Source of the DNA: Enterococcus phoeniculicola ATCC BAA-412
GTDB taxonomy: Bacteria > Bacillota > Bacilli > Lactobacillales > Enterococcaceae
Reading direction: 5' to 3'
DNA: 64,000 nucleotides
Assembly (NCBI RefSeq): GCF_000407505.1
Contig: NZ_ASWE01000002.1
Coordinates: 62,001 to 126,000, forward strand
Part shown: piece by piece, positions 1 to 64,000 of the stretch
Layout: each line of letters starts with the position of its first letter
Position numbering within the stretch: position 1 is the stretch's first letter
The notes under the pieces: model-generated
Database searches by the model: none
What the model saw: only the letters and a program-made list of their open reading frames with translations
What the model was told of the DNA's origin: nothing
Translations under genes and position numbers: made by a program

Positions 1-1
1 A

Positions 2-178
2 CTCGCTGAAATGGCCTTATCTTGGAATTTACGTCAAAAACAAATTGCCAGTGTACTGGTGGGGGCTAGTCGACTTACTCAACTGCAAGATAATGTTGCA
101 GCGTTGAAGAATACGCTATTTTCTTCTGACGAGTTAGCAGCAATAGACAACCTATTGAAGCAGACGAGAAAGGAGTAG
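2..178 (+). CDS. Aldo/keto reductase, C-terminal end (partial)
   Basis: The reading frame is open from the first bases and ends with TAG at 176-178; about 58 residues are visible. The stretch LAEMALSWNLRQ, then VLVGASR and QLQDNVAALKN, is the usual C-terminus of NADPH-dependent aldo/keto reductases, closest in pattern to the YghZ/Gpr group (L-glyceraldehyde-3-phosphate reductase type). The VxVGAS segment lies in the cofactor-binding part of the barrel. The alpha-galactosidase gene starts three bases after the stop and its ribosome binding site overlaps the end of this gene, so the two are very probably co-transcribed and coupled. The substrate cannot be judged from the fragment. Confidence 0.85.
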   Translation, partial: LAEMALSWNLRQKQIASVLVGASRLTQLQDNVAALKNTLFSSDELAAIDNLLKQTRKE

Positions 179-181
179 CCC

Positions 182-2383
182 ATGACGATGATTCAATTTG
201 ATAAAAAAACGCAAACATTTCATTTAAGTAATGAGACAATCAGCTATATTTTAGGAATTGAAGAAGGAAATACACTCGCACATCTTTATTTTGGAAAAAA
301 AATCACTCGTTACCATGGAAATTTTCGCTATCCGCGACTTGATCGCTCGTTTTCTCCTAATTTACCCAATGCAAGTGATCGCTCGTTTTCCTTGGATACC
401 GTACTTCAAGAGTATTCTGGATTTGGTGCAGGGGATTTTCGGTTACCTGCACACCAACTCCGTCAAAGTGATGGAACCATCGTAACCAATTTCCAAGTGA
501 AAACTCATAAAATCGTTGCTGGAAAGCCTCGATTAGAAGGGCTCCCAGCAACCTATACACAAGCAGTTGAGGAAGCACAAACGTTGATTGTAGTAGTAGA
601 GGATAGGTTTAGGGGCTTAGAAATTGAGCTATCCTACACTATTTTTGCCAATTATCCAGTGATTGCTCGAAATGCTCGTTTGATTAATCACGGGAAAGAA
701 AAGGTGATCATTGAAAAACTTGCCAGTATGGCAGTCGATTTTCCTGCGGAGGCCTTTGAGCTGATCCACTTGAATGGAACTTGGGCGAAAGAGCGAATGA
801 TTACCCGAGAGCCTCTCCAAACGGGGATAAAGGTGCTAGATAGTAAGAGAGGCTCTAGCAGTCATCAGCAAAATCCATTTGTTGCCTTGGCTAAGCCTCA
901 TACAACAGAAGAGACAGGAGAGGTTTATGGATTTTGTCTGGTATACAGCGGCAGTCACGAAACAATGATTGAAAAAGATCCTTATGACCAGCTTCGCTTG
1001 ACTATGGGTATCAACTCTTTTGATTTTCGATGGGTGCTAAATCCAACGGAACAGTTTCAAACACCGGAAGTAGTGATGAGCTTCTCTGATAAAGGATTAA
1101 ATGAGCTTTCTCATTCTTATCATGAGTTGTTCAATCAACAATTAGTTCGTGGGAGCTTTCAGAAAAAAGAACGTCCAGTATTAATTAATAACTGGGAAGC
1201 CACATACTTTGATTTTAATGAAGAAAAACTGTTGGCTATAGTTGATGAAGCAAAAGAAATAGGAATCGAGCTGTTTGTACTTGATGATGGCTGGTTTGGC
1301 AAACGAGAATCAGATAACACTTCATTGGGAGATTGGTATGAGAATACTGGAAAAGTAAAAATGGGCTTGAAAAATCTGTCAAAAGAAGTCCATGCAAGAG
1401 GGTTACAGTTTGGTATTTGGTTTGAACCAGAGATGATTTCTGAGGATAGTGAGCTTTATCGAGCGCATCCAGATTGGGCGTTGCAGATTCCAGGTCGAGG
1501 AAAATCACTTGGACGAAGTCAGTATGTGTTAGATTTTTCTAGGGAAGAAGTTCGGGCACATATTTATCAGCAAATGAAGGCCTTTTTTGATGAGGTTCCT
1601 GTTGATTATGTGAAATGGGATATGAATCGGAATATGACAGAGGTTTATTCTGAAAAACTGACTGCAGAAGAACAAGGAAGTACGGCACATCGCTATATGC
1701 TAGGGTTGTACGAATTTATGGAAAAGCTTACTGCTGAATATCCAGCTATTTTGTTTGAAAGTTGTTCAGGTGGAGGCGGTCGTTTTGATGCGGGAATGCT
1801 TTATTACATGCCGCAAACTTGGACAAGTGATAATACAGATGCAATCGCAAGACTAAAAATTCAATACGGTACGAGTCTTGTCTATCCCGTTTCTTCTATG
1901 GGCTCACATGTTTCAGCAATACCTAATCATCAGACTTCTAGAAATACCAGCTTGGAAATTCGAGGGAATGTAGCGATGTCTGGCGTATTTGGCTACGAGC
2001 TGGACTTAAGTACGTTGTCAGAAAAAGAGAAACTGCAGATGAAACAACAGGTTGCCTTCTATAAAAAACATCGCAGTCTAATTCAGTATGGAACATTCAC
2101 ACGCCTGTTGAGTCCATTTGAAGGCAATGAAACCGCATGGATGTTTATTTCTAAAGATAAAAAAGAAGCACTGGTCTTTTATTATCGAGTACTTGTGGAG
2201 GCTTCCCGTCCGCTTGAATGCTTGAAATTACAAGGGCTTGATGAAATGAAAATCTATTCGATGAATGCTGATGCGATGTTTGGAGGCGATGAGCTAATGA
2301 ATATCGGCTTTTACATTGATCCATCATTAAGTGGGGATTACGCCACACAGATGTTCCATCTAAAAGAAATTGAAGAACAATAA
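182..2383 (+). CDS. Alpha-galactosidase, glycoside hydrolase family 36
   Basis: Hydrolyses terminal alpha-1,6-galactosyl residues of melibiose, raffinose or stachyose; no signal peptide, so cytoplasmic. The protein is 733 residues, the normal length for bacterial GH36 enzymes (about 730). It has an N-terminal beta-sandwich (about 1-330), a TIM barrel opening with NWEATYFDFNEE and LFVLDDGWFG, and a short C-terminal beta domain. The nucleophile is Asp480 in KWDMNR and the acid/base Asp550 in WTSDNTDA, with SCSGGGGRFD between them; the numbering nearly matches Geobacillus AgaA. AGGAG lies six bases before the ATG. It follows an aldo/keto reductase gene by three bases. No sugar transporter or regulator lies beside it inside the window. 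A repeat element follows the stop. Confidence 0.95.
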   Translation: MTMIQFDKKTQTFHLSNETISYILGIEEGNTLAHLYFGKKITRYHGNFRYPRLDRSFSPNLPNASDRSFSLDTVLQEYSGFGAGDFRLPAHQLRQSDGTIVTNFQVKTHKIVAGKPRLEGLPATYTQAVEEAQTLIVVVEDRFRGLEIELSYTIFANYPVIARNARLINHGKEKVIIEKLASMAVDFPAEAFELIHLNGTWAKERMITREPLQTGIKVLDSKRGSSSHQQNPFVALAKPHTTEETGEVYGFCLVYSGSHETMIEKDPYDQLRLTMGINSFDFRWVLNPTEQFQTPEVVMSFSDKGLNELSHSYHELFNQQLVRGSFQKKERPVLINNWEATYFDFNEEKLLAIVDEAKEIGIELFVLDDGWFGKRESDNTSLGDWYENTGKVKMGLKNLSKEVHARGLQFGIWFEPEMISEDSELYRAHPDWALQIPGRGKSLGRSQYVLDFSREEVRAHIYQQMKAFFDEVPVDYVKWDMNRNMTEVYSEKLTAEEQGSTAHRYMLGLYEFMEKLTAEYPAILFESCSGGGGRFDAGMLYYMPQTWTSDNTDAIARLKIQYGTSLVYPVSSMGSHVSAIPNHQTSRNTSLEIRGNVAMSGVFGYELDLSTLSEKEKLQMKQQVAFYKKHRSLIQYGTFTRLLSPFEGNETAWMFISKDKKEALVFYYRVLVEASRPLECLKLQGLDEMKIYSMNADAMFGGDELMNIGFYIDPSLSGDYATQMFHLKEIEEQ

Positions 2384-2465
2384 AAAATTATGAACGTCAT
2401 ATGATTCCAAGTGAGAGGGAGTTGCGGGGATTTTAGGAAAAAAGATATAAAAAACGATCAATATG

Positions 2466-2665
2466 TGACTGAACAGAGAGGTGGGGACAGACGCGTTCAG
2501 CTCCGAGAAATAAGAAGGAATTCCCGAAGATTGTTCCTCAAATCTTTGGGGATTTTGGATTATTTTCGAAGGAGTTGCTTCTGTTCCCGCCGTTTATTAA
2601 GAGTTGAAGGCTTCGAAAATAAGTCGAACACTTCTGTCCTAATCTCTGTTTGTCAGACACACTGA
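2466..2665. repeat. Dispersed intergenic repeat, long form, with imperfect terminal inverted repeats
   Basis: Fills most of the gap between the alpha-galactosidase and the acyl ligase. The left end carries GGGGACAGACGCGTTCAGCT; the right end, read on the other strand, carries AGGACAGAAGTGTTCGACTT, so the element has imperfect inverted ends of roughly 40 bp. The middle (about 2514-2590: AGGAATTCCCGAAGA, then GTTCCTCAAAT) recurs in the repeat at 16456-16705 (AGGAATTCACGAAGA, then ATTCCTCAACT), and the end motif recurs at 11331-11400. The open frame inside it has no ribosome binding site or family resemblance and is not a gene. Multi-copy repeats of this type are common in enterococcal intergenic regions, often next to terminators. 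Confidence 0.7.
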
Positions 2666-2672
2666 CCGTTTT

Positions 2673-4199
2673 TTAACTTTCTTTTAATTCTTTTTCTATT
2701 TGTAATCGCTGAACCTTCATTGTTGCGGTATGAGGAATCTCCTCAAATTTACGAATGATAGGCTCATTTAGGCGTGGCAAATTATGCACTTGCTCCCACC
2801 AAGCTTCCCAGTTCATTTCATGAGTTGGAGAAACGGCAATAATTGGCTGCGGAGAGTTGTCTTTTCCTCGTACAATCACCACTTCTTCTAAAAATGGTAA
2901 TTGATCAAGAAGATAATCTTCAATAGCAAGTGTGCTGTTAATGGTGTCAATCAAGTCTACTTGACGGTCTTTAAGGAACAGATGACCGTGCTCGTCAATC
3001 ATTCCCCAATCACCGCTGTCCCACCATTCATCATAAACATTTTCAGTGAAGCGTGTATCTTCTTTATAGTAGGTCAACGCGCGTCCTTTTGAAAGAAAAT
3101 GAATATGACCATCTGTATTTTCAGGGAGAGGTTGCCCGTCAGCATCAGCAATTCGTGCTTTCGTTAGCTCTTCAAGACCCACACCCATATCACGTGCGTT
3201 AGAGTCTTTTAAGGAGTCCAGCGTGTGTGCCTTCAATATCATAGGACCACATTCACTTTGGCCATATACCTGTAAAAAGATTGGTTCAGGCTGTTTTGTC
3301 GCAGTTAAGAAAGTAGCCATTGTCTGATTATTGATTGCATCAAAGGTTGAATGGTAGTATCGAATACTTGAAAAGGCTTCTGGATAATCTCTTGCTACTT
3401 GTGTCCATTGAACAAAATTGTTTGGATGAGTTTCCAAAGCAATCGGTGGATACTGTTTTAGCATACGAACTAAATGTGCACGAGTTGCTTTTGCAAGAGG
3501 CATCATAGGAAATCCCATAGCCATCAAAGAAGAAATACCAATATTAAAACGTGAGTGGACAGGAGAGATATGAAAAGCAACCAGTTTTAACTCAGCAATC
3601 TTTGTGAAAATAGTCTTTTGCCATTTTGTACGCCAGCCCATTGAGTTGGCAGAGTGGCAGATCAGTTTTGGAATACCTGTTGTCCCTGATGTATGTGTCA
3701 TATACGCGATTTCGTCCAAATCTAAAGTGGCTTGGGCAACTGGCACAGCTGGCTGTAAAAGAAGGTCACGCACGGATAACTTTTTCTCAGGAGATAGGTT
3801 GCTAACAAGAGCCATTTTTTCTTCTGTTTCTTCATCGAACAGAATGTAAGGCTGTTCGAGACGATCAACAAATACTTCAATAGTTTCATAGGGCAAGTGA
3901 TAGGACACCATAACAGGAACTGCTGCTAAATAAGAAGCTGCAACTGCTAATAAATAGGTGTCAAATTTCGGACTTTTGTAAAGAACAATTTTATCACCAG
4001 CTTTTACGCCCATTTGTGCAAGTTGATACGCACGTTGTAAAATTTCTTGGTGACTAAGTTCATATGTTGTTTCGTAGCCAAGTGTTGGAAATGCAGGGAG
4101 TAACTGATCTAAAATAATAGGAGTATCTGGTGTTGCTAGAGCAGCGTCGCGATAGTTACTGTACAAGTTCAGTGGTTGATAAGTCAAATCTGAAAGCAT
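2673..4199 (-). CDS. AMP-forming acyl/aryl ligase (ANL superfamily)
   Basis: 508-residue AMP-binding enzyme that should activate a carboxylic acid with ATP to an acyl-adenylate, then usually transfer it to CoA. The P-loop is THTSGTTGIPK (about 168-178), the A5 motif is VYGQSECGP (about 311-319) and the A7 motif is WWDSGDWGMID (about 392-402), followed by LFLKDRQVDLID. A lysine in the C-terminal MKVQRLQIEKEL is placed like the catalytic A10 lysine. AAGGAT precedes the ATG. It diverges from an amidase followed by amino-acid ABC genes, so a plausible job is activating an acid released by the amidase; that is inference. No carrier-protein gene is nearby. The acid substrate is unknown. Confidence 0.85.
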   Translation of the reverse strand: MLSDLTYQPLNLYSNYRDAALATPDTPIILDQLLPAFPTLGYETTYELSHQEILQRAYQLAQMGVKAGDKIVLYKSPKFDTYLLAVAASYLAAVPVMVSYHLPYETIEVFVDRLEQPYILFDEETEEKMALVSNLSPEKKLSVRDLLLQPAVPVAQATLDLDEIAYMTHTSGTTGIPKLICHSANSMGWRTKWQKTIFTKIAELKLVAFHISPVHSRFNIGISSLMAMGFPMMPLAKATRAHLVRMLKQYPPIALETHPNNFVQWTQVARDYPEAFSSIRYYHSTFDAINNQTMATFLTATKQPEPIFLQVYGQSECGPMILKAHTLDSLKDSNARDMGVGLEELTKARIADADGQPLPENTDGHIHFLSKGRALTYYKEDTRFTENVYDEWWDSGDWGMIDEHGHLFLKDRQVDLIDTINSTLAIEDYLLDQLPFLEEVVIVRGKDNSPQPIIAVSPTHEMNWEAWWEQVHNLPRLNEPIIRKFEEIPHTATMKVQRLQIEKELKES

Positions 4200-4336
4200 T
4201 TTCGCACATCCTTTTCATCGTTTGTTCAATCATTTTCAAACCCGTCAATATAATACCATAAAGAAAAGAATAATCTCAATTTTATATGAAAAAAAGTGCA
4301 CAAGCAAAATAATCAATAAAAAATGAAGATAACCTG

Positions 4337-4342
4337 TATAAT
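4337..4342 (+). promoter_or_regulatory. -10 box of the amidase/ABC operon
   Basis: A perfect TATAAT lies 27 bases before the amidase start. The -35 region at the right distance (about 4314-4319) is poor, so an activator may be needed. Confidence 0.5.
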
Positions 4343-4368
4343 AATAACCACCTATATGAAAGGAGGCA

Positions 4369-5835
4369 ATGATTATCAAAGACGGATTGTACTACGCGAC
4401 GCAGTTTCAAACAATGAAAATGAGTGTGCCGGAATGGATAGACGAAAGAGACAGATGGTTTAAGCAAGTAAATCCTGAGATTAATGCATTTGTAGAGTGG
4501 CATCCTGAGGAAGCAAAAAAACAATACGAATCTAAAGGAGCAGCGACAGGTCCTTTTTTTGGTCTGCCTATCCCATTAAAAATGTTGGGACAAGACAAAA
4601 AAGGAATGAAATCAACATCGGGCTCTCGGCTGTTTCAAGAGAATCATGCGAACTTAACGGATAACTTTGTAAAGCATATAGAACGTGCAGGACTTATCCC
4701 ATTAGGAAAAACAAATGCACCTGAGTTTGGCTTCAAAAATGTTTCTGATCCAGTTATTTATGGACCGGCTAGAAATCCTTGGAATCTAGACTATTCACCT
4801 GGGGGTTCTAGTGGTGGTGCAGCGGCAGCAGTTGCAAGTGGACTGTTTCCTATTGCAGGAGCTAGTGACGGTGGTGGTTCTATACGTATTCCAGCCTCCT
4901 TTAGCGGACTCATTGGATTAAAACCAACACGTGGAAGTATGCCAGTAGGCCCAAATGGATGGAGAGGATGGCAGGGTGCCTCTATTGATTTTGCGCTAAC
5001 TGTATCTATGAGAGATACCCAAGCACTCTTTTATCATTTACGAGGGATTTCAAAAGCAGCACCTTACCAAGCGCCACAAGAAGAATGGCAACACCAAGCA
5101 CCAGCAAATAAAAAGAAATTAAAAATTGCATTCTTGACAGAATCACCAGTTGGTACACCTGTATCCCACTCCTCGGTTAAAGCAGTTCAAGAAGCAGTAA
5201 GTCTTCTAGAAGAAAAAGGACACGAAGTGACTCAGATTCCCTATCCAGTAAATGGTCGCCAGTTGATTGACAGCTATTATTTGATGAATGGAGCGGAAAC
5301 CGCAGCAATGTTTGAAGAAATTCAAAGAGGCTTGAAACGAACCCTAACAAAAGAAGATATGGAACCAATGACTTGGGGAATTTATCAATATGGTCGTCAA
5401 TTGCCTGCTAGTTACTATGTTCAGTCCTTACAGATCTGGGACGAAGCAGCCTATCAAATGGAGCAATTATTTGAACAATATGATTTATTTTTAACGCCTA
5501 CTGCAGCAGCAATTGCACCAAAAATCGATGAGGATTTGCAGAGTGATCAAATTCGTCTGGATTTAGCAAATGCAGAAGGTTTTTCTGTCAATAAATTAAG
5601 TGAATTAGTTTATGAGATGTTTGAAAAGAGCTTGGCGATTACGCCTTATACACAGCTGGCAAATTTGACAGGACAGCCTGCGATTAGTTTGCCAACGTAT
5701 GTTTCAAAAGAGGGGCTACCAATCGGAATTCAATTTATGGCATCAAAAGGAAGAGAAGACTTGTTATTTCAAGTAGGAAAGTTGTTTGAGCAAGAAAAGA
5801 AATTTAAATTACCAAGTACTTATCATAAATTATAG
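4369..5835 (+). CDS. Amidase-signature family hydrolase
   Basis: 488-residue cytoplasmic amidase with the Ser-cisSer-Lys triad: Lys71 in GLPIPLKML, Ser147/Ser148 in GGSSGG, and the nucleophile Ser171 in DGGGSIRIP. The family hydrolyses carboxamides or acyl-amino bonds. There is no GatB/GatC partner, so it is a stand-alone amidase and not GatA. AGGAGG lies only two bases before this ATG, unusually close; the next in-frame conventional start (TTG at 4387) is too far from it, so initiation at 4369, or at the ATT codon at 4372, is possible. A binding protein gene follows after nine bases, suggesting uptake of the amide substrate or export/import of its product. The substrate is not deducible. Confidence 0.88.
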
Positions 5836-5844
5836 GAGGAACAC

Positions 5845-6693
5845 ATGAAAAAGTTAGTAATGGGTTTTAGTGTGGTTGCTTTGACAGTTATTTTAGCGGC
5901 CTGTGGAGGGACAACAGACAACGCAAAGGAAACAAAAGATGAGAGCTGGACAAAAGTGGAAGAAGCAAAGAAATTAACAGTCGCAACTTCTGGTACACTA
6001 TTTCCATCTTCTTATTATAATGATAAAAATGAATTGACTGGATACGATGTAGATGTAATTAAAGAAGTTGCTAAGCGTTTGGATCTTGAAGTGGAATTTA
6101 AAGAATATAATGTGGATGGGCAAATTACTTCTGTGGATAAAGGCGAATCAGATTTAGGTGCGAATGATTTTGGCTTATCTGGAGATAGAGGGAAAAAATT
6201 CATGCTTTCTTCACCTATCAAGTATTCATTTGACAGTATGATTGTTCGAAAAAGTGATGATTCAGGAATTTCATCATTAGAAGATTTAAAAGGGAAGAAA
6301 GCTGCTGGAGAACCAAATACAAATTACATGAAGATAGCAGAAAAGTATGGTGCAGAACTTGTCACATATGATAATGCAACGAATGACCAATATCTAACTG
6401 ATGTTGCCAACGGTCGTACGGATGTTATTTTAAATGACTATTACCTACAAAAGATGTCTGTAGGTGCATTGCCGGATATTCCTGTAAAGATATTAGAGGA
6501 TGTCTATTTTAATGCAAACCACACAGGATTTTTAATGAAAAAAGAGAGTGTCGCATTAAGTAAAAAGATTAATGAGGTCTTAAATAAAATGCAAGAAGAT
6601 GGCACAATGGCTAAAATTTCTGAGACCTATTTTCAAACGGACGTTTCTGTTGAACCGAAAGAAAAGATTGAAGAAAGTGTTTCAGTAGAGTAA
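5845..6693 (+). CDS. Amino-acid ABC transporter substrate-binding lipoprotein
   Basis: 282 residues of the family-3 solute-binding fold (polar amino acids, amines). The signal peptide ends in ILAAC with the lipidated Cys at residue 20, so the mature protein is anchored outside the membrane. LTGYDVDVIKEVAKRL (about 64-79) and FDSMIVRKSD are typical of the two-lobe binding fold. AGGAGG precedes the ATG by about six bases. The permease ATG directly follows the TAA. The upstream amidase suggests that the ligand is an amidated or acylated amino compound. No ATPase gene is present in this operon. Confidence 0.92.
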   Translation: MKKLVMGFSVVALTVILAACGGTTDNAKETKDESWTKVEEAKKLTVATSGTLFPSSYYNDKNELTGYDVDVIKEVAKRLDLEVEFKEYNVDGQITSVDKGESDLGANDFGLSGDRGKKFMLSSPIKYSFDSMIVRKSDDSGISSLEDLKGKKAAGEPNTNYMKIAEKYGAELVTYDNATNDQYLTDVANGRTDVILNDYYLQKMSVGALPDIPVKILEDVYFNANHTGFLMKKESVALSKKINEVLNKMQEDGTMAKISETYFQTDVSVEPKEKIEESVSVE

Positions 6694-7374
6694 ATGTATA
6701 TACCAAAGATTGACTTTCAGTTGATGGTTGACTCTGTTCCATTTCTTCTTACTGGATTACCTTATACAATTGGCATTAGCTTAATTACGTTTGTGATGGG
6801 AAATGTCATCGGCATTTTGCTGACTGTCTTGGGAATGCTACCTTCAAGAATCATCAAAGGTGTGGTTCGTTTTTATATCTCATTTCTTCGAGGGGTACCG
6901 GGGCTGGTTTTATTATTTTTGTTGTATTTTGGTTTACCTTATCAGTTGAGCGCATTAACGGCTGCGTGTATCTGTTTTAGCTTAACCAGTAGTGCCTTTA
7001 TTGCTGAAATCTATCGCGGTTCGATTGCTGGAGTTGATGCAGGGCAATGGGACGCGGCTTATGCTTTGGGGCTTCCATTTAGCAAAGTGATGAGGAAAAT
7101 TATTCTTCCACAAGCTTTCCGAATTTCTGTTCCAGCGCTGGGAAATGTGGCGATGGATTTACTAAAAGGGACCTCGTTAGCCGCAATGATTACTATTCCA
7201 GATATTTTTCAAAAGGCAAAAATAGTAGGTGGGAGAACTTTTGATTACATGACAATGTATATTCTTGTTGCAATTATCTACTGGTTGCTTTGTGTAGCAA
7301 TCGGTTGGGGACAAACGCAGCTGGAAAAATACTATGCTAATCGTTATCAGGTAAAACCTGAGGCAAGACTATAA
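6694..7374 (+). CDS. Amino-acid ABC transporter permease
   Basis: 226-residue HisM/ArtM-type permease with about five membrane helices and the EAA loop at DAAYALGLPFSKVMRKIILPQAF. The ATG abuts the stop of the binding-protein gene with no clear ribosome binding site of its own, so translation is probably coupled. Transporters of this class need an ATPase dimer; none is encoded next door, so it presumably borrows one from elsewhere in the genome. A strong bidirectional terminator follows at once, so the operon ends here. Confidence 0.92.
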   Translation: MYIPKIDFQLMVDSVPFLLTGLPYTIGISLITFVMGNVIGILLTVLGMLPSRIIKGVVRFYISFLRGVPGLVLLFLLYFGLPYQLSALTAACICFSLTSSAFIAEIYRGSIAGVDAGQWDAAYALGLPFSKVMRKIILPQAFRISVPALGNVAMDLLKGTSLAAMITIPDIFQKAKIVGGRTFDYMTMYILVAIIYWLLCVAIGWGQTQLEKYYANRYQVKPEARL

Positions 7375-7419
7375 AAAGAAGTGGGTAGGCTGTTTTTTCA
7401 GCTTACTCACTTCTTTTTA
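7374..7419. terminator. Bidirectional intrinsic terminator
   Basis: AAAAAGAAGTG pairs with CACTTCTTTTT around a T-rich loop. It ends the amidase/ABC operon and can also serve proC on the other strand. Confidence 0.8.
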
Positions 7420-7486
7420 TTGGATTTTTTATGGCTGTAAAGAAAAGTATCTATTTTTAAGGCTGAGCATTTCTAGATATATTCTC

Positions 7487-8269
7487 TTATTCACTAATAA
7501 TCGCATCAATTCCACTAATTACTGCGTGACGAAATCCATTTTTTTCCAGCGCAGCAACCCCGCGAATGGTGGTTCCTCCTGGAGAAGTGACACCATCTTT
7601 TAATGCACCTGGATGTTTCCCTGATTCAAGAGCTAAACTAGCTGAGCCAATCAACATTTTTGCAATGACTTCATAGGAAAGGTCTCGTGGCATGCCGTGT
7701 AAAACTGCACCATCAGAGAGAGCTTCCATAAAAATGTCTACAAATGCTGGCCCACAGCCAGCGACGCTACTGATAATGTCAAGTCGTTCTTCAACTGTTT
7801 CAATGGTATCCCCCAAGTAGTGAAGGGCTTCTTTTATTGTGTCTTTTTGTGTGGCAGAGAGGACACTGGAATACGTAACGGCAGTCAATCCTTTTCCAAT
7901 TTGAACGGGCGTGTTTGGAATTGCATGGGCTAAAGGATAGTCTTTTCCCATCACTTCCTGCATTTCTGATAAAGAAATTCCTGCGGCAACAGAGATAATT
8001 GGCTGCCTTTTTTTGAAATTTTCTTCTTTCAGCGATTTTAAGATGGGTATTACGACAGGTGTCCCTACAGCTATGAAGAGTAAGTCGCAATCGGCAAATT
8101 CTGTTAGGTTATCTGTCAATTGAAAGTTCAATTGTTTTTGCAAATTCTTTGCAGTGGATGCCCGTCCTCCTTTTACAAGAATCTCTTGAGGCTGCAGCTT
8201 TCCAGAGTGAAGCCAACCTTCAATCATTGCGCCACCCATTTGACCTGCACCAAAAATTCCTATATTCAT
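7487..8269 (-). CDS. proC: Pyrroline-5-carboxylate reductase
   Basis: Catalyses the last step of proline synthesis, NAD(P)H-dependent reduction of 1-pyrroline-5-carboxylate. 260 residues, the usual length. The N-terminal Rossmann motif is GIFGAGQMGGAMIEGW (4-19). The C-terminal dimerisation domain includes SVAGCGPAFVDIFMEAL and a GVTSPGGTT segment, the family signature. GGAGG stands before the ATG. It is monocistronic here; proA and proB are not in the window. Confidence 0.95.
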   Translation of the reverse strand: MNIGIFGAGQMGGAMIEGWLHSGKLQPQEILVKGGRASTAKNLQKQLNFQLTDNLTEFADCDLLFIAVGTPVVIPILKSLKEENFKKRQPIISVAAGISLSEMQEVMGKDYPLAHAIPNTPVQIGKGLTAVTYSSVLSATQKDTIKEALHYLGDTIETVEERLDIISSVAGCGPAFVDIFMEALSDGAVLHGMPRDLSYEVIAKMLIGSASLALESGKHPGALKDGVTSPGGTTIRGVAALEKNGFRHAVISGIDAIISE

Positions 8270-8372
8270 CTTTTTCCTCCTCTATTTATGATAGATTAAT
8301 CATAACGAAAAAGGCGGTGTTTGAAAAGAAGAAAGGTTTTTGAACGTCCGAATGATGTTTCATTCATTTTAT

Positions 8373-8414
8373 TAAAAAAAGTCACCTCTAACAAACGACT
8401 TGATAGAGATGACT
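8373..8414 (-). terminator. Terminator of the MFS/DUF4811 operon
   Basis: Read on the minus strand, AGTCATCTCT pairs with AGAGGTGACT and a run of seven T follows. It lies just past the stop of the DUF4811 gene. Confidence 0.75.
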
Positions 8415-8421
8415 CAATTGG

Positions 8422-9126
8422 TTATTTATGAAGTGTATCTAAGAATTCTTTTATGGCTTGTTGTTGAAATTCCGCAGTGAAAGCTTGAACGGCCTCTTGC
8501 TGTTCTTTTTCTGAAAGAGTAGGGGAGGTTGTCAATAAAGCAGCTAGTTTTTCCTGTACGTACGCGGCAGCTTTTTTAGAGAGTTCTTCTTTATTCGCAT
8601 TCATGTACTCGCCAAGAGCTTTCGCTTCGTCTGCACTAAGGACTTGCCATGTATCAGGTAGAGAAAATGTATTCGACTGATTGGCATATTTATGGTCGTT
8701 ATCAGCTATTCCAAAAAGCAGCTGATAAAAATTACTTTCATAGACCCAATAAGTAGTTTCTTGAGTAAGACTGGCATCATCTTTCGATTGTACCACTTGG
8801 TTAGTCACCTGATCTGTTCCAGTTTTTTTGAGTTCTTCTGAATCACTGGTTCGATACAGATAAACCTTCTCTGCTCCATCCCCTAAAGGTTGATAGAGTA
8901 GGATAGGAAGCATTTCTTTATCTCCACTGGAAACTAGATCAATTTGTTTTTTCTCCACTGTTTTTTCCATCCCAAACTCATTGTGGTCATTTAAAACAAC
9001 AAAAATCCCTGAAACAATAAACACCACTGCAAACAAGCACATAAGCAGTTTATGAAACAGTGTCTTTCCAAAAACATTTAATCCTGCAAAGCCAAGTACA
9101 CCAATTACTAAACAGATAAGAATCAT
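8422..9126 (-). CDS. DUF4811 membrane protein, partner of the MFS efflux pump
   Basis: 234 residues. Two hydrophobic helices at the N-terminus (about 1-19 and 26-46) are followed by a long, charged, probably extracellular domain of about 185 residues. This matches the DUF4811 proteins that recur beside DHA2-family pumps in Lactobacillales; function unknown. The start overlaps the stop of the MFS gene by four bases (ATGA), so the two are translationally coupled and probably work together. The domain assignment is from memory of the family's architecture and context. Confidence 0.7.
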   Translation of the reverse strand: MILICLVIGVLGFAGLNVFGKTLFHKLLMCLFAVVFIVSGIFVVLNDHNEFGMEKTVEKKQIDLVSSGDKEMLPILLYQPLGDGAEKVYLYRTSDSEELKKTGTDQVTNQVVQSKDDASLTQETTYWVYESNFYQLLFGIADNDHKYANQSNTFSLPDTWQVLSADEAKALGEYMNANKEELSKKAAAYVQEKLAALLTTSPTLSEKEQQEAVQAFTAEFQQQAIKEFLDTLHK

Positions 9127-10601
9127 TTACTTGCTGCACCTCCTAAGGTTGGAATATCGGATTCTTTTTTCTTTAAGAAGAAAGTAATCAAAAAGCCGAG
9201 TACACCAAAGATCACTGCAACAAAGAACGCACCATGATAACCACTTAGCGTCGCGTCAATTGCTTGATCTTTATAAGCTAATGGAGAAGTTGCTTTCAAT
9301 GCATCCGTTGGTAAATTTGATTTGGTTACATTGGTTAGCACACTAATCAGTACAGCTGTTCCAATAGAGCTTGCTATTTGACGGAAAGTATTATTTACGG
9401 CAGTTCCGTGACTGATAAGATTCATTGGTAAAGCATTCATCCCAGAAGTAGTAACAGGCATCATAACCATTGAAATCCCGAACATCCGAATTGCATATAA
9501 AACAACGATATAAATAATAGGCGTCGTACTTGTTAAAAATGCAAATGGAAGTGTTGCAACGGTTAAAATAAACATTCCTGTGATGGCAAGCTGTCTTGCC
9601 CCGATTTTATCAAAAATCCGACCAGTAATTGGCATCATCATTCCCATAATAACTGCGCCAGGCAAGAGCATTAAACCAGAATGAAAAGCAGATTCCCCTC
9701 GTATATTTTGAATATATAAAGGTAAAACCATCTCTGCACCTACCATAGCCATATTGGTTACACCACTTAAAATAGCAGCAATGGTAAAGGTAGGAGAGCT
9801 AAATACCCGCAGTTCCAAGAAAGGATGTTCTAAATGGAGCTGGCGACGTGCAAATAAAGCAATCACAAGTGCACCTACAAGTAAGAAACCTAAAACTAGA
9901 GGACTTCCCCAGCCTTTGTCTCCAACATTTGAAAATCCATAAAGTAAACTACCAAATCCGATTGTTGAAAGAATAGCTGAAAAAATATCAATGCTCGGAT
10001 TGGATAACTGAATTACGCTTTTCATTAAAAAGGCAGCAAGCAGTAAAACAAATAGAACAATCGGAATAATCATTCCAAATAACTGACGCCAGCTATAAGA
10101 ATCAATAATCCAACCAGATAACGTAGGACCTAAGGCAGGAGCTAATCCGATAACAATACCTGCAGTTCCCATTGCAGAGCCTCTTTTTTCAGGAGGGAAA
10201 ATAGATAACATGATTGTTTGCAGTAAAGGCATAGAAACACCTACTCCTGCAGCCTGAACTAATCGTCCAGCAAGTAAGAAGCTAAAACTAGGTGCGGTAT
10301 AACAGATAATGGTTCCTAATAAAAAGACCGTCATGGCTGTCATATAAAGCATTTTTGAGCTAAATTTATTAATTAGCCATGCACTGATTGGAATCATAAT
10401 TCCATTTACAAGTAAAAATCCGGTTGTCAACCACTGAACACTAGATGCAGATACATCAAATTCTTTCATCAGGGTAGGCAAGGCAGTGGTTAATAATGTT
10501 TGGTTTAGCACAGTACAAAAGGTACCTACTAATAATACTAAGACGAGGAGCGTCCGATTATAGGGTTTGCCATGCATATCTAAAACGGGTTCTTTTGACA
10601 A
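9123..10601 (-). CDS. DHA2-family (14-helix) multidrug MFS transporter
   Basis: 492-residue proton-driven exporter resembling LmrB/EmrB. About 14 hydrophobic segments; motif C is GLAPALGPTLSGW (about 154-166), characteristic of drug:H+ antiporters, and RLVQAAGVGVSMPLL is the motif-B region. The start is TTG with AGAGG about ten bases upstream. Upstream on the minus strand are TTGACA (10670-10675) and TAAAGT (10647-10652), 17 bases apart, overlapped by palindromes shared with the divergent MerR gene. Likely induced by a toxic compound sensed by that regulator; the substrate is unknown. Confidence 0.9.
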   Translation of the reverse strand: MSKEPVLDMHGKPYNRTLLVLVLLVGTFCTVLNQTLLTTALPTLMKEFDVSASSVQWLTTGFLLVNGIMIPISAWLINKFSSKMLYMTAMTVFLLGTIICYTAPSFSFLLAGRLVQAAGVGVSMPLLQTIMLSIFPPEKRGSAMGTAGIVIGLAPALGPTLSGWIIDSYSWRQLFGMIIPIVLFVLLLAAFLMKSVIQLSNPSIDIFSAILSTIGFGSLLYGFSNVGDKGWGSPLVLGFLLVGALVIALFARRQLHLEHPFLELRVFSSPTFTIAAILSGVTNMAMVGAEMVLPLYIQNIRGESAFHSGLMLLPGAVIMGMMMPITGRIFDKIGARQLAITGMFILTVATLPFAFLTSTTPIIYIVVLYAIRMFGISMVMMPVTTSGMNALPMNLISHGTAVNNTFRQIASSIGTAVLISVLTNVTKSNLPTDALKATSPLAYKDQAIDATLSGYHGAFFVAVIFGVLGFLITFFLKKKESDIPTLGGAASK

Positions 10602-10644
10602 AATAAGTTCGCCTCTTTCTGTAAATTTTCATAAAAATCATTTA

Positions 10645-10708
10645 TTACTTTAATCCAATAAGTAAAATTTGTCAACTTACTTGACATAAATAGTAATTAT
10701 ATTACAAT
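10645..10708. promoter_or_regulatory. Divergent promoters and probable MerR operator
   Basis: Plus strand: TTGACA at 10681-10686 and TACAAT at 10703-10708, spacing 16, drive the MerR gene. Minus strand: TTGACA (10670-10675) and TAAAGT (10647-10652) drive the MFS operon. Two related palindromes overlap them: TTACTT-N9-AAGTAA at 10645-10665 and TTACT-N10-AGTAA at 10677-10696. Repeated half-sites over both promoters suggest that the regulator controls its own gene and the pump. Confidence 0.6.
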
Positions 10709-10749
10709 GAATGGTGAAAAGATTACAATCATAGGAAGGATTTGTGCAC

Positions 10750-11214
10750 ATGTGGGAGCAATTGTTTCGGTCGTTATTGCAACAAGACAATCTTTTAGTA
10801 GGAATCAGTGAGTTAAGTAAAATGGTTGATTTATCACCTAGGCAATTGAGATATTGGGAAGAAAAAGGCTTTATAACCTCTCATTCGGCTGAAAACAGTG
10901 CAAGGCGCTATCGTTTACCTATGGTTATTAAAGTGCAATTAATTAAACATTATTTAGATGAGGGCTATACATTAAGCACCTCTGCAAAAAAGGCGCAGGA
11001 TCAAATGCTGGAAGTCAAACGAACGAAACGTATTCTCCTGAAAACCTTCAAACAAAAAATCCAATTAGCAGATAATCTTTTAGCCGTTGATATGGGTGAT
11101 TTTGATGACACAGGTGCGCAGAGACTTTACATGATATTTAACGAGGAGACAGAAGACTCTAACTATGTGCTACTGAATAAAGGTCAGTCAATAATGGATC
11201 ATTATAAAAAATAA
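10750..11214 (+). CDS. MerR-family transcriptional regulator
   Basis: About 154 residues. The N-terminal winged-helix reads GISELSKMVDLSPRQLRYWEE and has the MerR signature, closest to the GlnR/TnrA-like branch (LSPRQLRYWE). A helical linker (about 75-110) and a short C-terminus follow, with no cysteine cluster of metal sensors. I place the start at ATG 10750 because AGGAAGGA (10733-10740) is nine bases upstream; the in-frame GTG at 10744 is only three bases from it. Divergent from the MFS/DUF4811 operon, which it most likely regulates. Confidence 0.88.
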   Translation: MWEQLFRSLLQQDNLLVGISELSKMVDLSPRQLRYWEEKGFITSHSAENSARRYRLPMVIKVQLIKHYLDEGYTLSTSAKKAQDQMLEVKRTKRILLKTFKQKIQLADNLLAVDMGDFDDTGAQRLYMIFNEETEDSNYVLLNKGQSIMDHYKK

Positions 11215-11261
11215 GAACCAACTGAACCCGTGTTTTGAGAAATCTTTTTTACAGAGAAATA

Positions 11262-11310
11262 AAAAAATGAGGAATCACTCTTCTTTTGAAGAGGGCATTC
11301 CTCATTTTTT
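11262..11310. terminator. Bidirectional intrinsic terminator
   Basis: AAAAAATGAGGAAT pairs with ATTCCTCATTTTTT, a 14-bp stem with A/T tracts on both sides. It ends the MerR gene and can stop read-through from cls. Confidence 0.8.
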
Positions 11311-11330
11311 AGTCGGTTTTGTTTGAGAAG

Positions 11331-11400
11331 TCTTAATAAAAGTTGGAAAGAGCTGTACCTATTTAGCTTTCGGAGCCAAATATTTTTATTCCAACCTCAG
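11331..11400 (-). repeat. Short copy of the dispersed intergenic repeat
   Basis: On the minus strand it starts GAGGTTGGAATAAAAATATT, then GGCTCCGAAAGC, and ends TTCCAACTTTTATTAAGAC. Both ends correspond to the ends of the longer copy at 16456-16705 (GAGGTTGGGACAGAAGTGTT and CAACTTTTATTAAGATT). The middle is missing, so it looks like a deletion form made of the two ends. It sits directly after the cls stop codon. Confidence 0.6.
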
Positions 11401-11412
11401 AACTGAAAAATG

Positions 11413-12855
11413 TTATAAAATAGGAGAGAATAACCGTGAAATTTGTTGTTTAAAAATGAGCCACGCAGACATTTCTGCGACTATCTCAGGTGTCATCTCT
11501 TCACATTTAGTTAAATCATCTATAAATATTTGTTCCAGCTGTTGAATGATTTTTTTATCATAAAGTACGGCAGTTGCTTCAAAATTTAGTTTATAGCTGC
11601 GAATATCTTGATTGGCAGACCCAACCATACAGATTTCATCATCCATAATCAATGTTTTGGCATGTAAGAAGCCACCACGATAGACTTGAATTTCAATGTT
11701 TTCCTTTATGAGCTGTCGCGCATAATATTGTGTTGCCCGGTAGATAAACGGATGATCCGGTCTGTCTGGAATCATAATTTTTACTTCAACACCACTACCA
11801 GCAGCAATTTTTAGTGCAGCAATCACACTATCATCAGGAACAAGATAGGGTGTTTGAATCCAAACACGTTCTTTTGCCGAGGTAATTAATTTAATGAATG
11901 CTAGTTTAATTTGCTCTTTTTCGCTATTTGGTCCACTCGCTACTACCTGAATATCGGTAGAGCCTGTCGCTGATTGTTCATCGGTAAAGAAATAATCCAA
12001 ATGATAACTCACTTGATTTTTCTCTGGCGCTGAAACGTTCCAATCCATTAAAAAGCGCATTTGTAAAAGAGAAGAAGCAGCTCCATGAATCCTCAAATGC
12101 GTATCACGCCAGTAGCCAAATCGTTTGGTTGTTTCAACATATTGATCTGCAATATTAAAGCCACCGATATAACTCGTATTTCCATCAATTACAACAATTT
12201 TTCGGTGATCATGATAATTTAATCGAAGTTTTAAAAGTGCTCGTTGAGAAGTAATAAACGTTTGCGCAAAGCCGCCATTTTGTATCAGTTGTGTAAAGTC
12301 TTTGGGTTTTGTTCCTCTTGATCCAAATGAATCATATAAAAGGCGAACCTCCACACCTTCTGCTGCTTTTTCCTCAAGAACCTTTAAAATTCTTTTGCCA
12401 GTTTTATCTGTTACAAAGGCGTAGTATTCAATATGAATAGATTTTTTTGCTTGTTTCAAGTCTTCAATCAGCGCAGTTAATTTTTCTTCTCCATCCGAGA
12501 AAATATCTACTTCATTTTTTCTGGTTAAAGGCATCCGATTCAAAAGAGAGAAAAAATCAACGAAAGGCTGTAGTTCAGTATTTTCTAGTTCTGAATCAAA
12601 GATACTAAGAGAATCTTCTTGAAGCTGAGCAAGGTTCTCTAACTCTTTCAAATCACTTTGCTGCAACCGATATTTTTTTTTGTCGCCCAAACCACGTCCA
12701 AAGAATAAATAAAGAAAGAAGCCAAATACAGGAAGCGCAATTAAAACCAGAAGCCACGCCCAAATGGCCGACACATCTCTAGGTTTCATAAGAATGGTGA
12801 TGAGCGCAATGACCGCATTGAAGAAATAAATAAATGTAAGAATAGATAATAGCAT
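11413..12855 (-). CDS. cls: Cardiolipin synthase
   Basis: Joins two phosphatidylglycerols to cardiolipin at the membrane. 480 residues, standard for Gram-positive Cls. Two N-terminal transmembrane helices (about 3-22 and 32-52), then two phospholipase-D domains with HKD motifs: HDHRKIVVIDGNTSYIGG and HAKTLIMDDEICMVGSAN. AGGAGG lies five bases before the ATG. An extended -10 (TGCTATACT, minus strand, 12886-12894) lies upstream. Monocistronic. Cardiolipin content is tied to daptomycin response in enterococci, which makes mprF at 54872 a functional companion. Confidence 0.95.
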   Translation of the reverse strand: MLLSILTFIYFFNAVIALITILMKPRDVSAIWAWLLVLIALPVFGFFLYLFFGRGLGDKKKYRLQQSDLKELENLAQLQEDSLSIFDSELENTELQPFVDFFSLLNRMPLTRKNEVDIFSDGEEKLTALIEDLKQAKKSIHIEYYAFVTDKTGKRILKVLEEKAAEGVEVRLLYDSFGSRGTKPKDFTQLIQNGGFAQTFITSQRALLKLRLNYHDHRKIVVIDGNTSYIGGFNIADQYVETTKRFGYWRDTHLRIHGAASSLLQMRFLMDWNVSAPEKNQVSYHLDYFFTDEQSATGSTDIQVVASGPNSEKEQIKLAFIKLITSAKERVWIQTPYLVPDDSVIAALKIAAGSGVEVKIMIPDRPDHPFIYRATQYYARQLIKENIEIQVYRGGFLHAKTLIMDDEICMVGSANQDIRSYKLNFEATAVLYDKKIIQQLEQIFIDDLTKCEEMTPEIVAEMSAWLIFKQQISRLFSPIL

Positions 12856-12885
12856 GGGTTCCTCCTTCAGTTTTTCTCAGTCTAT

Positions 12886-12894
12886 AGTATAGCA
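12886..12894 (-). promoter_or_regulatory. Extended -10 promoter of cls
   Basis: TGCTATACT on the minus strand, about 30 bases before the cls start. No good -35 hexamer was seen, as expected for an extended -10 promoter. Confidence 0.55.
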
Positions 12895-12897
12895 CAT

Positions 12898-13165
12898 AGG
12901 GGGATTCTGCTGGCAACTCATACGAACAAAAAGGTCAAAAACCAAGGAGATAGGCGGCATATAGACGAAAAAGTGAATAAAATATATCGTTTTAACGTGA
13001 TTTTTTTATTTTCAGAAGTAAGAAATCCATTAAGATAAAATTGAACGTTTTGCTAAGCCTATATAGGGAAAGAACAAATCAATCGAATTTCATTTGACGG
13101 AATCAAAACTAGAGATGAAGGTATATCAGAGGCGTGTCTCAAGCGAAATATTCCATATGAAGTAA
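12898..13165. other. AT-rich intergenic stretch with nothing recognised
   Basis: Between the cls promoter and the terminator of the PsiE-like gene. No open frame with a ribosome binding site, no clear promoter and no repeat was found on either strand. Confidence 0.5.
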
Positions 13166-13205
13166 AGAGCCTGAACGCTATCTTTTTGGGTGGCATTCAG
13201 GCTCT
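13166..13205 (-). terminator. Terminator hairpin after the PsiE-like gene
   Basis: AGAGCCTGAA pairs with TTCAGGCTCT just past the stop on the minus strand; only a short T run follows, so it may be weak. Confidence 0.55.
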
Positions 13206-13215
13206 GTGGGTAGCA

Positions 13216-13659
13216 CTATTTTTCTTTTTCATCTAGATCATTAGTCTTTTTTATAAATCGTTGAAAATTAAAATGTTTTGAAGAGGGGGTAAACATGGTT
13301 AAAACGGCAGCTAATAATAAGATAGATACAGCAAGAAGTAAAGTCTGCAGACCATTGTCGTGAACGACTAGCAATTGTCGCAAAATAGCCGTCATACTAA
13401 TCAGCACTAGATAGCGAACCGGAATATGATGATCTTCTTCAATGTATCTCATAAGCATCACAGCAAATTCAAATAGCATGAAGAAAGCAGTAATTTCTTG
13501 GATAAACAGCTCATAATTATCAGTAGAAACATCGTCGAAAATTAAACGCCCCACATCAATTAAATAGCGAAACATGTAGACAATAATAAAAACTGAGCCA
13601 ATTCCTAAGATAATATCAATGACACGATTAATTATTTTTTTATAAGTTTCAAAGTTCAT
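13216..13659 (-). CDS. PsiE-like phosphate-starvation-inducible membrane protein
   Basis: 147 residues with four hydrophobic segments (about 13-35, 50-72, 76-95, 102-120) and a charged tail, matching the PsiE family (PF06146), whose biochemical role is unknown. The start is ATG 13659, because AAGGAG lies eight bases upstream; the longer frame to TTG 13677 would run through that site. HHIPVRYLVLISMTAILRQL is the most family-like segment. Monocistronic between terminators. A PhoB-type control as in E. coli cannot be seen here. Confidence 0.7.
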   Translation of the reverse strand: MNFETYKKIINRVIDIILGIGSVFIIVYMFRYLIDVGRLIFDDVSTDNYELFIQEITAFFMLFEFAVMLMRYIEEDHHIPVRYLVLISMTAILRQLLVVHDNGLQTLLLAVSILLLAAVLTMFTPSSKHFNFQRFIKKTNDLDEKEK

Positions 13660-14042
13660 CAAAACACTCCTTGTCAATTTTTATGGATAAATGGGGATTT
13701 TTAACGTTTACTTTTTCAGTATAAAGGATTTTCTTTTTCAGGCAAGATACAATAGTAGAAAAGCAGCAGAAGAACAGGCTATCTGTTTTATGTAAGAGAA
13801 AAATGAGATGTAAATACAATGAAATTTTCATTTTCTAAATAATATTTTAAATGTTTTTTAATTCAATGTATAAAAATATGCTCGAAAATATTCAATTTTT
13901 TTCAAAATTTTATTCGTATATGAGAAAAAAATAAACGTGGGTAGATTTCCTGTGAGTAGAAATACTGTTATATCAAGCTTGATTACGCTTTAAATCAAGT
14001 TTTTATTTGTTTTGTTAAAAAATTAACGATTGTTATCTTTTA
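13660..14042. other. AT-rich spacer with a small hairpin before spx
   Basis: No gene was found. A 7-bp stem CTTGATT/AATCAAG (13978-13999) followed by TTTTTATTTG could be a weak terminator protecting the spx promoter from upstream reading. ATCAAGCTTGAT (13973-13984) is a 12-bp palindrome overlapping its left arm. Confidence 0.4.
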
Positions 14043-14071
14043 TTGATTGTTCGTGTAATTTTTTTTATACT
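14043..14071 (+). promoter_or_regulatory. Promoter of spx
   Basis: TTGATT at 14043-14048 and TATACT at 14066-14071, spacing exactly 17. The ATG is about 30 bases further on, with AAGGAG at 14088-14093. Confidence 0.7.
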
Positions 14072-14101
14072 GATTGGCAGAGGTAAGAAGGAGAGGATCA
14101 A

Positions 14102-14512
14102 ATGATTTACATTTATACAACTCCAAGCTGTACATCTTGTCGTAAAGCAAAAGCATGGCTAAAGGAACATAATCTTGAGTATCAGGAACAAAATATTTTT
14201 GCGAAGCCTATCGGAGCAGATGAATTAAAAAAAATTTTGATGTTAACTGAAAATGGCACACAAGATATCATCTCCACGCGTTCAAAAGTTTATCAAAAAC
14301 TTGATGTGGATTTAGATGACTTACCATTAAGTGAAGTACTCGCTATTTTAGAAAAAAATCCCAGTCTGCTTAGACGTCCCATTATCCATGACGATAAACG
14401 ACTACAGGTAGGCTATAATGAAGAAGATATTCATTGTTTTGTTCCTAGAGAGGTTCGAAATATTTTATTTTTAGCAAGACAAAAGAAAATGTACGGTATG
14501 AATGAATTATAG
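14102..14512 (+). CDS. spx: Spx/MgsR-family redox regulator
   Basis: 136-residue ArsC-fold protein that binds the alpha-subunit C-terminus of RNA polymerase and redirects it under thiol-oxidative stress. The redox switch CTSC is at residues 10-13, right after the first strand, and the RRPII segment (about 91-96) is the conserved core motif. In enterococci Spx promotes resistance to peroxide and cell-wall antibiotics. Enterococci usually carry more than one Spx paralogue, and I cannot tell which this is. Its own 17-bp-spaced promoter and AAGGAG site suggest strong expression. Levels are normally set by ClpXP proteolysis. Confidence 0.88.
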   Translation: MIYIYTTPSCTSCRKAKAWLKEHNLEYQEQNIFAKPIGADELKKILMLTENGTQDIISTRSKVYQKLDVDLDDLPLSEVLAILEKNPSLLRRPIIHDDKRLQVGYNEEDIHCFVPREVRNILFLARQKKMYGMNEL

Positions 14513-14737
14513 GTGTCCATCAGCTGTTGTAAAGAGAGAGTAAAGGACGCATCTAGTCAAATAGCGAAGGTCTAGGGAAACGGGGAATATATCCTTGATT
14601 TCTTAGGCTTTTTTACTTGCTAAAATAAAAGAAAATCGGCAATTATCGGAAATACTCGGCATATTTCTTTTCAGGAATGAAAAATAAAGTTATAGTTATA
14701 TAGTGAACGTTATAAAAAAAGAGAGGAGAGGTCTGTT

Positions 14738-15898
14738 ATGGAACTTATAGGAATTTTATGTTTAATTTTAATTAGTACAACTCTTGCCTCGCATGTCTCA
14801 AAACGTATTGGAATTCCAGCAGTGATTGGGCAATTATTAATAGGAATTGTATTGGGACCAGCAATGTTAAACTGGGTTCATCAAGGTATTTCAATTACTG
14901 AATTTTCAGAGATAGGCGTTATTTTATTAATGTTTTTGGCAGGACTGGAAAGTGATGTTTCTCTTTTAAAAAAATATTTTAAGCCAGGAATACTGGTTGC
15001 TATTTTGGGAATTGCTTTTCCCATAGTCATCACTTTGTTATTTGGCCGGCTATTCTCAATGTCTCTGACAAATAGTATTTTCCTGGGGCTAGTTCTTTCG
15101 GCCACTTCTGTAAGTATTTCCGTGGAAGTATTAAAAGAGCTGAACATGGTGTCATCAAAAGAAGGCTCAACAATTCTAGCTGCATCTGTAGTGGATGATA
15201 TTTTAGTTGTTCTTATTTTGAGTATAAGCCTAGGCTTTTTATCTGGCGAAGGTGCAGCATTTGATAGTGAAATGATTTTGCTTTTAGTGGAACAAGTCTT
15301 ATACTTTGCAGGTATTTATTTCTTGGTGAAGTGGGGTGCGCCTTACCTCATGCAGCTGAGTGAAAAATTACTTGCAGGTTCATCTGTGATTATTATGTCA
15401 CTGGTTATCTGTTTAGGAATGTCATTTTTAGCTGATTTAGTGGGCTTGAGTGGTGTGATTGGTGCATTTTTCGCAGGAATTGCAGTTGGGCAAACCGATT
15501 TCCGATCAAAAGTAGACTTAAACATTGAAGCAATTGGCTATGCAGTATTTATCCCAGTCTTCTTTGTAAGCATTGGTTTAAATGTATCATTTGCAGGACT
15601 CACAAATGATATTTGGTTTATCGTAGCATTGACACTTGTTGCGGTAGTCACGAAACTTTTAGGCGGATTTATCGGTTCTAAAATGGTTGGCTTTACAAAT
15701 ATAAGCTCGACTGTTGTAGGAGCAGGAATGATTTCTAGAGGAGAAATGGCTCTGATTATTGTTCAAATCGGAAACCAGGCAGGAATGATTGATCCTACTC
15801 ATTACACTAGTATTGTCATTGTGATTATCTTATCCACGATTGTTTCTCCATTAATTATGAAACAATCGATTCGGCAACTTAAAGCAAAAGAAGCATAA
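14738..15898 (+). CDS. napA: CPA2-family Na+/H+ antiporter
   Basis: 386-residue membrane antiporter with 11 to 13 hydrophobic segments, the length of Enterococcus hirae NapA (383). It has the CPA2 double-Asp type segment (ASVVDDILVVLIL, about 138-150) and AGMISRGEMALIIVQIG near the C-terminus. There is no TrkA-N regulatory domain. It exports Na+ or Li+ in exchange for protons. The ribosome binding site is GAGAGGAGAGG before the ATG. Monocistronic, with a terminator after the stop. Confidence 0.88.
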   Translation: MELIGILCLILISTTLASHVSKRIGIPAVIGQLLIGIVLGPAMLNWVHQGISITEFSEIGVILLMFLAGLESDVSLLKKYFKPGILVAILGIAFPIVITLLFGRLFSMSLTNSIFLGLVLSATSVSISVEVLKELNMVSSKEGSTILAASVVDDILVVLILSISLGFLSGEGAAFDSEMILLLVEQVLYFAGIYFLVKWGAPYLMQLSEKLLAGSSVIIMSLVICLGMSFLADLVGLSGVIGAFFAGIAVGQTDFRSKVDLNIEAIGYAVFIPVFFVSIGLNVSFAGLTNDIWFIVALTLVAVVTKLLGGFIGSKMVGFTNISSTVVGAGMISRGEMALIIVQIGNQAGMIDPTHYTSIVIVIILSTIVSPLIMKQSIRQLKAKEA

Positions 15899-15904
15899 AA
15901 AACG

Positions 15905-15939
15905 AAACAGTCTGGGAGAAAATCCTCGACTGTTTTTTT
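15905..15939 (+). terminator. Terminator of napA
   Basis: AAACAGTC pairs with GACTGTTT, followed by a T run. Confidence 0.75.
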
Positions 15940-16007
15940 CTTATACTATCAGGTAGGATAAGAGTAGGGAAACTAGAAGAATTGTAGAGGAAGGAACGAG
16001 ATTTATT

Positions 16008-16439
16008 ATGATTGAACAAGTTAATCAGCCGTCAGAGGAAATGATTCATCAACTAATGGCTATTTGGTTAAAAACAAATCAAGAGGCCCATCCATTTGTA
16101 GCGGCTTCCTATTGGTTGGAACATGAAGAAGAAGTGAAGGAACAGTTGCCAAATGCTACTCTTTTTATTACTAAAGAGGGTGACAAGATTGAAGGATTTT
16201 TAGGACTTCAAGAGGACTATATTGCAGGATTATTTGTAGAGAAGAGAAGCCAAGGGAAGGGGCTAGGACGTCAGCTTTTAAATAAGGCAAAAAAAGAAGC
16301 TGCTCAGTTGACACTGGCTGTATACAAGAAAAATGAACAAGCCTATCATTTCTATATTAGCCAAGGCTTTCAAGTTATTAAGGAACAAGTAGATGAAGAG
16401 ACGGATGAAGTAGAGCTCATTTTACAATGGACTGAATAA
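16008..16439 (+). CDS. GNAT-family N-acetyltransferase
   Basis: 143 residues. The acetyl-CoA motif A is present: IAGLFVEKRSQGKGLGRQLL (about 68-87), with the Q/RxxGxG/A element QGKGLG, followed by a C-terminal YHFYISQGFQVI strand-helix. It resembles the small YjaB/YiaC-type acetyltransferases; the acceptor is unknown. AGGAAGG lies about 13 bases before the ATG. A dispersed repeat begins 16 bases after the stop. Confidence 0.88.
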   Translation: MIEQVNQPSEEMIHQLMAIWLKTNQEAHPFVAASYWLEHEEEVKEQLPNATLFITKEGDKIEGFLGLQEDYIAGLFVEKRSQGKGLGRQLLNKAKKEAAQLTLAVYKKNEQAYHFYISQGFQVIKEQVDEETDEVELILQWTE

Positions 16440-16455
16440 AAGAAAATAGAGTGCG

Positions 16456-16705
16456 GAGGTTGGGACAGAAGTGTTCGGCTCCGAAAACAGGTACTGTGTG
16501 CATCATTGAAAGTGAAATTTCCGTGGAGTTGTAGCACTAAGTAGGAATTCACGAAGAGTATTCCTCAACTATTTTGGGGTTCCAGCTTATTTGTGAAAGG
16601 GGTGCTTTGGTTCTCAACTTTTATTAAGATTTTAAGAGAGTGGGCTATAACTTAATAGTTATGTCCCACCCTCTTACGCTCTTAAATTTTAATAAAAGTT
16701 GGAAA
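16456..16705 (+). repeat. Dispersed intergenic repeat with a long hairpin
   Basis: Begins GAGGTTGGGACAGAAGTGTT, then CGGCTCCGAAAAC, shared with the copies at 2466 and 11331. The right half folds into one long hairpin. The outer arms are CAACTTTTATTAAGATTTT (from 16615) and its near-complement CTTAAATTTTAATAAAAGTTG (ending 16701); the inner stem is GTGGGCTATAACT / AGTTATGTCCCAC (about 16639-16669). The inner stem family (ATAACT...AGTTATGTCC) reappears in the terminator of the GlcNAc PTS gene at 53220. It may terminate both flanking genes. The stretch 16706-16852 that follows holds no gene I can support. Confidence 0.7.
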
Positions 16706-16852
16706 GGAACGTATCTCCACTGTGTTTGTCTCTCAACAACTTCTATGCATGGGACATGCTAGAGTTGTATCTACTCGGTGCATCTGATACATTCTTTTGG
16801 GATATAGAAACATACTTACTTGATCCCAAAATTTAAGGAATATCGAGTAGAA

Positions 16853-17248
16853 TCAGTCAACTAAAGCCCATTGCCCATTTATTTTTGAAAAAGTTAAGGT
16901 GAAATCAGTATTTACATGAATGCCTGCATATCCAATGCGTACACTTTTTGGAGAAATTTCTACCCATAATGGTTCAATCTGAAAGCTTTTGACACCGAGT
17001 GAGGGGTGCTTTTTGTACTGTTGCTCACTATAGCGCTGGGCAAGGTTATCAACTACAGTGAAATGTTCAAGAAAATCAACGAGTTCTTCAGTTAAAACAG
17101 TCTGGATGTTAGAAAATTCTATTCCTGTTTCATCGTCAGTAATAATATTTAACAAGTGCGTATTTTTTTTGATTTTTTGAATGAGTACTGAAAAATCAAA
17201 TCGATTGAATGGAAAGTTTTCACTCATCTTATTTTTCCCCCCCGACAT
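16853..17248 (-). CDS. Hypothetical protein with a G7 tract at its start
   Basis: 131 residues, not recognised. The C-terminal third (about 85-131) alternates strands and aromatic residues (VKSFQIEPLWVEISPKSVRI, then FTLTFSKINGQWALVD), suggesting a small alpha+beta fold; there is no signal peptide or membrane segment. Two starts are possible. ATG 17248 has AAGGA seven bases upstream and is preferred. ATG 17227 comes after a run of seven G (17237-17243 on the complementary strand), and slippage in that run would shift the first frame but not the second. Codon use and AT content resemble the accessory neighbours. Confidence 0.6.
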   Translation of the reverse strand: MSGGKNKMSENFPFNRFDFSVLIQKIKKNTHLLNIITDDETGIEFSNIQTVLTEELVDFLEHFTVVDNLAQRYSEQQYKKHPSLGVKSFQIEPLWVEISPKSVRIGYAGIHVNTDFTLTFSKINGQWALVD

Positions 17249-17462
17249 TTAATTTCCTTACATTATTATAATTTAAAAAGCGAAGCTTGAAGGATTACCA
17301 AGATAAATCCTTCTTTTCAGTAGGTGAATAAAAAAATATAAAAATTTATTGATGCAAGGTTTCTTGTAAAATTGTACAAAGATAGACTAATTCTGAACGT
17401 TAAAGAATGTGCTGTACAACTGTTTCACTTTATAGTTCTGACAGTAGGACTGCTTTGTTATT

Positions 17463-17696
17463 CTAAATTAAGTTGATAAATGATAAATATTCACCGAAAA
17501 ACTTTAGCATAAAGTAACTTCCTAATAATACACCAAGAAATATCCCGACGAGTAAAGTACCTGCTATTAGTAAGATCTTTCTCTGACCGGTGTTGTTTTT
17601 TATCGGTGTTAACATGCAGAGAATGGAAATAGCGCAAAAGGAACCTATCGTGCACGCATATATTGCAATACCAAAAATGAGGATGAGAAAAGCCAT
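17463..17696 (-). CDS. Small two-helix membrane protein of unknown function
   Basis: 77 residues with two strongly hydrophobic helices (about 2-27 and 41-68) joined by a short basic loop, KNNTGQRK. The start is supported by GGGAGGT nine to ten bases before the ATG and by an extended -10 (TGGTATACT on the minus strand) 30-40 bases upstream. A second overlapping frame (17491-17742) lacks such support. Not recognised. It lies between two genes of unknown function and the Rgg-like regulator, all on the same strand but with gaps over 150 bases. Confidence 0.6.
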   Translation of the reverse strand: MAFLILIFGIAIYACTIGSFCAISILCMLTPIKNNTGQRKILLIAGTLLVGIFLGVLLGSYFMLKFFGEYLSFINLI

Positions 17697-17848
17697 AATA
17701 AAAGACCTCCCGTTTTATTTTTAAAAGTATACCATACTGCATAAGAAAAGAGCAGAGGTGATGCGGTGCACTTTAAGAGATTTGCCAAGTAGGCTCATTA
17801 GAAGATTAAGTTAGTAATTTGGGATAAAAAAGTCTGCAATCAAGTACA

Positions 17849-18730
17849 TTATTGATATCTCTGATAGTAATTTTTGGCCTTCTCCAGATGTAATTGAGAA
17901 ATAATATTGTAAAAATGTGTTTCAGAGGTAGGCATTTTGTTTACCTGCACTAAAAGTTCATTTAGCTCTTTTGAATAGATTGGGAAATCTAAGTAACTAT
18001 TTACAATGCAGGTGATAAAGCGTAGCTGCATAGAAAAATATAAATTATCTGAACTAGTAACAGCCTCTTTATAAACTATTAAACAGTTTTTTGCTTCTTG
18101 GATGTTATTAGTTATCAGCAACCATTGTATTCGATTAAAATAAAGATCACTGATTTCTTCATAATAGACTTTCTTATCAAAAGCTTTATACTTCAATAGC
18201 TCATTGATAAGTCTTTTGTAAAGTAGGGCTTCTTTCTCTTGTTCTTTTTCGGAATAGGAAAGCAGGATAAGTTTTCCTAATTTAATTTCCTTAAGTGTCC
18301 ACATTTTTATCGTATCTAAATAAGCAAGAACCTCTAAAAAAGGAGAGCGAGAGAATTTATAAAAATTCGTATTGGTAATCAGCACGAGCAGATAGGCTTT
18401 AATTGCCAGATATCGTATTTCGGTGTGAGGATGTTGTTTATAGTCTTCAAAAATAGCATATAAAGATTCAAAATCTCCTTTTTTATAGAGTTGTTCAATT
18501 TGATTATCTAGTATTTTTTCTTCGTTTTTGTCACGACTATCCTTAAAATAATCGAATTCCATTTGGCTTATACCTAAGTTATTCAAAAAGCCTTGAAATT
18601 TCGTTACTTCAACAGAATATTTTCCAGCTTCAAAATCACTGTAAAAGGTTTTAGAAGCAACTCCTGTATAGATTTCTTTTTGAGTAAAGCCTTTTTGTGT
18701 TCGAATGGATCTAATAATTTTTTCTGTCAT
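17849..18730 (-). CDS. Rgg/GadR/MutR-family transcriptional regulator
   Basis: 293 residues. The N-terminal XRE-type helix-turn-helix (about 5-62) contains RTQKGFTQKEIYTGVASKTF, then YSDFEAGKYSV, the Rgg hallmark. The rest is all helical with TPR-like pairs. This family often senses short hydrophobic peptides. I found no convincing pheromone-like small frame in the flanking 150 bases on either side, so peptide control is not supported here. AGGAG lies five bases before the ATG. It is divergent from a CPBP protease gene across 100 bases that hold an 18-bp perfect palindrome, its likely operator. Confidence 0.82.
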   Translation of the reverse strand: MTEKIIRSIRTQKGFTQKEIYTGVASKTFYSDFEAGKYSVEVTKFQGFLNNLGISQMEFDYFKDSRDKNEEKILDNQIEQLYKKGDFESLYAIFEDYKQHPHTEIRYLAIKAYLLVLITNTNFYKFSRSPFLEVLAYLDTIKMWTLKEIKLGKLILLSYSEKEQEKEALLYKRLINELLKYKAFDKKVYYEEISDLYFNRIQWLLITNNIQEAKNCLIVYKEAVTSSDNLYFSMQLRFITCIVNSYLDFPIYSKELNELLVQVNKMPTSETHFYNIISQLHLEKAKNYYQRYQ

Positions 18731-18747
18731 AAACGCTCCTGTCAGTT

Positions 18748-18765
18748 ATTCCTGTATACAGGAAT
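18748..18765. promoter_or_regulatory. 18-bp perfect palindrome, probable operator of the Rgg-like regulator
   Basis: ATTCCTGTATACAGGAAT lies between the two divergent genes, 18 bases from the regulator's start and upstream of the protease promoter (extended -10 TGCTATATT, 18793-18801). Position and symmetry suggest a dimer-binding site for autoregulation and control of the protease. Confidence 0.6.
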
Positions 18766-18830
18766 TATACTTATTTTTCGTTTCATTTTACATGCTATAT
18801 TGTAAAAAAACAAATAGAGGAGTTATTTAA

Positions 18831-19559
18831 ATGAATAAAATATACTTGAAATTAATTGGTGCATCAGTAGCGATAACAATGGTAATTAGCTTGTTTTCAG
18901 CGATAGGAATTGCGTTTGAATTTAGCGATAATGGAGTAATCATGTGTCAGATAGCAGCTTTTCTTATTTGTGGAGTGGTTATTTTTCTTTACATGAAGAA
19001 AAAAGATCATACATTGAAACAATTTGGTTTTAATCGCATTCGTCCAAGTAGAAAATTAATAGGATTTATGGGAGTTGTGATCTTGATTCAACCTATCATT
19101 TTAGGAGTTAATTTTAACTATTCATTTTCAACACTGATGTTGATTCTTGTTCAGATGATGTTAGTAGGTTTTGTAGAAGAAACGTTCTTTCGTGGAGTCT
19201 TTTTCTATTCATTGAAAACAAAGTTACGGAAGAATAGAATCTTTTTTTCCAGTATTGTATTTGGTCTATTGCACATTGCCAGTAGTTTGAATCCTGAAAC
19301 AGCATTTATTTTAGTTATTTTACAAATTATTAATGCGTTACTGTTAGGATACGTTTTTTCTGTCATATATGACAAAAATCACTCGATTTATATAGTCATT
19401 GTCTTTCATGGACTATTCAATGTATTCGCAACAATCTCTAACGGCAGTACTGTAGAGAAAAATATTACAGCAGTACTTCTTTTGAGCATCTTATATATTC
19501 TTTTTCTGATTTATTCTCGTGTAACTACAATCGATTCAAAAAAAAAGATAAGTGTATGA
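18831..19559 (+). CDS. CPBP-family intramembrane metalloprotease
   Basis: 242-residue membrane protein with seven or so hydrophobic segments. It has the Abi/CPBP motifs VEETFFRGVFF (about 118-128; EExxxR), FGLLHIAS (about 144-151) and HGLFN (about 196-200), which form the glutamate/histidine active site. Related proteins process peptides or prenyl-type substrates, or give self-immunity to bacteriocins. AGAGGAG is about nine bases before the ATG. The divergent Rgg-like gene probably controls it. No bacteriocin precursor was seen nearby. Confidence 0.85.
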   Translation: MNKIYLKLIGASVAITMVISLFSAIGIAFEFSDNGVIMCQIAAFLICGVVIFLYMKKKDHTLKQFGFNRIRPSRKLIGFMGVVILIQPIILGVNFNYSFSTLMLILVQMMLVGFVEETFFRGVFFYSLKTKLRKNRIFFSSIVFGLLHIASSLNPETAFILVILQIINALLLGYVFSVIYDKNHSIYIVIVFHGLFNVFATISNGSTVEKNITAVLLLSILYILFLIYSRVTTIDSKKKISV

Positions 19560-19894
19560 CTCATTCTGTTTAGAGAATAAGTGAACTTTGCTTCAGTATT
19601 ACAGGTCTATAGTTCATTTATAGAAGGACTATGCGAGAAGTAAATGATTCGCTAAAATCAGTTTGTCTTCTTTCATTTACGAGTACCTACATATTTTAAG
19701 TAGTAAAGAGAGAGTGTTTATCATAAACTAGTTATGCTGACCAACTTTTCAATAGGAGGTCAGCATTAGTTTTGAGGTACAAGGAACTAAAAATAAATGA
19801 CTCTCTAAGAAGGGTTTTGAAGAATAGTTATTTTTATCAATGAAGGAGATCCAAGGCTAGGAAAAAATTTTGGTGATTACGTCCAGATTTCCTA
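19560..19894. other. Intergenic region with one hairpin
   Basis: No gene found. ATGCTGACC (19734-19742) pairs with GGTCAGCAT (19758-19766) around a 15-base loop. It lacks a proper T run and could be a weak terminator between the convergent protease and LevR-type genes. Confidence 0.4.
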
Positions 19895-22567
19895 TTATTT
19901 AAACCGAATTTTCTCAAAAAGATAGGATTCGATATAGTGTAATTCTTTTGAAGAGAACATGATATTGTACATTTTTTCCAGTAGAATAATATTATTTGCC
20001 AGCTTTTTGTCAACCGAAGGGGGAAAATCCTCCAGTTGATGATGAAACTCATTGGATTGATTTGTTTGAATAATGGTATCAATACAGCAGGCAAGATGAC
20101 AAATTAAACCAATCATACGTTCCGCAGATAAATTTAACTTCATTTCTAGAGAGATGTTTTCAACCCAGTTTTTTAAAGAATAAAGTAGATCAATACCATC
20201 CAGCTGAACGAGCATAGGGGCAATATTTTCAAGCATGCCAAAAAATGTTAGTTCGTAATCAATTGTTTTTTGAATCTTGGCGAACATCCCATCAGATAGA
20301 AGCTGATTGATGGTAAGTTGTGGATATTGAAGCGCCGGAATTGAAAAAGTACTGATAGAATAAAGAATTTTTCCTCCAGCCTCCAATTTTTCCAGCTCAT
20401 ACAGAAATTCATCTGGGTTATTGACTTGAAACGACTTGATTTCACAGCGCCCATCGTGTAAAGCTAGCTTTGCGGTTAATAAATCTTTAATGATTTGGGC
20501 TGAGCCTTCTCCTGTGGTACAAGAAGTAATAATGAACACCTTGTCCTGTATGTTTGTATTGTTTTTTACAGGTGTATTTATTGTGTGTTCTGTGTGCGTA
20601 ATTGTGTGGACAGAGTCGACGATGTCAGAAAGCGAAAAACCGAGAGAAGCTTTTCTACTTGCCTCTAAAACATGTAACGTACTAACTAAATCGATACAAG
20701 CGACTTTTTTTCTAGTCACTTTTTCTAGCTCTTTAGGAAAATTTGTTAGGGAGCCCATGTCAACCAATAACAGAATATCTTCTTGGGTTTCTTTTTGCTG
20801 AAGATAGGCGCTGATTTCTTCTAATATGTGCTGTGGTTCATAAGAAAGAGGCATATTAAATCCGACGACATGTTCATTTCCTAATAACTCATTTACTACG
20901 GATGAAATACTTGTGGCTGTGGAGTCTCCATGGGCAATAACGATTACTTGCACATTTTGAGTCTGGCTATTTGTATTCCCATGTTCCTGCGGAGTTAAAA
21001 ACAGGGTAATAAAGCCCACTTCGTCATCTGATATTGAAAGACTGAATGCTGTTTCAATAAGATACTTACATTGCTGGGCAGCCTGATAGTACAGAGGATA
21101 CTGTTCTTTAATCTCTTCAAGACGAGGATTATGTATTATTTCTCCGTTTCGAATTCGGTTGACCGTTGAAAAAAGATGAAGAGCTAGACCTGAAAAGACC
21201 TCCGGATAAAATTCACTCTGCACAATATTCGCTGCTTTTTTTAACAGTTTTTTAGTTGTCGCATAAACTTCTGTACCCACAATATTAAGAATATTTTCCT
21301 CGTTAACATTTCTCTTTTTTCGTAACGTAGAAAAATAATTTCTTATTGTTAGGTCGATAATATCCATAGCTGCTTTTTGATTTAGCCCAATTTTTTCCAT
21401 GTCATTTAGTTTTTGATCAATTAATTGATAGATATCGGTTTCTTTATATTCATCAACAGGAATGGTTGTAAAATCATCTTTTTTAAATAAGATGAACCGG
21501 TCCTTGCGAGATGGAATCAGCGACCAAATTTCGCTTCGGTACTCAACATTGTATAAACCTTCTTTAATAGCATTTGGTAAATCATAACTACTGATACTCA
21601 TGCTTTGAGACTTTTCGGAGACAAACCGAGCATAGGAACGCGCACAAAGAAGCTGAATGTCAGATTTTAATTGCCCAATATTATTTTCACAGGGATACCC
21701 AAGAAGTGCACGCAATGTATTCATTGATACAACCACATCTTGAGCTAGTTTATGCGCCTCTTCATTAAAGAAAGTGGTAATTAGTGTTAATTTTTCAAAA
21801 ATGCCACGCTCCATTAAATTCGGCAGATGAATTTTCATTGGAATTCTTCTAACAAATGTTTGTAATAAAGTAGATTCAATATTTTCTGTTGTCGCGCAGA
21901 TAATTTGAACATCTGCTTTTCTCTGTTCAGAGGTTTCACCCAATCGGCGAAAGAATCCTTTATCAATAAACGTAAACAGCATTTCCTGTGCTTCGGGAGG
22001 TAGGCGATGAATTTCATCTAAAAAGAGAATGCCGCCATCTGCTTTTTCTAGCAAGCCTTGCTTTTCTTCATCTGCTCCAGTATAGGCGCCTTTTTTTGTA
22101 CCAAAGATATTTCCAGTAATCAATTGGGGATTATTTGCATAGTCCGCGCAATTAAAAAGGATGAACCGGGCATCATTAGAAATAATCTGTTCTTCAATTG
22201 AGAAGCGATAGACTAACTCAGCAAACATACTTTTTCCAACGCCTGTGTCGCCTGATAATAAGATGTGCATTCGTTGAGGTGGGTAGAAGATAGCTGCTTT
22301 TGCTTGTTCTACAGCAGAAACAAGACTTGGATTTTTTTTGATAAATTCCTGTATGAGACTTTTTTTCTCAGAATCATCTGAAATAGGATAAAAAAAGACA
22401 GGTTTTGTTCCTGTTTTTTTTGCTTTGCCTTCTTTCACTAGAAGATTTAAATCGTTACTCGCATTTGCCCGAGTAATAGCTAGTTCTTGTGATAATTGGC
22501 TAGCGCTTAGCGGTGTTTCTTTATTGTATTTTAGTAAATGCTGCCAAACTTTTTCAATTCGCTTCAT
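19895..22567 (-). CDS. LevR/ManR-type sigma-54 activator with PTS regulation domains
   Basis: 890 residues. A winged helix (about 15-50) is followed by an AAA+ sigma-54 interaction domain with Walker A GDTGVGKS (106-113), the sigma-54 contact loop GAYTGA (160-165) and Walker B ILFLDE (180-185). A first PRD (about 430-535), a mannose-type EIIA domain with VIVIAHGDS (about 575), an EIIB-like segment with Cys in ITSCTTGEG and a second PRD near the C-terminus follow. PRD and EIIA histidines are normally phosphorylated by HPr and the cognate EIIB, so activity follows sugar flux. It diverges from a PTS operon with a -24/-12 promoter, its evident target. The genuine GAxTGA motif implies an RpoN elsewhere in the genome. 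Confidence 0.93.
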   Translation of the reverse strand: MKRIEKVWQHLLKYNKETPLSASQLSQELAITRANASNDLNLLVKEGKAKKTGTKPVFFYPISDDSEKKSLIQEFIKKNPSLVSAVEQAKAAIFYPPQRMHILLSGDTGVGKSMFAELVYRFSIEEQIISNDARFILFNCADYANNPQLITGNIFGTKKGAYTGADEEKQGLLEKADGGILFLDEIHRLPPEAQEMLFTFIDKGFFRRLGETSEQRKADVQIICATTENIESTLLQTFVRRIPMKIHLPNLMERGIFEKLTLITTFFNEEAHKLAQDVVVSMNTLRALLGYPCENNIGQLKSDIQLLCARSYARFVSEKSQSMSISSYDLPNAIKEGLYNVEYRSEIWSLIPSRKDRFILFKKDDFTTIPVDEYKETDIYQLIDQKLNDMEKIGLNQKAAMDIIDLTIRNYFSTLRKKRNVNEENILNIVGTEVYATTKKLLKKAANIVQSEFYPEVFSGLALHLFSTVNRIRNGEIIHNPRLEEIKEQYPLYYQAAQQCKYLIETAFSLSISDDEVGFITLFLTPQEHGNTNSQTQNVQVIVIAHGDSTATSISSVVNELLGNEHVVGFNMPLSYEPQHILEEISAYLQQKETQEDILLLVDMGSLTNFPKELEKVTRKKVACIDLVSTLHVLEASRKASLGFSLSDIVDSVHTITHTEHTINTPVKNNTNIQDKVFIITSCTTGEGSAQIIKDLLTAKLALHDGRCEIKSFQVNNPDEFLYELEKLEAGGKILYSISTFSIPALQYPQLTINQLLSDGMFAKIQKTIDYELTFFGMLENIAPMLVQLDGIDLLYSLKNWVENISLEMKLNLSAERMIGLICHLACCIDTIIQTNQSNEFHHQLEDFPPSVDKKLANNIILLEKMYNIMFSSKELHYIESYLFEKIRFK

Positions 22568-22635
22568 AGTAAGCCATCCTCTTCTTTCTTGATATCGGTT
22601 TCAGTATAGCTTTGCATATGAAACAAGTCAAGATG

Positions 22636-22686
22636 ATGTGTTTCAATTTAAGGGTTTATGTGTTTCGGAAATTTTTGATGTGTTTT
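22636..22686 (+). promoter_or_regulatory. Three phased direct repeats, probable LevR-type activator binding sites
   Basis: ATGTGTTTC at 22636-22644 and 22658-22666 and ATGTGTTTT at 22678-22686, spaced 22 and 20 bases (two helical turns), end about 50 bases before the -24 element. The first also pairs with TGAAACA at 22619-22625 as an inverted repeat. This is the usual place for an enhancer bound by a sigma-54 activator. Confidence 0.6.
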
Positions 22687-22739
22687 AAAAAGTGTTCTTT
22701 GTTCATAGAGGCACTATGAAGGAGAGGGGGAATCTGTTT

Positions 22740-22755
22740 TGGCATAGTACTTGCT
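22740..22755 (+). promoter_or_regulatory. Sigma-54 (-24/-12) promoter of the PTS operon
   Basis: TGGCATAGTACTTGCT matches the sigma-54 consensus with the GG and GC doublets at the required spacing. It is 42 bases before the first PTS gene. No sigma-70 promoter is evident. Confidence 0.85.
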
Positions 22756-22796
22756 TATATAAATATGAATCATCAACATAGAAAGGATTGAGGTAT

Positions 22797-23144
22797 TTGG
22801 AATTAGAAAATCAAATTATGCAGATTATCGTTTATGCCGGAAATGCGAAATCATTAGCAATGGAAAGTATAAAAAAAGCACGATTGGGGGAAATAGATGC
22901 TGCAAAGAACAAAATGGATGAAAGTAATAAGAATTTAAAAGAAGCACACAAATTTCATGCAGCATTGCTAACCGAATTTGCATCGGATGAAGCACAAAAA
23001 GCCAATCTATTTATGGTTCATGGCGAAGATCATATGATGGCAGCTATTACATCGTTGGATTTTGCGAAAGAGTTAATTTTTGTCCATGAAAAAATGGGTC
23101 AGTTGGAAAATCAATTACAACAATTACAAAACAAGGAAGGATGA
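22797..23144 (+). CDS. PTS EIIA, lactose/cellobiose family
   Basis: About 115 residues, all helical. The phosphorylated histidine lies in MVHGEDHMMAAITSL, the counterpart of the family's VHAQDHLM motif. It transfers phosphate from HPr to the EIIB encoded next. I place the start at TTG 22797, nine bases after GAAAGGA; the in-frame TTG at 22788 touches that site. First gene of the sigma-54-controlled operon; EIIB starts six bases after its stop. Confidence 0.9.
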   Translation: MELENQIMQIIVYAGNAKSLAMESIKKARLGEIDAAKNKMDESNKNLKEAHKFHAALLTEFASDEAQKANLFMVHGEDHMMAAITSLDFAKELIFVHEKMGQLENQLQQLQNKEG

Positions 23145-23150
23145 TTAATC

Positions 23151-23447
23151 ATGAAAATTACGTTAGCTTGTGCCGGAGGAATGTCAACAGGGATGTTAGT
23201 GAAAAAAATGCAGGAATATGCAAAATCTGTTGGAATTGAGGCAGATATTTCTGCTTGTGGATTGAATGAATTAGAGGAGCGAGTGGAAGGAAGCGACATC
23301 ATTTTGCTAGGGCCTCAAGTAGGGTACCAAGAAGAGGATGTTCAAAAAGAGTATCCCACTATTCCAGTTCGAGTTATTGATATGATGGATTACGGCATGA
23401 TGAATGGGGAAAAAGTATTTAAAGACGCACAGCAGGCGATTAACTAA
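23151..23447 (+). CDS. PTS EIIB, lactose/cellobiose family
   Basis: 98 residues. The phospho-accepting Cys is in LACAGGMSTGMLV near the N-terminus (residue 6), and the fold and length are standard. AAGGAAGG precedes the ATG. It accepts phosphate from EIIA and passes it to the incoming sugar at EIIC. The cellobiose-type P-loop (CAGGMST) does not by itself fix the sugar; chitobiose, cellobiose and related beta-glucosides are typical. Confidence 0.92.
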   Translation: MKITLACAGGMSTGMLVKKMQEYAKSVGIEADISACGLNELEERVEGSDIILLGPQVGYQEEDVQKEYPTIPVRVIDMMDYGMMNGEKVFKDAQQAIN

Positions 23448-23470
23448 AATATATTATAGGAGGATAGGAA

Positions 23471-24721
23471 ATGAGCGAAATGACAAAGAAAAATTTTACG
23501 GGACATTTGAATAATTTTATTAATAAGTTTTCAAATAATGTTTTTGTTAAGAGTATTGCTAATGGGATGATGATGACCCTTCCAATTACTATTATTGGAA
23601 GTATTGCTACAGTGATTAGCATGATTCCTAATTTACCAGAAATCGTGATAAAAGCTTGTTCATTGGGGACATCTATTTCAAGTAGTTTAATCACAGTTTA
23701 TGTGATTATCGGCTTATCTTATTCTATGGCAAAAGAAAAAAAAGGAGATACCATTCCTGCAATTATTTTATCAATGGCCTGTTTCTTCGTACTGACTCCT
23801 GTTTCTAAATTTGATTTAGGCGATGATAAAGTGGCTTCAGCCTATGATTTAACCTATCTAGGATCAAAAGGAATGTTTGTCGGAATGATTGTGGCACTGC
23901 TTGTTACATGGATATTTGTTAAGATGGTTGAAAAAAGAATTACATTTCGTATGCCCGAAAGTGTTCCTACTGCAATAGCCAAACAATTTGAAGCAATTAT
24001 ACCTGGTGCAATTATCTTCATGGTGGCAATTATCATCAGCATAACTTTTGAAGCAACGCGCTTTGGAAATGTGCATGACTTCATCTACACAAATCTGCAA
24101 ACACCGTTAGAATCATTAGGCGGATCCGTTTGGTCAGCGTTATTCATCATGTTTTTATCCGAGCTTTTATGGTTCTTTGGGATTCACGGCAGCATGGTGA
24201 CAGCTTCAGTGATTGCTGTTTTATTTACCACACAAGCATATGCAAATATGGAAGCTGTGGCAAGTGGAGGCGTTGCTGAAAACATTATTAATTCCTTCTT
24301 CCTAGATGCATTTAAAGGACCGCGTGCATTGGCATTAGCTGTGGTATTAGTGTGGTTAAGCAGAAGTAAAAAGTTTAATTCAATTGGGAAAATTTCAATT
24401 ATCCCTAGTATTTTTGGGATTACTGAGCCGATGAAGTTTGGGATTCCAATGATTATGAATGTAACGATTTTTATCCCTCTTACACTAAGTGCAGCAATGT
24501 GTATAGGAATTGCTTATATTGCAACAATTATTGGGTTCTTACCGATTATTAGTGTAAATGTTCCTAAAAATTTACCAACCTTCCTTTCCGGGTTTATGGC
24601 AGCTGGATGGCAAGGATTAGTGGTACAAATTATTCAATTTTTCGCAGTTTTATTATTATATTTACCATTTATGAAGAAATTAGATAAAATGAACGTAGCG
24701 GAGGAGCTAAGTACAAAATAA
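23471..24721 (+). CDS. PTS EIIC, lactose/cellobiose family
   Basis: 416-residue sugar-conducting subunit with about ten membrane segments. SELLWFFGIHGSMV (about 232-245) and SIFGITEPMKFGIPM (about 317-331; the GITEP motif) are the family's substrate-site signatures. AGGAGG precedes the ATG. No phospho-beta-glycosidase gene follows, which is unusual for a disaccharide system; the next gene is a protein phosphatase. The imported sugar phosphate must be handled by an enzyme encoded elsewhere or not cleaved at all. Confidence 0.93.
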   Translation: MSEMTKKNFTGHLNNFINKFSNNVFVKSIANGMMMTLPITIIGSIATVISMIPNLPEIVIKACSLGTSISSSLITVYVIIGLSYSMAKEKKGDTIPAIILSMACFFVLTPVSKFDLGDDKVASAYDLTYLGSKGMFVGMIVALLVTWIFVKMVEKRITFRMPESVPTAIAKQFEAIIPGAIIFMVAIIISITFEATRFGNVHDFIYTNLQTPLESLGGSVWSALFIMFLSELLWFFGIHGSMVTASVIAVLFTTQAYANMEAVASGGVAENIINSFFLDAFKGPRALALAVVLVWLSRSKKFNSIGKISIIPSIFGITEPMKFGIPMIMNVTIFIPLTLSAAMCIGIAYIATIIGFLPIISVNVPKNLPTFLSGFMAAGWQGLVVQIIQFFAVLLLYLPFMKKLDKMNVAEELSTK

Positions 24722-24735
24722 AGGATGAATCGTGT

Positions 24736-25833
24736 ATGAAAAAACTAAACATCACCAGAGAACAAGAGAAGCTGTTACTTACAGGAGAGTTTTTAAACGA
24801 GCCGCAAACGCTTCTTTATACGACGGATCCTAGCTTTTCAAATAAGGTCTACAAAAAAGAGTTTTTATTAAATGGAGAAAAGCAGATAGATCTCTCTGAG
24901 GTGTCTTCTAATCAAAGAATTTATGTTGCAGGTATAGATAATCAACAAGTCTATGTTGGGGCTGAAAGAAGAGTGTCCATCAATGGTTTGTATAATTGCC
25001 GCGATTTAGGGGGCTATGTTACCAAAGAGAAGCAGATGACGAAATGGGGCTATTTGTTTCGGAGTGATGCACCAGATCATTTACTTGTAGAAGATCAACG
25101 ATATTTGAAACAGATGGACATAAAGACAGTAATTGATCTTCGCTCACCGGGAGAAATAGAAAAAAATCCAGATAAAGATATGGGAGAAACTGACCACGTT
25201 GAACTAGATCCGCATGCGGAGGTTGCTAAAAAAGCAAGTGAGGTACCAAGTCAAGGGACAAGTAATAAAGATGAAGTGAAAGTACACATGCTTGAGCAGC
25301 TGGCGAGCACAGCAGAAGGACAAGCCACATTAATCAAATGGCAAAAACAAATGATTCAGCAAATGCACGATTTAGTGATGACAGAAAAATCACAGGCCGC
25401 TTACTCAATATTTTTAAAAATGGTGAACCAAACAGCAGAACCTAAGGCACTAATTTTTCATTGTCAGGGTGGAAAAGACCGGACTGGATGGGGGGCAGCT
25501 TTGATACTTGGGCTGCTTGGTGTGGATAAGAAAACCATCTATCAGGATTATTTATTGACAGATACGTATAATCGTCCGCGAAATGAAATGCGAATGGCGA
25601 TTTATAAACAGTATACTGACAATGCTTTTGTGTTAGACTATCTAGCTTCTTTACAACAAACAAAAGTAGATTATTTAGATGGAGCCTTCCATGTAATGGA
25701 AAAAGAATTTGGAACGATTGAGGCATATGCCAAAGAAAAACTAGACGTTACGGATTCTGATATTCAGCGGTTGAAATCAACGTATCTTTATAACGAAAAG
25801 GATAGGCAAAACATTTTGAATCGTTGGAAGTGA
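24736..25833 (+). CDS. Tyrosine/serine-type protein phosphatase co-transcribed with a PTS
   Basis: 365 residues. The catalytic loop HCQGGKDRTG has Cys243 and Arg249, and the family motif NCRDLGGY is at about 93-100, as in the Listeria LipA / mycobacterial PtpB-like Y_phosphatase3 group. About 85 residues precede it with a beta-rich look. No signal peptide, so cytoplasmic. The start lies 14 bases after the EIIC stop, in the same sigma-54 operon. Listerial and mycobacterial relatives act on phosphoproteins or phosphoinositides; here a sugar phosphate imported by the PTS is an equally open substrate. The operon ends at a strong terminator. Confidence 0.88.
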   Translation: MKKLNITREQEKLLLTGEFLNEPQTLLYTTDPSFSNKVYKKEFLLNGEKQIDLSEVSSNQRIYVAGIDNQQVYVGAERRVSINGLYNCRDLGGYVTKEKQMTKWGYLFRSDAPDHLLVEDQRYLKQMDIKTVIDLRSPGEIEKNPDKDMGETDHVELDPHAEVAKKASEVPSQGTSNKDEVKVHMLEQLASTAEGQATLIKWQKQMIQQMHDLVMTEKSQAAYSIFLKMVNQTAEPKALIFHCQGGKDRTGWGAALILGLLGVDKKTIYQDYLLTDTYNRPRNEMRMAIYKQYTDNAFVLDYLASLQQTKVDYLDGAFHVMEKEFGTIEAYAKEKLDVTDSDIQRLKSTYLYNEKDRQNILNRWK

Positions 25834-26010
25834 CGAGTGGAATCAAAGATATTATTTGGAGAGTCTATTGTGAATCTTTTTCTATTAATAGAGTGATACT
25901 ATTGAAGGCATATAAAAGAATTTTCTTTGTTTTTAACCTGGTAGGAAGCAAGAAGTCCAATGCTTAGTTGAAAAAAGATCCCTATAATAATCGTACTCTC
26001 GATACAAAAA

Positions 26011-26063
26011 CATGCGTATCCAAACGCTAGAGGTTATTCTAGTTTAGGATGCGCATGTTTTTT
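26011..26063. terminator. Bidirectional terminator between convergent operons
   Basis: CATGCGTATCC pairs with GGATGCGCATG, with a second stem (CTAGA/TCTAG) inside. T runs stand on both sides, serving the PTS/phosphatase operon and the ABC permease gene. Confidence 0.8.
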
Positions 26064-26784
26064 ATTTCTTTTTTTCAAGAGAATCTATTCCGCTGAAAAA
26101 CGCGAAGCCTACTATCCCAATCATGAGTATGCCGACGAACATTTCTGGATAGTCCATTTTTGCCCACGCACTTAAGATAAGGTAGCCCAAACCGTACGTG
26201 GTATTATAATTTTCAGCAAAAAATAAAGAAGCTAAAGAGATACCCACGCTTACACGCAGACTAGCATAAAGATTCTTTTGTATCGCTGGAAGAATCAGAT
26301 AACGAATGGTTTGCCACGAAGTACTGCCGTAATTTTCCATTAAGCGATAATAGTTTTTAGGAATACTGTTTACACCATCTCGAATGGAGACAATGACTTG
26401 GATGGAAATGATGGCAAAAATTAATAGAACTTTGGAGGTGTTTCCTAACCCAAAGAAAATCATGAATACAGGTAAAAATGCAACTTTTGGCAGAGGATAC
26501 AAGAAATAAATTAGCGGGCCTAAATACTTGTCTAACCTCTTTATACGACTTAGTAAAATCCCCAGAGGAATCCCTATAAGCAGTGAGATGCCCAACGCAA
26601 CAATGATACGCAGAAAACTAGCGCCAGTGTGCAGCAGTAATGTCTGTTTAATCATCCAAGCTTTTTGAAGCGCAGCTAAGGGACTGGGAATCGAATGGTT
26701 TTGAATTGCGAAATAGAGTAGGGTCCATAACGCGATAAAAGAAAAAAGACCTGTGATAAAGGAAACAAACGGTTTAATTTTCAT
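26062..26784 (-). CDS. ABC transporter permease, SsuC/TauC/ThiX type
   Basis: 240 residues, six hydrophobic segments, with the EAA loop in MENYGSTSWQTIRYLILPAI. This family moves sulfonates, nitrate, or thiamine-precursor pyrimidines together with NMT1-type binding proteins. AGGAGG is five bases before the ATG. Its start overlaps the ATPase gene's end by 11 bases, so the two are coupled. The matching binding protein is encoded in the divergent unit at 28347. Confidence 0.88.
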   Translation of the reverse strand: MKIKPFVSFITGLFSFIALWTLLYFAIQNHSIPSPLAALQKAWMIKQTLLLHTGASFLRIIVALGISLLIGIPLGILLSRIKRLDKYLGPLIYFLYPLPKVAFLPVFMIFFGLGNTSKVLLIFAIISIQVIVSIRDGVNSIPKNYYRLMENYGSTSWQTIRYLILPAIQKNLYASLRVSVGISLASLFFAENYNTTYGLGYLILSAWAKMDYPEMFVGILMIGIVGFAFFSGIDSLEKKK

Positions 26785-27499
26785 GAGTACCTCCTCTTAT
26801 TGCCATTCGCAGCTGAATACAAAATTCATAGAACTCAAGGGTTTCCCGACGGTTTTCAAGAGCGAATGTCGGGTTTTCGTAGACAGAGAGGGTCTGGTTT
26901 TCCAGCAGTAAAATCGTTTCCCCTAAATAAGCTGCTTCCTCAATATCATGTGTAACCACTATTAGTGTATTTTCTCGCTTTTTTTGTTCCTCTAAAATAA
27001 ATGACTGTACGTCTTCTTTGGTTTCCTGATCTAAAGAGGAGGTGGGTTCGTCTAGCAATAAAAAATCAGGATTCGTTATCAATCCGCGTGCCATTGCTAC
27101 CCGCTGTTTTTGCCCGCCGCTAAGTTGGTTGGGAAACCGATTGGCTAGCTCTTCAAGATGAAATTCGGTAAGAAGCGTAGCTATTTTTTCTTTTCGTTTC
27201 TTTTTTTCCACATTTGAAATGAGTAAAGGTAGTTCAATCGCTTGCTCCACAGTTTGCCAATCAAAAAGAAGCAGCTCCTGAAAAATCAATTCGATTTTGT
27301 TTGTTGTTGTTTCTTCGTAACGAATGCTTCCTTGTTGAGGTTGCTCAAATCCTTTTAAAAGATTGAGTAAAGTACTCTTTCCATTTCCAGATTTCCCAAC
27401 TAACGCATAGGTTTTTCCTTGTAAAAAGGAAAAATTTAATTGGTTAAAAAGCATTTTTTTTTCATAGCCAAAGGTCAGGCTATTTACTTCGATTTTCAT
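26774..27499 (-). CDS. ABC transporter ATPase, SsuB/ThiZ type
   Basis: 241 residues. Walker [10 protein letters not shown] (about 33-41), signature [15 protein letters not shown] (about 125-139), Walker [10 protein letters not shown] (about 146-154) and the switch His in VVTHD are all present. It energises the permease encoded downstream. I start it at ATG 27499, where GGAG lies seven bases upstream; the longer frame (to 27532) adds eleven residues with no site of its own. Divergent from the polysaccharide deacetylase gene. Confidence 0.9.
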
Positions 27500-27594
27500 A
27501 ACAGGCTCCTTTTTCATTGTGAGTAAACACACAAAATTCTATTATTATGCTATACTATCTAAGGAAAATTCAATCAGAAGGAAAGGTGAAACGT

Positions 27595-28341
27595 GTGTTT
27601 CGAACACTTGTATTTCATGAAGTTCGCCCAGAAAGTGAGCTTGCATTAGGCCAAAGACCCATTCAAGTTGCTGATGGATACGAAGATTCATTACCCATGC
27701 CACTGTATGTTAGTGTAGCGCATTTTCAAGAACAAATAAACTTTTTACAGGAACAAAAATATCATTGCTTAACAGTAAATGAAATTAAAGCATTTTATGA
27801 AAAAAATCAACAACTCCCAGAAAAGTCTGTATTCCTGACATTTGACGACTGTTATCAATCGTTGAAAGAGTATGCCTATCCAATTTTAAAAAAGGCAAAT
27901 ATGAAGGCGACCGTTTTTGTTGTCAAAGGCTGGCTATTTTCTGAGGAAGAAACCTATCATCCAGAACGTTCACAGTGTTTGAGTGTAAAAGAAGTGGAAG
28001 CGATGGCAGACGTTTTTGAAACGGCGAATCACACGACGCATTTTCATAAAAGAAAGGGCACGACATTATCACAACCTATGTGGGAGCCTAAGGGACGGGT
28101 GGAAGAGGATATTCTTGAATGTAATCAGTTCGTTACGCATAAGGATGTGTTTGCTTATCCATTTGGACTCTACAATCAGGAAACAGTGAGTATTTTAGAG
28201 GAAATGAACTTCCGATTGGCGTTTACAACAAAATCGGGCTGGAATTCTCTGGAAACACCACCGCTAGAATTGCATAGAGAAGTGATACCAGAAGCGATGA
28301 GTTTACAGGCATTTCAATTGTTAATGAAGGAAGAGGCGTAG
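27595..28341 (+). CDS. Polysaccharide deacetylase family protein (NodB homology)
   Basis: About 248 residues. Motif 1 is LTFDDCYQSL (catalytic and metal Asp pair); motif 2 is NHTTHFH, the metal-binding HxxxH type. FAYPFGLYN is the motif-3 region. No signal peptide or membrane anchor is seen, so it is not an obvious cell-wall enzyme and may act on a small acetylated or formylated molecule in the cytoplasm. GTG 27595 is preferred: GAAAGGTG is 7 bases upstream and an extended -10 (TGCTATACT, 27548-27556) lies before it. The binding-protein gene follows after five bases, suggesting that it processes what the ABC system imports. Confidence 0.85.
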   Translation: MFRTLVFHEVRPESELALGQRPIQVADGYEDSLPMPLYVSVAHFQEQINFLQEQKYHCLTVNEIKAFYEKNQQLPEKSVFLTFDDCYQSLKEYAYPILKKANMKATVFVVKGWLFSEEETYHPERSQCLSVKEVEAMADVFETANHTTHFHKRKGTTLSQPMWEPKGRVEEDILECNQFVTHKDVFAYPFGLYNQETVSILEEMNFRLAFTTKSGWNSLETPPLELHREVIPEAMSLQAFQLLMKEEA

Positions 28342-28346
28342 AAAAA

Positions 28347-29324
28347 ATGAAAAAATTTATTTTAGGGTTAGGGATTGTTTTATTAAGTGTGGCAGGCTTA
28401 GGTGGCTGCGGAAATGGACAGACAAAAGATTCAGCTAACGAATCAACAAAGGAAAGCTCTGCTGCAAAAGTAACGGATGAACCATTGACTATCGGTATTT
28501 TACCAGCGGAATCGGCTATTCCTATCATTATTGCTAAAGAAGAGGGGTTCTTTGAAAAAGCAGGTTTAGCAGTTGAAATTAAAGCATTTACTTCACCAAA
28601 TGATCGAAATGTAGCGATTCAGTCAAAAGCATTGGATGGCACAATTAGTGATGTTATGACGGAGGCTACCTTTAAGAAAAATGGGATTGACATGAAAATC
28701 ACCTCAGGAATTCTTGAAGACTTTAAGGTATTGGCTTCGCCACAGTCAAAAATTACAGAAATGAAACAGCTAGATCAACACACAGTAACGCTTGTGCCAA
28801 ACTTTATCTTAGAATACATTATGGATGAATTTGCCAAAAAAGATGAGTTTACTTATGAGATAGTAGATATTGCTTCATTTTCTGCACGCTCAGAAGCATT
28901 GCTGAATGGTCAAGTAGATGGTGCGGTTTATACAGAGCCACAAGCAAGCATGCTTGAAAAACAAGGTGCGGTCATTCTAGGCAGCTCACAAGATTTGGGA
29001 ATCAATGGCGGAACTATTCAATTTATGGATGGGATACTCAAAGAACGGCCACAGGATGTTCAAGCCTTTTACAAAGCATACAATCAAGCTATTGATTATA
29101 TGAATGAACACAAAGCAAGTGAATATGCAGACATTTTAACCACCTATCAATTTCCTGATGCTATGAGTCAGTACCTAGATAGTAAGAAGGAGAAGTATCC
29201 TCACGCAAAAGCAGTGACAAAAGAGCAATTTGACAGCATTATCCAATGGGCAAAAGATAAGAAACAGATTGATGAAGCCTATAAATACGAAGATTTAACT
29301 GATTTTTCAGGAATTGCTAACTAA
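28347..29324 (+). CDS. NMT1/THI5-like substrate-binding lipoprotein of the split ABC importer
   Basis: 325 residues. The signal peptide ends in LGGC (Cys at about 21), giving a lipid-anchored extracellular protein. The NMT1-like fold is shown by LTIGILPAESAIPIIIAKEE (about 46-65) and FFEKAGLAVEIKAF. Relatives bind thiamine pyrimidine precursors, sulfonates or riboflavin-type compounds. The permease and ATPase genes are on the opposite strand about 0.8 kb upstream. No riboswitch was recognised before either unit, so the ligand stays open. Confidence 0.88.
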   Translation: MKKFILGLGIVLLSVAGLGGCGNGQTKDSANESTKESSAAKVTDEPLTIGILPAESAIPIIIAKEEGFFEKAGLAVEIKAFTSPNDRNVAIQSKALDGTISDVMTEATFKKNGIDMKITSGILEDFKVLASPQSKITEMKQLDQHTVTLVPNFILEYIMDEFAKKDEFTYEIVDIASFSARSEALLNGQVDGAVYTEPQASMLEKQGAVILGSSQDLGINGGTIQFMDGILKERPQDVQAFYKAYNQAIDYMNEHKASEYADILTTYQFPDAMSQYLDSKKEKYPHAKAVTKEQFDSIIQWAKDKKQIDEAYKYEDLTDFSGIAN

Positions 29325-29330
29325 GAAAAC

Positions 29331-29375
29331 AAAAGCCAAGTAGTGGTCATAAGGACAGCTACTCGGCTTTTTTTA
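29331..29375. terminator. Terminator between the binding-protein and DeoR genes
   Basis: AAAGCC plus AGTAG pair with CTACT plus GGCTTT around a loop, followed by seven T. The T run reaches the end of the convergent deoR-type gene. Confidence 0.75.
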
Positions 29376-30134
29376 AACTATAGAAATATTTTCATAAATG
29401 GAGGTTGTTTCATTCGGTAACTTTCCATCGCTGATAATCAGCTGAATCTCCTGGAGTGTAGCAAAATTTATAATTGATTTTTTTTCAAATTTAGTACTAT
29501 CAATTAGAGCAATAGTTTGTTCTGATTCTTTAATCATTAATTTTTTTAATTCTGCTTCATACATTTTAAAATCAGATAAGCCATCTTTTGCAGAAATCGC
29601 ATAGCTAGATGTGAAAAATGTATCAATGTTAAATTTCTTTAAAAGATCAATTCCTAAGCTTCCCTCAATTGCATTCGAGTTTGGTGTGACAATTCCCCCT
29701 AAAACAATAACTGTCATCTGGCCATTTTCTTTTAACAGACTTGCTGTTCGCAATCCGCTCGTTAAAACAGTTAGTGGCTCAGTGTATTCAAGAAGAAGCT
29801 GCGCCAATTCATAACAAGTAGAGCTTGCATCCAATAAAATACAATCATTTGCGTGGATATAACGAATCGCTTTTTTTGCAATGACTTGTTTTTCTGCCAA
29901 ATTGACACTTTTACGGATGTCATATGCTCGTTCGGCTTCTGTAATTGCTTTTTCATCATTTTTTGTTGCACCACCATGTGTACGAATAAGTAAGTCTGTT
30001 TCTGCTAGTTTATTTAAATCACTCCTAATTGTAGCAGCTGATACATCAAAGCAAGTAACTAATTCTTCTACCGTTACAGAGTGCTTCTTTTCCAGCATCT
30101 CCAGTATTTTTTGTCTTCGCTCATTTGTAAACAT
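29373..30134 (-). CDS. DeoR-family repressor of the polyol operon
   Basis: 253 residues. The N-terminal helix-turn-helix has RRQKILEMLEKKHSVTVEEL, with DVSAATIRSDLNKLAETDLL as recognition part. The C-terminal sugar-phosphate sensor fold contains ILLDASSTCYELAQLL and VIVLGGIV, and IALIDSTKFEKKS near the end. It diverges from the gol-like operon, and the 184-base gap holds inverted TTTCGTTTATTT / AAATAAACGAAA copies. Repression relieved by a phosphorylated intermediate of the operon is the expected mode. A DeoR gene adjoins the corresponding Listeria locus too. Confidence 0.9.
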   Translation of the reverse strand: MFTNERRQKILEMLEKKHSVTVEELVTCFDVSAATIRSDLNKLAETDLLIRTHGGATKNDEKAITEAERAYDIRKSVNLAEKQVIAKKAIRYIHANDCILLDASSTCYELAQLLLEYTEPLTVLTSGLRTASLLKENGQMTVIVLGGIVTPNSNAIEGSLGIDLLKKFNIDTFFTSSYAISAKDGLSDFKMYEAELKKLMIKESEQTIALIDSTKFEKKSIINFATLQEIQLIISDGKLPNETTSIYENISIV

Positions 30135-30207
30135 TATCGATTCATCCTGTTCTAAATTTTATTACCTTTATTATAACGAATAATATGAAAGTAATCAATA
30201 ATTAAAC

Positions 30208-30286
30208 TTTCGTTTATTTAAAAAACGACAATAAAACGAAAATAAACGAAAAATAGTATTGACTAATCGAAAATATATGATAATAT
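30208..30286 (+). promoter_or_regulatory. Promoter and inverted-repeat operators of the polyol operon
   Basis: TTTCGTTTATTT (30208-30219) and AAATAAACGAAA (30240-30251) are a perfect 12-bp inverted pair; further ACGA/CGAAAAT half-sites lie between and after. The promoter is TTGACT (30259-30264), spacer 16, TAATAT (30281-30286). The second half-site sits right before the -35 box, where a DeoR-type repressor would block or loop. Confidence 0.65.
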
Positions 30287-30318
30287 TTTGGATATAAACA
30301 AAAGAGAGGTGCAAGCAA

Positions 30319-30771
30319 ATGAAAGTAGCAGTAGGGGCAGATATAAATGCATTTGAATTAAAAGAAGAATTAAAACGCTATTTAGAAGGTGAAGGATTTG
30401 AAGTAGTTGATTATGGAATTTACAGTAAAGATCCGGTGGATTATCCTCGAGTAGCAGCTAAAGTAGCAGAGGGAATCCTAAATAAGGAAGCAGAACGTGG
30501 TATCTTGTTTTGTGGAACAGGGATTGGAATGGCATTAGCTGCAAATAAAGTAAAAGGAATTCGTGCCGCTCAAACACATGATACCTACTCAGCAGAGCGC
30601 GCGGAACTTAGCAATCAGGCGCAAATTATTACGATTGGTTCAAAAGTAGTAGGTGTGGAATTAGCTAAGAAAATTGTAAGTGCTTACTTGTCAGCGGATT
30701 TTTCATTTGAGGGATCAGGAAAAAACTCTGCAAGAAAAGTTGAAGAGATTATGGAAATGGAAAATAGATAG
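30319..30771 (+). CDS. RpiB/LacAB-type sugar-phosphate isomerase
   Basis: 150 residues of the RpiB/LacA-B family. The catalytic Cys is in ILFCGTGIGM and the basic pair HD in RAAQTHDTYSAE. The usual N-terminal DHAG phosphate-binding motif reads DINA here, so it differs from ordinary ribose-5-phosphate isomerase. Four-carbon isomerases of the EryI type (erythrulose-4-phosphate to erythrose-4-phosphate) belong to this family and would suit this operon. First gene of the operon; GAGAGGTG lies about 8 bases before the ATG. The exact substrate is inferred, not seen. Confidence 0.85.
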   Translation: MKVAVGADINAFELKEELKRYLEGEGFEVVDYGIYSKDPVDYPRVAAKVAEGILNKEAERGILFCGTGIGMALAANKVKGIRAAQTHDTYSAERAELSNQAQIITIGSKVVGVELAKKIVSAYLSADFSFEGSGKNSARKVEEIMEMENR

Positions 30772-30786
30772 GAAAGGAAGAGAGAG

Positions 30787-31437
30787 ATGAAATTTTTCTT
30801 GGATACGGCAAATATTGAAGAAATTAAACGAATTAATGAATTAGGACTTGTTGATGGGGTGACGACCAATCCAACGATCATTTCTAAAGAAGGAAGAGAT
30901 TTTGAAGAAGTAATTAAGGAGATTTCTCAAACTGTTAAAGGACCTGTGAGTGCCGAAGTGATTTCTTTGGAAACTGAGGGAATGATCGAAGAAGCAGAAC
31001 GTGTTTCAAAATGGGCGAGTAATGTTGTTGTAAAAATTCCAATGACAGAAAATGGACTTCGTGCCGTACATATCCTGTCTCAAAAAGGAATAAAAACGAA
31101 TGTAACACTTGTTTTCACAGTGGCGCAAGGATTGATGGCAGCAAAATCTGGTGCAACTTATGTCAGTCCATTTTTAGGTAGACTGGATGATATTTCATCA
31201 GATGGGCTTGCTCTAGTTTCAGGTTTGAGACAAGTATTTGACCGATTTGGCTTTGAGACAGAAATCATTTCTGCAAGTGTTCGGAATATTCAACATGTTG
31301 AGAAGGTGGCGCTTGCTGGTTCTCATATTGCAACAATCCCAGGAAATCTATTCCCTAAATTGTGGAGCCATCCATTGACAGACTCAGGAATTGCCGCATT
31401 TATGAAAGATTGGGAAAATTTTGAAAAAAATAAGTAG
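30787..31437 (+). CDS. Fructose-6-phosphate aldolase / small transaldolase
   Basis: 216 residues, the length of TalC/FSA-type enzymes. It starts [14 protein letters not shown] and has [10 protein letters not shown]; the Schiff-base lysine is in [11 protein letters not shown] (about residue 85). The family either transfers dihydroxyacetone units (transaldolase) or splits/forms fructose-6-phosphate from DHA and glyceraldehyde-3-phosphate. Either activity links DHA to the pentose phosphate pathway, matching the transketolase at the operon's end. AAGGAAGAGAGAG precedes the ATG. Its last 17 bases overlap the start of the next gene. Confidence 0.9.
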
Positions 31438-32227
31438 CCAATTTTATAAAAAAAGAACCCCGATTGTTGCAATGAGCTATAAAAACTATTTGAATAAGCC
31501 AGAAGAAGTTGGTCTACTTGTCGAAGAAATTATTTTGGGGCTAAAAGAGAGTAAAACAGAATTTATGGAATGCTTCTTATTTCCAAGTATGGGAACCATT
31601 GAAACTGTAGCTCGTTTCTGTAAGGGAAGCAATCTAGGGTTTGGTGCGCAAAATATAGCCCCACAAAAAAATGGTGCATATACGGGAGAATTTTCTATAG
31701 AGAGTTTAATAGCACTTGGTGGTCGTTATGTTGAATTAGGTCATTTTGAAAGGAAAACCCTTTTTTTTGAGACAAATCAACAAATAAAAGAAAAAATTCA
31801 TTTAACTTTATCAGAATCAATGATCCCAGTCTTATGTATTGGTGAGACCATCAAATGTGAGGGGCAAATGTTAGAAGAAATATTGATGGAACAATTGAAA
31901 GAGCTTTTGTCAGAGATAAATGAAGAGAAAGTCGTGAACGTTATCCTTGCTTATGAGCCGGGATGGGCAATTGGTCAAGCGAAACCAGCTAGTATTGCAC
32001 ATATTCATCGTTCGCATACATGTATCCGACGTTGCTGCGAACGGCTCTTTACTAAAGAAATTGCAGAACACATCCGGATTATTTATGGGGGATCTGTTTC
32101 TTTAACAGAAGTAAGTGAAATAGTGGATCATCAAGAAGTAGATGGCGTATTCGTTGGTCGTTTTGGTCATGAAGTCAATCAATTTTTAGAAATTATTCAG
32201 AGAGTCAGTCAAATGAAGGAGGAATAA
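31421..32227 (+). CDS. Triosephosphate isomerase-like protein A (catalytic residues kept)
   Basis: 268 residues of the TIM family. The active-site Lys (K21 in VAMSYKNYL), His (H108 in ELGHFERK) and Glu (E179 in AYEPGWAIG) are all present, but the Asn that normally precedes the Lys (N-W-K) is Ser, and the loop-6 sequence GQAKPA differs from the standard GTGKTA. This suggests an isomerase for a non-standard substrate, such as the erythrulose phosphate isomerase LerI, rather than the glycolytic enzyme. The start is TTG 31421 inside the transaldolase gene, so translation is coupled. A diverged paralogue is encoded at 35972. Confidence 0.85.
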
Positions 32228-32230
32228 TAG

Positions 32231-32611
32231 GTGGACAGTGTATTACTAGTTTCTCACAGTAAGAAGATTACCGATGGTTTAAAAGAAATGATTGAGGAGA
32301 TGATCGGTGAGGAAAGTAAAGTTCCGTTGCATTCGCTTGGTGGGACAGAAGATGGTCGCTTGGGAACGGATGCAATGAAGATACTTTCCTGTATTGAATC
32401 AAGCGCTTCATCTGAAAATATATATATTTTCTGCGATATTGGTAGCGCTATCTTGAGTGCGGAGACAGCGATTGATATGACGTCAGAAGAATTACAGAAG
32501 AAAATTATTTTAACGGATTGTCCATTAGTTGAAGGCGCGTTTGCAGCTGCAGTCCAACTATCAATCGGTCAGTCAAAAGAGCTTGTCTTACAAGAATTAA
32601 ATCATTTATAA
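32231..32611 (+). CDS. dhaM: DhaM-type phosphoryl carrier (EIIA-Man fold)
   Basis: 126 residues, GTG start with AAGGAGG eight bases upstream. VLLVSHSKKITDGL places the phosphorylated histidine at residue 9, as in DhaM. LHSLGGTEDGRLGT is the typical second motif. Only the EIIA domain is present (no HPr or EI modules as in E. coli DhaM). It takes phosphate from HPr and re-phosphorylates ADP bound to DhaL. Together with dhaK (33423) and dhaL (35313) it makes a full PEP-dependent kinase. Confidence 0.92.
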   Translation: MDSVLLVSHSKKITDGLKEMIEEMIGEESKVPLHSLGGTEDGRLGTDAMKILSCIESSASSENIYIFCDIGSAILSAETAIDMTSEELQKKIILTDCPLVEGAFAAAVQLSIGQSKELVLQELNHL

Positions 32612-32625
32612 AGGAGTGTTTTCTC

Positions 32626-33057
32626 ATGAAGTTTATTCGGTCTTTTATTGGCTATATGATAGCTGGTGTTCTTGTGATGGCCGTATGGGGACAATTGACT
32701 GAAGCGGGTGGAATTTTTGGCGGATACTTGGCTGCAACCATTCTTGTGGGACCACTTTGGTTTATGAACCATTATATAAATCTTGTGGATAATAAAAATG
32801 ATGCTGCATTCGTAGATATGGGACTGGCAATTGGAGTTTGTGGAATTTTTCGGGATATGTTTTTAACTGGTACGCAAAGTTTTGTTGATTCTCTTCCAAC
32901 TATTTTTCTTGTCTCTTTAGGAGCTGTTGCAGGAGGACTTGTAGCGGCAGCAATAGAAAAAGATATGGCAAAAGAAGTACATGAACATGTTCCTGAACCA
33001 GGAATGGCTGAAGAAGAGATGGAAAAACTGGATGTTCAAGGAGGGGTAGAGATATGA
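32626..33057 (+). CDS. Four-helix membrane protein A of the polyol operon, unknown function
   Basis: 143 residues. Hydrophobic segments at about 3-24, 28-50, 63-80 and 88-111, then a 30-residue acidic tail. GGYLAATILVGPLWFMNHYI, followed by FVDMGLAIGVCGI, is matched in the next gene's product by GGFMAAAFITGTIWTLNHGI and WVDMGLAAGIGCW, so the two are paralogues. Homologous small membrane proteins sit in the listerial gol operon without known function. No PTS EIIC or glycerol facilitator is in the operon, so a role in uptake of glycerol, DHA or a C4 polyol is a reasonable guess. AAGGAG precedes the ATG. It overlaps the next gene by four bases. Confidence 0.8.
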   Translation: MKFIRSFIGYMIAGVLVMAVWGQLTEAGGIFGGYLAATILVGPLWFMNHYINLVDNKNDAAFVDMGLAIGVCGIFRDMFLTGTQSFVDSLPTIFLVSLGAVAGGLVAAAIEKDMAKEVHEHVPEPGMAEEEMEKLDVQGGVEI

Positions 33058-33395
33058 CTGTGGCAATTGGTGTTGCAACATTTGCCGGTGGGTTTCTTTT
33101 TCCATTTTTCATCCGAATGGCTTGGGGAAAGATGGTAGACTCTTGGGGTCCTATAGGAGGATTCATGGCAGCGGCGTTTATTACAGGTACAATTTGGACG
33201 TTAAACCATGGAATTGGTACACCTATGATATTTCAATCAGGTGCATCATGGGTAGACATGGGGTTAGCGGCAGGTATTGGGTGTTGGGTAGCTACTGCTA
33301 GATTAGGAATGAGTGCGAAGAAATCAACTAAAAATGTAATCGCAGCAATATCAGGTGGAATTGCTGGAGCAGCGCTCTTATTCTTATTTTTATAA
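33054..33395 (+). CDS. Four-helix membrane protein B of the polyol operon, unknown function
   Basis: 113 residues with four hydrophobic segments (about 3-25, 30-53, 63-83, 93-113) and hardly any soluble part. It shares the NH and (F/W)VDMGLA motifs with protein A, whose stop it overlaps (ATGA), implying coupled, equal production and probably a hetero-oligomer. It lacks A's acidic C-terminal tail. An invariant Asn-His in helix 2 and an Asp at the head of helix 3 are unusual polar residues inside a membrane protein and could line a substrate path. Not assigned to any transporter family by me. Confidence 0.8.
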   Translation: MTVAIGVATFAGGFLFPFFIRMAWGKMVDSWGPIGGFMAAAFITGTIWTLNHGIGTPMIFQSGASWVDMGLAAGIGCWVATARLGMSAKKSTKNVIAAISGGIAGAALLFLFL

Positions 33396-33422
33396 AAATG
33401 GAAAATAGAAAGAGGGAAGAAA

Positions 33423-34415
33423 ATGAAACGATTAGTAAATGATGGTTATGACGTAGTAGAAGAAATGTTGGAAGGATATGCACATGCAAATCAAAAATAT
33501 GTCAAGTTAGATGAGGAAAGTCAGCGTGTTGTAGTAAGTAACATGATGAGTGACGAACCACGTGTACGAGTGATTGTGGGGGGCGGTTCAGGTCATGAAC
33601 CCTTATTTTTAGGGTATGTAGGAAAGGATTTTGCGGATGCTGCAGTTGTGGGCAATATTAATACTTCTCCAGCTCCAGATGCATGCTATCGTTCTGTAAA
33701 AGCTGTAGATTCAGGAAAAGGCTGCATCTTTTTATATGGGAACTATTCTGGGGATGTCATGAACTTTGATATGGCTGTTGAAATGGCAGAAGAAGAAGGA
33801 ATTCGTGTAGAAACGGTATTAGTAACAGATGACGTATGCTCTGCAAAAGCTCGAGAAAATCGCCGTGGGATTGCAGGAGATGTTCCGGTTTTTAAAGTGG
33901 CAGGAAGTGCCGCAGCTAAAGGGTATGATTTAGATAAAGTAACTGCCGTAACGCAAAAAGCAAATGACAGCACATACTCAATGGGAGTTGCCCTTTCTTC
34001 TTCCACACTTCCAGTTACTGGAAAAGAAATTTTCTTCATGGAAGATGGAGATATGGAGATTGGCATGGGTATTCATGGAGAGCCAGGTTTAGAAAGACGA
34101 AAAATTGATCCGGCAGATAAAGTAGTTGATGAAATTATGACACATATTTTAGCAGATGCTCCTCTTTCAAAAGGAGATGAGGTGTATGTTCTGTTAAACG
34201 GGTTAGGTGGTTTACCTGTAATGGATCAGTATATCTGTTATCGAAGAGTTTTCCAAATTCTTGAAGAAAAGGGAATTAACATTCATCGTTCAGAGGTTGG
34301 GAACTATGCGACATCAATGGATATGATTGGTATGTCAGTAACGTTAGTGAAATTAGACAGCGAATTAAAGGAATTATTAGATGCACCATGTGATACCCCG
34401 TACTATAAATTATAG
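33423..34415 (+). CDS. dhaK: Dihydroxyacetone (or erythrulose) kinase, DhaK subunit
   Basis: 330 residues. The substrate-binding histidines are conserved: His58 in GGGSGHEP and His218 in MGIHGEPG, the latter forming the hemiaminal with the carbonyl of DHA, with E. coli-like numbering. DhaK binds the ketose while DhaL carries ADP and DhaM supplies phosphate. LerK (erythrulose kinase) is also of this family, so a C4 ketose substrate remains possible. AGAGGGAAG precedes the ATG. It lies between the membrane pair and the dehydrogenase. Confidence 0.93.
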   Translation: MKRLVNDGYDVVEEMLEGYAHANQKYVKLDEESQRVVVSNMMSDEPRVRVIVGGGSGHEPLFLGYVGKDFADAAVVGNINTSPAPDACYRSVKAVDSGKGCIFLYGNYSGDVMNFDMAVEMAEEEGIRVETVLVTDDVCSAKARENRRGIAGDVPVFKVAGSAAAKGYDLDKVTAVTQKANDSTYSMGVALSSSTLPVTGKEIFFMEDGDMEIGMGIHGEPGLERRKIDPADKVVDEIMTHILADAPLSKGDEVYVLLNGLGGLPVMDQYICYRRVFQILEEKGINIHRSEVGNYATSMDMIGMSVTLVKLDSELKELLDAPCDTPYYKL

Positions 34416-34462
34416 GCTATAAAGAACAAAAAATAAAAAAGAAACTAAAGGAGAAATGAAAG

Positions 34463-35227
34463 ATGGACTATACAGGATTTGATATTAATTTCGGTTTAGA
34501 AAATAAAGTGGCAGTGATTACAGGTGGACTAAGCGGCATTGGTCAAGCTATTGCAGAATTATATATTAAGAAAGGTGCAAAAGTAGCAATTTTTGATGTA
34601 AAACCAACAGCAGCTGAAGAAGCAAAAGCTACATTTGGCGAAGCCGCGATTGGGTTTACGGTTGATGTTACTAGCAAAGTACAAGTAGAGACAGCAATTA
34701 AAGAAACATTGGCAGTATATAATAAGATTGATTTGCTGGTAAACTCTGCTGGTGTTGCGTTGTTGGATGATGCTGAAAACTTATCTGAAGAGTATTGGGA
34801 TAAGACATTTGCTATTAATGTGAAGGGGAGCTTTTTGGTTGCACAAGCAATTGGGAATGAATTCATCAAGTCTGGTGGTGGAAAAATTATCAACATGGCT
34901 TCACAAGCTGCTGTCGTTGCGCTGGATAATCACGTAGCTTATTGTGCAAGTAAAGGGGCTATTGTTTCAATGACGAAAGTTCTTGCTTACGAATGGGCAC
35001 AATTTAACGTAAATGTGAACTGTATTTCACCAACCGTTATTCTGACTGAACTAGGGAAAAAAGCTTGGGCTGGTCAAGTTGGAGAAGATATGAAGAAACA
35101 AATTCCAGCAGGCCGTTTTGGCTATCCGGAAGAAGTCGCTGCCTGTGCACTATTCTTAGCATCAGATGCCTCTAACTTAATGACTGGAGAAAATATGGTC
35201 ATTGATGGTGGCTATACTATTAAATAG
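34463..35227 (+). CDS. GolD-like short-chain polyol dehydrogenase
   Basis: 254 residues of the classical SDR family. The cofactor motif is TGGLSGIG (20-27), Asp45 after the second strand favours NAD over NADP, and the catalytic set is Ser147, Tyr160 and Lys164 (YCASK). NSAG replaces the common NNAG. In this operon it would oxidise glycerol to dihydroxyacetone, as listerial GolD does, or a C4 polyol such as threitol to erythrulose. AAAGGAG is about 8 bases before the ATG. A hairpin with terminator-like T run follows before dhaL. Confidence 0.88.
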   Translation: MDYTGFDINFGLENKVAVITGGLSGIGQAIAELYIKKGAKVAIFDVKPTAAEEAKATFGEAAIGFTVDVTSKVQVETAIKETLAVYNKIDLLVNSAGVALLDDAENLSEEYWDKTFAINVKGSFLVAQAIGNEFIKSGGGKIINMASQAAVVALDNHVAYCASKGAIVSMTKVLAYEWAQFNVNVNCISPTVILTELGKKAWAGQVGEDMKKQIPAGRFGYPEEVAACALFLASDASNLMTGENMVIDGGYTIK

Positions 35228-35241
35228 AAAAACTATATAAG

Positions 35242-35290
35242 TCCAAGAAAAAGCCATTTTCTAAAATAGTGATGGCTTTCCTTGGATTTT
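35242..35290 (+). terminator. Hairpin inside the polyol operon, partial terminator or processing site
   Basis: TCCAAG plus AAAAGCCAT pair with ATGGCTTT plus CTTGGA with one mismatch, followed by TTTTC, 15 bases after the dehydrogenase stop and 23 before dhaL. It may reduce expression of dhaL, the second TIM and transketolase or set an mRNA end. Confidence 0.6.
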
Positions 35291-35312
35291 CAATGATATG
35301 GAGGACTGGAAA

Positions 35313-35972
35313 ATGAGTGAACAATTATACTTGGATAAGGCATTTTTTAAACAATCATTACTAGATATGGCAAAATTGACAGAGGAACAACGTGATTATT
35401 GGACATCTTTAGATTCTGATATAGGGGATGGAGATCATGGAGTCAATCTGAGTATTGGCTTCAGAGGAATTTCAGCTCAAATGAATGACTTGTATGAAGA
35501 AACTGAAGATATTCACAGCCTTTTGAAGAAATCTGGTATGATTTTGCTTTCAAAAGTTGGCGGTGCTTCAGGTCCTTTATATGGGAGTTTCTTCATGAAA
35601 ATGGGAGAAGACGTTACTGGGAAAAATCAGGTTAGTTACTCAGAGTTTTTGGGAATGATTAAGAATGGGATTGCAGCAGTACAGCATCGTGGTAAGGCCC
35701 AAGTAGGGGACAAAACGATGATAGACGCATTTCTTCCAGGGCTAGAAGTCCTAGAAACCTATCAGGTAGAAGAAGATCCGTATCAATTTTTTGAGAAGTT
35801 TATTGAGGTTATGAAAAAAGGGGCAGAAAGTACAATTCCTTTAGTTGCAAATAAAGGTCGAGCGATGCGTTTAGGGGAACGAGCAATTGGGCATAAAGAT
35901 CCAGGTTCAGAGTCTTCTTGGATGTTGATGGATATATTTAACAAAAATCTGAAAGTTAGAAGTGAAATATAA
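35313..35972 (+). CDS. dhaL: Dihydroxyacetone kinase ADP-binding subunit, DhaL
   Basis: 219 residues, all-helical DhaL fold. The Mg/ADP motif is DSDIGDGDHG (about 29-38), followed by GGASGPLYGSFF and, later, GDKTMIDAFLPGLE. ADP stays bound and is re-phosphorylated by DhaM. The start is ATG 35313, with GGAGG eight bases upstream; the longer frame's ATG at 35298 lies before that site. Its stop overlaps the start of the next gene (TAATG). Confidence 0.92.
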   Translation: MSEQLYLDKAFFKQSLLDMAKLTEEQRDYWTSLDSDIGDGDHGVNLSIGFRGISAQMNDLYEETEDIHSLLKKSGMILLSKVGGASGPLYGSFFMKMGEDVTGKNQVSYSEFLGMIKNGIAAVQHRGKAQVGDKTMIDAFLPGLEVLETYQVEEDPYQFFEKFIEVMKKGAESTIPLVANKGRAMRLGERAIGHKDPGSESSWMLMDIFNKNLKVRSEI

Positions 35973-36754
35973 TGAATAGCCGAAAACCGATTGTCGCCAT
36001 GAGCTGGGCAATGAGACAAAATAAAAAAGAAGATGCAGTTCGCTTTGCAACGACGTTAATTCAACAGTTAAATCAAGAAAATGAAGTAGAGAAGATTATC
36101 TTTCCCTCTATGGGAACGTTGTCTGCTGTGGCAGAAGTCACCAAAAATACAACCATTGGATTAGGGGCACAAACGATTGCTGCAGATGCACAGGGAGAAT
36201 ATTCGGGGGAATATTCTATCGAGTCTTTGGTTGATTGCGGCGGCAAATATGTTGAGCTTGGTCACTGGGAGCGACGTGAATTATATGGTGAGACGGATGA
36301 ACAGATCAACAAAAAACTAAGATTAGCAATTGAATATGGAATCTCTCCCATTCTATGCGTTGGCGAAAAAGAAAAAGAGTTAGAAACCTTACCCTACAGT
36401 CAATTAAAAAGACAATTATTTAATGCATTATTTGAGTTGCCGAAGGAGCAGTTGGCTCAAGTGATTATTGCTTATACGCCTCAATGGGCGGTTGGTCAAA
36501 CACGTGCAGCGAGTGCGCCTCACATACATGAGGTGGGTCGTTTGATTCGTTCGATTTTAGAGGAGTTTTATCCAAGCAAAGTTGTTCAAGAGGTTCGTGT
36601 TATTTACGGAGGCTCTGTCAGCCCTGAAAATGCTCGTTTAATCACTTCTGATGAAGGAATTGATGGGGTTTTGGTAGGACGATTTGGGAGTGAACCTCAT
36701 CGGTATGCGGAAGTTGTTTCAGTTATTGAAGAAAATAAATTAGAAATACGCTAA
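35972..36754 (+). CDS. Triosephosphate isomerase-like protein B lacking the catalytic Lys and Glu
   Basis: 260 residues, clearly TIM family (ELGHWERREL with His98; IYGGSVSPENA phosphate loop). However, the position of the catalytic lysine is Ala13 (VAMSWAM, against VAMSYKN in paralogue A) and the position of the catalytic glutamate is Thr169 (AYTPQWAVG, against AYEPGWAIG). An ordinary triosephosphate isomerase reaction is therefore not expected. It may be a structural or regulatory partner of paralogue A, a sugar-phosphate sensor, or an enzyme with a new mechanism. The reading frame is intact, the gene is coupled to dhaL, and conservation outside the two sites is good, so it does not look like a decaying copy. 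Confidence 0.85.
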   Translation: MNSRKPIVAMSWAMRQNKKEDAVRFATTLIQQLNQENEVEKIIFPSMGTLSAVAEVTKNTTIGLGAQTIAADAQGEYSGEYSIESLVDCGGKYVELGHWERRELYGETDEQINKKLRLAIEYGISPILCVGEKEKELETLPYSQLKRQLFNALFELPKEQLAQVIIAYTPQWAVGQTRAASAPHIHEVGRLIRSILEEFYPSKVVQEVRVIYGGSVSPENARLITSDEGIDGVLVGRFGSEPHRYAEVVSVIEENKLEIR

Positions 36755-36781
36755 AAAGTTTTGAGAGAAAGAAGTGAGTAA

Positions 36782-38776
36782 ATGTTCGACAACACAGATC
36801 AACTAGGCGTTAATACAATTCGTACTTTAAGTATTGAAGCCATTCAAAAAGCCAATTCAGGTCATCCAGGATTGCCAATGGGCGCAGCTCCTATGGCGTA
36901 TGCACTTTGGACCAAGCACTTAAAAGTAAACCCAACAACTTCAACTAACTGGGTGGACCGCGACCGCTTTGTTCTTTCTGCAGGACACGGGTCAGCAATG
37001 CTTTACAGCTTGCTGCATCTTGCAGGCTATGATGTGACGATGGATGATTTAAAAAATTTCCGTCAATGGGAAAGTCGCACACCTGGACATCCAGAAGTTC
37101 ATCACACAGATGGTGTGGAAGCAACTACAGGCCCATTAGGTCAAGGAATTACCATGGCTGTAGGAATGGCGATGGCAGAAGCCCACTTAGCAGCAACTTA
37201 CAACCGTGAACATTTTAATGTAATGGATCACTATACGTACGCGCTTTGTGGAGACGGTGATTTGATGGAAGGGGTCTCTCAAGAGGCGGCTTCTATGGCT
37301 GGACATATGAAATTAGGCAAATTGGTTGTGTTGTACGATTCTAACGACATCTCATTAGATGGTCCTACTTCTAAAGCCTTTACTGAAAATGTTGGTCAAC
37401 GATTCGAAGCTTACGGTTGGCAACATATTCTTGTCAAAGACGGCAATGATTTGGAAGCTATCTCAAACGCAATTGAAGAAGCCAAAGCACAAACGGATAA
37501 ACCTACCTTAATTGAAGTCAAAACGGTCATCGGTTACGGCGCACCAAAAGAAGGAACCTCTGCGGTTCATGGCGCACCATTAGGTGACGAAGGAATTTCG
37601 GTCGCTAAAGCCGTTTATGGATGGGAATATCCTGACTTCACAGTACCTGAAGAGGTAGCCGCTCGTTTTAAAGAAACCATGCAAGACAAAGGAATTCAAG
37701 CAGAAACTGCATGGAATGAACAATTTGAAAACTACAAGCATGCATATCCAGAATTAGCGGCACAATTTGAAGCAGCATTCTCAGGCAAGCTTCCTGAAGA
37801 TTGGGCAAAAGAATTGCCTCATTATGAAGTGGGTTCTAGTCAAGCAAGCCGAGTGTCAAGTAAAGACATGATTCAAGCTATTTCAAAAGCGGTCCCAAGC
37901 TTCTGGGGAGGTTCCGCTGATTTATCTGGGTCAAATAATACAATGGTTGCCGCAGAAAAAGATTTCGAGCCTGGTCAATATGAAGGACGAAATATTTGGT
38001 TTGGTGTGCGTGAGTTTGCGATGGCCGCCGCAATGAATGGGATTCAATTACACGGTGGAACCAAAGTCTACGGTGGAACATTCTTTGTCTTCACCGACTA
38101 CTTACGTCCAGCGATTCGTTTAGCAGCCATTCAAAATGTTCCTGTAACCTACGTATTAACTCATGATTCTGTAGCAGTAGGAGAAGATGGTCCAACACAT
38201 GAACCGATTGAACAATTAGCGAGCGTTCGTTGTATGCCAGGGGTTCATGTCCTTCGTCCAGCAGATGGCAATGAAACACGCGCCGCTTGGAAGATTGCGA
38301 TGGAATCAACTGATACACCAACTATTTTGGTCTTAAGCCGTCAAAACCTTCCTGTTTTAGAAGGCACAGACGAATTGGCAGACAGCCATGTAGCCAAAGG
38401 CGGTTATGTGTTGTCCCCACAAAAAGGGGAAACACCTGAAGGAATCCTGATTGCGACAGGATCAGAAGTTGCTTTAGCTGTGGCCGCACAAAAAGAATTA
38501 GCAGCACAAGGAAAAGATGTTTCCGTGGTATCACTACCAAGTTTTGATTTGTTTGAAGCACAAGACGAAGCGTACAAAGAATCTGTGCTACCAAAAACAG
38601 TCACAAAACGTGTAGGAATTGAAGTTGCCTCACCATTTGGTTGGGAACGCTACACAGGAACAGAAGGAAAAATGATTGGTATCAATCACTTTGGCGCTTC
38701 TGCACCGGGAGATAAGATTATGAAGGAGTATGGATTTACGGTAGAAAACATCGTAGCGCTATTTAACGAATGGTAA
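36782..38776 (+). CDS. tkt: Transketolase
   Basis: 664 residues, full length. The thiamine-diphosphate motif runs from [18 protein letters not shown] (about 158-175) to the Asn in [10 protein letters not shown]. The N-terminal signature is [15 protein letters not shown], and the C-terminal domain has [15 protein letters not shown]. It moves two-carbon units between ketose and aldose phosphates. Last gene of the operon; it turns C4/C3 phosphates into pentose phosphate and glycolytic intermediates. Its codon use looks more biased to highly expressed genes than the preceding genes, so it may also serve as the main cellular transketolase. AGAAGTGAGTAA before the ATG is a weak site. Confidence 0.95.
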
Positions 38777-38785
38777 GAAGTAAAC

Positions 38786-38828
38786 GGACCTTGAAAGGTT
38801 AGATGAGTAGTCTAACCTTTCAAGGTCC
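38786..38828 (+). terminator. Strong terminator of the polyol operon
   Basis: GGACCTTGAAAGGTTAGA pairs perfectly with TCTAACCTTTCAAGGTCC (18 bp), followed by ATTTTATT. Confidence 0.85.
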
Positions 38829-38992
38829 ATTTTATTAATGACTTTAGTCGGTTCCAATCGCTAAAGTGATTGGAACAAAAAAACCACGCGTACTGCGCGT
38901 GGAAGAAGTAGCTTTAGCGATAAAACTCCTTTCGATATACTAGATAAAGGCTACCAACCGTTATCAAATCGAAAGGAGTTTTTTTGTTTCAA

Positions 38993-39185
38993 ATGACGAT
39001 AAAAGTTTAGCACATACTCGATGGAATTGTGAGTATCATATTGTGTTTACACCAAAATACAGACGAAAAGTCATTTATGGAAAGTTAAGACAAGATATTG
39101 GGAAAATATTGAGAAAACTGTGTGAAATGAAAGAGGTAGAGATAGTATAAGTAAAAGAGAGTACAATGATCCATTTAGCAAATAA
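38993..39185 (+). pseudogene. tnpA: IS200-type transposase TnpA, deleted and frameshifted
   Basis: The N-terminal part reads SLAHTRWNCEYHIVFTPKYR, then RKVIYGKLRQDIGK (about 39004-39147), the conserved TnpA start including the HxxVF segment. Before it, ATG 38993 is out of frame by one base in an A run. The C-terminal end REYNDPFSK with its stop (39183-39185) follows directly in another frame, so about 90 internal codons, including the catalytic HxH and Tyr region, are missing. It cannot make a working enzyme. Confidence 0.8.
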
Positions 39186-39284
39186 AGACTAGAAAAAAAT
39201 AGAGAGATAGCGGTTGGCGGTCTCTTAAAAAAGCTCCCTTGAAGGGAGCAGCAAGTAGTGAGCCCTTCTAGGGCTATTAAAAAG

Positions 39285-39303
39285 CCACCCGCTATGCGGG
39301 TGG
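39285..39303 (-). terminator. IS200 right-end hairpin acting as mvaS terminator
   Basis: On the minus strand the hairpin begins nine bases after the mvaS stop and is followed by CTTTTTAAT. It therefore has the form of an intrinsic terminator for mvaS while also being the transposon end. Confidence 0.7.
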
Positions 39304-39311
39304 ACATTTAC

Positions 39312-40469
39312 TTATTTGTTTTTGTAAAATCGAATGTCTTTTTCCACTTTTTCAATGGAGAATAAGGTATCATCATCAAAAACAGCAGACTCACCATTTT
39401 TAGGAAGTGTTTGAGAAAAGATTGTTTCATACTCTGAAATGGTTAGCTTGGTTCGTGTGTCTAGTAATTCTTGATGTGCTTTGATTGCGAGCTGGTCTTT
39501 AAACCCTTCTACTAAACGCCCAGAAAAGAATTCACTGACTGCGCCAGAACCATAGCTGAATAGGCCAATCTTAGACCCGGCAGCCAATTCGTTGCTGACT
39601 TCCAACAAAGAAATTAGTCCAAGAAAAAGGGAACCTGTGTATAAATTTCCAACATTTCGGCTATACGTAATACTTTCTTCATAGCGTTTCATCAAGCGCT
39701 CTTGTGTTTGTTCATCTGTTTCAGGCAAGACACTTTGCAATGCTTTTTTACCCATTTTTGTATAGGGAATATGGAAACAAAGAGCATCATAATCAGGTAA
39801 AGTAAGGCCGGTGACGTCTTTGTGACGATTCCATACCTTTGAAAATGATTGAATATATGTTTCATTGGATAACGGGCCATCTACGATTGGAAAATCTGAA
39901 TAACTTGGGCGCCAAAAGTCATAGATGTCTTCAGTTAAAAATACGCTGTCGTTTTCAATCGTTAGGATTCGTGGATTGCTAGTGACAAGGATAGCAACTG
40001 CTCCAGCTCCTTGAGTGGGTTCTCCACCAGAATGCAAACCGTAACGAGATAAATCAGAAGCAATTACAAGTACTTTTCGAGTTGGATGCTCTGAAATGTA
40101 ATTTTTTGCCATTTGAAGTGCAGCAGTTGCACCATAACACGCTTCTTTTACTTCAAATGATCGTGCAAAGGGTTGGATACCTAGCAACCGGTGGATCGCG
40201 ACTGCCGAAGCTTTTGAATAATCATAGCTGGATTCGGTTCCAACAATCACCATATCTATTTCTTCTTTATCTGAATCAGATAGAATACTTGCAGCAGCAT
40301 TTGCTCCGAGCGTAACAATGTCCTGTGTGACAGGGTTAACCGCCATTTTATCTTGCCCAATACCAATATGGAATTTATTTGGGTCTGTATCTCTTGCATG
40401 AGCTAAATCAGTCATGTCAACGTATAAGTTTGGCACATAAAAGGATAATTTATCAATACCAATATTCAT
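39312..40469 (-). CDS. mvaS: Hydroxymethylglutaryl-CoA synthase
   Basis: Condenses acetyl-CoA with acetoacetyl-CoA to HMG-CoA in the mevalonate route to isoprenoids. 385 residues. The catalytic Cys lies in VKEACYGATAAL (about 109) and the N-terminus NIGIDKLSFYVP is the family signature; HIPYTKMGKKAL contains the active-site His. I start at ATG 40469, eight bases after GGAG; the in-frame GTG at 40475 is too close to it. Divergent from mvaE, which makes its acetoacetyl-CoA and reduces its product, the standard enterococcal arrangement. Confidence 0.96.
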   Translation of the reverse strand: MNIGIDKLSFYVPNLYVDMTDLAHARDTDPNKFHIGIGQDKMAVNPVTQDIVTLGANAAASILSDSDKEEIDMVIVGTESSYDYSKASAVAIHRLLGIQPFARSFEVKEACYGATAALQMAKNYISEHPTRKVLVIASDLSRYGLHSGGEPTQGAGAVAILVTSNPRILTIENDSVFLTEDIYDFWRPSYSDFPIVDGPLSNETYIQSFSKVWNRHKDVTGLTLPDYDALCFHIPYTKMGKKALQSVLPETDEQTQERLMKRYEESITYSRNVGNLYTGSLFLGLISLLEVSNELAAGSKIGLFSYGSGAVSEFFSGRLVEGFKDQLAIKAHQELLDTRTKLTISEYETIFSQTLPKNGESAVFDDDTLFSIEKVEKDIRFYKNK

Positions 40470-40656
40470 TTTCACGTCTCCTTTTCGTATGTAAAAAAAG
40501 TTTCCTCTATAAAGGTATCATATTTGGAAGAAAAAGTAGTTAAAAAGAGATGATATTTTAAGGATTGTTAAAGTTTGAGGAAGAAAAAATGGCAAAACAA
40601 AGACACAGTTTTGTTTTTTGGTAAACCATGATATATTTTCATAGGAGGTGTATTTC

Positions 40657-43113
40657 GTGAAAGAGGTTGTAATTATTGACGCAACGCGTACCCCGATAGG
40701 GAAATACAAAGGCGGATTAAGCACGGTAAGTGCAGCAGTATTAGGAAAGACGGTCGTTGAAACGATTTTAGATAAAAATAAAGTAGTAAAAAAAGATGTT
40801 CATCAGGTGATTTTTGGTCATGTATTACAGGCTGGAGCGGGACAAAATACTGCAAGACAAATTGCAATTGATGCAGGATTGCCGGTGAGTGTCTCTGCAA
40901 TGACGGTGAACGAAGTCTGCGGATCTGGATTGAAATCAGTTATTTTAGCAAGACAGCTTATTCAATTAGGAGAAGCTGAGGTGATGGTTGCAGGTGGTAC
41001 TGAGAATATGTCGCAGGCACCGATGATTGAGCCATATCAACCAGAAACAAATGATTATGCACCTGCTGTTTCAAGTATGTTAACGGATGGATTGATTGAC
41101 GCATTCAGCCAAACACATATGGGAATTACAGCAGAAAATGTGGCAGAAAAATATGGAATTTCCAGAGAACAACAAGATCAATTTGCGCTGCAGTCACAAA
41201 AAAGAGCAGCCAATGCAATAGAAGAGGGAAAATTTCTTGAAGAAATTACTCCTGTAGAATTACCATTAGGAAAAGTAGTATCTCAAGATGAGGGGGTGCG
41301 AGGAAATAGTACCTTAGAAAAGCTGGGGACTTTGCGTACCGTATTTAAAGAAGGTGGGACGGTCACTGCCGGTAATTCTTCAACACTGAGTGACGGAGCA
41401 GCCGCTTTATTGCTTTCCTCAAAAGACTATGCAAAAAGAGAAAATCTGTCTTATCTTGCGGTCATTAAAGACTACACAGAAGTAGGTGTTGACCCAGCTT
41501 ACATGGGATTTGCCCCCTATGAGGCGATTACCAAGCTTCTCGAAAAAAATCAATTAACAGTAGAGGATATTGACTTATTTGAAATCAACGAAGCATTTGC
41601 AGCAACATCTGTAGCCGCAGCCAAAGAGCTGAATTTACCAGATGAAAAAATAAATATTTATGGTGGCGGAATTTCTTTAGGTCATCCAATTGGGGCATCG
41701 GGTGCTCGTATTTTGACGACCTTAGCCTATGCATTAAAAGCGAATAAGAAAAAAAGAGGGATTGCTTCTCTTTGTATCGGTGGTGGGTTAGGACTCGCGG
41801 TGTTGATTGAATGTGAACAACAAGATGAGCCAGACATGACTCGAAAGAAATTTTATCAGTTATCTCGTCAAGAACGTTTAGAGCAGTTAGTTCAAGAAGA
41901 TTCCCTTACTGTTGAACAACAAACAGAGCTATGGAATGAGGTTAGCTTACCAGAGGGCATGGCTGACCATTTGATTGAGAATCAGATTGGTGAGATTGCT
42001 GTACCATTGGGCGTGGCTCAGAATTTTGTGATTAATGGGCAATCTAGGGTTATTCCAATGGCGACAGAGGAACCTTCTGTTATTGCTGCTGCAAGTAATG
42101 CTGCAAAGATTATCCAACAAGCAGGTGGGTTTTATACAAAAGTAAACGAGCGCTTCATGCGTGGACAGATTGTTTTTAGAAATGTTAAAAAAGAAGAAGA
42201 GCTACAAACCGCACTCTTGGAGAAACAAACCGCTATTTTTTCACTGGCAAATGAAAGCTATCCATCTATTGTGAAACGTGGTGGAGGGATTCATAAAATT
42301 GATACCCGAGTATTTAGGAAAGAGGAGCAAACGTTTGTTTCATTGGATGTTCTCGTTGATGTAAAAGATGCTATGGGTGCAAATATTGTTAATACAATCT
42401 TAGAAGGGATTACCTCAGGTTTACGTCAGTGGTTTCCAGAAGAGGAAATTTTGTTTAGTATTTTAAGTAATTATGCCACGGAGTCTTTAGTTACTGCAAA
42501 GTGTGAGATTCCTTTGAGTCAGTTAACAACCAGCAAATTCAGTGGAGAAGAACTAGCAAAACGGATGGTGGCTGCGGCGGAATACGCTACCATAGATCCC
42601 TATCGGGCAGTCACTCACAATAAAGGAATTATGAATGGGATTGATGCCGTTATCTTAGCTACTGGAAATGACAATCGTGCAGTTGCTGCGGCTTGTCATG
42701 CATATGCCGCAAAAAATGGTCGCTATGAAGGATTAACAAAGTGGTCAATTGTTGAAGGTGTGCTGGTAGGAGAGCTTACTGTGCCCATGGCGATTGCATC
42801 TGTAGGTGGAGCTTCTAGTGTTTTACCAAAAGCAAAGCTTGCCTTAGCTTTAGCAAAGGTAAATTCCGCAATTGACCTAGCAGAAATTGTGGTTTCAGTA
42901 GGTCTTGCCCAAAACTTCGCGGCTGTTCGTGCATTGGTTACTGAAGGAATTCAACGTGGACATATGTCTCTTCAGGTACGTTCACTGGCAATGTCTGTCG
43001 GGGCAAAGGGTGAGGAAGTTCAACTTGTCTCAGAAAAATTGAAGCAACAAGGTCAAATGAATAAAGCGAAGGCAGAAGAAGCCTTGCAAGCCATTCGTTC
43101 AGAAAATAACTAG
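40657..43113 (+). CDS. mvaE: Fused acetyl-CoA acetyltransferase / HMG-CoA reductase
   Basis: 818 residues in one chain, a fusion characteristic of enterococci and close relatives. The thiolase half (about 1-395) has the active Cys in NEVCGSGLKSV, NEAFAAT, GHPIGASGAR and the second Cys in CIGGGLGLAV. The reductase half (about 400-818) is a class II enzyme, with DVKDAMGANIVNTI and ATGNDNRAVAAACHAYA and the C-terminal GLAQNFAAVRAL. It makes acetoacetyl-CoA and later reduces HMG-CoA to mevalonate. The start is GTG 40657, eight bases after AGGAGG (40643-40648). An extended -10 (TGATATATT, 40629-40637) lies just upstream. Confidence 0.96.
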   Translation: MKEVVIIDATRTPIGKYKGGLSTVSAAVLGKTVVETILDKNKVVKKDVHQVIFGHVLQAGAGQNTARQIAIDAGLPVSVSAMTVNEVCGSGLKSVILARQLIQLGEAEVMVAGGTENMSQAPMIEPYQPETNDYAPAVSSMLTDGLIDAFSQTHMGITAENVAEKYGISREQQDQFALQSQKRAANAIEEGKFLEEITPVELPLGKVVSQDEGVRGNSTLEKLGTLRTVFKEGGTVTAGNSSTLSDGAAALLLSSKDYAKRENLSYLAVIKDYTEVGVDPAYMGFAPYEAITKLLEKNQLTVEDIDLFEINEAFAATSVAAAKELNLPDEKINIYGGGISLGHPIGASGARILTTLAYALKANKKKRGIASLCIGGGLGLAVLIECEQQDEPDMTRKKFYQLSRQERLEQLVQEDSLTVEQQTELWNEVSLPEGMADHLIENQIGEIAVPLGVAQNFVINGQSRVIPMATEEPSVIAAASNAAKIIQQAGGFYTKVNERFMRGQIVFRNVKKEEELQTALLEKQTAIFSLANESYPSIVKRGGGIHKIDTRVFRKEEQTFVSLDVLVDVKDAMGANIVNTILEGITSGLRQWFPEEEILFSILSNYATESLVTAKCEIPLSQLTTSKFSGEELAKRMVAAAEYATIDPYRAVTHNKGIMNGIDAVILATGNDNRAVAAACHAYAAKNGRYEGLTKWSIVEGVLVGELTVPMAIASVGGASSVLPKAKLALALAKVNSAIDLAEIVVSVGLAQNFAAVRALVTEGIQRGHMSLQVRSLAMSVGAKGEEVQLVSEKLKQQGQMNKAKAEEALQAIRSENN

Positions 43114-43120
43114 AGAAAAA

Positions 43121-43179
43121 AGGTATTCAGATGGTGGACATTTCTGTCCAATTTTCCTCATCTGAATACCTGTTTTTTT
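43121..43179. terminator. Bidirectional terminator after mvaE
   Basis: AGGTATTCAGATG pairs with CATCTGAATACCT; a T run follows on the plus strand and an A-rich flank serves the convergent gene. Confidence 0.8.
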
Positions 43180-43180
43180 A

Positions 43181-43891
43181 TTAACGTTCTTCTAGTGGTG
43201 TTTTTGAGAATGCTTCGATAAGTGGAATTAACGTTAGTTTTACTTTGTACTTACGATCAAGTGCTTTTTCAACTGAGAATGAATCAAGCTCAGTCATTGA
43301 GATGGTTGCCAGTAATTTTGGTCCAGTCGCAGCTTGCTCATGAATAGTTACTGAGTCGCTTGTCGTTTCAACAAAGAATTTTGGATAAGTTGAAATTGCT
43401 TCTTTCAATTCATCTAAAGTAAGAGTAGACAACTCTTCTTGTTTTGCTTCCACTGGTTCAGTCTTTTCAACTTTTTCCGTTGAAGCTGATTTAGACGCCG
43501 GTGTTTTTTTTTCTTCAGAAGATTCAACAGCGCCTTCTTTTTTCGTGGAAGACACGAGTTGAAGAGGCGTGCGGTGCTGTCCCCAAATAGAAACAACCTC
43601 CAGTAATAATTTATCTCTGAAGCTATCAAATATAGCTGGTTTTCCAGCTTGAATTTGTTTTAAAATCGCTGTGAAATTGTTGTCAATTGGAATTAAGATA
43701 CGCTCTTCACCAGATTCTTTTTCAGGATGAATAACTAAGAATAGTTTATCTTTCTTTTCAACGCCTAATTTAAACAATCGACCATAGTCAGTCTGAATTT
43801 TTTCTTCCATAGAAGAAAATAGTTTTTCACGAATGGTGTCCAATGAAGGACGAAATTGGGTTAATAATTTCTTTTTCTGTTTCTTTTTCAT
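43181..43891 (-). CDS. Hypothetical protein with a charged linker
   Basis: 236 residues, not recognised. A very basic start (MKKKQKKK), an N-terminal domain of about 120 residues, a Lys/Glu/Ser/Ala-rich low-complexity linker (about 121-160) and a C-terminal domain of about 75 residues with beta character (VTIHEQAATGPKLLATISMT). No signal peptide or membrane helix; the basic start could contact nucleic acid. AAAGGAG lies 7 bases before ATG 43891; the eight extra codons of the longer frame run through that site. Monocistronic. Confidence 0.65.
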   Translation of the reverse strand: MKKKQKKKLLTQFRPSLDTIREKLFSSMEEKIQTDYGRLFKLGVEKKDKLFLVIHPEKESGEERILIPIDNNFTAILKQIQAGKPAIFDSFRDKLLLEVVSIWGQHRTPLQLVSSTKKEGAVESSEEKKTPASKSASTEKVEKTEPVEAKQEELSTLTLDELKEAISTYPKFFVETTSDSVTIHEQAATGPKLLATISMTELDSFSVEKALDRKYKVKLTLIPLIEAFSKTPLEER

Positions 43892-44033
43892 AATACGCTC
43901 CTTTATCTTTACCATACGATTATAGGAAAATTCAGATAGAATGAAAAGAGAAATGTTGTAAATTTTCTTGAAATTAGCAGATTTATGAGAATTTACTTAT
44001 AAAAAAGTACGATTTTAGGGATAATTAGGACAA

Positions 44034-44149
44034 ATCTTAAAAAGCTCCAAGTAAAAATCCAGAAAAAGAAATAGAACCAACATTTTTCTTTTTTTACTTG
44101 GGGCATAAGCTAGTAAAAAAGTTCCTTTTAAAATGGATAAAAGGAACTC
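44034..44149 (-). terminator. Two tandem terminators on the minus strand
   Basis: AGTTCCTTT pairs with AAAGGAACT (44120-44149) and is followed on the minus strand by six T. About 15 bases further on, GCCCCAAGTAAAAA pairs with TTTTTACTTGGAGC and is followed by TTTTT. Both are placed to end the small gene and reductase unit at 44160-45284. Confidence 0.65.
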
Positions 44150-44159
44150 ATTTATTTGG

Positions 44160-44399
44160 TTAAGGAATCAGTGCCAATCGGCTGTCATTTTTTTGATAGA
44201 CAATCGTATGATCGTGCCAAGTATCAAAAATTAAAGAGTCTCCTAAACGTTTTTTTAATTCATCCTCAATCTGCTTGTTACTCCAGCCTCGAGCTGGAAA
44301 GTGTTGAACAAGGGTGGGTGAAATTAAAAAGATGAAGTCTTTATGAAAGGTGCGTGTAATCTCTTCAGAGAGTTGGTCTAGCGTTTGTTCAACATCCAT
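44160..44399 (-). CDS. Small hypothetical protein
   Basis: 79 residues, not recognised. AAGGAAACTGAA before the ATG supports it, as does the operon-like position 33 bases after the aldo/keto reductase and the terminator 11 bases after its stop. Predicted alpha/beta (LSEEITRTFHKDFIFLISP, then GDSLIFDTWHDHTIVYQ); no membrane helix or signal peptide. Confidence 0.6.
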   Translation of the reverse strand: MDVEQTLDQLSEEITRTFHKDFIFLISPTLVQHFPARGWSNKQIEDELKKRLGDSLIFDTWHDHTIVYQKNDSRLALIP

Positions 44400-44432
44400 T
44401 TCAGTTTCCTTCTTTCAAAACAAATTCACAGC

Positions 44433-45284
44433 TTACCATTGAGTGGTATCAGGATTAATTGCCTTTCCAACTACGCCATCTAAAGCATCAATTGTTGCCA
44501 TTTCACTTTCCGATAATTCAAAATCAAATACTTGTGTATTTTCTTTTATCCGGCTTGGAGTAACAGATTTTGGCAAAGGTAAAAATCCATGTTGCAAAGA
44601 CCAGCGAATCGCGACTTGAGCGATCGATTTTTTATGGGTTTCAGCAAGCTGTTTCATTTCAGGAACATCAAAGATTTTCCCAGTACCAAGAGGACTGTAT
44701 GCTTCTAGTAACATATGATGTTCATGCGCATAGGACACTACGGACTCTTGCAGCTCTCCAGGAGCTAAGAATATTTGATTCACCATAGGCATGATTTTTG
44801 CTGTTTTAGAAAGAGTCTCTAAATGATGCGGTAAAAAGTTACTTACACCAATGGCCTTAATTTTTCCTGATTCATAAAGCTCTTCAAATGCACGCCAAGT
44901 ATCAGCGTTTGCTTGTTCCCAGTTTTCTCTAAAGCCTAAAGGATTTGGCCAGTGAATTAAGAATAAATCTAAATAGTCTGTTTGTAGTTTTTTTAAAGAC
45001 TCTTCAAACGATTGCATGACAAGATCATAACTGTGTTGTCCATTTCCTAATTTGCTGGTAACAAAAATGTCTTCGCGAGGGATGCCACTTTCACTGATTG
45101 CCCGGCCCACACTTTCTTCGTTTCCGTATCCTTGTGCTGTATCGATATGGCGATAACCTGCATACAAGGCTTCTTTTACTGATTGTACAGCAACCTCGCC
45201 ATCAGGTGTTTGCCAAGTGCCAAAGCCAACGACTGGAATTTCGATTCCGTTTGATAATTTGTACGTAGATGTTAATGAATTCAT
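44433..45284 (-). CDS. Aldo/keto reductase (2,5-diketo-D-gluconate reductase-like)
   Basis: 283-residue NADPH-dependent TIM-barrel reductase. Active-site signatures: VGFGTWQTPDGE, GYRHIDTAQGYGNEESVG (catalytic Asp and Tyr), VTSKLGNG (Lys) and the His in LFLIHWPNP; the cofactor motif is LPKSVTPSRIKEN near the end. It reduces a range of aldehydes and ketones; methylglyoxal and short ketones are typical for this group. AGGAGG lies nine bases before the ATG. Followed by a small unknown gene. Confidence 0.92.
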   Translation of the reverse strand: MNSLTSTYKLSNGIEIPVVGFGTWQTPDGEVAVQSVKEALYAGYRHIDTAQGYGNEESVGRAISESGIPREDIFVTSKLGNGQHSYDLVMQSFEESLKKLQTDYLDLFLIHWPNPLGFRENWEQANADTWRAFEELYESGKIKAIGVSNFLPHHLETLSKTAKIMPMVNQIFLAPGELQESVVSYAHEHHMLLEAYSPLGTGKIFDVPEMKQLAETHKKSIAQVAIRWSLQHGFLPLPKSVTPSRIKENTQVFDFELSESEMATIDALDGVVGKAINPDTTQW

Positions 45285-45387
45285 AAATGAGCGCCTCCTA
45301 TATTTTCTTCCACTTCCAGTGTATCCTAAAAAAGAAAGAAACAGGCAATTATTTGCTTATATTTTTACGAAAAAAAGGAGCAATCTT

Positions 45388-45690
45388 ATGACTATACAGA
45401 ATTATAATTTGAATATTCACTACTCTTCGCCTGATGATGTATGGCTCTTACTGGGGAACCTATACAAGGAGATGCCTTTTTGGTTTGGAGAGACTCCACC
45501 AACTTGGCGTGATGATGAGGGGCATAGGATAGAAGTCTCTGTAGAGCCTAGTGGATTACAATTTTATTCAGAATTGCCAGATGAAGAATGAGAAAAGTGG
45601 TTTACACTCTTCAAAAAAAGAGCGACAGAGTTATTGGGCTATAAAATTGGTGAGCCAGAAGAGGGATACTCCTTTTATTATTGGGATTAA
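45388..45690 (+). pseudogene. Small gene interrupted by an in-frame TGA
   Basis: ATG 45388 follows AAGGAG by seven bases. The frame runs 67 codons to TGA (45589-45591) and then stays open in the same frame for 32 more codons to TAA (45688-45690), with matching character (EKWFTLFKKRATELLGYKI, then GYSFYYWD). The whole would be a compact 100-residue acidic protein. It is either a fresh nonsense mutation, a sequencing error, or a read-through or recoding case. The protein is not recognised. Confidence 0.6.
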
Positions 45691-45769
45691 GAAAAAGAAG
45701 AGAAAATAACTGGATTTTTTTTTTGATTTCGTTAAACTAATAAGGTGTTGAAAAAAAGGAGACGGACAA

Positions 45770-46774
45770 ATGGACATTTATCTAAAAAAAGCAATTTTAC
45801 ATATTATTGATCGGGAATCGGGTGTGCCTGTATTTTCGCAAGTAGAATTGGATTTGACAACAGCCTATATTCGTGAATATTTAACGAGTAAAATAAAAAA
45901 AGTTTCTTCAGCTCAAACAAAAACGGGACGACTTGTAGAAGAAGGAGTATTTTCTTCCTTAGCCCGTGAAAGTTTGACAAATTTTGGTGAAGCATCTGAA
46001 AAAATGGTGCAACGCTGGTATGATATTTATCAGCAAAGTGAGGATGCACCAAGCGCGGATGTGTTTATTGTCCTGTACGAATTAGATACAAAAATGAATT
46101 TGGCCTTTTTAAAAGTGAATTATCATGATGCATACACGCATTTTGTAGATGCTGATGAACAAGGAATTGCCAATAAGTTAATCATTAATCGGGCTATTTT
46201 AGCGTCGAAAACTCAAAAAGCTGACGAAGCAATCACTGTTGATTTAGAAGAGCTCACTTATGAGTTAGTGGAGAAGAAGTATTTATTCTCTGGTGAAAAA
46301 AGTCTTTATTTCTCTGAATCAGTTATTGAAACTGCACCTGCTCCTTCATTGGAAGAAAATGTGAAGGTCATTCAAAAAGTTGCCAAACAAATCGGGAAAA
46401 AATTTGACGCAGATGAATTTGATGTCGTTGCTGAGATTAAAGAAGCTGTTTATGACAGTATTGAAGAAGTGGGGCAAATTAATCACGAAGAAATCGCCAG
46501 TCGAGTATTTAAAGACAATATTACAGCTCAAATGGCCTTTAAAGAAGAGGTGAAAGAGAAGGGATTCGTCTCAGATGTTCCACCTATTCGTGAAGTCCGA
46601 GAAATTTCTGAGAAAAAATTTGGTAAGCAAAAATTTAAAATGTCTAATGGAATAGAATTAATTGTTCCGGTTGACGTTTATCGGAATCCAGATTTAATAG
46701 AATTTGTAAACAATCCGGACGGAACTGTGTCTGTGATGATTAAAAATGTTGATGAAGTGTTGAATAGACTGTAG
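45770..46774 (+). CDS. Nucleoid-associated protein, NdpA/YejK family
   Basis: 334 residues. The N-terminus LKKAILHIIDRESGVPVFSQ and the central FLKVNYHDAYTHF resemble the 37-kDa nucleoid-associated family (PF04245). In E. coli the relative binds DNA in the nucleoid; in Firmicutes the role is untested. AAAGGAG is eight to nine bases before the ATG. Monocistronic, with a terminator after it. Confidence 0.8.
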   Translation: MDIYLKKAILHIIDRESGVPVFSQVELDLTTAYIREYLTSKIKKVSSAQTKTGRLVEEGVFSSLARESLTNFGEASEKMVQRWYDIYQQSEDAPSADVFIVLYELDTKMNLAFLKVNYHDAYTHFVDADEQGIANKLIINRAILASKTQKADEAITVDLEELTYELVEKKYLFSGEKSLYFSESVIETAPAPSLEENVKVIQKVAKQIGKKFDADEFDVVAEIKEAVYDSIEEVGQINHEEIASRVFKDNITAQMAFKEEVKEKGFVSDVPPIREVREISEKKFGKQKFKMSNGIELIVPVDVYRNPDLIEFVNNPDGTVSVMIKNVDEVLNRL

Positions 46775-46818
46775 TAAATAACGGAGAGGTCAATCAAGAG
46801 TTACGCTTGTTAAGCGTT

Positions 46819-46867
46819 GAAGAGTACAAACCTTAATGAAAAAAATTAGGGTTTGTACTCTTCTTTT
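46819..46867 (+). terminator. Terminator of the nucleoid-associated gene
   Basis: GAAGAGTACAAACC pairs with GGTTTGTACTCTTC, followed by six T that reach the stop of the convergent adhesin gene. Confidence 0.8.
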
Positions 46868-48667
46868 TTATGGTCGTTTAAAAAGATAAATTCCTGTTAG
46901 TAAAAGCAAACTACCACCTAAAATAGTCAACCCTTTTGTCAGATGCTCGCCTGTTTTTGGCAGATGAGTCGTTTTATTTCTCTCAAAAGAGGAACTAGAT
47001 GATGACCTAGATGAGCTGTCATCACTTACACTAGAAGCACCGGTGCTTGAATAAGAGGTAGAGGATTCAGTAGTTTCAGACTCTGAGGAAGCTGATTCGC
47101 TAGTCGTTGACTCAGTTGTGCTAGACTCAGAGGGTGTGGGAACAGTTGGTAAAAGTGTATTTTCTTTTGAAACGTAAACAATTGTCTCATCATTTTTTTT
47201 AATTGTAAACTTGACAGGTTTTTGATCTAACTGGTAACCATCCGGAGCTTGAGTCTCAATGAACTGATATTCCCCAGGTGCTAGGTTGGTTATATGGATC
47301 TGTCCATTTTTATCTGTCCGTAAATTTTCCTGAAGGCTAGTTCCTTTCTGATCCTGTAGTTCAAATAGAGCACCGCTTAACTCAAGACCTGTTTTGCCGT
47401 CTATTTTTGTCAAAATTACTTGACCAAAAGCTTTGATATTCGTCATTTCAACTTGTACAGCTGTTTCTTGATTTTTAACAATTTCAAAAGATAAAGGTGT
47501 ATTATCAAGTAGATAGCCTGCAGGTGCTTTAGTTTCCACAAAGAAATAGTTGCCTGAAGCTAATCCTTCGACTTTTAATTGTCCATTTGCATCAGTAATT
47601 AAATTCTCTTTAATTAAGTTTCCATTTGCATCGAGCAGCTTGAACATTGCTCCATCTAATACTTGAGAAGTGGCTGCATCTTTTTTTGTGAGAAGGACGG
47701 ATTGATTTGCGCCGCTGCCATTTCCGTTTCCGCCTGTTTTTGGCGTGTAGACACTTATTGTGACTTCCTCAATGTTGCTTCCTGTCAGCTTTCCAGAGTT
47801 TTCATACTGGCTAGAAAGACCATTGTCGGTTGCTTTTGTATCATAGTAAATAACAGATGATTTTTCTAATGTACCGTAGTTTACCGTAAAAGAGAGTCCG
47901 TCTGCAGCTTCAGAAATTTTTGAAGAGTCTAAATCATCTTCCCAAATAAATGTATTATTGGCATCAAAGTAGCCTAGCGTTGCATTAGCTGTTCCAGGAA
48001 CTAATAGCTGGTTTGCACCAATATAATCTGTATAGACAGCATTTTGGATTTCGTTTCCTTCAAAATTTACACGAACAACCCAATGAATGAGTGTAGGATC
48101 ATTATCATCTACCCAACCCCATTTACTCAATTTTTCATCTGAACCAACACCAGGGTCTTCATCGATATGAATTGTTGATCCGCCTGTTCCTAGATTGACT
48201 TCAACATCTTGATTACTTGTAACGTTCTCTTTATTCCATTGCGTGTAGACGTTGAAAGAACCCTTTTTATCATTTGGATGAGTTTCATAATAATCGGTGA
48301 ATACAATGACCACTTTTCCAGATTCTTTGTCAACCGTTGCTTGACCAACTATATTTCCTGAGTCATCGGTGACCGCGAAGCCGAGACTGCCAGAAATAAC
48401 TAGTTCTGGTGGGAGTGAAATAGTCATCGAATCTCCGTTGTGTATAGCTACATCGTCTGGAATCACAAAATCGTAATGTGCAACCATCGTATCATAAAGA
48501 GTAAAGTGATCTTTGGCATTTCCATATTCATCTTGTAATTCGCTGTGAGTCAACAGTTGTTCACCGTAGTCTACGGCCGCTAGAGCAGGTACACTGATAA
48601 ATAATTGGCTGATAAGACCTAAAAAAATAACAAGTGAACTGATTAAGCTTTTTCTTTTCATTTGCAT
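46868..48667 (-). CDS. LPXTG-anchored adhesin with collagen-binding and CnaB domains
   Basis: 599-residue surface protein. Signal peptide (about 1-31). Collagen-binding-type beta domains (about 32-300, with LPPELVISGSLGF and LIHWVVRVNFEG) are followed by two CnaB repeats (about 325-412 and 413-500), each beginning with a TKKD or TKID lysine motif and ending with an ETxAPxGYxLD glutamate motif; Lys and Glu are placed for isopeptide bonds. A Ser/Thr-rich stalk (about 505-565) leads to LPKTG, a membrane helix and a basic tail for sortase A. No sortase or other pilin gene is nearby, so a stand-alone MSCRAMM is likelier than a pilus. GAGGAAG lies before the ATG. Confidence 0.92.
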   Translation of the reverse strand: MQMKRKSLISSLVIFLGLISQLFISVPALAAVDYGEQLLTHSELQDEYGNAKDHFTLYDTMVAHYDFVIPDDVAIHNGDSMTISLPPELVISGSLGFAVTDDSGNIVGQATVDKESGKVVIVFTDYYETHPNDKKGSFNVYTQWNKENVTSNQDVEVNLGTGGSTIHIDEDPGVGSDEKLSKWGWVDDNDPTLIHWVVRVNFEGNEIQNAVYTDYIGANQLLVPGTANATLGYFDANNTFIWEDDLDSSKISEAADGLSFTVNYGTLEKSSVIYYDTKATDNGLSSQYENSGKLTGSNIEEVTISVYTPKTGGNGNGSGANQSVLLTKKDAATSQVLDGAMFKLLDANGNLIKENLITDANGQLKVEGLASGNYFFVETKAPAGYLLDNTPLSFEIVKNQETAVQVEMTNIKAFGQVILTKIDGKTGLELSGALFELQDQKGTSLQENLRTDKNGQIHITNLAPGEYQFIETQAPDGYQLDQKPVKFTIKKNDETIVYVSKENTLLPTVPTPSESSTTESTTSESASSESETTESSTSYSSTGASSVSDDSSSRSSSSSSFERNKTTHLPKTGEHLTKGLTILGGSLLLLTGIYLFKRP

Positions 48668-48928
48668 ATAAAACTTCCTCTCTTAGTTAAATAACAAAAA
48701 ATCATAATCGTGATTTCAAATAAAAGTTTATCATGTTCTTTTTTTTGAATTAGTCACAAAATTTCATTTTTTTATCGTTTTTTTCTTGATAGTCAAAAAA
48801 AATGAGAAAGATAGAAAAAAGTAGTAAGAAGTAGACACGTGATAATTTCAAAAGTTATTATCGGTTTTCTCACAAGTTGAGGATGAACTAACTGGGCGAA
48901 GCAAACAGTAGTGAGTGAAGATAAAACT
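48668..48928. other. Intergenic region without a recognised gene
   Basis: AT-rich upstream region of the adhesin gene. No supported frame or clear promoter pair was seen. Confidence 0.4.
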
Positions 48929-48976
48929 AAAAAAGAGCTCTGAGACACATAACTGTTACAGTTATGCTCAGAGCTC
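48929..48976 (-). terminator. Long hairpin terminator on the minus strand
   Basis: GAGCTCTGAG and CATAACTG pair with CAGTTATG and CTCAGAGCTC; on the minus strand TTTTTT follows. It lies about 130 bases past the stop of the YxeA-like gene, whose transcript it probably ends. The stretch between (48977-49109) holds no gene I can support. Confidence 0.65.
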
Positions 48977-49109
48977 CTAAAAAATTTAATAAACGACTTT
49001 CATGAATTCCTTCGTAATGCTGTATATCACAGAACTTCCATTCTTAAGTTGTACAGCTTTTAACTATTTACTTAGTAAAAAGGAGGGACTCAGTCCGATT
49101 ATTTTTTTG

Positions 49110-49460
49110 TTAATTCAATTTCTCTAAAGCTTTTTCTGGAACGTCTGTTTGTTGAATTTCTTCCCATTCCATAACACCTTTTCGAGGATTGACCTTTAGT
49201 TTCAAATAAGCTTTTAGTCTAAGCGGACGATCCCGAAAAGCATTCATTGAAACTTGTTTTTCCTCACCGTCTTTGTTGTAGGCTTTTTGTTGATAAGTAT
49301 AAGTAGTGAAGGTTTCACCACTTGACTGATCCGTTTCTTTTTCGCCTTCAGTAACGATTTGTGTGTAGTAGGCTTCGCCTCCATAAAAATAGTTGTAAGC
49401 AAACCAACTACCACCAGCAAAGATGAGTAAGACAACGAAGAAGCCAATAATTTTTTTCAT
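49110..49460 (-). CDS. YxeA-family small secreted or anchored protein
   Basis: 116 residues. One N-terminal hydrophobic helix (about 4-22) is followed by a small beta-rich domain: GGEAYYTQIVTEGE, a Tyr-rich TYTYQQKAYNKDGEE and LKAYLKLKVN. This fits the YxeA (DUF1093) family of Firmicutes; function unknown. I start at ATG 49460, where GAGGTGAAAATC gives a good site; the 16 extra codons upstream lack one. Confidence 0.75.
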   Translation of the reverse strand: MKKIIGFFVVLLIFAGGSWFAYNYFYGGEAYYTQIVTEGEKETDQSSGETFTTYTYQQKAYNKDGEEKQVSMNAFRDRPLRLKAYLKLKVNPRKGVMEWEEIQQTDVPEKALEKLN

Positions 49461-49623
49461 GATTTTCACCTCATATCTATTATTCATGAAAACAAGTCCT
49501 ACGTCCATTAGAAAACCTCACAAAATAGTGACAATTTTGTTAGAATATAAAACAACGTTCCATATATTCGAAAGTATGATAGACTAAAAAAGAAAAACGA
49601 TTACATATATATGGAGGGATAAG

Positions 49624-50136
49624 ATGTCTGAAAATGAATTTTTTGAAACAAGTTTCCGATTTAAATGGGGGATAGGTTTTCTTATTGAATTTTTAGCAGA
49701 AACAGTTCAGTGGCTAAATGAGAACAAGCGCGAATTAAATGAACCACTGCTATTACTATATTCACTTGAAGGTGAGCAATATTCTTATGACAAAGAGAGC
49801 AGTCTTTTTGATGAAGTAAAAGAGCAGGTAGAAGAGTTGACCACATACAGCTCTCCCACTAACTTTGTTCTAAAATCAGCAAGCCGTCAACAGTTTGATG
49901 AGCTGGTAACGATTGGCAACCAACAACTAATGACGTTTAAAGAGCAGTTAATCAATGAATTTCAAGAAGAAAATGAGCGTAGTGAATCGCTGCATAAAAT
50001 TTATGACAACATGGAGAATTTTGATGCATTGTTGACCTATACCAATTTAGAAATTCACTGGCATGAAAGGGATATATTGACTATTGAAGATCCTGAACCA
50101 AAAAAAGTTCAAGAGGGACAGCATTTTATTGGATAG
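49624..50136 (+). CDS. Hypothetical cytoplasmic protein
   Basis: 170 residues, acidic, mostly helical, no membrane helix or signal. GGAGGGATAAG before the ATG makes the start clear. The middle (LFDEVKEQVEELTTYSS, then EQLINEFQEENERSE) is coiled-coil-like. Not recognised. Independent of its neighbours. Confidence 0.65.
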   Translation: MSENEFFETSFRFKWGIGFLIEFLAETVQWLNENKRELNEPLLLLYSLEGEQYSYDKESSLFDEVKEQVEELTTYSSPTNFVLKSASRQQFDELVTIGNQQLMTFKEQLINEFQEENERSESLHKIYDNMENFDALLTYTNLEIHWHERDILTIEDPEPKKVQEGQHFIG

Positions 50137-50166
50137 GATATTCAAAAAAATTTCGTTGCAAAAGTA

Positions 50167-50195
50167 TTGACAAATGTTGAAATCGTTTGTACACT
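50167..50195 (+). promoter_or_regulatory. Promoter of the antiterminator/PTS operon
   Basis: TTGACA (50167-50172), spacer 17, TACACT (50190-50195). TGTACA-C-TGTACA (50188-50200), a near-perfect palindrome, overlaps the -10 box and may bind a repressor. Confidence 0.7.
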
Positions 50196-50239
50196 GTACA
50201 CGTTAACAAATAGCTTTTCATGTGACTAGATAATACTAG

Positions 50240-50302
50240 GCATGGAAGAATTCCAAACAGGGCGTATTACTCTGTTCCTTTGGGATTGTTCCATGCTTTT
50301 TT
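50240..50302 (+). promoter_or_regulatory. Leader terminator with probable ribonucleic antiterminator (RAT)
   Basis: GCATGGAA (50240-50247) pairs with TTCCATGC (50289-50296), followed by TTTTTT, about 50 bases before the antiterminator gene. An inner ACAG/CTGT stem would form the alternative RAT hairpin that the BglG-family protein stabilises to keep transcription going. Confidence 0.7.
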
Positions 50303-50349
50303 CATGCGCATGAGAAAGAATTACTTCTGCAGAAGAGGAAAATACTAGA

Positions 50350-51219
50350 ATGAAAATAAAAAAAGTTTTAAACCAAAATGCGGTTATTGTCCTTGACGAA
50401 GGCCAAGAAAAAGTAGCAGTTGGTAAAGGAATCGGCTTTAATAAGCAAAAAAATGATCTATTGTTTCACAGAGATATTGAACGCTTGTTTGTAATGGAGC
50501 CAGAGAGTCAAAAAAAATTACAAGCATTACTTGCACAAATTGACGAAAAGTTCTTTTTTGCAGTTGAGCATATCATTGATCATGCAGAAACAGTCTTAAT
50601 GGAAAAATTAAATGAGCATTTACTGATTGCGCTAACGGACCATATTGCGTTCTCAGCTGAGAATATTGCAAATGGGATAGTTATTCGAAATAAACTACTT
50701 CGAGAAATTGAGGTTCTTTATAGCGATGAGTTTAGCATCGCACAATGGGCGGTGGACTATCTAACGAAGCAGCTGGGAATTCCTTATAGCTATGATGAAG
50801 CGGGTTATATTGCTATTCACATCCATAGTGCTAGAAGTGGCCAATCAAATAATAGTAAAAGTATCCGTGAAGTGACAATTATTTCAGACATCATTCATTT
50901 AATTGAAAATGAGCTAGAGGTGGATATTCATTCGGATACCATGTCCTTAAATTATTCCCGATTAGCCAATCATTTACGATTGTTGCTTCATCGATTCCAA
51001 CACAATCAGTATGCCGTGTTGGATACGGAGATACTAGAAATGGTCAAACGAAAGTATCCGGAAAGCTATGAAATTGCAAAAAAAATACGAGTACTCCTAA
51101 TGAAAAATTATCAGTTATCCATTACAGGTGAGGAGTTAGGGTATTTAGCAATTCATATTGAAAGATTGCGTCTTTCGTCAAAAAGTAATACAAAAAATAT
51201 GAAGACAAGTGAGGAATAA
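50350..51219 (+). CDS. BglG/LicT-family transcriptional antiterminator
   Basis: 289 residues. The N-terminal RNA-binding CAT domain (MKIKKVLNQNAVIVLDEGQE, about 1-55) is followed by PRD1 (about 65-170, with HIIDHAE and HIHSARSG histidines) and PRD2 (about 175-280, with RLANHLRLLLHRF and IHIERLR). PRD phosphorylation by HPr and by the PTS enzyme sets activity. The target hairpin lies in the gene's own leader, so it controls its own transcript and the PTS gene two bases downstream. The same gene pair is known from E. faecalis upstream of dnaG. Confidence 0.92.
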   Translation: MKIKKVLNQNAVIVLDEGQEKVAVGKGIGFNKQKNDLLFHRDIERLFVMEPESQKKLQALLAQIDEKFFFAVEHIIDHAETVLMEKLNEHLLIALTDHIAFSAENIANGIVIRNKLLREIEVLYSDEFSIAQWAVDYLTKQLGIPYSYDEAGYIAIHIHSARSGQSNNSKSIREVTIISDIIHLIENELEVDIHSDTMSLNYSRLANHLRLLLHRFQHNQYAVLDTEILEMVKRKYPESYEIAKKIRVLLMKNYQLSITGEELGYLAIHIERLRLSSKSNTKNMKTSEE

Positions 51220-51221
51220 AA

Positions 51222-53207
51222 ATGAAAGCATATATGCAAAAAATGGGTCGTTCGTTGATGCTTCCTGTAGCAACTTTGCCAGTAGCGGCATTGTTCATGG
51301 GAATTGGCTACTGGATTGATCCTAGTGGTTGGGGTGGAAATAATTTACTTGCGGCTTTCTTAATTAAAGCTGGGGGCACAATCTTAGATAACTTAGGAAT
51401 TTTATTTGCGGTTGGATTGGCGCTAGGGATGTCAAAAGACAAAGATGGCTCAGCTGCTCTAGCTGGTTTAGTAGCCTTTTTAGTACCAATGACTTTAATT
51501 AATTCGGCATCAGTTGCAATGTTTCAACGTATCGATGTGGAAATGGTAGATAAAGCATTCACTGCGATTAATAACAAAAATGTGTTTATTGGAATACTTG
51601 CAGGGTTGATTGCCGGTGCAATGTATAACAAATTTAGTGGTGTAAAGCTTCCGATGGCGCTGTCGTTCTTTAGTGGAAAGCGTTTGGTTCCAATCGTTAC
51701 ATCATTTGTGATGTTGCTTGTGTCAGCTGCTTTGATTTTTGTTTGGCCACCTGTTTATAATGCACTGGTATCTTTTGGCGAAATGATTTCAAGCATGGGA
51801 CCGTTGGGAGCAGGTCTATACGGCTTCTTTAACCGTTTGTTGATTCCAACAGGACTGCACCATGCCTTAAATAATGTATTTTGGTTTAATATTGCTGGAA
51901 TTGATGATATTGCAAAATTCTGGGCAAGTGAAGGAACAAAAGGTGTTACAGGAATGTATCAAGCTGGGTTCTTCCCAGTAATGATGTTTGGTTTACCTGC
52001 AGGAGCGTTAGCAATTTATCAATGTGCTCGTCCTGAGAAAAAAGCACAAACTGCTTCATTAATGTTAGCTGCCGGGTTTGCTTCATTCTTTACAGGTGTA
52101 ACAGAACCACTAGAATTTTCATTCATGTTTGTTGCATGGCCTTTATATGTAGTACATGCAGTTTTAACAGGTATTTCAATGTTTGTCGCAGCCTTTTTCC
52201 ATTGGACTGCTGGATTCAACTTTAGTGCTGGGTTTATTGACTTCTTCTTGAGTCTACGTGTCCCAATTGCTAACAAACCGTATATGTTGATTGTTTTAGG
52301 GCTAATAATGGCTGTTGTTTACTACTTTACTTTCCTATTTGTTATTAAGAAATTTAACTTAATGACTCCTGGACGTGAAGAAGGAACAGGAGAAGAAGAT
52401 GCAGATGTTGACTCTTTTGTTGGTGCAGGAAGTGATAAATTTGCTGTATTAGCAAACAAAATCTATAACTACCTTGGTGGTTCAGAAAATGTGACAGCAA
52501 TTGACAATTGTACTACGCGTCTTCGTTTACAAGTAAAAGATACGAGTCTAGTCGATCAAGGAAAGATAAAATCAACAGGTGTTCCTGGTGTGAAAGTGAT
52601 TGATGGTAAAAATATTCAAGTCATTGTTGGTACAGAGGTTCAATTTGTTGCAGATGAAATGACACGACTTCATCAAGGGCAGCCTGCAAGTGCTTCTAAA
52701 GCAGTGGAGCCAAAAAAGTCTGAGTCTGTCGTTGTTTCTGATGTGAAAGACGCATCTGTTTTTGCAGTGGCTACTGGTAAAATGATTCCAATTACAGAAG
52801 TAGAAGATGATGTTTTCTCTGCAAAAATGATGGGTGACGGCTTTGCTGTTATTCCTGAATCTGGAGAAATCTTTACACCTGTCGAGGGTGTAGTTACGAG
52901 TATTTTCCCTACAAAGCATGCCTTAGGGATTCGCACAGAAGCTGGATTAGAAGTGCTAGTTCATATGGGAATTGATACTGTTGAATTAAAAGGTGGTCCA
53001 TTCACGTTGGCTGTTTCTGAAGGACAACAGGTTTCTAAAGGAGATAAACTTGCAACAATGGATTTAACTGCGTTAAAAGAAGCTGGGAAGAAAAGTGATG
53101 TCATCGTGGTGTTTACAAACCAAGATCAAGTTGCTTCTCTGGAATTACCAACTTCAGATACTGCTGTGAATAAAAATGAAGTATTAGGTCAAGTCACTGC
53201 AAAATAA
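51222..53207 (+). CDS. nagE: PTS EIICBA, N-acetylglucosamine (NagE) type
   Basis: 661 residues with domain order C-B-A. EIIC (about 1-390) carries NRLLIPTGLHHALNNVFWF and TGVTEPLEFSFMF, which are much closer to NagE than to glucose PtsG. EIIB has Cys430 in AIDNCTTRLR; EIIA has His581 in VLVHMGIDTVELKGG. It imports and phosphorylates GlcNAc, possibly also glucose. Its start follows the antiterminator stop by two bases. Both are controlled by the leader hairpin. Confidence 0.92.
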   Translation: MKAYMQKMGRSLMLPVATLPVAALFMGIGYWIDPSGWGGNNLLAAFLIKAGGTILDNLGILFAVGLALGMSKDKDGSAALAGLVAFLVPMTLINSASVAMFQRIDVEMVDKAFTAINNKNVFIGILAGLIAGAMYNKFSGVKLPMALSFFSGKRLVPIVTSFVMLLVSAALIFVWPPVYNALVSFGEMISSMGPLGAGLYGFFNRLLIPTGLHHALNNVFWFNIAGIDDIAKFWASEGTKGVTGMYQAGFFPVMMFGLPAGALAIYQCARPEKKAQTASLMLAAGFASFFTGVTEPLEFSFMFVAWPLYVVHAVLTGISMFVAAFFHWTAGFNFSAGFIDFFLSLRVPIANKPYMLIVLGLIMAVVYYFTFLFVIKKFNLMTPGREEGTGEEDADVDSFVGAGSDKFAVLANKIYNYLGGSENVTAIDNCTTRLRLQVKDTSLVDQGKIKSTGVPGVKVIDGKNIQVIVGTEVQFVADEMTRLHQGQPASASKAVEPKKSESVVVSDVKDASVFAVATGKMIPITEVEDDVFSAKMMGDGFAVIPESGEIFTPVEGVVTSIFPTKHALGIRTEAGLEVLVHMGIDTVELKGGPFTLAVSEGQQVSKGDKLATMDLTALKEAGKKSDVIVVFTNQDQVASLELPTSDTAVNKNEVLGQVTAK

Positions 53208-53219
53208 AAAAATTCAAAG

Positions 53220-53262
53220 AGGTAGGAGGATAACTGAAATAGTTATGTCCTACCTTTTTTTT
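53220..53262 (+). terminator. Terminator of nagE
   Basis: AGGTAGGA and ATAACT pair with AGTTAT and TCCTACCT, followed by eight T. The inner part resembles the hairpin in the repeat at 16456-16705. Confidence 0.85.
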
Positions 53263-53441
53263 ATAAAGAAGTAAGGTGTTTGACAAGGATAGATGCTCAG
53301 TTATCAGTGGCTATCTTATTTATTCCTGAAATTGACGGATAGAAAAAGTAAGTCGTGACACTAACAAGGGACGGTAACTAAGCTTTTTCATGTGCTTTCA
53401 GAAGAAAAATGGATAGGAGTAAGAAGGAGAAGACAAACTAG

Positions 53442-53598
53442 TTGACTTTGACCAATTTTGACGTATAATAAGCTCATATTCGAAAACGTCTTACAAATAG
53501 TAAGTGGATACGAATTAGTTTATATTCTTAGAAAAAAGAATATAATAGACTTGTTAAGGTTCAAGGAACCTTTCATAAAAATAGGAGGTATGTAAATT
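53442..53598 (+). promoter_or_regulatory. Strong promoter and structured leader of tufB
   Basis: TTGACT (53442-53447), spacer 16, TATAAT (53464-53469). The leader of about 120 bases holds three successive hairpins: CTTAC/GTAAG (53490-53504), TTATATTCTT/AAGAATATAA (53520-53545) and AAGGTTC/GAACCTT (53556-53572), then AGGAGGT nine bases before the ATG. A start-stop pair, ATG TAA, lies between that site and the gene start. The preceding 53263-53441 shows nothing I recognise. Confidence 0.7.
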
Positions 53599-54786
53599 AT
53601 GGCAAAACAACATTATGACAGAAGCAAACCACATGTTAATATCGGTACAATTGGTCACGTTGACCATGGGAAAACGACATTAACCGCTGCAATCACAACA
53701 GTATTAGGGAAAAAAGGCCTAGCGAACCCACAAGATTATGCCAGTATTGATGCAGCCCCTGAAGAACGCGAACGTGGAATCACTATTAACACGTCACATG
53801 TAGAATATGAAACTGAAAAACGACATTATGCGCATATAGATGCACCAGGACATGCGGATTACGTAAAAAATATGATTACTGGAGCAGCTCAAATGGATGG
53901 AGCGATTCTAGTAGTATCTGCAACAGATGGACCAATGCCGCAAACAAGAGAACATATTTTGCTTTCTCGTCAAGTAGGCGTAAAATATTTAATTGTCTTT
54001 TTAAATAAAACGGATTTAGTCGATGATGAAGAATTGATTGATTTGGTAGAGATGGAAGTTCGTGAACTACTTTCTGAATATGGTTTTCCAGGTGATGACA
54101 CGCCAGTTATTAAAGGATCTGCGCTAAAAGCACTTGAAGGAGACGCGGAAGCTGAAGCTGCAATTATGGAATTGATGGATACGGTAGATGACTATATCCC
54201 AACACCAGAACGCGACACAGATAAACCATTGTTACTACCTATTGAAGATGTATTTTCAATTACTGGACGTGGAACGGTTGCCTCAGGAAGAATTGATCGA
54301 GGGGTTGTACGTGTTGGCGATGAAGTTGAGCTTGTAGGGATTAAACCTGAAACACAAAAAGCAGTGGTTACTGGAGTAGAAATGTTCCGTAAAACACTTG
54401 ATTATGGTGAAGCAGGAGATAACGTTGGTGTCTTGTTACGTGGGATTACACGTGATGAAATCGAACGTGGACAAGTTTTGGCAAAACCAGGATCAATTAC
54501 ACCTCATACAAAATTTAAGGCTGAGGTTTATGTGTTGACCAAAGAAGAAGGTGGGCGTCATACACCATTCTTCAATAATTATCGTCCACAATTTTATTTC
54601 CGTACCACTGACGTAACGGGGAATATCGTCTTACCAGAAGGAACAGAAATGGTTATGCCAGGAGACAATGTAACGATTGATGTAGATTTAATTCATCCAA
54701 TCGCTGTAGAAAACGGAACAACCTTTTCTATTCGTGAAGGTGGTCGTACAGTTGGTTCAGGGATTGTTACAGAAATTGAAGGTTAA
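53599..54786 (+). CDS. tufB: Elongation factor Tu, second (streptococcal-type) copy
   Basis: 395-residue EF-Tu that brings aminoacyl-tRNA to the ribosome. G1 GHVDHGKT, G3 [10 protein letters not shown]4 NKTD and the effector segment [14 protein letters not shown] are intact. Enterococcal TufA normally has DCPGHADYV and ATGRVERG; this protein has [30 protein letters not shown] and ends [11 protein letters not shown], all typical of streptococcal and lactococcal EF-Tu. It is not beside rpsG/fusA but alone, with its own promoter and terminators. This matches the tufB gene described in several enterococcal species and explained by transfer from a streptococcus-like donor. A normal tufA is expected elsewhere. 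Confidence 0.93.
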
Positions 54787-54813
54787 GACTGTTTTATAAA
54801 GTCTTTTAAAAAG

Positions 54814-54868
54814 AAACTAGGTGAGTGAGTACTTCTTGAATTTAAGAAGATTCTCACTCACCTAGTTT
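54814..54868. terminator. Bidirectional terminator between tufB and mprF
   Basis: AAACTAGGTGAGTGAG pairs with CTCACTCACCTAGTTT (16 bp), with T runs on both strands. A smaller AAGACT/AGTCTT hairpin precedes it. Confidence 0.85.
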
Positions 54869-54871
54869 TTT

Positions 54872-57457
54872 TTATTCAAATCGTCTTTTTAAAATCTTTT
54901 TCAAGCCATACAATTTTGGTTGAGGTTCTACAGGGGCATTATCGATAATCAATAAAGAAATCATTACATAGGCAACCCAACTGTCTCGAGAATAAAGGGT
55001 GTAGCGTGAGACCCATTGTGTGGCATATTTTTCTTTATAATCACGTAAGCCTTGGAAAGAATAAAAACGAGACCCAAACTCATACACAAGATACGCAATT
55101 CGTTCCTGTATAAAGCTTTTACGAGACGTTCCTACATTTGAAAGAGGTGCCATTCCAAGGTTGAATACACGAATATCTTGTTCTTTCATATATTCAAACA
55201 AGTGAATGAATAAATAATCCATACTTCCTGACGGAGCCTTGGAAGGGCTGTGGCGCATCAGGTCAATGGTTCCTTGCTCATTTGAATAGGTTGGCATAAA
55301 GTTTGCAAAAGCCACCATCTGATTTTCTGCATCCTTCACCACTGCAATTGGCGCTTTTTGAAGATAGCTTTCTGAAAAGAAGCCTAAGGAAAATCCTTTT
55401 TCTTTTCTGCTGCCTAACCACTCGTCAGAAATTTCTTTAAGCTGTTCCATCGTGTCTTTAGAGAAAGGTGGCTGAAGAACTTCAAATTGATAGCCTTCTT
55501 TATCCAAACGATTTAAGATGGCGCGAGTGCCCTTCATTTTTTTACCAGAAGTTGTAAAGTTGGGTAAATCAACGTGAGCTTCTTCTCCCATTTTAATGAA
55601 GTCATAACCAAATTCATGGAGGGTCATCACAGTTTCTTCGCTAACTTCGTAAAAGACAGGAAGGTAACCCCAAACATCTGCTTCATGAATAAAGGCTTCA
55701 ATAGCATTAGAAAAATCTTCTTTTTTTCCAGAAGGATCACCCATGACAATACATTTATTATTATTTGTAGCAAATTGAAGAAGTACGGTGTCTTCTTCTC
55801 CGTTATTGTATATATACATCTGTTTGTCGTTTAAGAAAATCAGTTGACTATCACTATTTCCGCCGTAGGTCTCTAAGATATGCAAAGCTCGTGCTTCATC
55901 AAGTGCTTCGCCAATTTGATGTTTTTGACCTTGCAAGAAGCGAACAAATAAAATGATGAACAAGGAGACGGCGATGATAGCAAGTAATCCTGAAAACCAC
56001 ACTCTTTCGGATGGAAATAAAAAGAAAGAGATAAAGCGATGCTGTCTATGTGGAAATGACGGCATATTGTATACGCCAATAATGATGTAGAGAATCGTCA
56101 AGACCCCAAAAATGAGTCCGTCAACTGTGAGTGATTCCCATGAATAGACAAGCTGTTCTCGAAATAATTCCTTTTTTGAAAAAATGATAATCACTAAAAA
56201 TGCTAGTAAAAAAAGGCAGGTAACAAGACTGAAGTCACCGATAAACGCATAGATTAACGTTAAAGAAATTAAAATAATCGTTGGAAGATAGGCGCGTTTT
56301 ACTCGTGCAGCTACCCCACGACCCATAATCAAGAGTAAAAAACCTAATAAAATACTTGGAAACTGAACGATGATATGAAATCTCAAAGGATTAATATGCT
56401 GCAGCCATTTGAATTCAGTAAAAGCTTGTGGAATAGTTGCTGATAAAACGACCATAATTCCTGAAAAATAGAGAAAAACAACCACGAGTTTATGAGAGAT
56501 TTCCATAAGTAACTGTTTAGGGATTCCTGAATATCGTTGATCAAGGCTTCCTCCTAAGTGTTTGAAGAAAAGTACAATTCCTATGATGAAGGGAATGATG
56601 TAGTAGAATAAACGATAAAGTAAAATCCAGGCAACAATCGTTTCTTTTGGAATCCCTAAAGAAGAGAGACCTAAAATCATCATGATATCAAAACTGCCTA
56701 GTTCTCCTGGAATCATAGAGACAATTCCGATGACAGAGGCCGCGATGAATAAGGGTGTGATTTGCCAAAAGTCAATTGGAATTCCCATTAATGCACCAAT
56801 AGCAAAGAAACTGCCTAAGACACCCGTCCATTCAAGGAAAGAAACAAGAATTAATTGTCCTTTTGAACGATTGTCAAGTCCGCCAACATAGCCCTCTTTT
56901 CGAATCGTTGTCAGTAGTAAGACGATGGGGAAATATAAGCCGCCACCGATTAACCAAATCCAATATTGCTGAAGATAAGGGTTAACATGACCAAAGAGCA
57001 CAACAAAGAAGGAGAATAAGCTATAGATAGAAAGTCCAGCCATCAAGAATAAAAAGATTTTAGAAAGAGACTGGATAACTTTTTTTCCTTGATGATGTTT
57101 TCCATAAAATTCAGATCGAAGCCCAATACTGACAAAACCGCCAAATCCTGCAATGTTGTTTATCGTGTTAATAACCCAGCTTGTTTCAAATAGATAACGT
57201 CGTTCTTGTTTTTGATCTAGCATACGGTTCAAAATAACGTCATAGCCAATCATTGGCAGAACAGAAATAAGACCGATAAGAAACATTAGAGCGATTTTCC
57301 AGATGGGGATATCGCTAAATGTGTTGCTAAGCTCCTGTATGGAGAGTGTTTTTCCGATAGACATGAGTTCGCCAACTACGATAATCATGACCGAAAGAAT
57401 GAAAATAGTTTTAAAAAGTCCTGCATGGCTTTTCAGCCAAGAGATAAACTTTTTCAA
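54872..57457 (-). CDS. mprF: Lysylphosphatidylglycerol synthase / flippase
   Basis: About 861 residues. The N-terminal two thirds hold about 14 membrane helices (flippase); the C-terminal third (from about 530) is the cytosolic transferase fold that moves lysine from Lys-tRNA to phosphatidylglycerol (MGDPSGKKED, IDLMRHSPSKAPSGSMDYLF). The product lowers surface negative charge and protects against cationic peptides and daptomycin. TTG 57457 is preferred because AGGTGG lies five bases before it; a GTG at 57466 directly after the upstream stop is an alternative. Co-transcribed with the alpha/beta hydrolase gene before it. Confidence 0.93.
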   Translation of the reverse strand: MKKFISWLKSHAGLFKTIFILSVMIIVVGELMSIGKTLSIQELSNTFSDIPIWKIALMFLIGLISVLPMIGYDVILNRMLDQKQERRYLFETSWVINTINNIAGFGGFVSIGLRSEFYGKHHQGKKVIQSLSKIFLFLMAGLSIYSLFSFFVVLFGHVNPYLQQYWIWLIGGGLYFPIVLLLTTIRKEGYVGGLDNRSKGQLILVSFLEWTGVLGSFFAIGALMGIPIDFWQITPLFIAASVIGIVSMIPGELGSFDIMMILGLSSLGIPKETIVAWILLYRLFYYIIPFIIGIVLFFKHLGGSLDQRYSGIPKQLLMEISHKLVVVFLYFSGIMVVLSATIPQAFTEFKWLQHINPLRFHIIVQFPSILLGFLLLIMGRGVAARVKRAYLPTIILISLTLIYAFIGDFSLVTCLFLLAFLVIIIFSKKELFREQLVYSWESLTVDGLIFGVLTILYIIIGVYNMPSFPHRQHRFISFFLFPSERVWFSGLLAIIAVSLFIILFVRFLQGQKHQIGEALDEARALHILETYGGNSDSQLIFLNDKQMYIYNNGEEDTVLLQFATNNNKCIVMGDPSGKKEDFSNAIEAFIHEADVWGYLPVFYEVSEETVMTLHEFGYDFIKMGEEAHVDLPNFTTSGKKMKGTRAILNRLDKEGYQFEVLQPPFSKDTMEQLKEISDEWLGSRKEKGFSLGFFSESYLQKAPIAVVKDAENQMVAFANFMPTYSNEQGTIDLMRHSPSKAPSGSMDYLFIHLFEYMKEQDIRVFNLGMAPLSNVGTSRKSFIQERIAYLVYEFGSRFYSFQGLRDYKEKYATQWVSRYTLYSRDSWVAYVMISLLIIDNAPVEPQPKLYGLKKILKRRFE

Positions 57458-57466
57458 ATAATCCAC

Positions 57467-58186
57467 CTACTTTTCTTTTAAGAATTTTAGAATTTCAAAG
57501 TTAAATCGCTCTGGATTTTTTCGTGCAAACGCATGTCCTTGTCCAGAAACAAGAACAAAAGAAGCTTTTGGAATAACTTTTGCAAGATACATCGAATGTT
57601 TCAGCTTGATGATATCATGCTTACCAACAAGTATGAGTGTTGGGCAGGGAATCTGTTTTAATTCTGTCTCAGTTACCCCTATATCATGAAGAAGTAAAGA
57701 AAGAGACTGAACTTTTTTCTTCATTTTTGGATAAAACAAAGAAAGAATAAAAGCAAAAATAAACTGTGTGTAGCTTGCTAGCTGACCGAGTAAATGAACT
57801 CCGCTAGTCGTTGTATTTCCTGCATTTAAAATGAGGCGATGTACAGACTGAGGATACATACTTGCAAACATCATAGCCAAGTTTGCTCCATCACTGAACC
57901 CTAAAAAATCAGCTTTATGGATATTTTCTAAAAGCATAATTGTTTTTAAATCATCTGCCATGAGACGAAAGTTTAAGGTGGGTGCGTCGTTTGTCGAACG
58001 ACCATGACCACGACTATCAATTAGAAAAATTTGAAAGTCATGTTCTAGTTCAGGTACTTGCTTTGAAAAATACTTTCCACTGCCTCCATTTCCATGTAAT
58101 AAAAATAGAGGAGAGCCATGACCACTTTTTTCATAGTAAATTTGACTTCCATCTGCCATAGTAGCGTATTTCTTTTCTTTTTCCAC
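57467..58186 (-). CDS. Alpha/beta hydrolase
   Basis: About 239 residues. Oxyanion HGNGGSGKYF, nucleophile elbow GFSDGAN (Ser about 99), acid Asp in LVGKHDIIK and His in GQGHAFARKNP. No signal peptide, so cytoplasmic. Substrate unknown; its immediate coupling to mprF (stop next to start) suggests a role in lipid or ester metabolism at the membrane, which is inference. GTG 58186 is preferred: AGGTG lies six bases before it; the in-frame GTG at 58195 coincides with that site. Confidence 0.85.
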   Translation of the reverse strand: MEKEKKYATMADGSQIYYEKSGHGSPLFLLHGNGGSGKYFSKQVPELEHDFQIFLIDSRGHGRSTNDAPTLNFRLMADDLKTIMLLENIHKADFLGFSDGANLAMMFASMYPQSVHRLILNAGNTTTSGVHLLGQLASYTQFIFAFILSLFYPKMKKKVQSLSLLLHDIGVTETELKQIPCPTLILVGKHDIIKLKHSMYLAKVIPKASFVLVSGQGHAFARKNPERFNFEILKFLKEK

Positions 58187-58355
58187 AAAAATCACCTACT
58201 ATGACTAAGTATAAACTATCTCTTGTCTCAAGCAAATAAAAGACAGAATTCTTGAGTTTTTATTAAAGAAAAATAAAAAATGCCAAGATTGTTGGTTATT
58301 TGATTCGACTCATAGTACTATGTTAAAAGACTTAAAAAGTTTGGATGATTGGTGA

Positions 58356-58994
58356 ATGAAAAAAAGAAGAATAAAAAAGAGAAAAATTTTCAAACACTTC
58401 ATTTTTATGCTTCTGATGATTCTAGTTGCAGGTGGTGTTTTTTTCGGCTATCGGACGTATGATACGGCAAAACGTGTCCACCAATATGAAGAGAAAGTAG
58501 AAGAGGCAGCAGAAAAAAATGGAGTTTCAGAGTACAAGAGCTTGTTGATGGCAATCATCTACACCGAGTCAAAAGGCAAAGGGATTGATCTGATGCAAAG
58601 TTCAGAAAGTGCTTTTGGCAGCCAAAATCAGATTTCGACACAAGACGAAAGTATCGAAAGAGGCGTTTCTTATTTTGCTGAAGTATTAACATTAGCAAAG
58701 GAAAAGGGCGATGATGTCTGGACAGCCGTCCAAGCATACAATTTTGGAATAGATTATGTAAATTACGTAGCTAAAAATGGTGGAAAGAACACAATCGAGC
58801 TAGCAGAGACCTACTCAAGAGATGTATTATCGCCGACGTTAGGAAATTCAGAAAAAAAGCAGTATCGTTATTGGCGAATTCAATCATTGATTTATAATGG
58901 GGGATATTTGTATCATAATGGCGGAAACATTTTTTATGCAGATGTTGTAAAAATGAATCAGTGGATTTTGACGAAAATGGACTGGCTTTTTTAA
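58356..58994 (+). CDS. Membrane-anchored lysozyme-like protein
   Basis: 212 residues. A basic start (MKKRRIKKRK) and a membrane helix (about 13-33) are followed by a lysozyme-like domain of the pneumococcal type (PF13702): LLMAIIYTESKGKGIDLMQS with the catalytic Glu, SIERGVSYFAEVL and AVQAYNFGIDYVNYV. Probably outside the membrane, trimming peptidoglycan. The ribosome binding site is poor (GGTGA right before the ATG). Monocistronic, upstream of dnaG. Confidence 0.85.
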   Translation: MKKRRIKKRKIFKHFIFMLLMILVAGGVFFGYRTYDTAKRVHQYEEKVEEAAEKNGVSEYKSLLMAIIYTESKGKGIDLMQSSESAFGSQNQISTQDESIERGVSYFAEVLTLAKEKGDDVWTAVQAYNFGIDYVNYVAKNGGKNTIELAETYSRDVLSPTLGNSEKKQYRYWRIQSLIYNGGYLYHNGGNIFYADVVKMNQWILTKMDWLF

Positions 58995-59065
58995 GGGCAT
59001 TCTTTAAAAAAAGAGAGTGAAAACTGTCCATCATTTAGAAAAATCCTTCATTAAATACAAATTAC

Positions 59066-59185
59066 TTGAAAATGAGTGAAGATATGGTAAAATGAAATAT
59101 GTATAATTGTGTCCTTTAGAAATCGCGCTGATTCTTATTAGTGCGATTTTTTACCGACTGTTGTTTATACACAAAAAGTGTAAAC
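59066..59185 (+). promoter_or_regulatory. Promoter and attenuator-like leader of dnaG-rpoD
   Basis: TTGAAA (59066-59071), spacer 16, TAAAAT (59088-59093) with a TGG extension. A second TATAAT is at 59102-59107. AAATCGCGCT pairs with AGTGCGATTT (59120-59150) and six T follow in total, an intrinsic-terminator shape inside the leader. GTTTATACAC/GTGTAAAC (59163-59185) forms a further hairpin before the ribosome binding site. Confidence 0.55.
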
Positions 59186-59199
59186 GGGAGGTGAGTGAA

Positions 59200-61047
59200 A
59201 TGGCTCAGAGAATCCCTCAAGAAGTCATCGACGAGATTCGAGGGAAAACGGATATAGTCGAAATTATCGGTCAATATGTTCAACTGAAAAAATCTGGAAA
59301 AAACTATTTAGGTTTATGTCCATTTCATGAAGAGCGAACACCTTCATTTTCAGTGGCAGAGGACAAACAAATTTTTCATTGCTTTGGCTGTGGAAAAGGC
59401 GGAAATGTTTTTAACTTTATTCAAGAGTTAGAAGGAGTCTCTTTTCCAGAGGCGGTAGAAAAGGTTGCAGAGCTTGAGCAAATTCCTTTACAGGGGGCTT
59501 GGAAGCCTTCAGGAGAAGCTGTGGAAGGAAACTCAAGGCAAAGACAGCTGATTGAATTACACGAAAAGGCAAATGAACTTTTCCATCATTTGTTAGTCCG
59601 TACAAAAGCAGGTGTGGAAGCACTTGATTATCTGCTTGAACGTGGGTTAACTATGGAGCTTATTGAAGAATTTCAAATTGGTTTTGCGCCAAATGAGCGA
59701 CAATTTTTAGTTCAGGTATTTGAAAATGAAGCTTACGATTCCGAGCTGATGAAAGAAAGCGGTTTGTTTGTTCAAAGAGATGGTGGAACCTTTGTTGATC
59801 GATTTTATCAGCGAATTATGTTTCCTATTCGAAATGCTCAGGGAAAAACAATTGGTTTTTCTGGTCGGTTGTTAAAAACGGAGAAGTTTCCTGGAACAGA
59901 CCAGCCCAAATATTTAAATAGTCCTGAAACAGAGCTATTTAATAAACGTTTAGTTCTTTTCAATTTTGACAAAGCGCGAAGTACGATTCGAAAAGAGGGT
60001 GAAGTTTTCCTATTTGAAGGATTCATGGATGTAATTGCTGCCTGGCAGGCGGGAATTAAAAATGGGATTGCTTCAATGGGGACAAGCTTAACGAATCAGC
60101 AGTTGTCAGCAATTGAACGGGTGACAAAAGAATTAGTTATTTGTTACGATGGAGATAGTGCAGGAATTGAAGCTACAAATCGAGCGATTGAACTTTTGAA
60201 TGAGAATAGTCGGCTCCATTTATCTGTTGTCAGTGTTCCAGAAGGACGCGATCCAGATGAATATTTGAGGAAATACGGCGAAGAAGCATTTAAAGAATTG
60301 GCGCTTCACGGAAGAGAAACGGTTTTTACTTTCAAGATGCGATATCATCGTGTAAATCGAAATCTGCAAAATGAAAAAGAGCAGCTTGATTATATTCAAG
60401 ACCTGCTTCAAGAATTAGTTTCCGTTGCTTCACCAATTGAGCAAGATATGTATCTTACACAGCTTTCTACAGAATTTCAGGTAAGTCGGGAAAGTCTCCA
60501 AGAGCAATTACGTTCTTTAAAACAGGAATCTCGTCAACAAAGAAGAGCTTCCAGACAGCGAGAAACATTTGCTCCCCAAGCCCCTGCAGCACCAGTGGAT
60601 GCACCAAATGTACCGCTATCGCTGGTTGAAAAAGCAGAGCGGATATTATTGTACCGAATCTTTAACGAACAAGGGGTTAGAAATAAACTGAACATGCAAA
60701 ATTTTCAGTTTGCACATGACCACTATCAAGAAATTTACTTTTTATTAGAAGCATTTCTAGAAGAACGGAGTTATTTTACGTTACCAGAGTTTCTAGATTT
60801 TCTAAAAAAGGAAGAACTACGAAAAATAGTCATTGAAATTGCTTATCTTCCAATCGGAGAAACAAGCTCTGAACGAGAGATTCAAGACCTTATGGTGGTC
60901 ATCGGAAAAGCTAGCTTAGCTGACGAAATAAAACAAAAAAAATTATTGCAGCAAGAAGCAAGTCGAAACGGAAACCAGCAGTTGGAATTGGAACTGGCAA
61001 TTGAAATAATAAATTTAACAAAGCAGTTAAAAAAGCCTAATAGCTAA
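59200..61047 (+). CDS. dnaG: DNA primase
   Basis: 615 residues. The N-terminal zinc finger is CPFHEERTPSF followed by CFGCGKGG (CxxH...CxxC); the TOPRIM core has LFEGFMDVIAAW and YDGDSAG; a C-terminal helicase-binding domain lies after a Gln/Arg/Ala-rich linker (about 445-470). It makes RNA primers for replication together with DnaB/DnaC-type helicase. The start is ATG 59200 with GGAGGT seven bases upstream; the 31 further codons upstream belong to the leader. rpoD follows after 19 bases, the usual operon. Confidence 0.96.
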   Translation: MAQRIPQEVIDEIRGKTDIVEIIGQYVQLKKSGKNYLGLCPFHEERTPSFSVAEDKQIFHCFGCGKGGNVFNFIQELEGVSFPEAVEKVAELEQIPLQGAWKPSGEAVEGNSRQRQLIELHEKANELFHHLLVRTKAGVEALDYLLERGLTMELIEEFQIGFAPNERQFLVQVFENEAYDSELMKESGLFVQRDGGTFVDRFYQRIMFPIRNAQGKTIGFSGRLLKTEKFPGTDQPKYLNSPETELFNKRLVLFNFDKARSTIRKEGEVFLFEGFMDVIAAWQAGIKNGIASMGTSLTNQQLSAIERVTKELVICYDGDSAGIEATNRAIELLNENSRLHLSVVSVPEGRDPDEYLRKYGEEAFKELALHGRETVFTFKMRYHRVNRNLQNEKEQLDYIQDLLQELVSVASPIEQDMYLTQLSTEFQVSRESLQEQLRSLKQESRQQRRASRQRETFAPQAPAAPVDAPNVPLSLVEKAERILLYRIFNEQGVRNKLNMQNFQFAHDHYQEIYFLLEAFLEERSYFTLPEFLDFLKKEELRKIVIEIAYLPIGETSSEREIQDLMVVIGKASLADEIKQKKLLQQEASRNGNQQLELELAIEIINLTKQLKKPNS

Positions 61048-61066
61048 CTAGAGGGGGCCTTCTTTC

Positions 61067-62176
61067 ATGGCAAAAGGAACAGAAAACAAAGCGTATAATG
61101 AAGCTGTTGCAACATTCATTAAAGAAAATAAAGCAAACGGACAAGTAGTATATGACGAATTGTCCAACAAATTAGCAACACCATTTACTTTAGATGCAGA
61201 AGCAATGGATAAGCTTATTCAAAAAGTCGAAGATGCAGGAATTAGTGTGGTTGACGAAAATGGAGAGCCGTCTATTCATAGTCTAAAAAGTAATGAGAAA
61301 AAAGCCAAAGAAGCCGAACAAGAAGATCTTTCTGCTCCAACTGGTGTGAAGATTAATGATCCAGTACGTATGTATTTAAAAGAAATCGGTCGAGTTTCTT
61401 TGTTAACTGCGGAAGAAGAAGTTGCGTTAGCATTAAAAATAGAAGAAGGCGATCAAGAAGCAAAACAACGTCTTGCTGAGGCCAATCTTCGTTTAGTTGT
61501 TAGTATTGCAAAACGTTATGTAGGTCGTGGCATGCAGTTTCTTGACTTGATTCAAGAAGGAAATATGGGCTTGATGAAGGCTGTTGAAAAATTTGACTAT
61601 CGCAAAGGATTTAAGTTTTCGACATATGCAACTTGGTGGATTCGTCAAGCAATCACTCGTGCGATTGCCGATCAAGCGCGTACCATTCGTATTCCAGTTC
61701 ATATGGTTGAAACAATTAATAAATTGATTCGCATACAACGTCAATTACTTCAAGATTTAGGTAGAGAACCGACTCCAGAAGAAATCGGTGCTGAAATGGA
61801 CTTGCCAACTGAAAAAGTTCGTGAAATCCTAAAAATTGCACAAGAGCCTGTCTCATTGGAAACGCCAATTGGTGAAGAAGATGATTCTCATTTAGGCGAT
61901 TTTATTGAAGATCAGGAAGCGACAAGTCCTGCAGAGCATGCAGCATACGAGCTGTTAAAAGAGCAGCTTGAAGATGTATTGGACACGTTAACCGATCGTG
62001 AAGAAAATGTCTTGCGTTTACGTTTTGGTTTAGATGATGGACGAACACGTACACTAGAAGAGGTTGGGAAAGTATTTGGTGTAACGAGAGAGCGGATTCG
62101 TCAGATTGAAGCCAAAGCATTACGAAAATTACGCCATCCATCTCGCTCAAAACAATTAAAAGACTTTTTAGAATAA
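61067..62176 (+). CDS. rpoD: Primary RNA polymerase sigma factor (sigma-70/SigA)
   Basis: 369 residues, the Gram-positive length. Region 1.2 [15 protein letters not shown]; regions 2.1-2.4 with [20 protein letters not shown], then [17 protein letters not shown] for the -10 contact; region 3 [15 protein letters not shown]; region 4.2 [20 protein letters not shown] for the -35 contact. The N-terminal 80 residues carry the short region 1.1 of Firmicutes. GAGGGGG lies before the ATG. The gene is followed by a terminator. Confidence 0.97.
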
Positions 62177-62237
62177 GCGTCAAAGTTTGTTTGTTATATA
62201 ATTAAAGAGCTGGACTAAGAAGAAAGTCATTAAAAAT

Positions 62238-62281
62238 AAGTGGTTAAAGCGATTATAATGGATTGCTTTGGCCGCTTTTTT
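62238..62281 (+). terminator. Terminator of dnaG-rpoD
   Basis: AAGTGGTTAAAGC pairs with GCTTTGGCCGCTT around AT-rich bases, followed by TTTTT. Confidence 0.75.
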
Positions 62282-62426
62282 GTCATTTTTATTTAAAATA
62301 TATTTAAAATATTACTTGTTTTTAAGAATTCTTAACAAAATCGTAAAGCGGAAGGGCTTTTCTGTTATCATATTATATGATAGATTAAAGCGTAAGTGTA
62401 AAAATAAACTAAGGAGCCGAAAAATA

Positions 62427-64000
62427 GTGGGAAAAAAGTGTCCAAATTGCGGATTTAAATATAATGACGATTTAGATAGCTGTCCAAAATGCGGCTTTGA
62501 TTTGAAAAATCAATCAAATGAAGAGAAAATTATTGAAGAGCAAAATGATGATATCAAATGGTCAGAGTACGGAGATGTTCCATTGGAGTCTGTGATGGAG
62601 ATGTTTAATGAAAATGATGCAGAGGAGAAAATGGCAGAAAGCGAAAAATCAGCGATTTCTGCGGATTCTGAAGATGAGTTATCTGAGCCGGGAGTATCTG
62701 AAGAAGAATCAAATGCTTCTAGTGAGGAAGACGAGCAGCCAGCAGAAAATTCTCTTTTAGCAGCCTATATTCGTGAGCATCGAGAAGATAGTGAAATATC
62801 TGAGTCAGATGTAGAAAACGCTGAAGTAATCACAGAAGAATCTGATACATCAAATCAAGAGGATGAAGATAGCCATGATGTGCCATCAGAATCTGACCTA
62901 CAGGGTTCTGATAGTGATGAATTCCAAGAAGATTTATCTGTGAAAGAAGAAACGGTATCTGCCGATCAAGAAGAGAAAAATACACAGGCGGTCAACAAAG
63001 AAACGGATGAATTAATAGCCGGGAAGCCTAAAGTTACGGACCCATTACCGATTTTTGGTGAAGCTCCAAAGGAATCAGATTCTAATAAAGTTCTTTTAGA
63101 CGAAGTCGAACTTTTAGATTCTGATGCTGACAAGTCAACATCAGAACCAACATTTGAAAAATCAGAGATAAAGCCAGAAGCTTCAAATAAAAAGAAGACG
63201 ATTGCTCGAGGTATTACGGCGGTTGCGGTTCTAATTTTGGGTGCAAGTGCGTGGAGTGTTTACAGCCAAAACAAAAAAGAAAATGATGCTCAACAAGTAG
63301 AAGAGACAAAGAAAAAAGCAACAGAGCTTGAATCTATTCAAAAAAGTTTAGATGCTTTTTACACGGATGATACACACGAATTTATACGTGTTGAAAAAGT
63401 AGGTGGAGATTTAACCAAATTATCGACACAATTAGATGCACTAAAAGATCAAAAAGGATATGAAAAAGTTTCTACTACGTTTACAGATGTTTCAAATAAG
63501 GTTTCGATGATTCAAAAAACAAATGAATTATTTACTGAGCCTGTGATTTCTGATAATACATTGGTAAAAAATCCATTATTAAAAGTAGATAAAAAAATTG
63601 ATCTTGAACCGATGAAAGAGGATACAGCATTTGCTAAATTGATTAATGAGGCTATCTCTGTTGCACACACACAATTCGATGAGTTACAAGCAGCTAAAGG
63701 ACTCGTTGATGTTGTTTATCTTGACGGAAAAGTTACTGATAAAGCAAATAAAGAAAACTACGACGCTGCAAAAAAAGCAGTAGAAAAAGTAAAAAATACC
63801 GAATTAACAAAAGAACTAACAAAAGGCCTAGAGGCAGTTAAAAAACAATTAGATGCACAAGAAAACAAGGCAAAAGAAGAAGCGCAAAAAGTAGAAGCTG
63901 AAAAACAAGCAGAAGAAGCGGCAGCTGTAGAACAAACAAATGCTGCTGAATCGAATACTGTGTCTGATACACAATCAGATTCAACTTCATCAAATGCTTC
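62427..64000 (+). CDS. mapZ: MapZ-like cell-division positioning protein (partial, runs off the window)
   Basis: GTG start with AAGGAG ten bases upstream; about 524 residues are visible with no stop. Zinc ribbon CPNC...CPKC (Cys 5, 8, 19, 22). A Ser/Glu/Asp-rich cytoplasmic part (about 35-250) starts with KWSEYGDVPLESVMEMF. One membrane helix (about 258-280) follows. The outside part, with LDAFYTDDTHEFIRVEKVGG, then FTDVSNKVSMIQKTNELF, has the look of the MapZ extracellular domain, and ends in an Ala/Lys/Glu coiled coil and a Ser/Thr-rich stretch. MapZ marks the division site in streptococci and related cocci and is phosphorylated by StkP-type kinases. The zinc ribbon is an enterococcal-type addition to the streptococcal layout. 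Confidence 0.75.
   Translation, partial: MGKKCPNCGFKYNDDLDSCPKCGFDLKNQSNEEKIIEEQNDDIKWSEYGDVPLESVMEMFNENDAEEKMAESEKSAISADSEDELSEPGVSEEESNASSEEDEQPAENSLLAAYIREHREDSEISESDVENAEVITEESDTSNQEDEDSHDVPSESDLQGSDSDEFQEDLSVKEETVSADQEEKNTQAVNKETDELIAGKPKVTDPLPIFGEAPKESDSNKVLLDEVELLDSDADKSTSEPTFEKSEIKPEASNKKKTIARGITAVAVLILGASAWSVYSQNKKENDAQQVEETKKKATELESIQKSLDAFYTDDTHEFIRVEKVGGDLTKLSTQLDALKDQKGYEKVSTTFTDVSNKVSMIQKTNELFTEPVISDNTLVKNPLLKVDKKIDLEPMKEDTAFAKLINEAISVAHTQFDELQAAKGLVDVVYLDGKVTDKANKENYDAAKKAVEKVKNTELTKELTKGLEAVKKQLDAQENKAKEEAQKVEAEKQAEEAAAVEQTNAAESNTVSDTQSDSTSSNA

Follow-up and report, generated by a model that had tools for sequence, protein, structure and literature searches.

Paired DUF6905 membrane proteins as a probable two-part facilitator for small polyols in Bacillota

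Introduction

How does the substrate of a polyol operon enter the cell when the only transport candidates in that operon are two small membrane proteins of a Pfam family without an assigned function? The question is raised by a locus of Enterococcus phoeniculicola ATCC BAA-412, within a stretch of 64,000 nucleotides (contig NZ_ASWE01000002.1, positions 62,001 to 126,000) that is hereafter called the window. Two overlapping genes, here termed A and B, are located in this window among genes for dihydroxyacetone (DHA) phosphorylation, a GolD-type dehydrogenase and several isomerases. A previous sequence-only reading of the locus had proposed that A and B are paralogues forming a heteromeric transporter for a polyol or ketose, and that they represent a new family of small transporters or channels.

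In this study, we report an analysis of the A-B pair, its operon in the window, and its relatives in other genomes. A and B are likely to be a facilitator for small polyols, and the strongest evidence for this is their placement in glycerol and arsenic operons outside the window. We assign a probability of about 0.6 to the combined reading, namely a heteromeric facilitator of small polyols or ketoses with an aquaporin-like split architecture. The architecture as such, an aquaporin-like channel divided over two genes with its N-terminal half represented by A and its C-terminal half by B, is given slightly less than an even chance. The literature searched appears to contain no description of the role of DUF6905, of its pairing, or of its resemblance to a divided aquaporin.

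Results

The DHA kinase operon in the window

The A-B pair belongs to an operon with the gene order rpiB-fsa-tpiA-dhaM-A-B-dhaK-golD-type SDR-dhaL-tpiA-tkt, which is accompanied by a divergent DeoR-family regulator and followed by mvaE/mvaS. The features are as follows.

29373-30134, reverse strand: divergent DeoR-family regulator (PF00455/PF08220)
30319-30771, forward strand: RpiB-type isomerase, also resembling D-erythrulose-4-phosphate isomerase, below the cut-off of that model
30787-31437, forward strand: fructose-6-phosphate aldolase, FSA/TalC (TIGR00875, 304 bits)
31421-32227, forward strand: triose-phosphate-isomerase-like protein 1 (TpiA)
32231-32611, forward strand: DhaM, phosphoryl donor of DHA kinase (TIGR02364, 141.5 bits)
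32626-33057, forward strand: gene A, DUF6905 subunit A, 143 aa (PF21846, E 2.4e-36)
32758-32820, forward strand: motif of A, W45-x2-N48-H49...F62-V-D64-M65, from the end of TM2 through the loop to the start of short helix 3
33054-33395, forward strand: gene B, DUF6905 subunit B, 113 aa (PF21846, E 4.5e-31)
33054-33057, forward strand: stop/start overlap ATGA of A and B (translational coupling), read directly from the sequence
33195-33260, forward strand: motif of B, W48-x2-N51-H52-G53...W66-V-D68-M69
33423-34415, forward strand: DhaK-type DHA kinase subunit (TIGR02363, 372 bits, under the cut-off of 406)
34463-35227, forward strand: GolD/DthD-family polyol dehydrogenase, SDR (NF005309, 386 bits, over the cut-off)
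35298-35972, forward strand: DhaL (TIGR02365)
35972-36754, forward strand: triose-phosphate-isomerase-like protein 2 (TpiA)
36782-38776, forward strand: transketolase, identified from its translation

Gene-by-gene annotation revealed no other transport gene within the operon, in agreement with the sequence-only reading. The dehydrogenase family covers DthD, a D-threitol dehydrogenase, as well as GolD, and C4 polyols are candidate substrates in the window along with glycerol and DHA. Two different TpiA-like genes and one RpiB-like gene in a single operon (30319-36754) suggest erythrulose-phosphate isomerases and hence catabolism of C4 polyols beside that of glycerol and DHA. In Listeria monocytogenes, growth on glycerol is lost only if both glpD and golD are deleted (PMC12052390), and this double requirement supports glycerol as a substrate of the gol operon. 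A separate small transport locus lies at 26062-29324, upstream of the DeoR gene and outside the operon; its reverse-strand ABC permease and ATPase genes are accompanied by genes for a polysaccharide-deacetylase-like protein and a substrate-binding lipoprotein.

Genes A and B are paralogous members of DUF6905

The two ATGA-overlapping genes are as the sequence-only reading had delimited them, and each is preceded by a good Shine-Dalgarno sequence. Both proteins match PF21846 over their whole length and above its curated cut-off of 27 bits (124.8 bits for A and 107.9 bits for B), as do all 71 B proteins that were scanned. The Pfam entry gives no function, pairing or context for DUF6905, and no paper naming the family was found in the literature searched. 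None of the NCBIfam models matches A or B, and a search of PDB sequences with the A and B profiles yielded no relative; the nearest B protein is that of Enterococcus malodoratus (83%). Since the family is catalogued in Pfam, and since the A+B profile and fold model described below point weakly to the aquaporin family (MIP), the earlier suggestion of a wholly new family is unsupported.

By sequence comparison, A and B are true paralogues: BLASTP aligns them far above chance (E 3e-11), and the profile-profile check of A versus B with hhalign gave a probability of 99.5% (E 3.9e-23, 110 columns). They share a block that reads GGY...WFMNH...FVDMGLA in A and GGF...WTLNH...WVDMGLA in B. The Gly-Gly, Asn-His and (F/W)VDMGLA elements that had been described are thus present, but the spacing is W-x2-NH rather than W-x3-NH. 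Among 71 sequences of each subunit, W45, H49 and D64 of A are invariant, with N48 at 97% and M65 at 94%, while in B the invariant residues are W48, H52, G53, W66 and D68, with N51 at 94% and M69 at 85%.

Distribution of the pair

With the Pfam model, DUF6905 was detected in 13 of 397 other Bacillota genomes and in 3 of about 398 further Bacilli genomes; among 59 close relatives, the window's own genome alone scored over the cut-off. One scan of the genome collection provided 79 named loci. The carriers include Listeria, Enterococcus, Vagococcus, Streptococcus suis, S. minor and S. cuniculi, Erysipelothrix, many Clostridia, and Gilliamella from the Pseudomonadota, and in the plasmid collection only Listeria and one Enterococcus record were found. 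In total, 98 loci were collected, which are not independent because they include close relatives and in some cases the same strain from two collections. They contain 94 complete pairs, always in the order A then B, with gaps of -62 to +72 nt. The four remaining B genes are unpaired, A being missing through a contig edge or a broken frame. A and B are separate genes in 94 of 94 pairs, versus both halves on one polypeptide in MIP. A fifth single, at L051:9861-10151, is a degraded remnant and represents the third copy in a genome with two intact pairs (G307).

The pair occupies the glpF position in glycerol operons

Neighbouring gene clusters were named with NCBIfam and Pfam models, and the contexts of the 98 loci were counted by hand. 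About 62 loci have glpK close by, 21 are of the gol/DHA-kinase type, four are arsenic (ars) loci, other FGGY kinases are present in four, and the remaining seven are of mixed type. The usual glycerol order is glpP (glycerol-3-phosphate antiterminator)-A-B-glpK-glpO2/glpA-FAD/NAD oxidoreductase-gene for a 121-aa protein, often with dhaKLM further on, and the order in Streptococcus is glpK-glpO1-A-B. An MIP gene near the pair was seen at two of the 98 loci only (L052 and L053).

In the sample of 397 Bacillota genomes, glpK is present in all 13 genomes with DUF6905 versus 183 of the 384 others (Fisher p 8e-5). Ten of these 13 genomes lack any MIP, and each of the ten has the pair 48-195 bp upstream of glpK; glpF is likewise found upstream of glpK in 36 genomes of the same sample, at a distance of 44-308 bp. 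Where an MIP has been retained alongside DUF6905 (three genomes), it is the MIP that occupies the slot upstream of glpK, and the pair is found elsewhere. Taken alone, the loss of MIP across DUF6905 genomes does not reach significance (3 of 13 versus 65 of 183 with MIP, p 0.28), because many glpK-containing genomes have no MIP. We therefore dropped genome-wide mutual exclusion of DUF6905 and MIP, and the argument is limited to the operon slot. Genomes with the pair and without MIP were found in Alkaliphilus, Natronincola, Fusibacter, Petrocella, S. suis W153, S. minor, Gilliamella apicola and Geosporobacter. In Enterococcus, Listeria and Vagococcus, whose pairs are of the gol type, MIPs are retained at other genomic sites, and three MIP genes are present in the genome from which the window comes.

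Several operons contain additional genes. Tepidanaerobacter-type glycerol/DHA operons (L040:16962-18698 and relatives) encode a methyl-accepting chemotaxis signalling domain joined to a PhnD-like substrate-binding domain. A response regulator with a Spo0A-type DNA-binding domain adjoins A-B at L089:8606-9403 and similarly in L093, L098, L101, L108 and L123. These are glycerol operons of the Erysipelotrichia type, and in most of them the regulator gene immediately precedes the pair on the same strand. In Enterococcus sp. 669A (L130:7230-11034), the pair lies between D-threonate-kinase-like and cyclase-like genes, neighbours that hint at sugar-acid substrates for some members. A further sugar context is represented by the pairs of L115 and L069, beside genes for a xylulokinase-like FGGY kinase and deoxyribose-phosphate-aldolase-like proteins.

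The pair in arsenic clusters

An ars locus was counted only if arsC stands beside the pair, because ArsR-like genes alone are not proof of an arsenic function. The gene orders are arsR-A-B-arsC-arsR-arsP in L079, arsR-phosphoesterase-arsR-phosphoesterase-A-B-arsC-arsD-arsA...arsP in L081 (similar in L082), and A-B-arsR-arsC in L122. Acr3 is absent from the three genomes of L079, L081 and L122. The genes alternating with arsR directly upstream of A-B in L081:7637-9585 and L082:7498-9546 encode calcineurin-like phosphoesterases. Anaerosolibacter carboniphilus (G834), whose genome lacks MIP, has two of its three pairs in ars clusters and the third in a glycerol operon. In a tree of B proteins, the three Anaerosolibacter ars copies cluster together (98%) and adjoin a copy from a glycerol operon; the use in arsenic clusters therefore looks derived.

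Aquaglyceroporins conduct As(III) inward as well as outward: GlpF does so with arsenite acting as a glycerol mimic, and AqpS from the ars operon of S. meliloti mediates downhill efflux of arsenite made by ArsC (PMC6205960, PMC1440775). By analogy, the placement of DUF6905 in both glp and ars loci is the double habitat of the aquaglyceroporins GlpF and AqpS, and a solute set of glycerol and As(OH)3 would point to a passive pore for neutral solutes.

Predicted topology and fold of A and B

In AlphaFold models, each protein has the four helices that the sequence-only reading had proposed (in A: TM1, TM2, a short H3 and a long H4). The polar residues assigned earlier to predicted helices are at the end of helix 2 (N48/H49 in A, N51/H52 in B); helix 3, which is short, begins with the invariant Asp. 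Positive charges are conserved at the N-terminus of A (K2 85%, R5 61%) with none in its loop 1; in B none is at the N-terminus, and loop 1 has R21 (65%) and K26 (87%). Accordingly, the first two helices are predicted to run in opposite directions, with the N-terminus of A inside and that of B outside. The C-terminal tail of A is acidic. The hydrophobic part of helix 3 spans only 11-12 residues; the conserved lysines in loop 3 of B (K90, 82%) and in the tail of A are better fitted by four full crossings than by three plus a re-entrant helix.

The fold of the pair was modelled with AF2 as one chain from Enterococcus crotali, where the genes are in one frame, using 23 paired rows and reading the stop codon of A as Gly, so that the partners are tethered in this model (pLDDT 83, pTM 0.81). 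Foldseek ranked aquaporin 3 first, weakly (E 2). When Foldseek's candidates were realigned with VIA-align, the first 37 entries were all aquaporins, followed by BacA (4.5). The best match, AQP2, has a Z of 6.6 with an rmsd of 4.4 over 142 residues, and chance matches among helical bundles can attain a higher Z than this; GlpF scores 5.5, and the last B helix falls outside the aligned range. The aquaporin match of this model is suggestive only. For B alone (pLDDT 86.5), the fold search returned nothing convincing, the best match being the SMR protein Gdx-Clo (weak, Z 5.7, rmsd 5.8). A fold search in the viral library gave nothing usable (best E 0.08).

Profile comparison with aquaporins

A concatenated A+B profile (91 rows) aligns with a profile of 35 MIPs in the native order over 178 columns with a sub-significant probability of 78% (hhalign, E 1.7e-5). 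In this register, A lies over TM2 to TM3 and B over TM4 to TM6 of MIP, with W-V-D-M of B over N-P-A-R-D. A reversed MIP profile gave E 0.23, and the long alignment was lost in the order B+A. The MIP score of 42.5 compares with a maximum of 31.5 and a mean of 15.2 for 96 other membrane families, this null set being membrane proteins from the fetched loci; depth-matched controls scored 23.2 (CrcB), 11.6 (SMR) and 14.6 (PlsY). MIP is thus the best of all families tried with A+B (99 others), and single MIPs outscore single other membrane proteins against the A+B profile (p 4e-10). All 12 of 12 jackknife subsamples retained the register, at probabilities of 22-82%. A or B alone against whole MIPs reached only 6-17%, and the signal comes in part from the Gly-rich last helix.

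The defining motifs of MIP are missing. NP[ASV] occurs in 1 of 93 A proteins, a chance hit, and in 0 of 93 B proteins; no arginine of the ar/R filter was recognized in A-B; and the MIP model (PF00230) matched neither A nor B in a Pfam scan with E up to 5, nor any of the 71 B proteins. By these motifs, the pair is not a member of MIP. Other candidate relatives were rejected, namely CrcB (hhalign 2-14% with 28 CrcB sequences, PF02537), SMR (PF00893, <1%) and PlsY, on its depth-matched score.

Discussion

The position of A-B in the place of glpF and in that of an arsenite channel, together with the faint likeness to aquaporins, suggests that it is probably a two-part channel for glycerol or small sugars. 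The view of the sequence-only reading that a paralogous heteromer transports a small polyol or ketose is well supported by the 94 pairs, by their placement in glycerol, DHA and ars loci, and by the opposite predicted orientations. In the mechanism that we infer, the N-termini of A and B would lie on the inner and the outer side of the membrane, respectively. The two subunits, inverted relative to each other, would form an antiparallel pair enclosing a narrow pore, which the invariant N-H and D residues of A and of B would line. The solute would be uncharged, in the window operon most likely glycerol and/or DHA and possibly C4 polyols. It would diffuse inward and be trapped by GolD-type oxidation and phosphoenolpyruvate-dependent phosphorylation by DhaKLM, or elsewhere by GlpK, while in ars clusters As(OH)3 made by ArsC would exit downhill through A-B. 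The more specific proposal that the DUF6905 proteins are half-aquaporins, forming an antiparallel heterodimeric channel of the aquaglyceroporin type for glycerol uptake and arsenite release, and being either a relic from before gene fusion or the product of a later split, is tentative and somewhat less probable than its negation.

Alternatively, A and B may form an antiparallel heterodimeric facilitator with four full crossings per subunit, built like Fluc/CrcB or SMR, in which case the aquaporin likeness would be convergence or noise. A and B bear the signature of Fluc pairs (PMC3755343) in their size (113-143 aa), their four helices, their tandem paralogous genes and their opposite charge bias; the loop-3 lysines of B fit four crossings, and Gdx-Clo is, weakly, the best match of B alone. 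We consider this build rather unlikely, in view of the lack of a profile relationship with CrcB or SMR where MIP does better, the short hydrophobic part of helix 3, and the aquaporins as best matches of the A-B model.

The placement in operons bears on two further explanations. The Asp (D64/D68) and His (H49/H52) residues, invariant in membrane segments of each subunit, could serve a proton- or sodium-coupled active transporter of glycerol or DHA, and the contexts with other FGGY kinases, a D-threonate-kinase-like protein and sugar-phosphate aldolases (L115, L130, L135) suggest a substrate range wider than that of a glycerol pore. Such coupling seems improbable for very small subunits that occupy the slot of the facilitator glpF, and the ars context requires none, fitting the downhill mode of AqpS. 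Alternatively, an adjoining kinase for small polyols is the sole element common to most loci, and A-B might be a membrane anchor or sensor that holds this kinase (GlpK, DhaKLM) or reports its substrate. This is very improbable, given that no such kinase is found near any of the four ars loci, that the pair has no soluble domain and its conserved residues are within helices or at their ends, and that it is the sole membrane protein in the glpF slot of ten genomes without MIP.

A heteromeric facilitator with aquaporin-like split architecture would provide a function and a testable mechanism for a Pfam family of unknown function that occurs across Bacillota and in Gilliamella, and would name the missing glycerol channel for the glycerol operons of many Clostridia without GlpF. 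The pair is also a candidate for the unlinked two-subunit stage thought to precede inverted-repeat membrane proteins such as aquaporins. Fluc has been the proposed analogy for this stage (PMC3755343), whereas A-B, if the reading is true, would resemble the aquaporins themselves.

Comparison with known systems

The two-gene Fluc fluoride channels are modelled, with experimental support, as an antiparallel heterodimer, for which the authors drew the analogy with aquaporins (PMC3755343). A-B resembles them as tandem paralogous four-helix proteins of about 110-140 aa with opposite K/R bias, its topology being predicted, but has no profile similarity (2-14%), other motifs and another genomic context. 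GlpF and the other aquaglyceroporins (PF00230) share with A-B the slot beside glpK, and by the A+B profile and fold model A may resemble the N-half and B the C-half of MIP; GlpF is one chain, whereas A-B is encoded by two genes, is devoid of NPA motifs, and has a similarity below certainty. Like the gene for AqpS, the pair stands beside arsR and arsC in genomes without Acr3; AqpS is a single-chain MIP, and the arsenic role of A-B is proposed from context.

The closest relative of the window operon considered here is the gol operon of Listeria (lmo0343-0351), whose GolD provides L. monocytogenes with another pathway of glycerol utilization (PMC12052390). It contains lmo0349 and lmo0350 as hypothetical genes (PMC5491136), and these are the comparable listerial genes that the sequence-only reading had pointed to. 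The gene order differs, the window having its SDR gene between dhaK and dhaL and its isomerase genes first, but the gene set is the same, and in the Listeria loci L102 and L112, as in L. monocytogenes, the A-B pair has the same place, between dhaM and dhaK.
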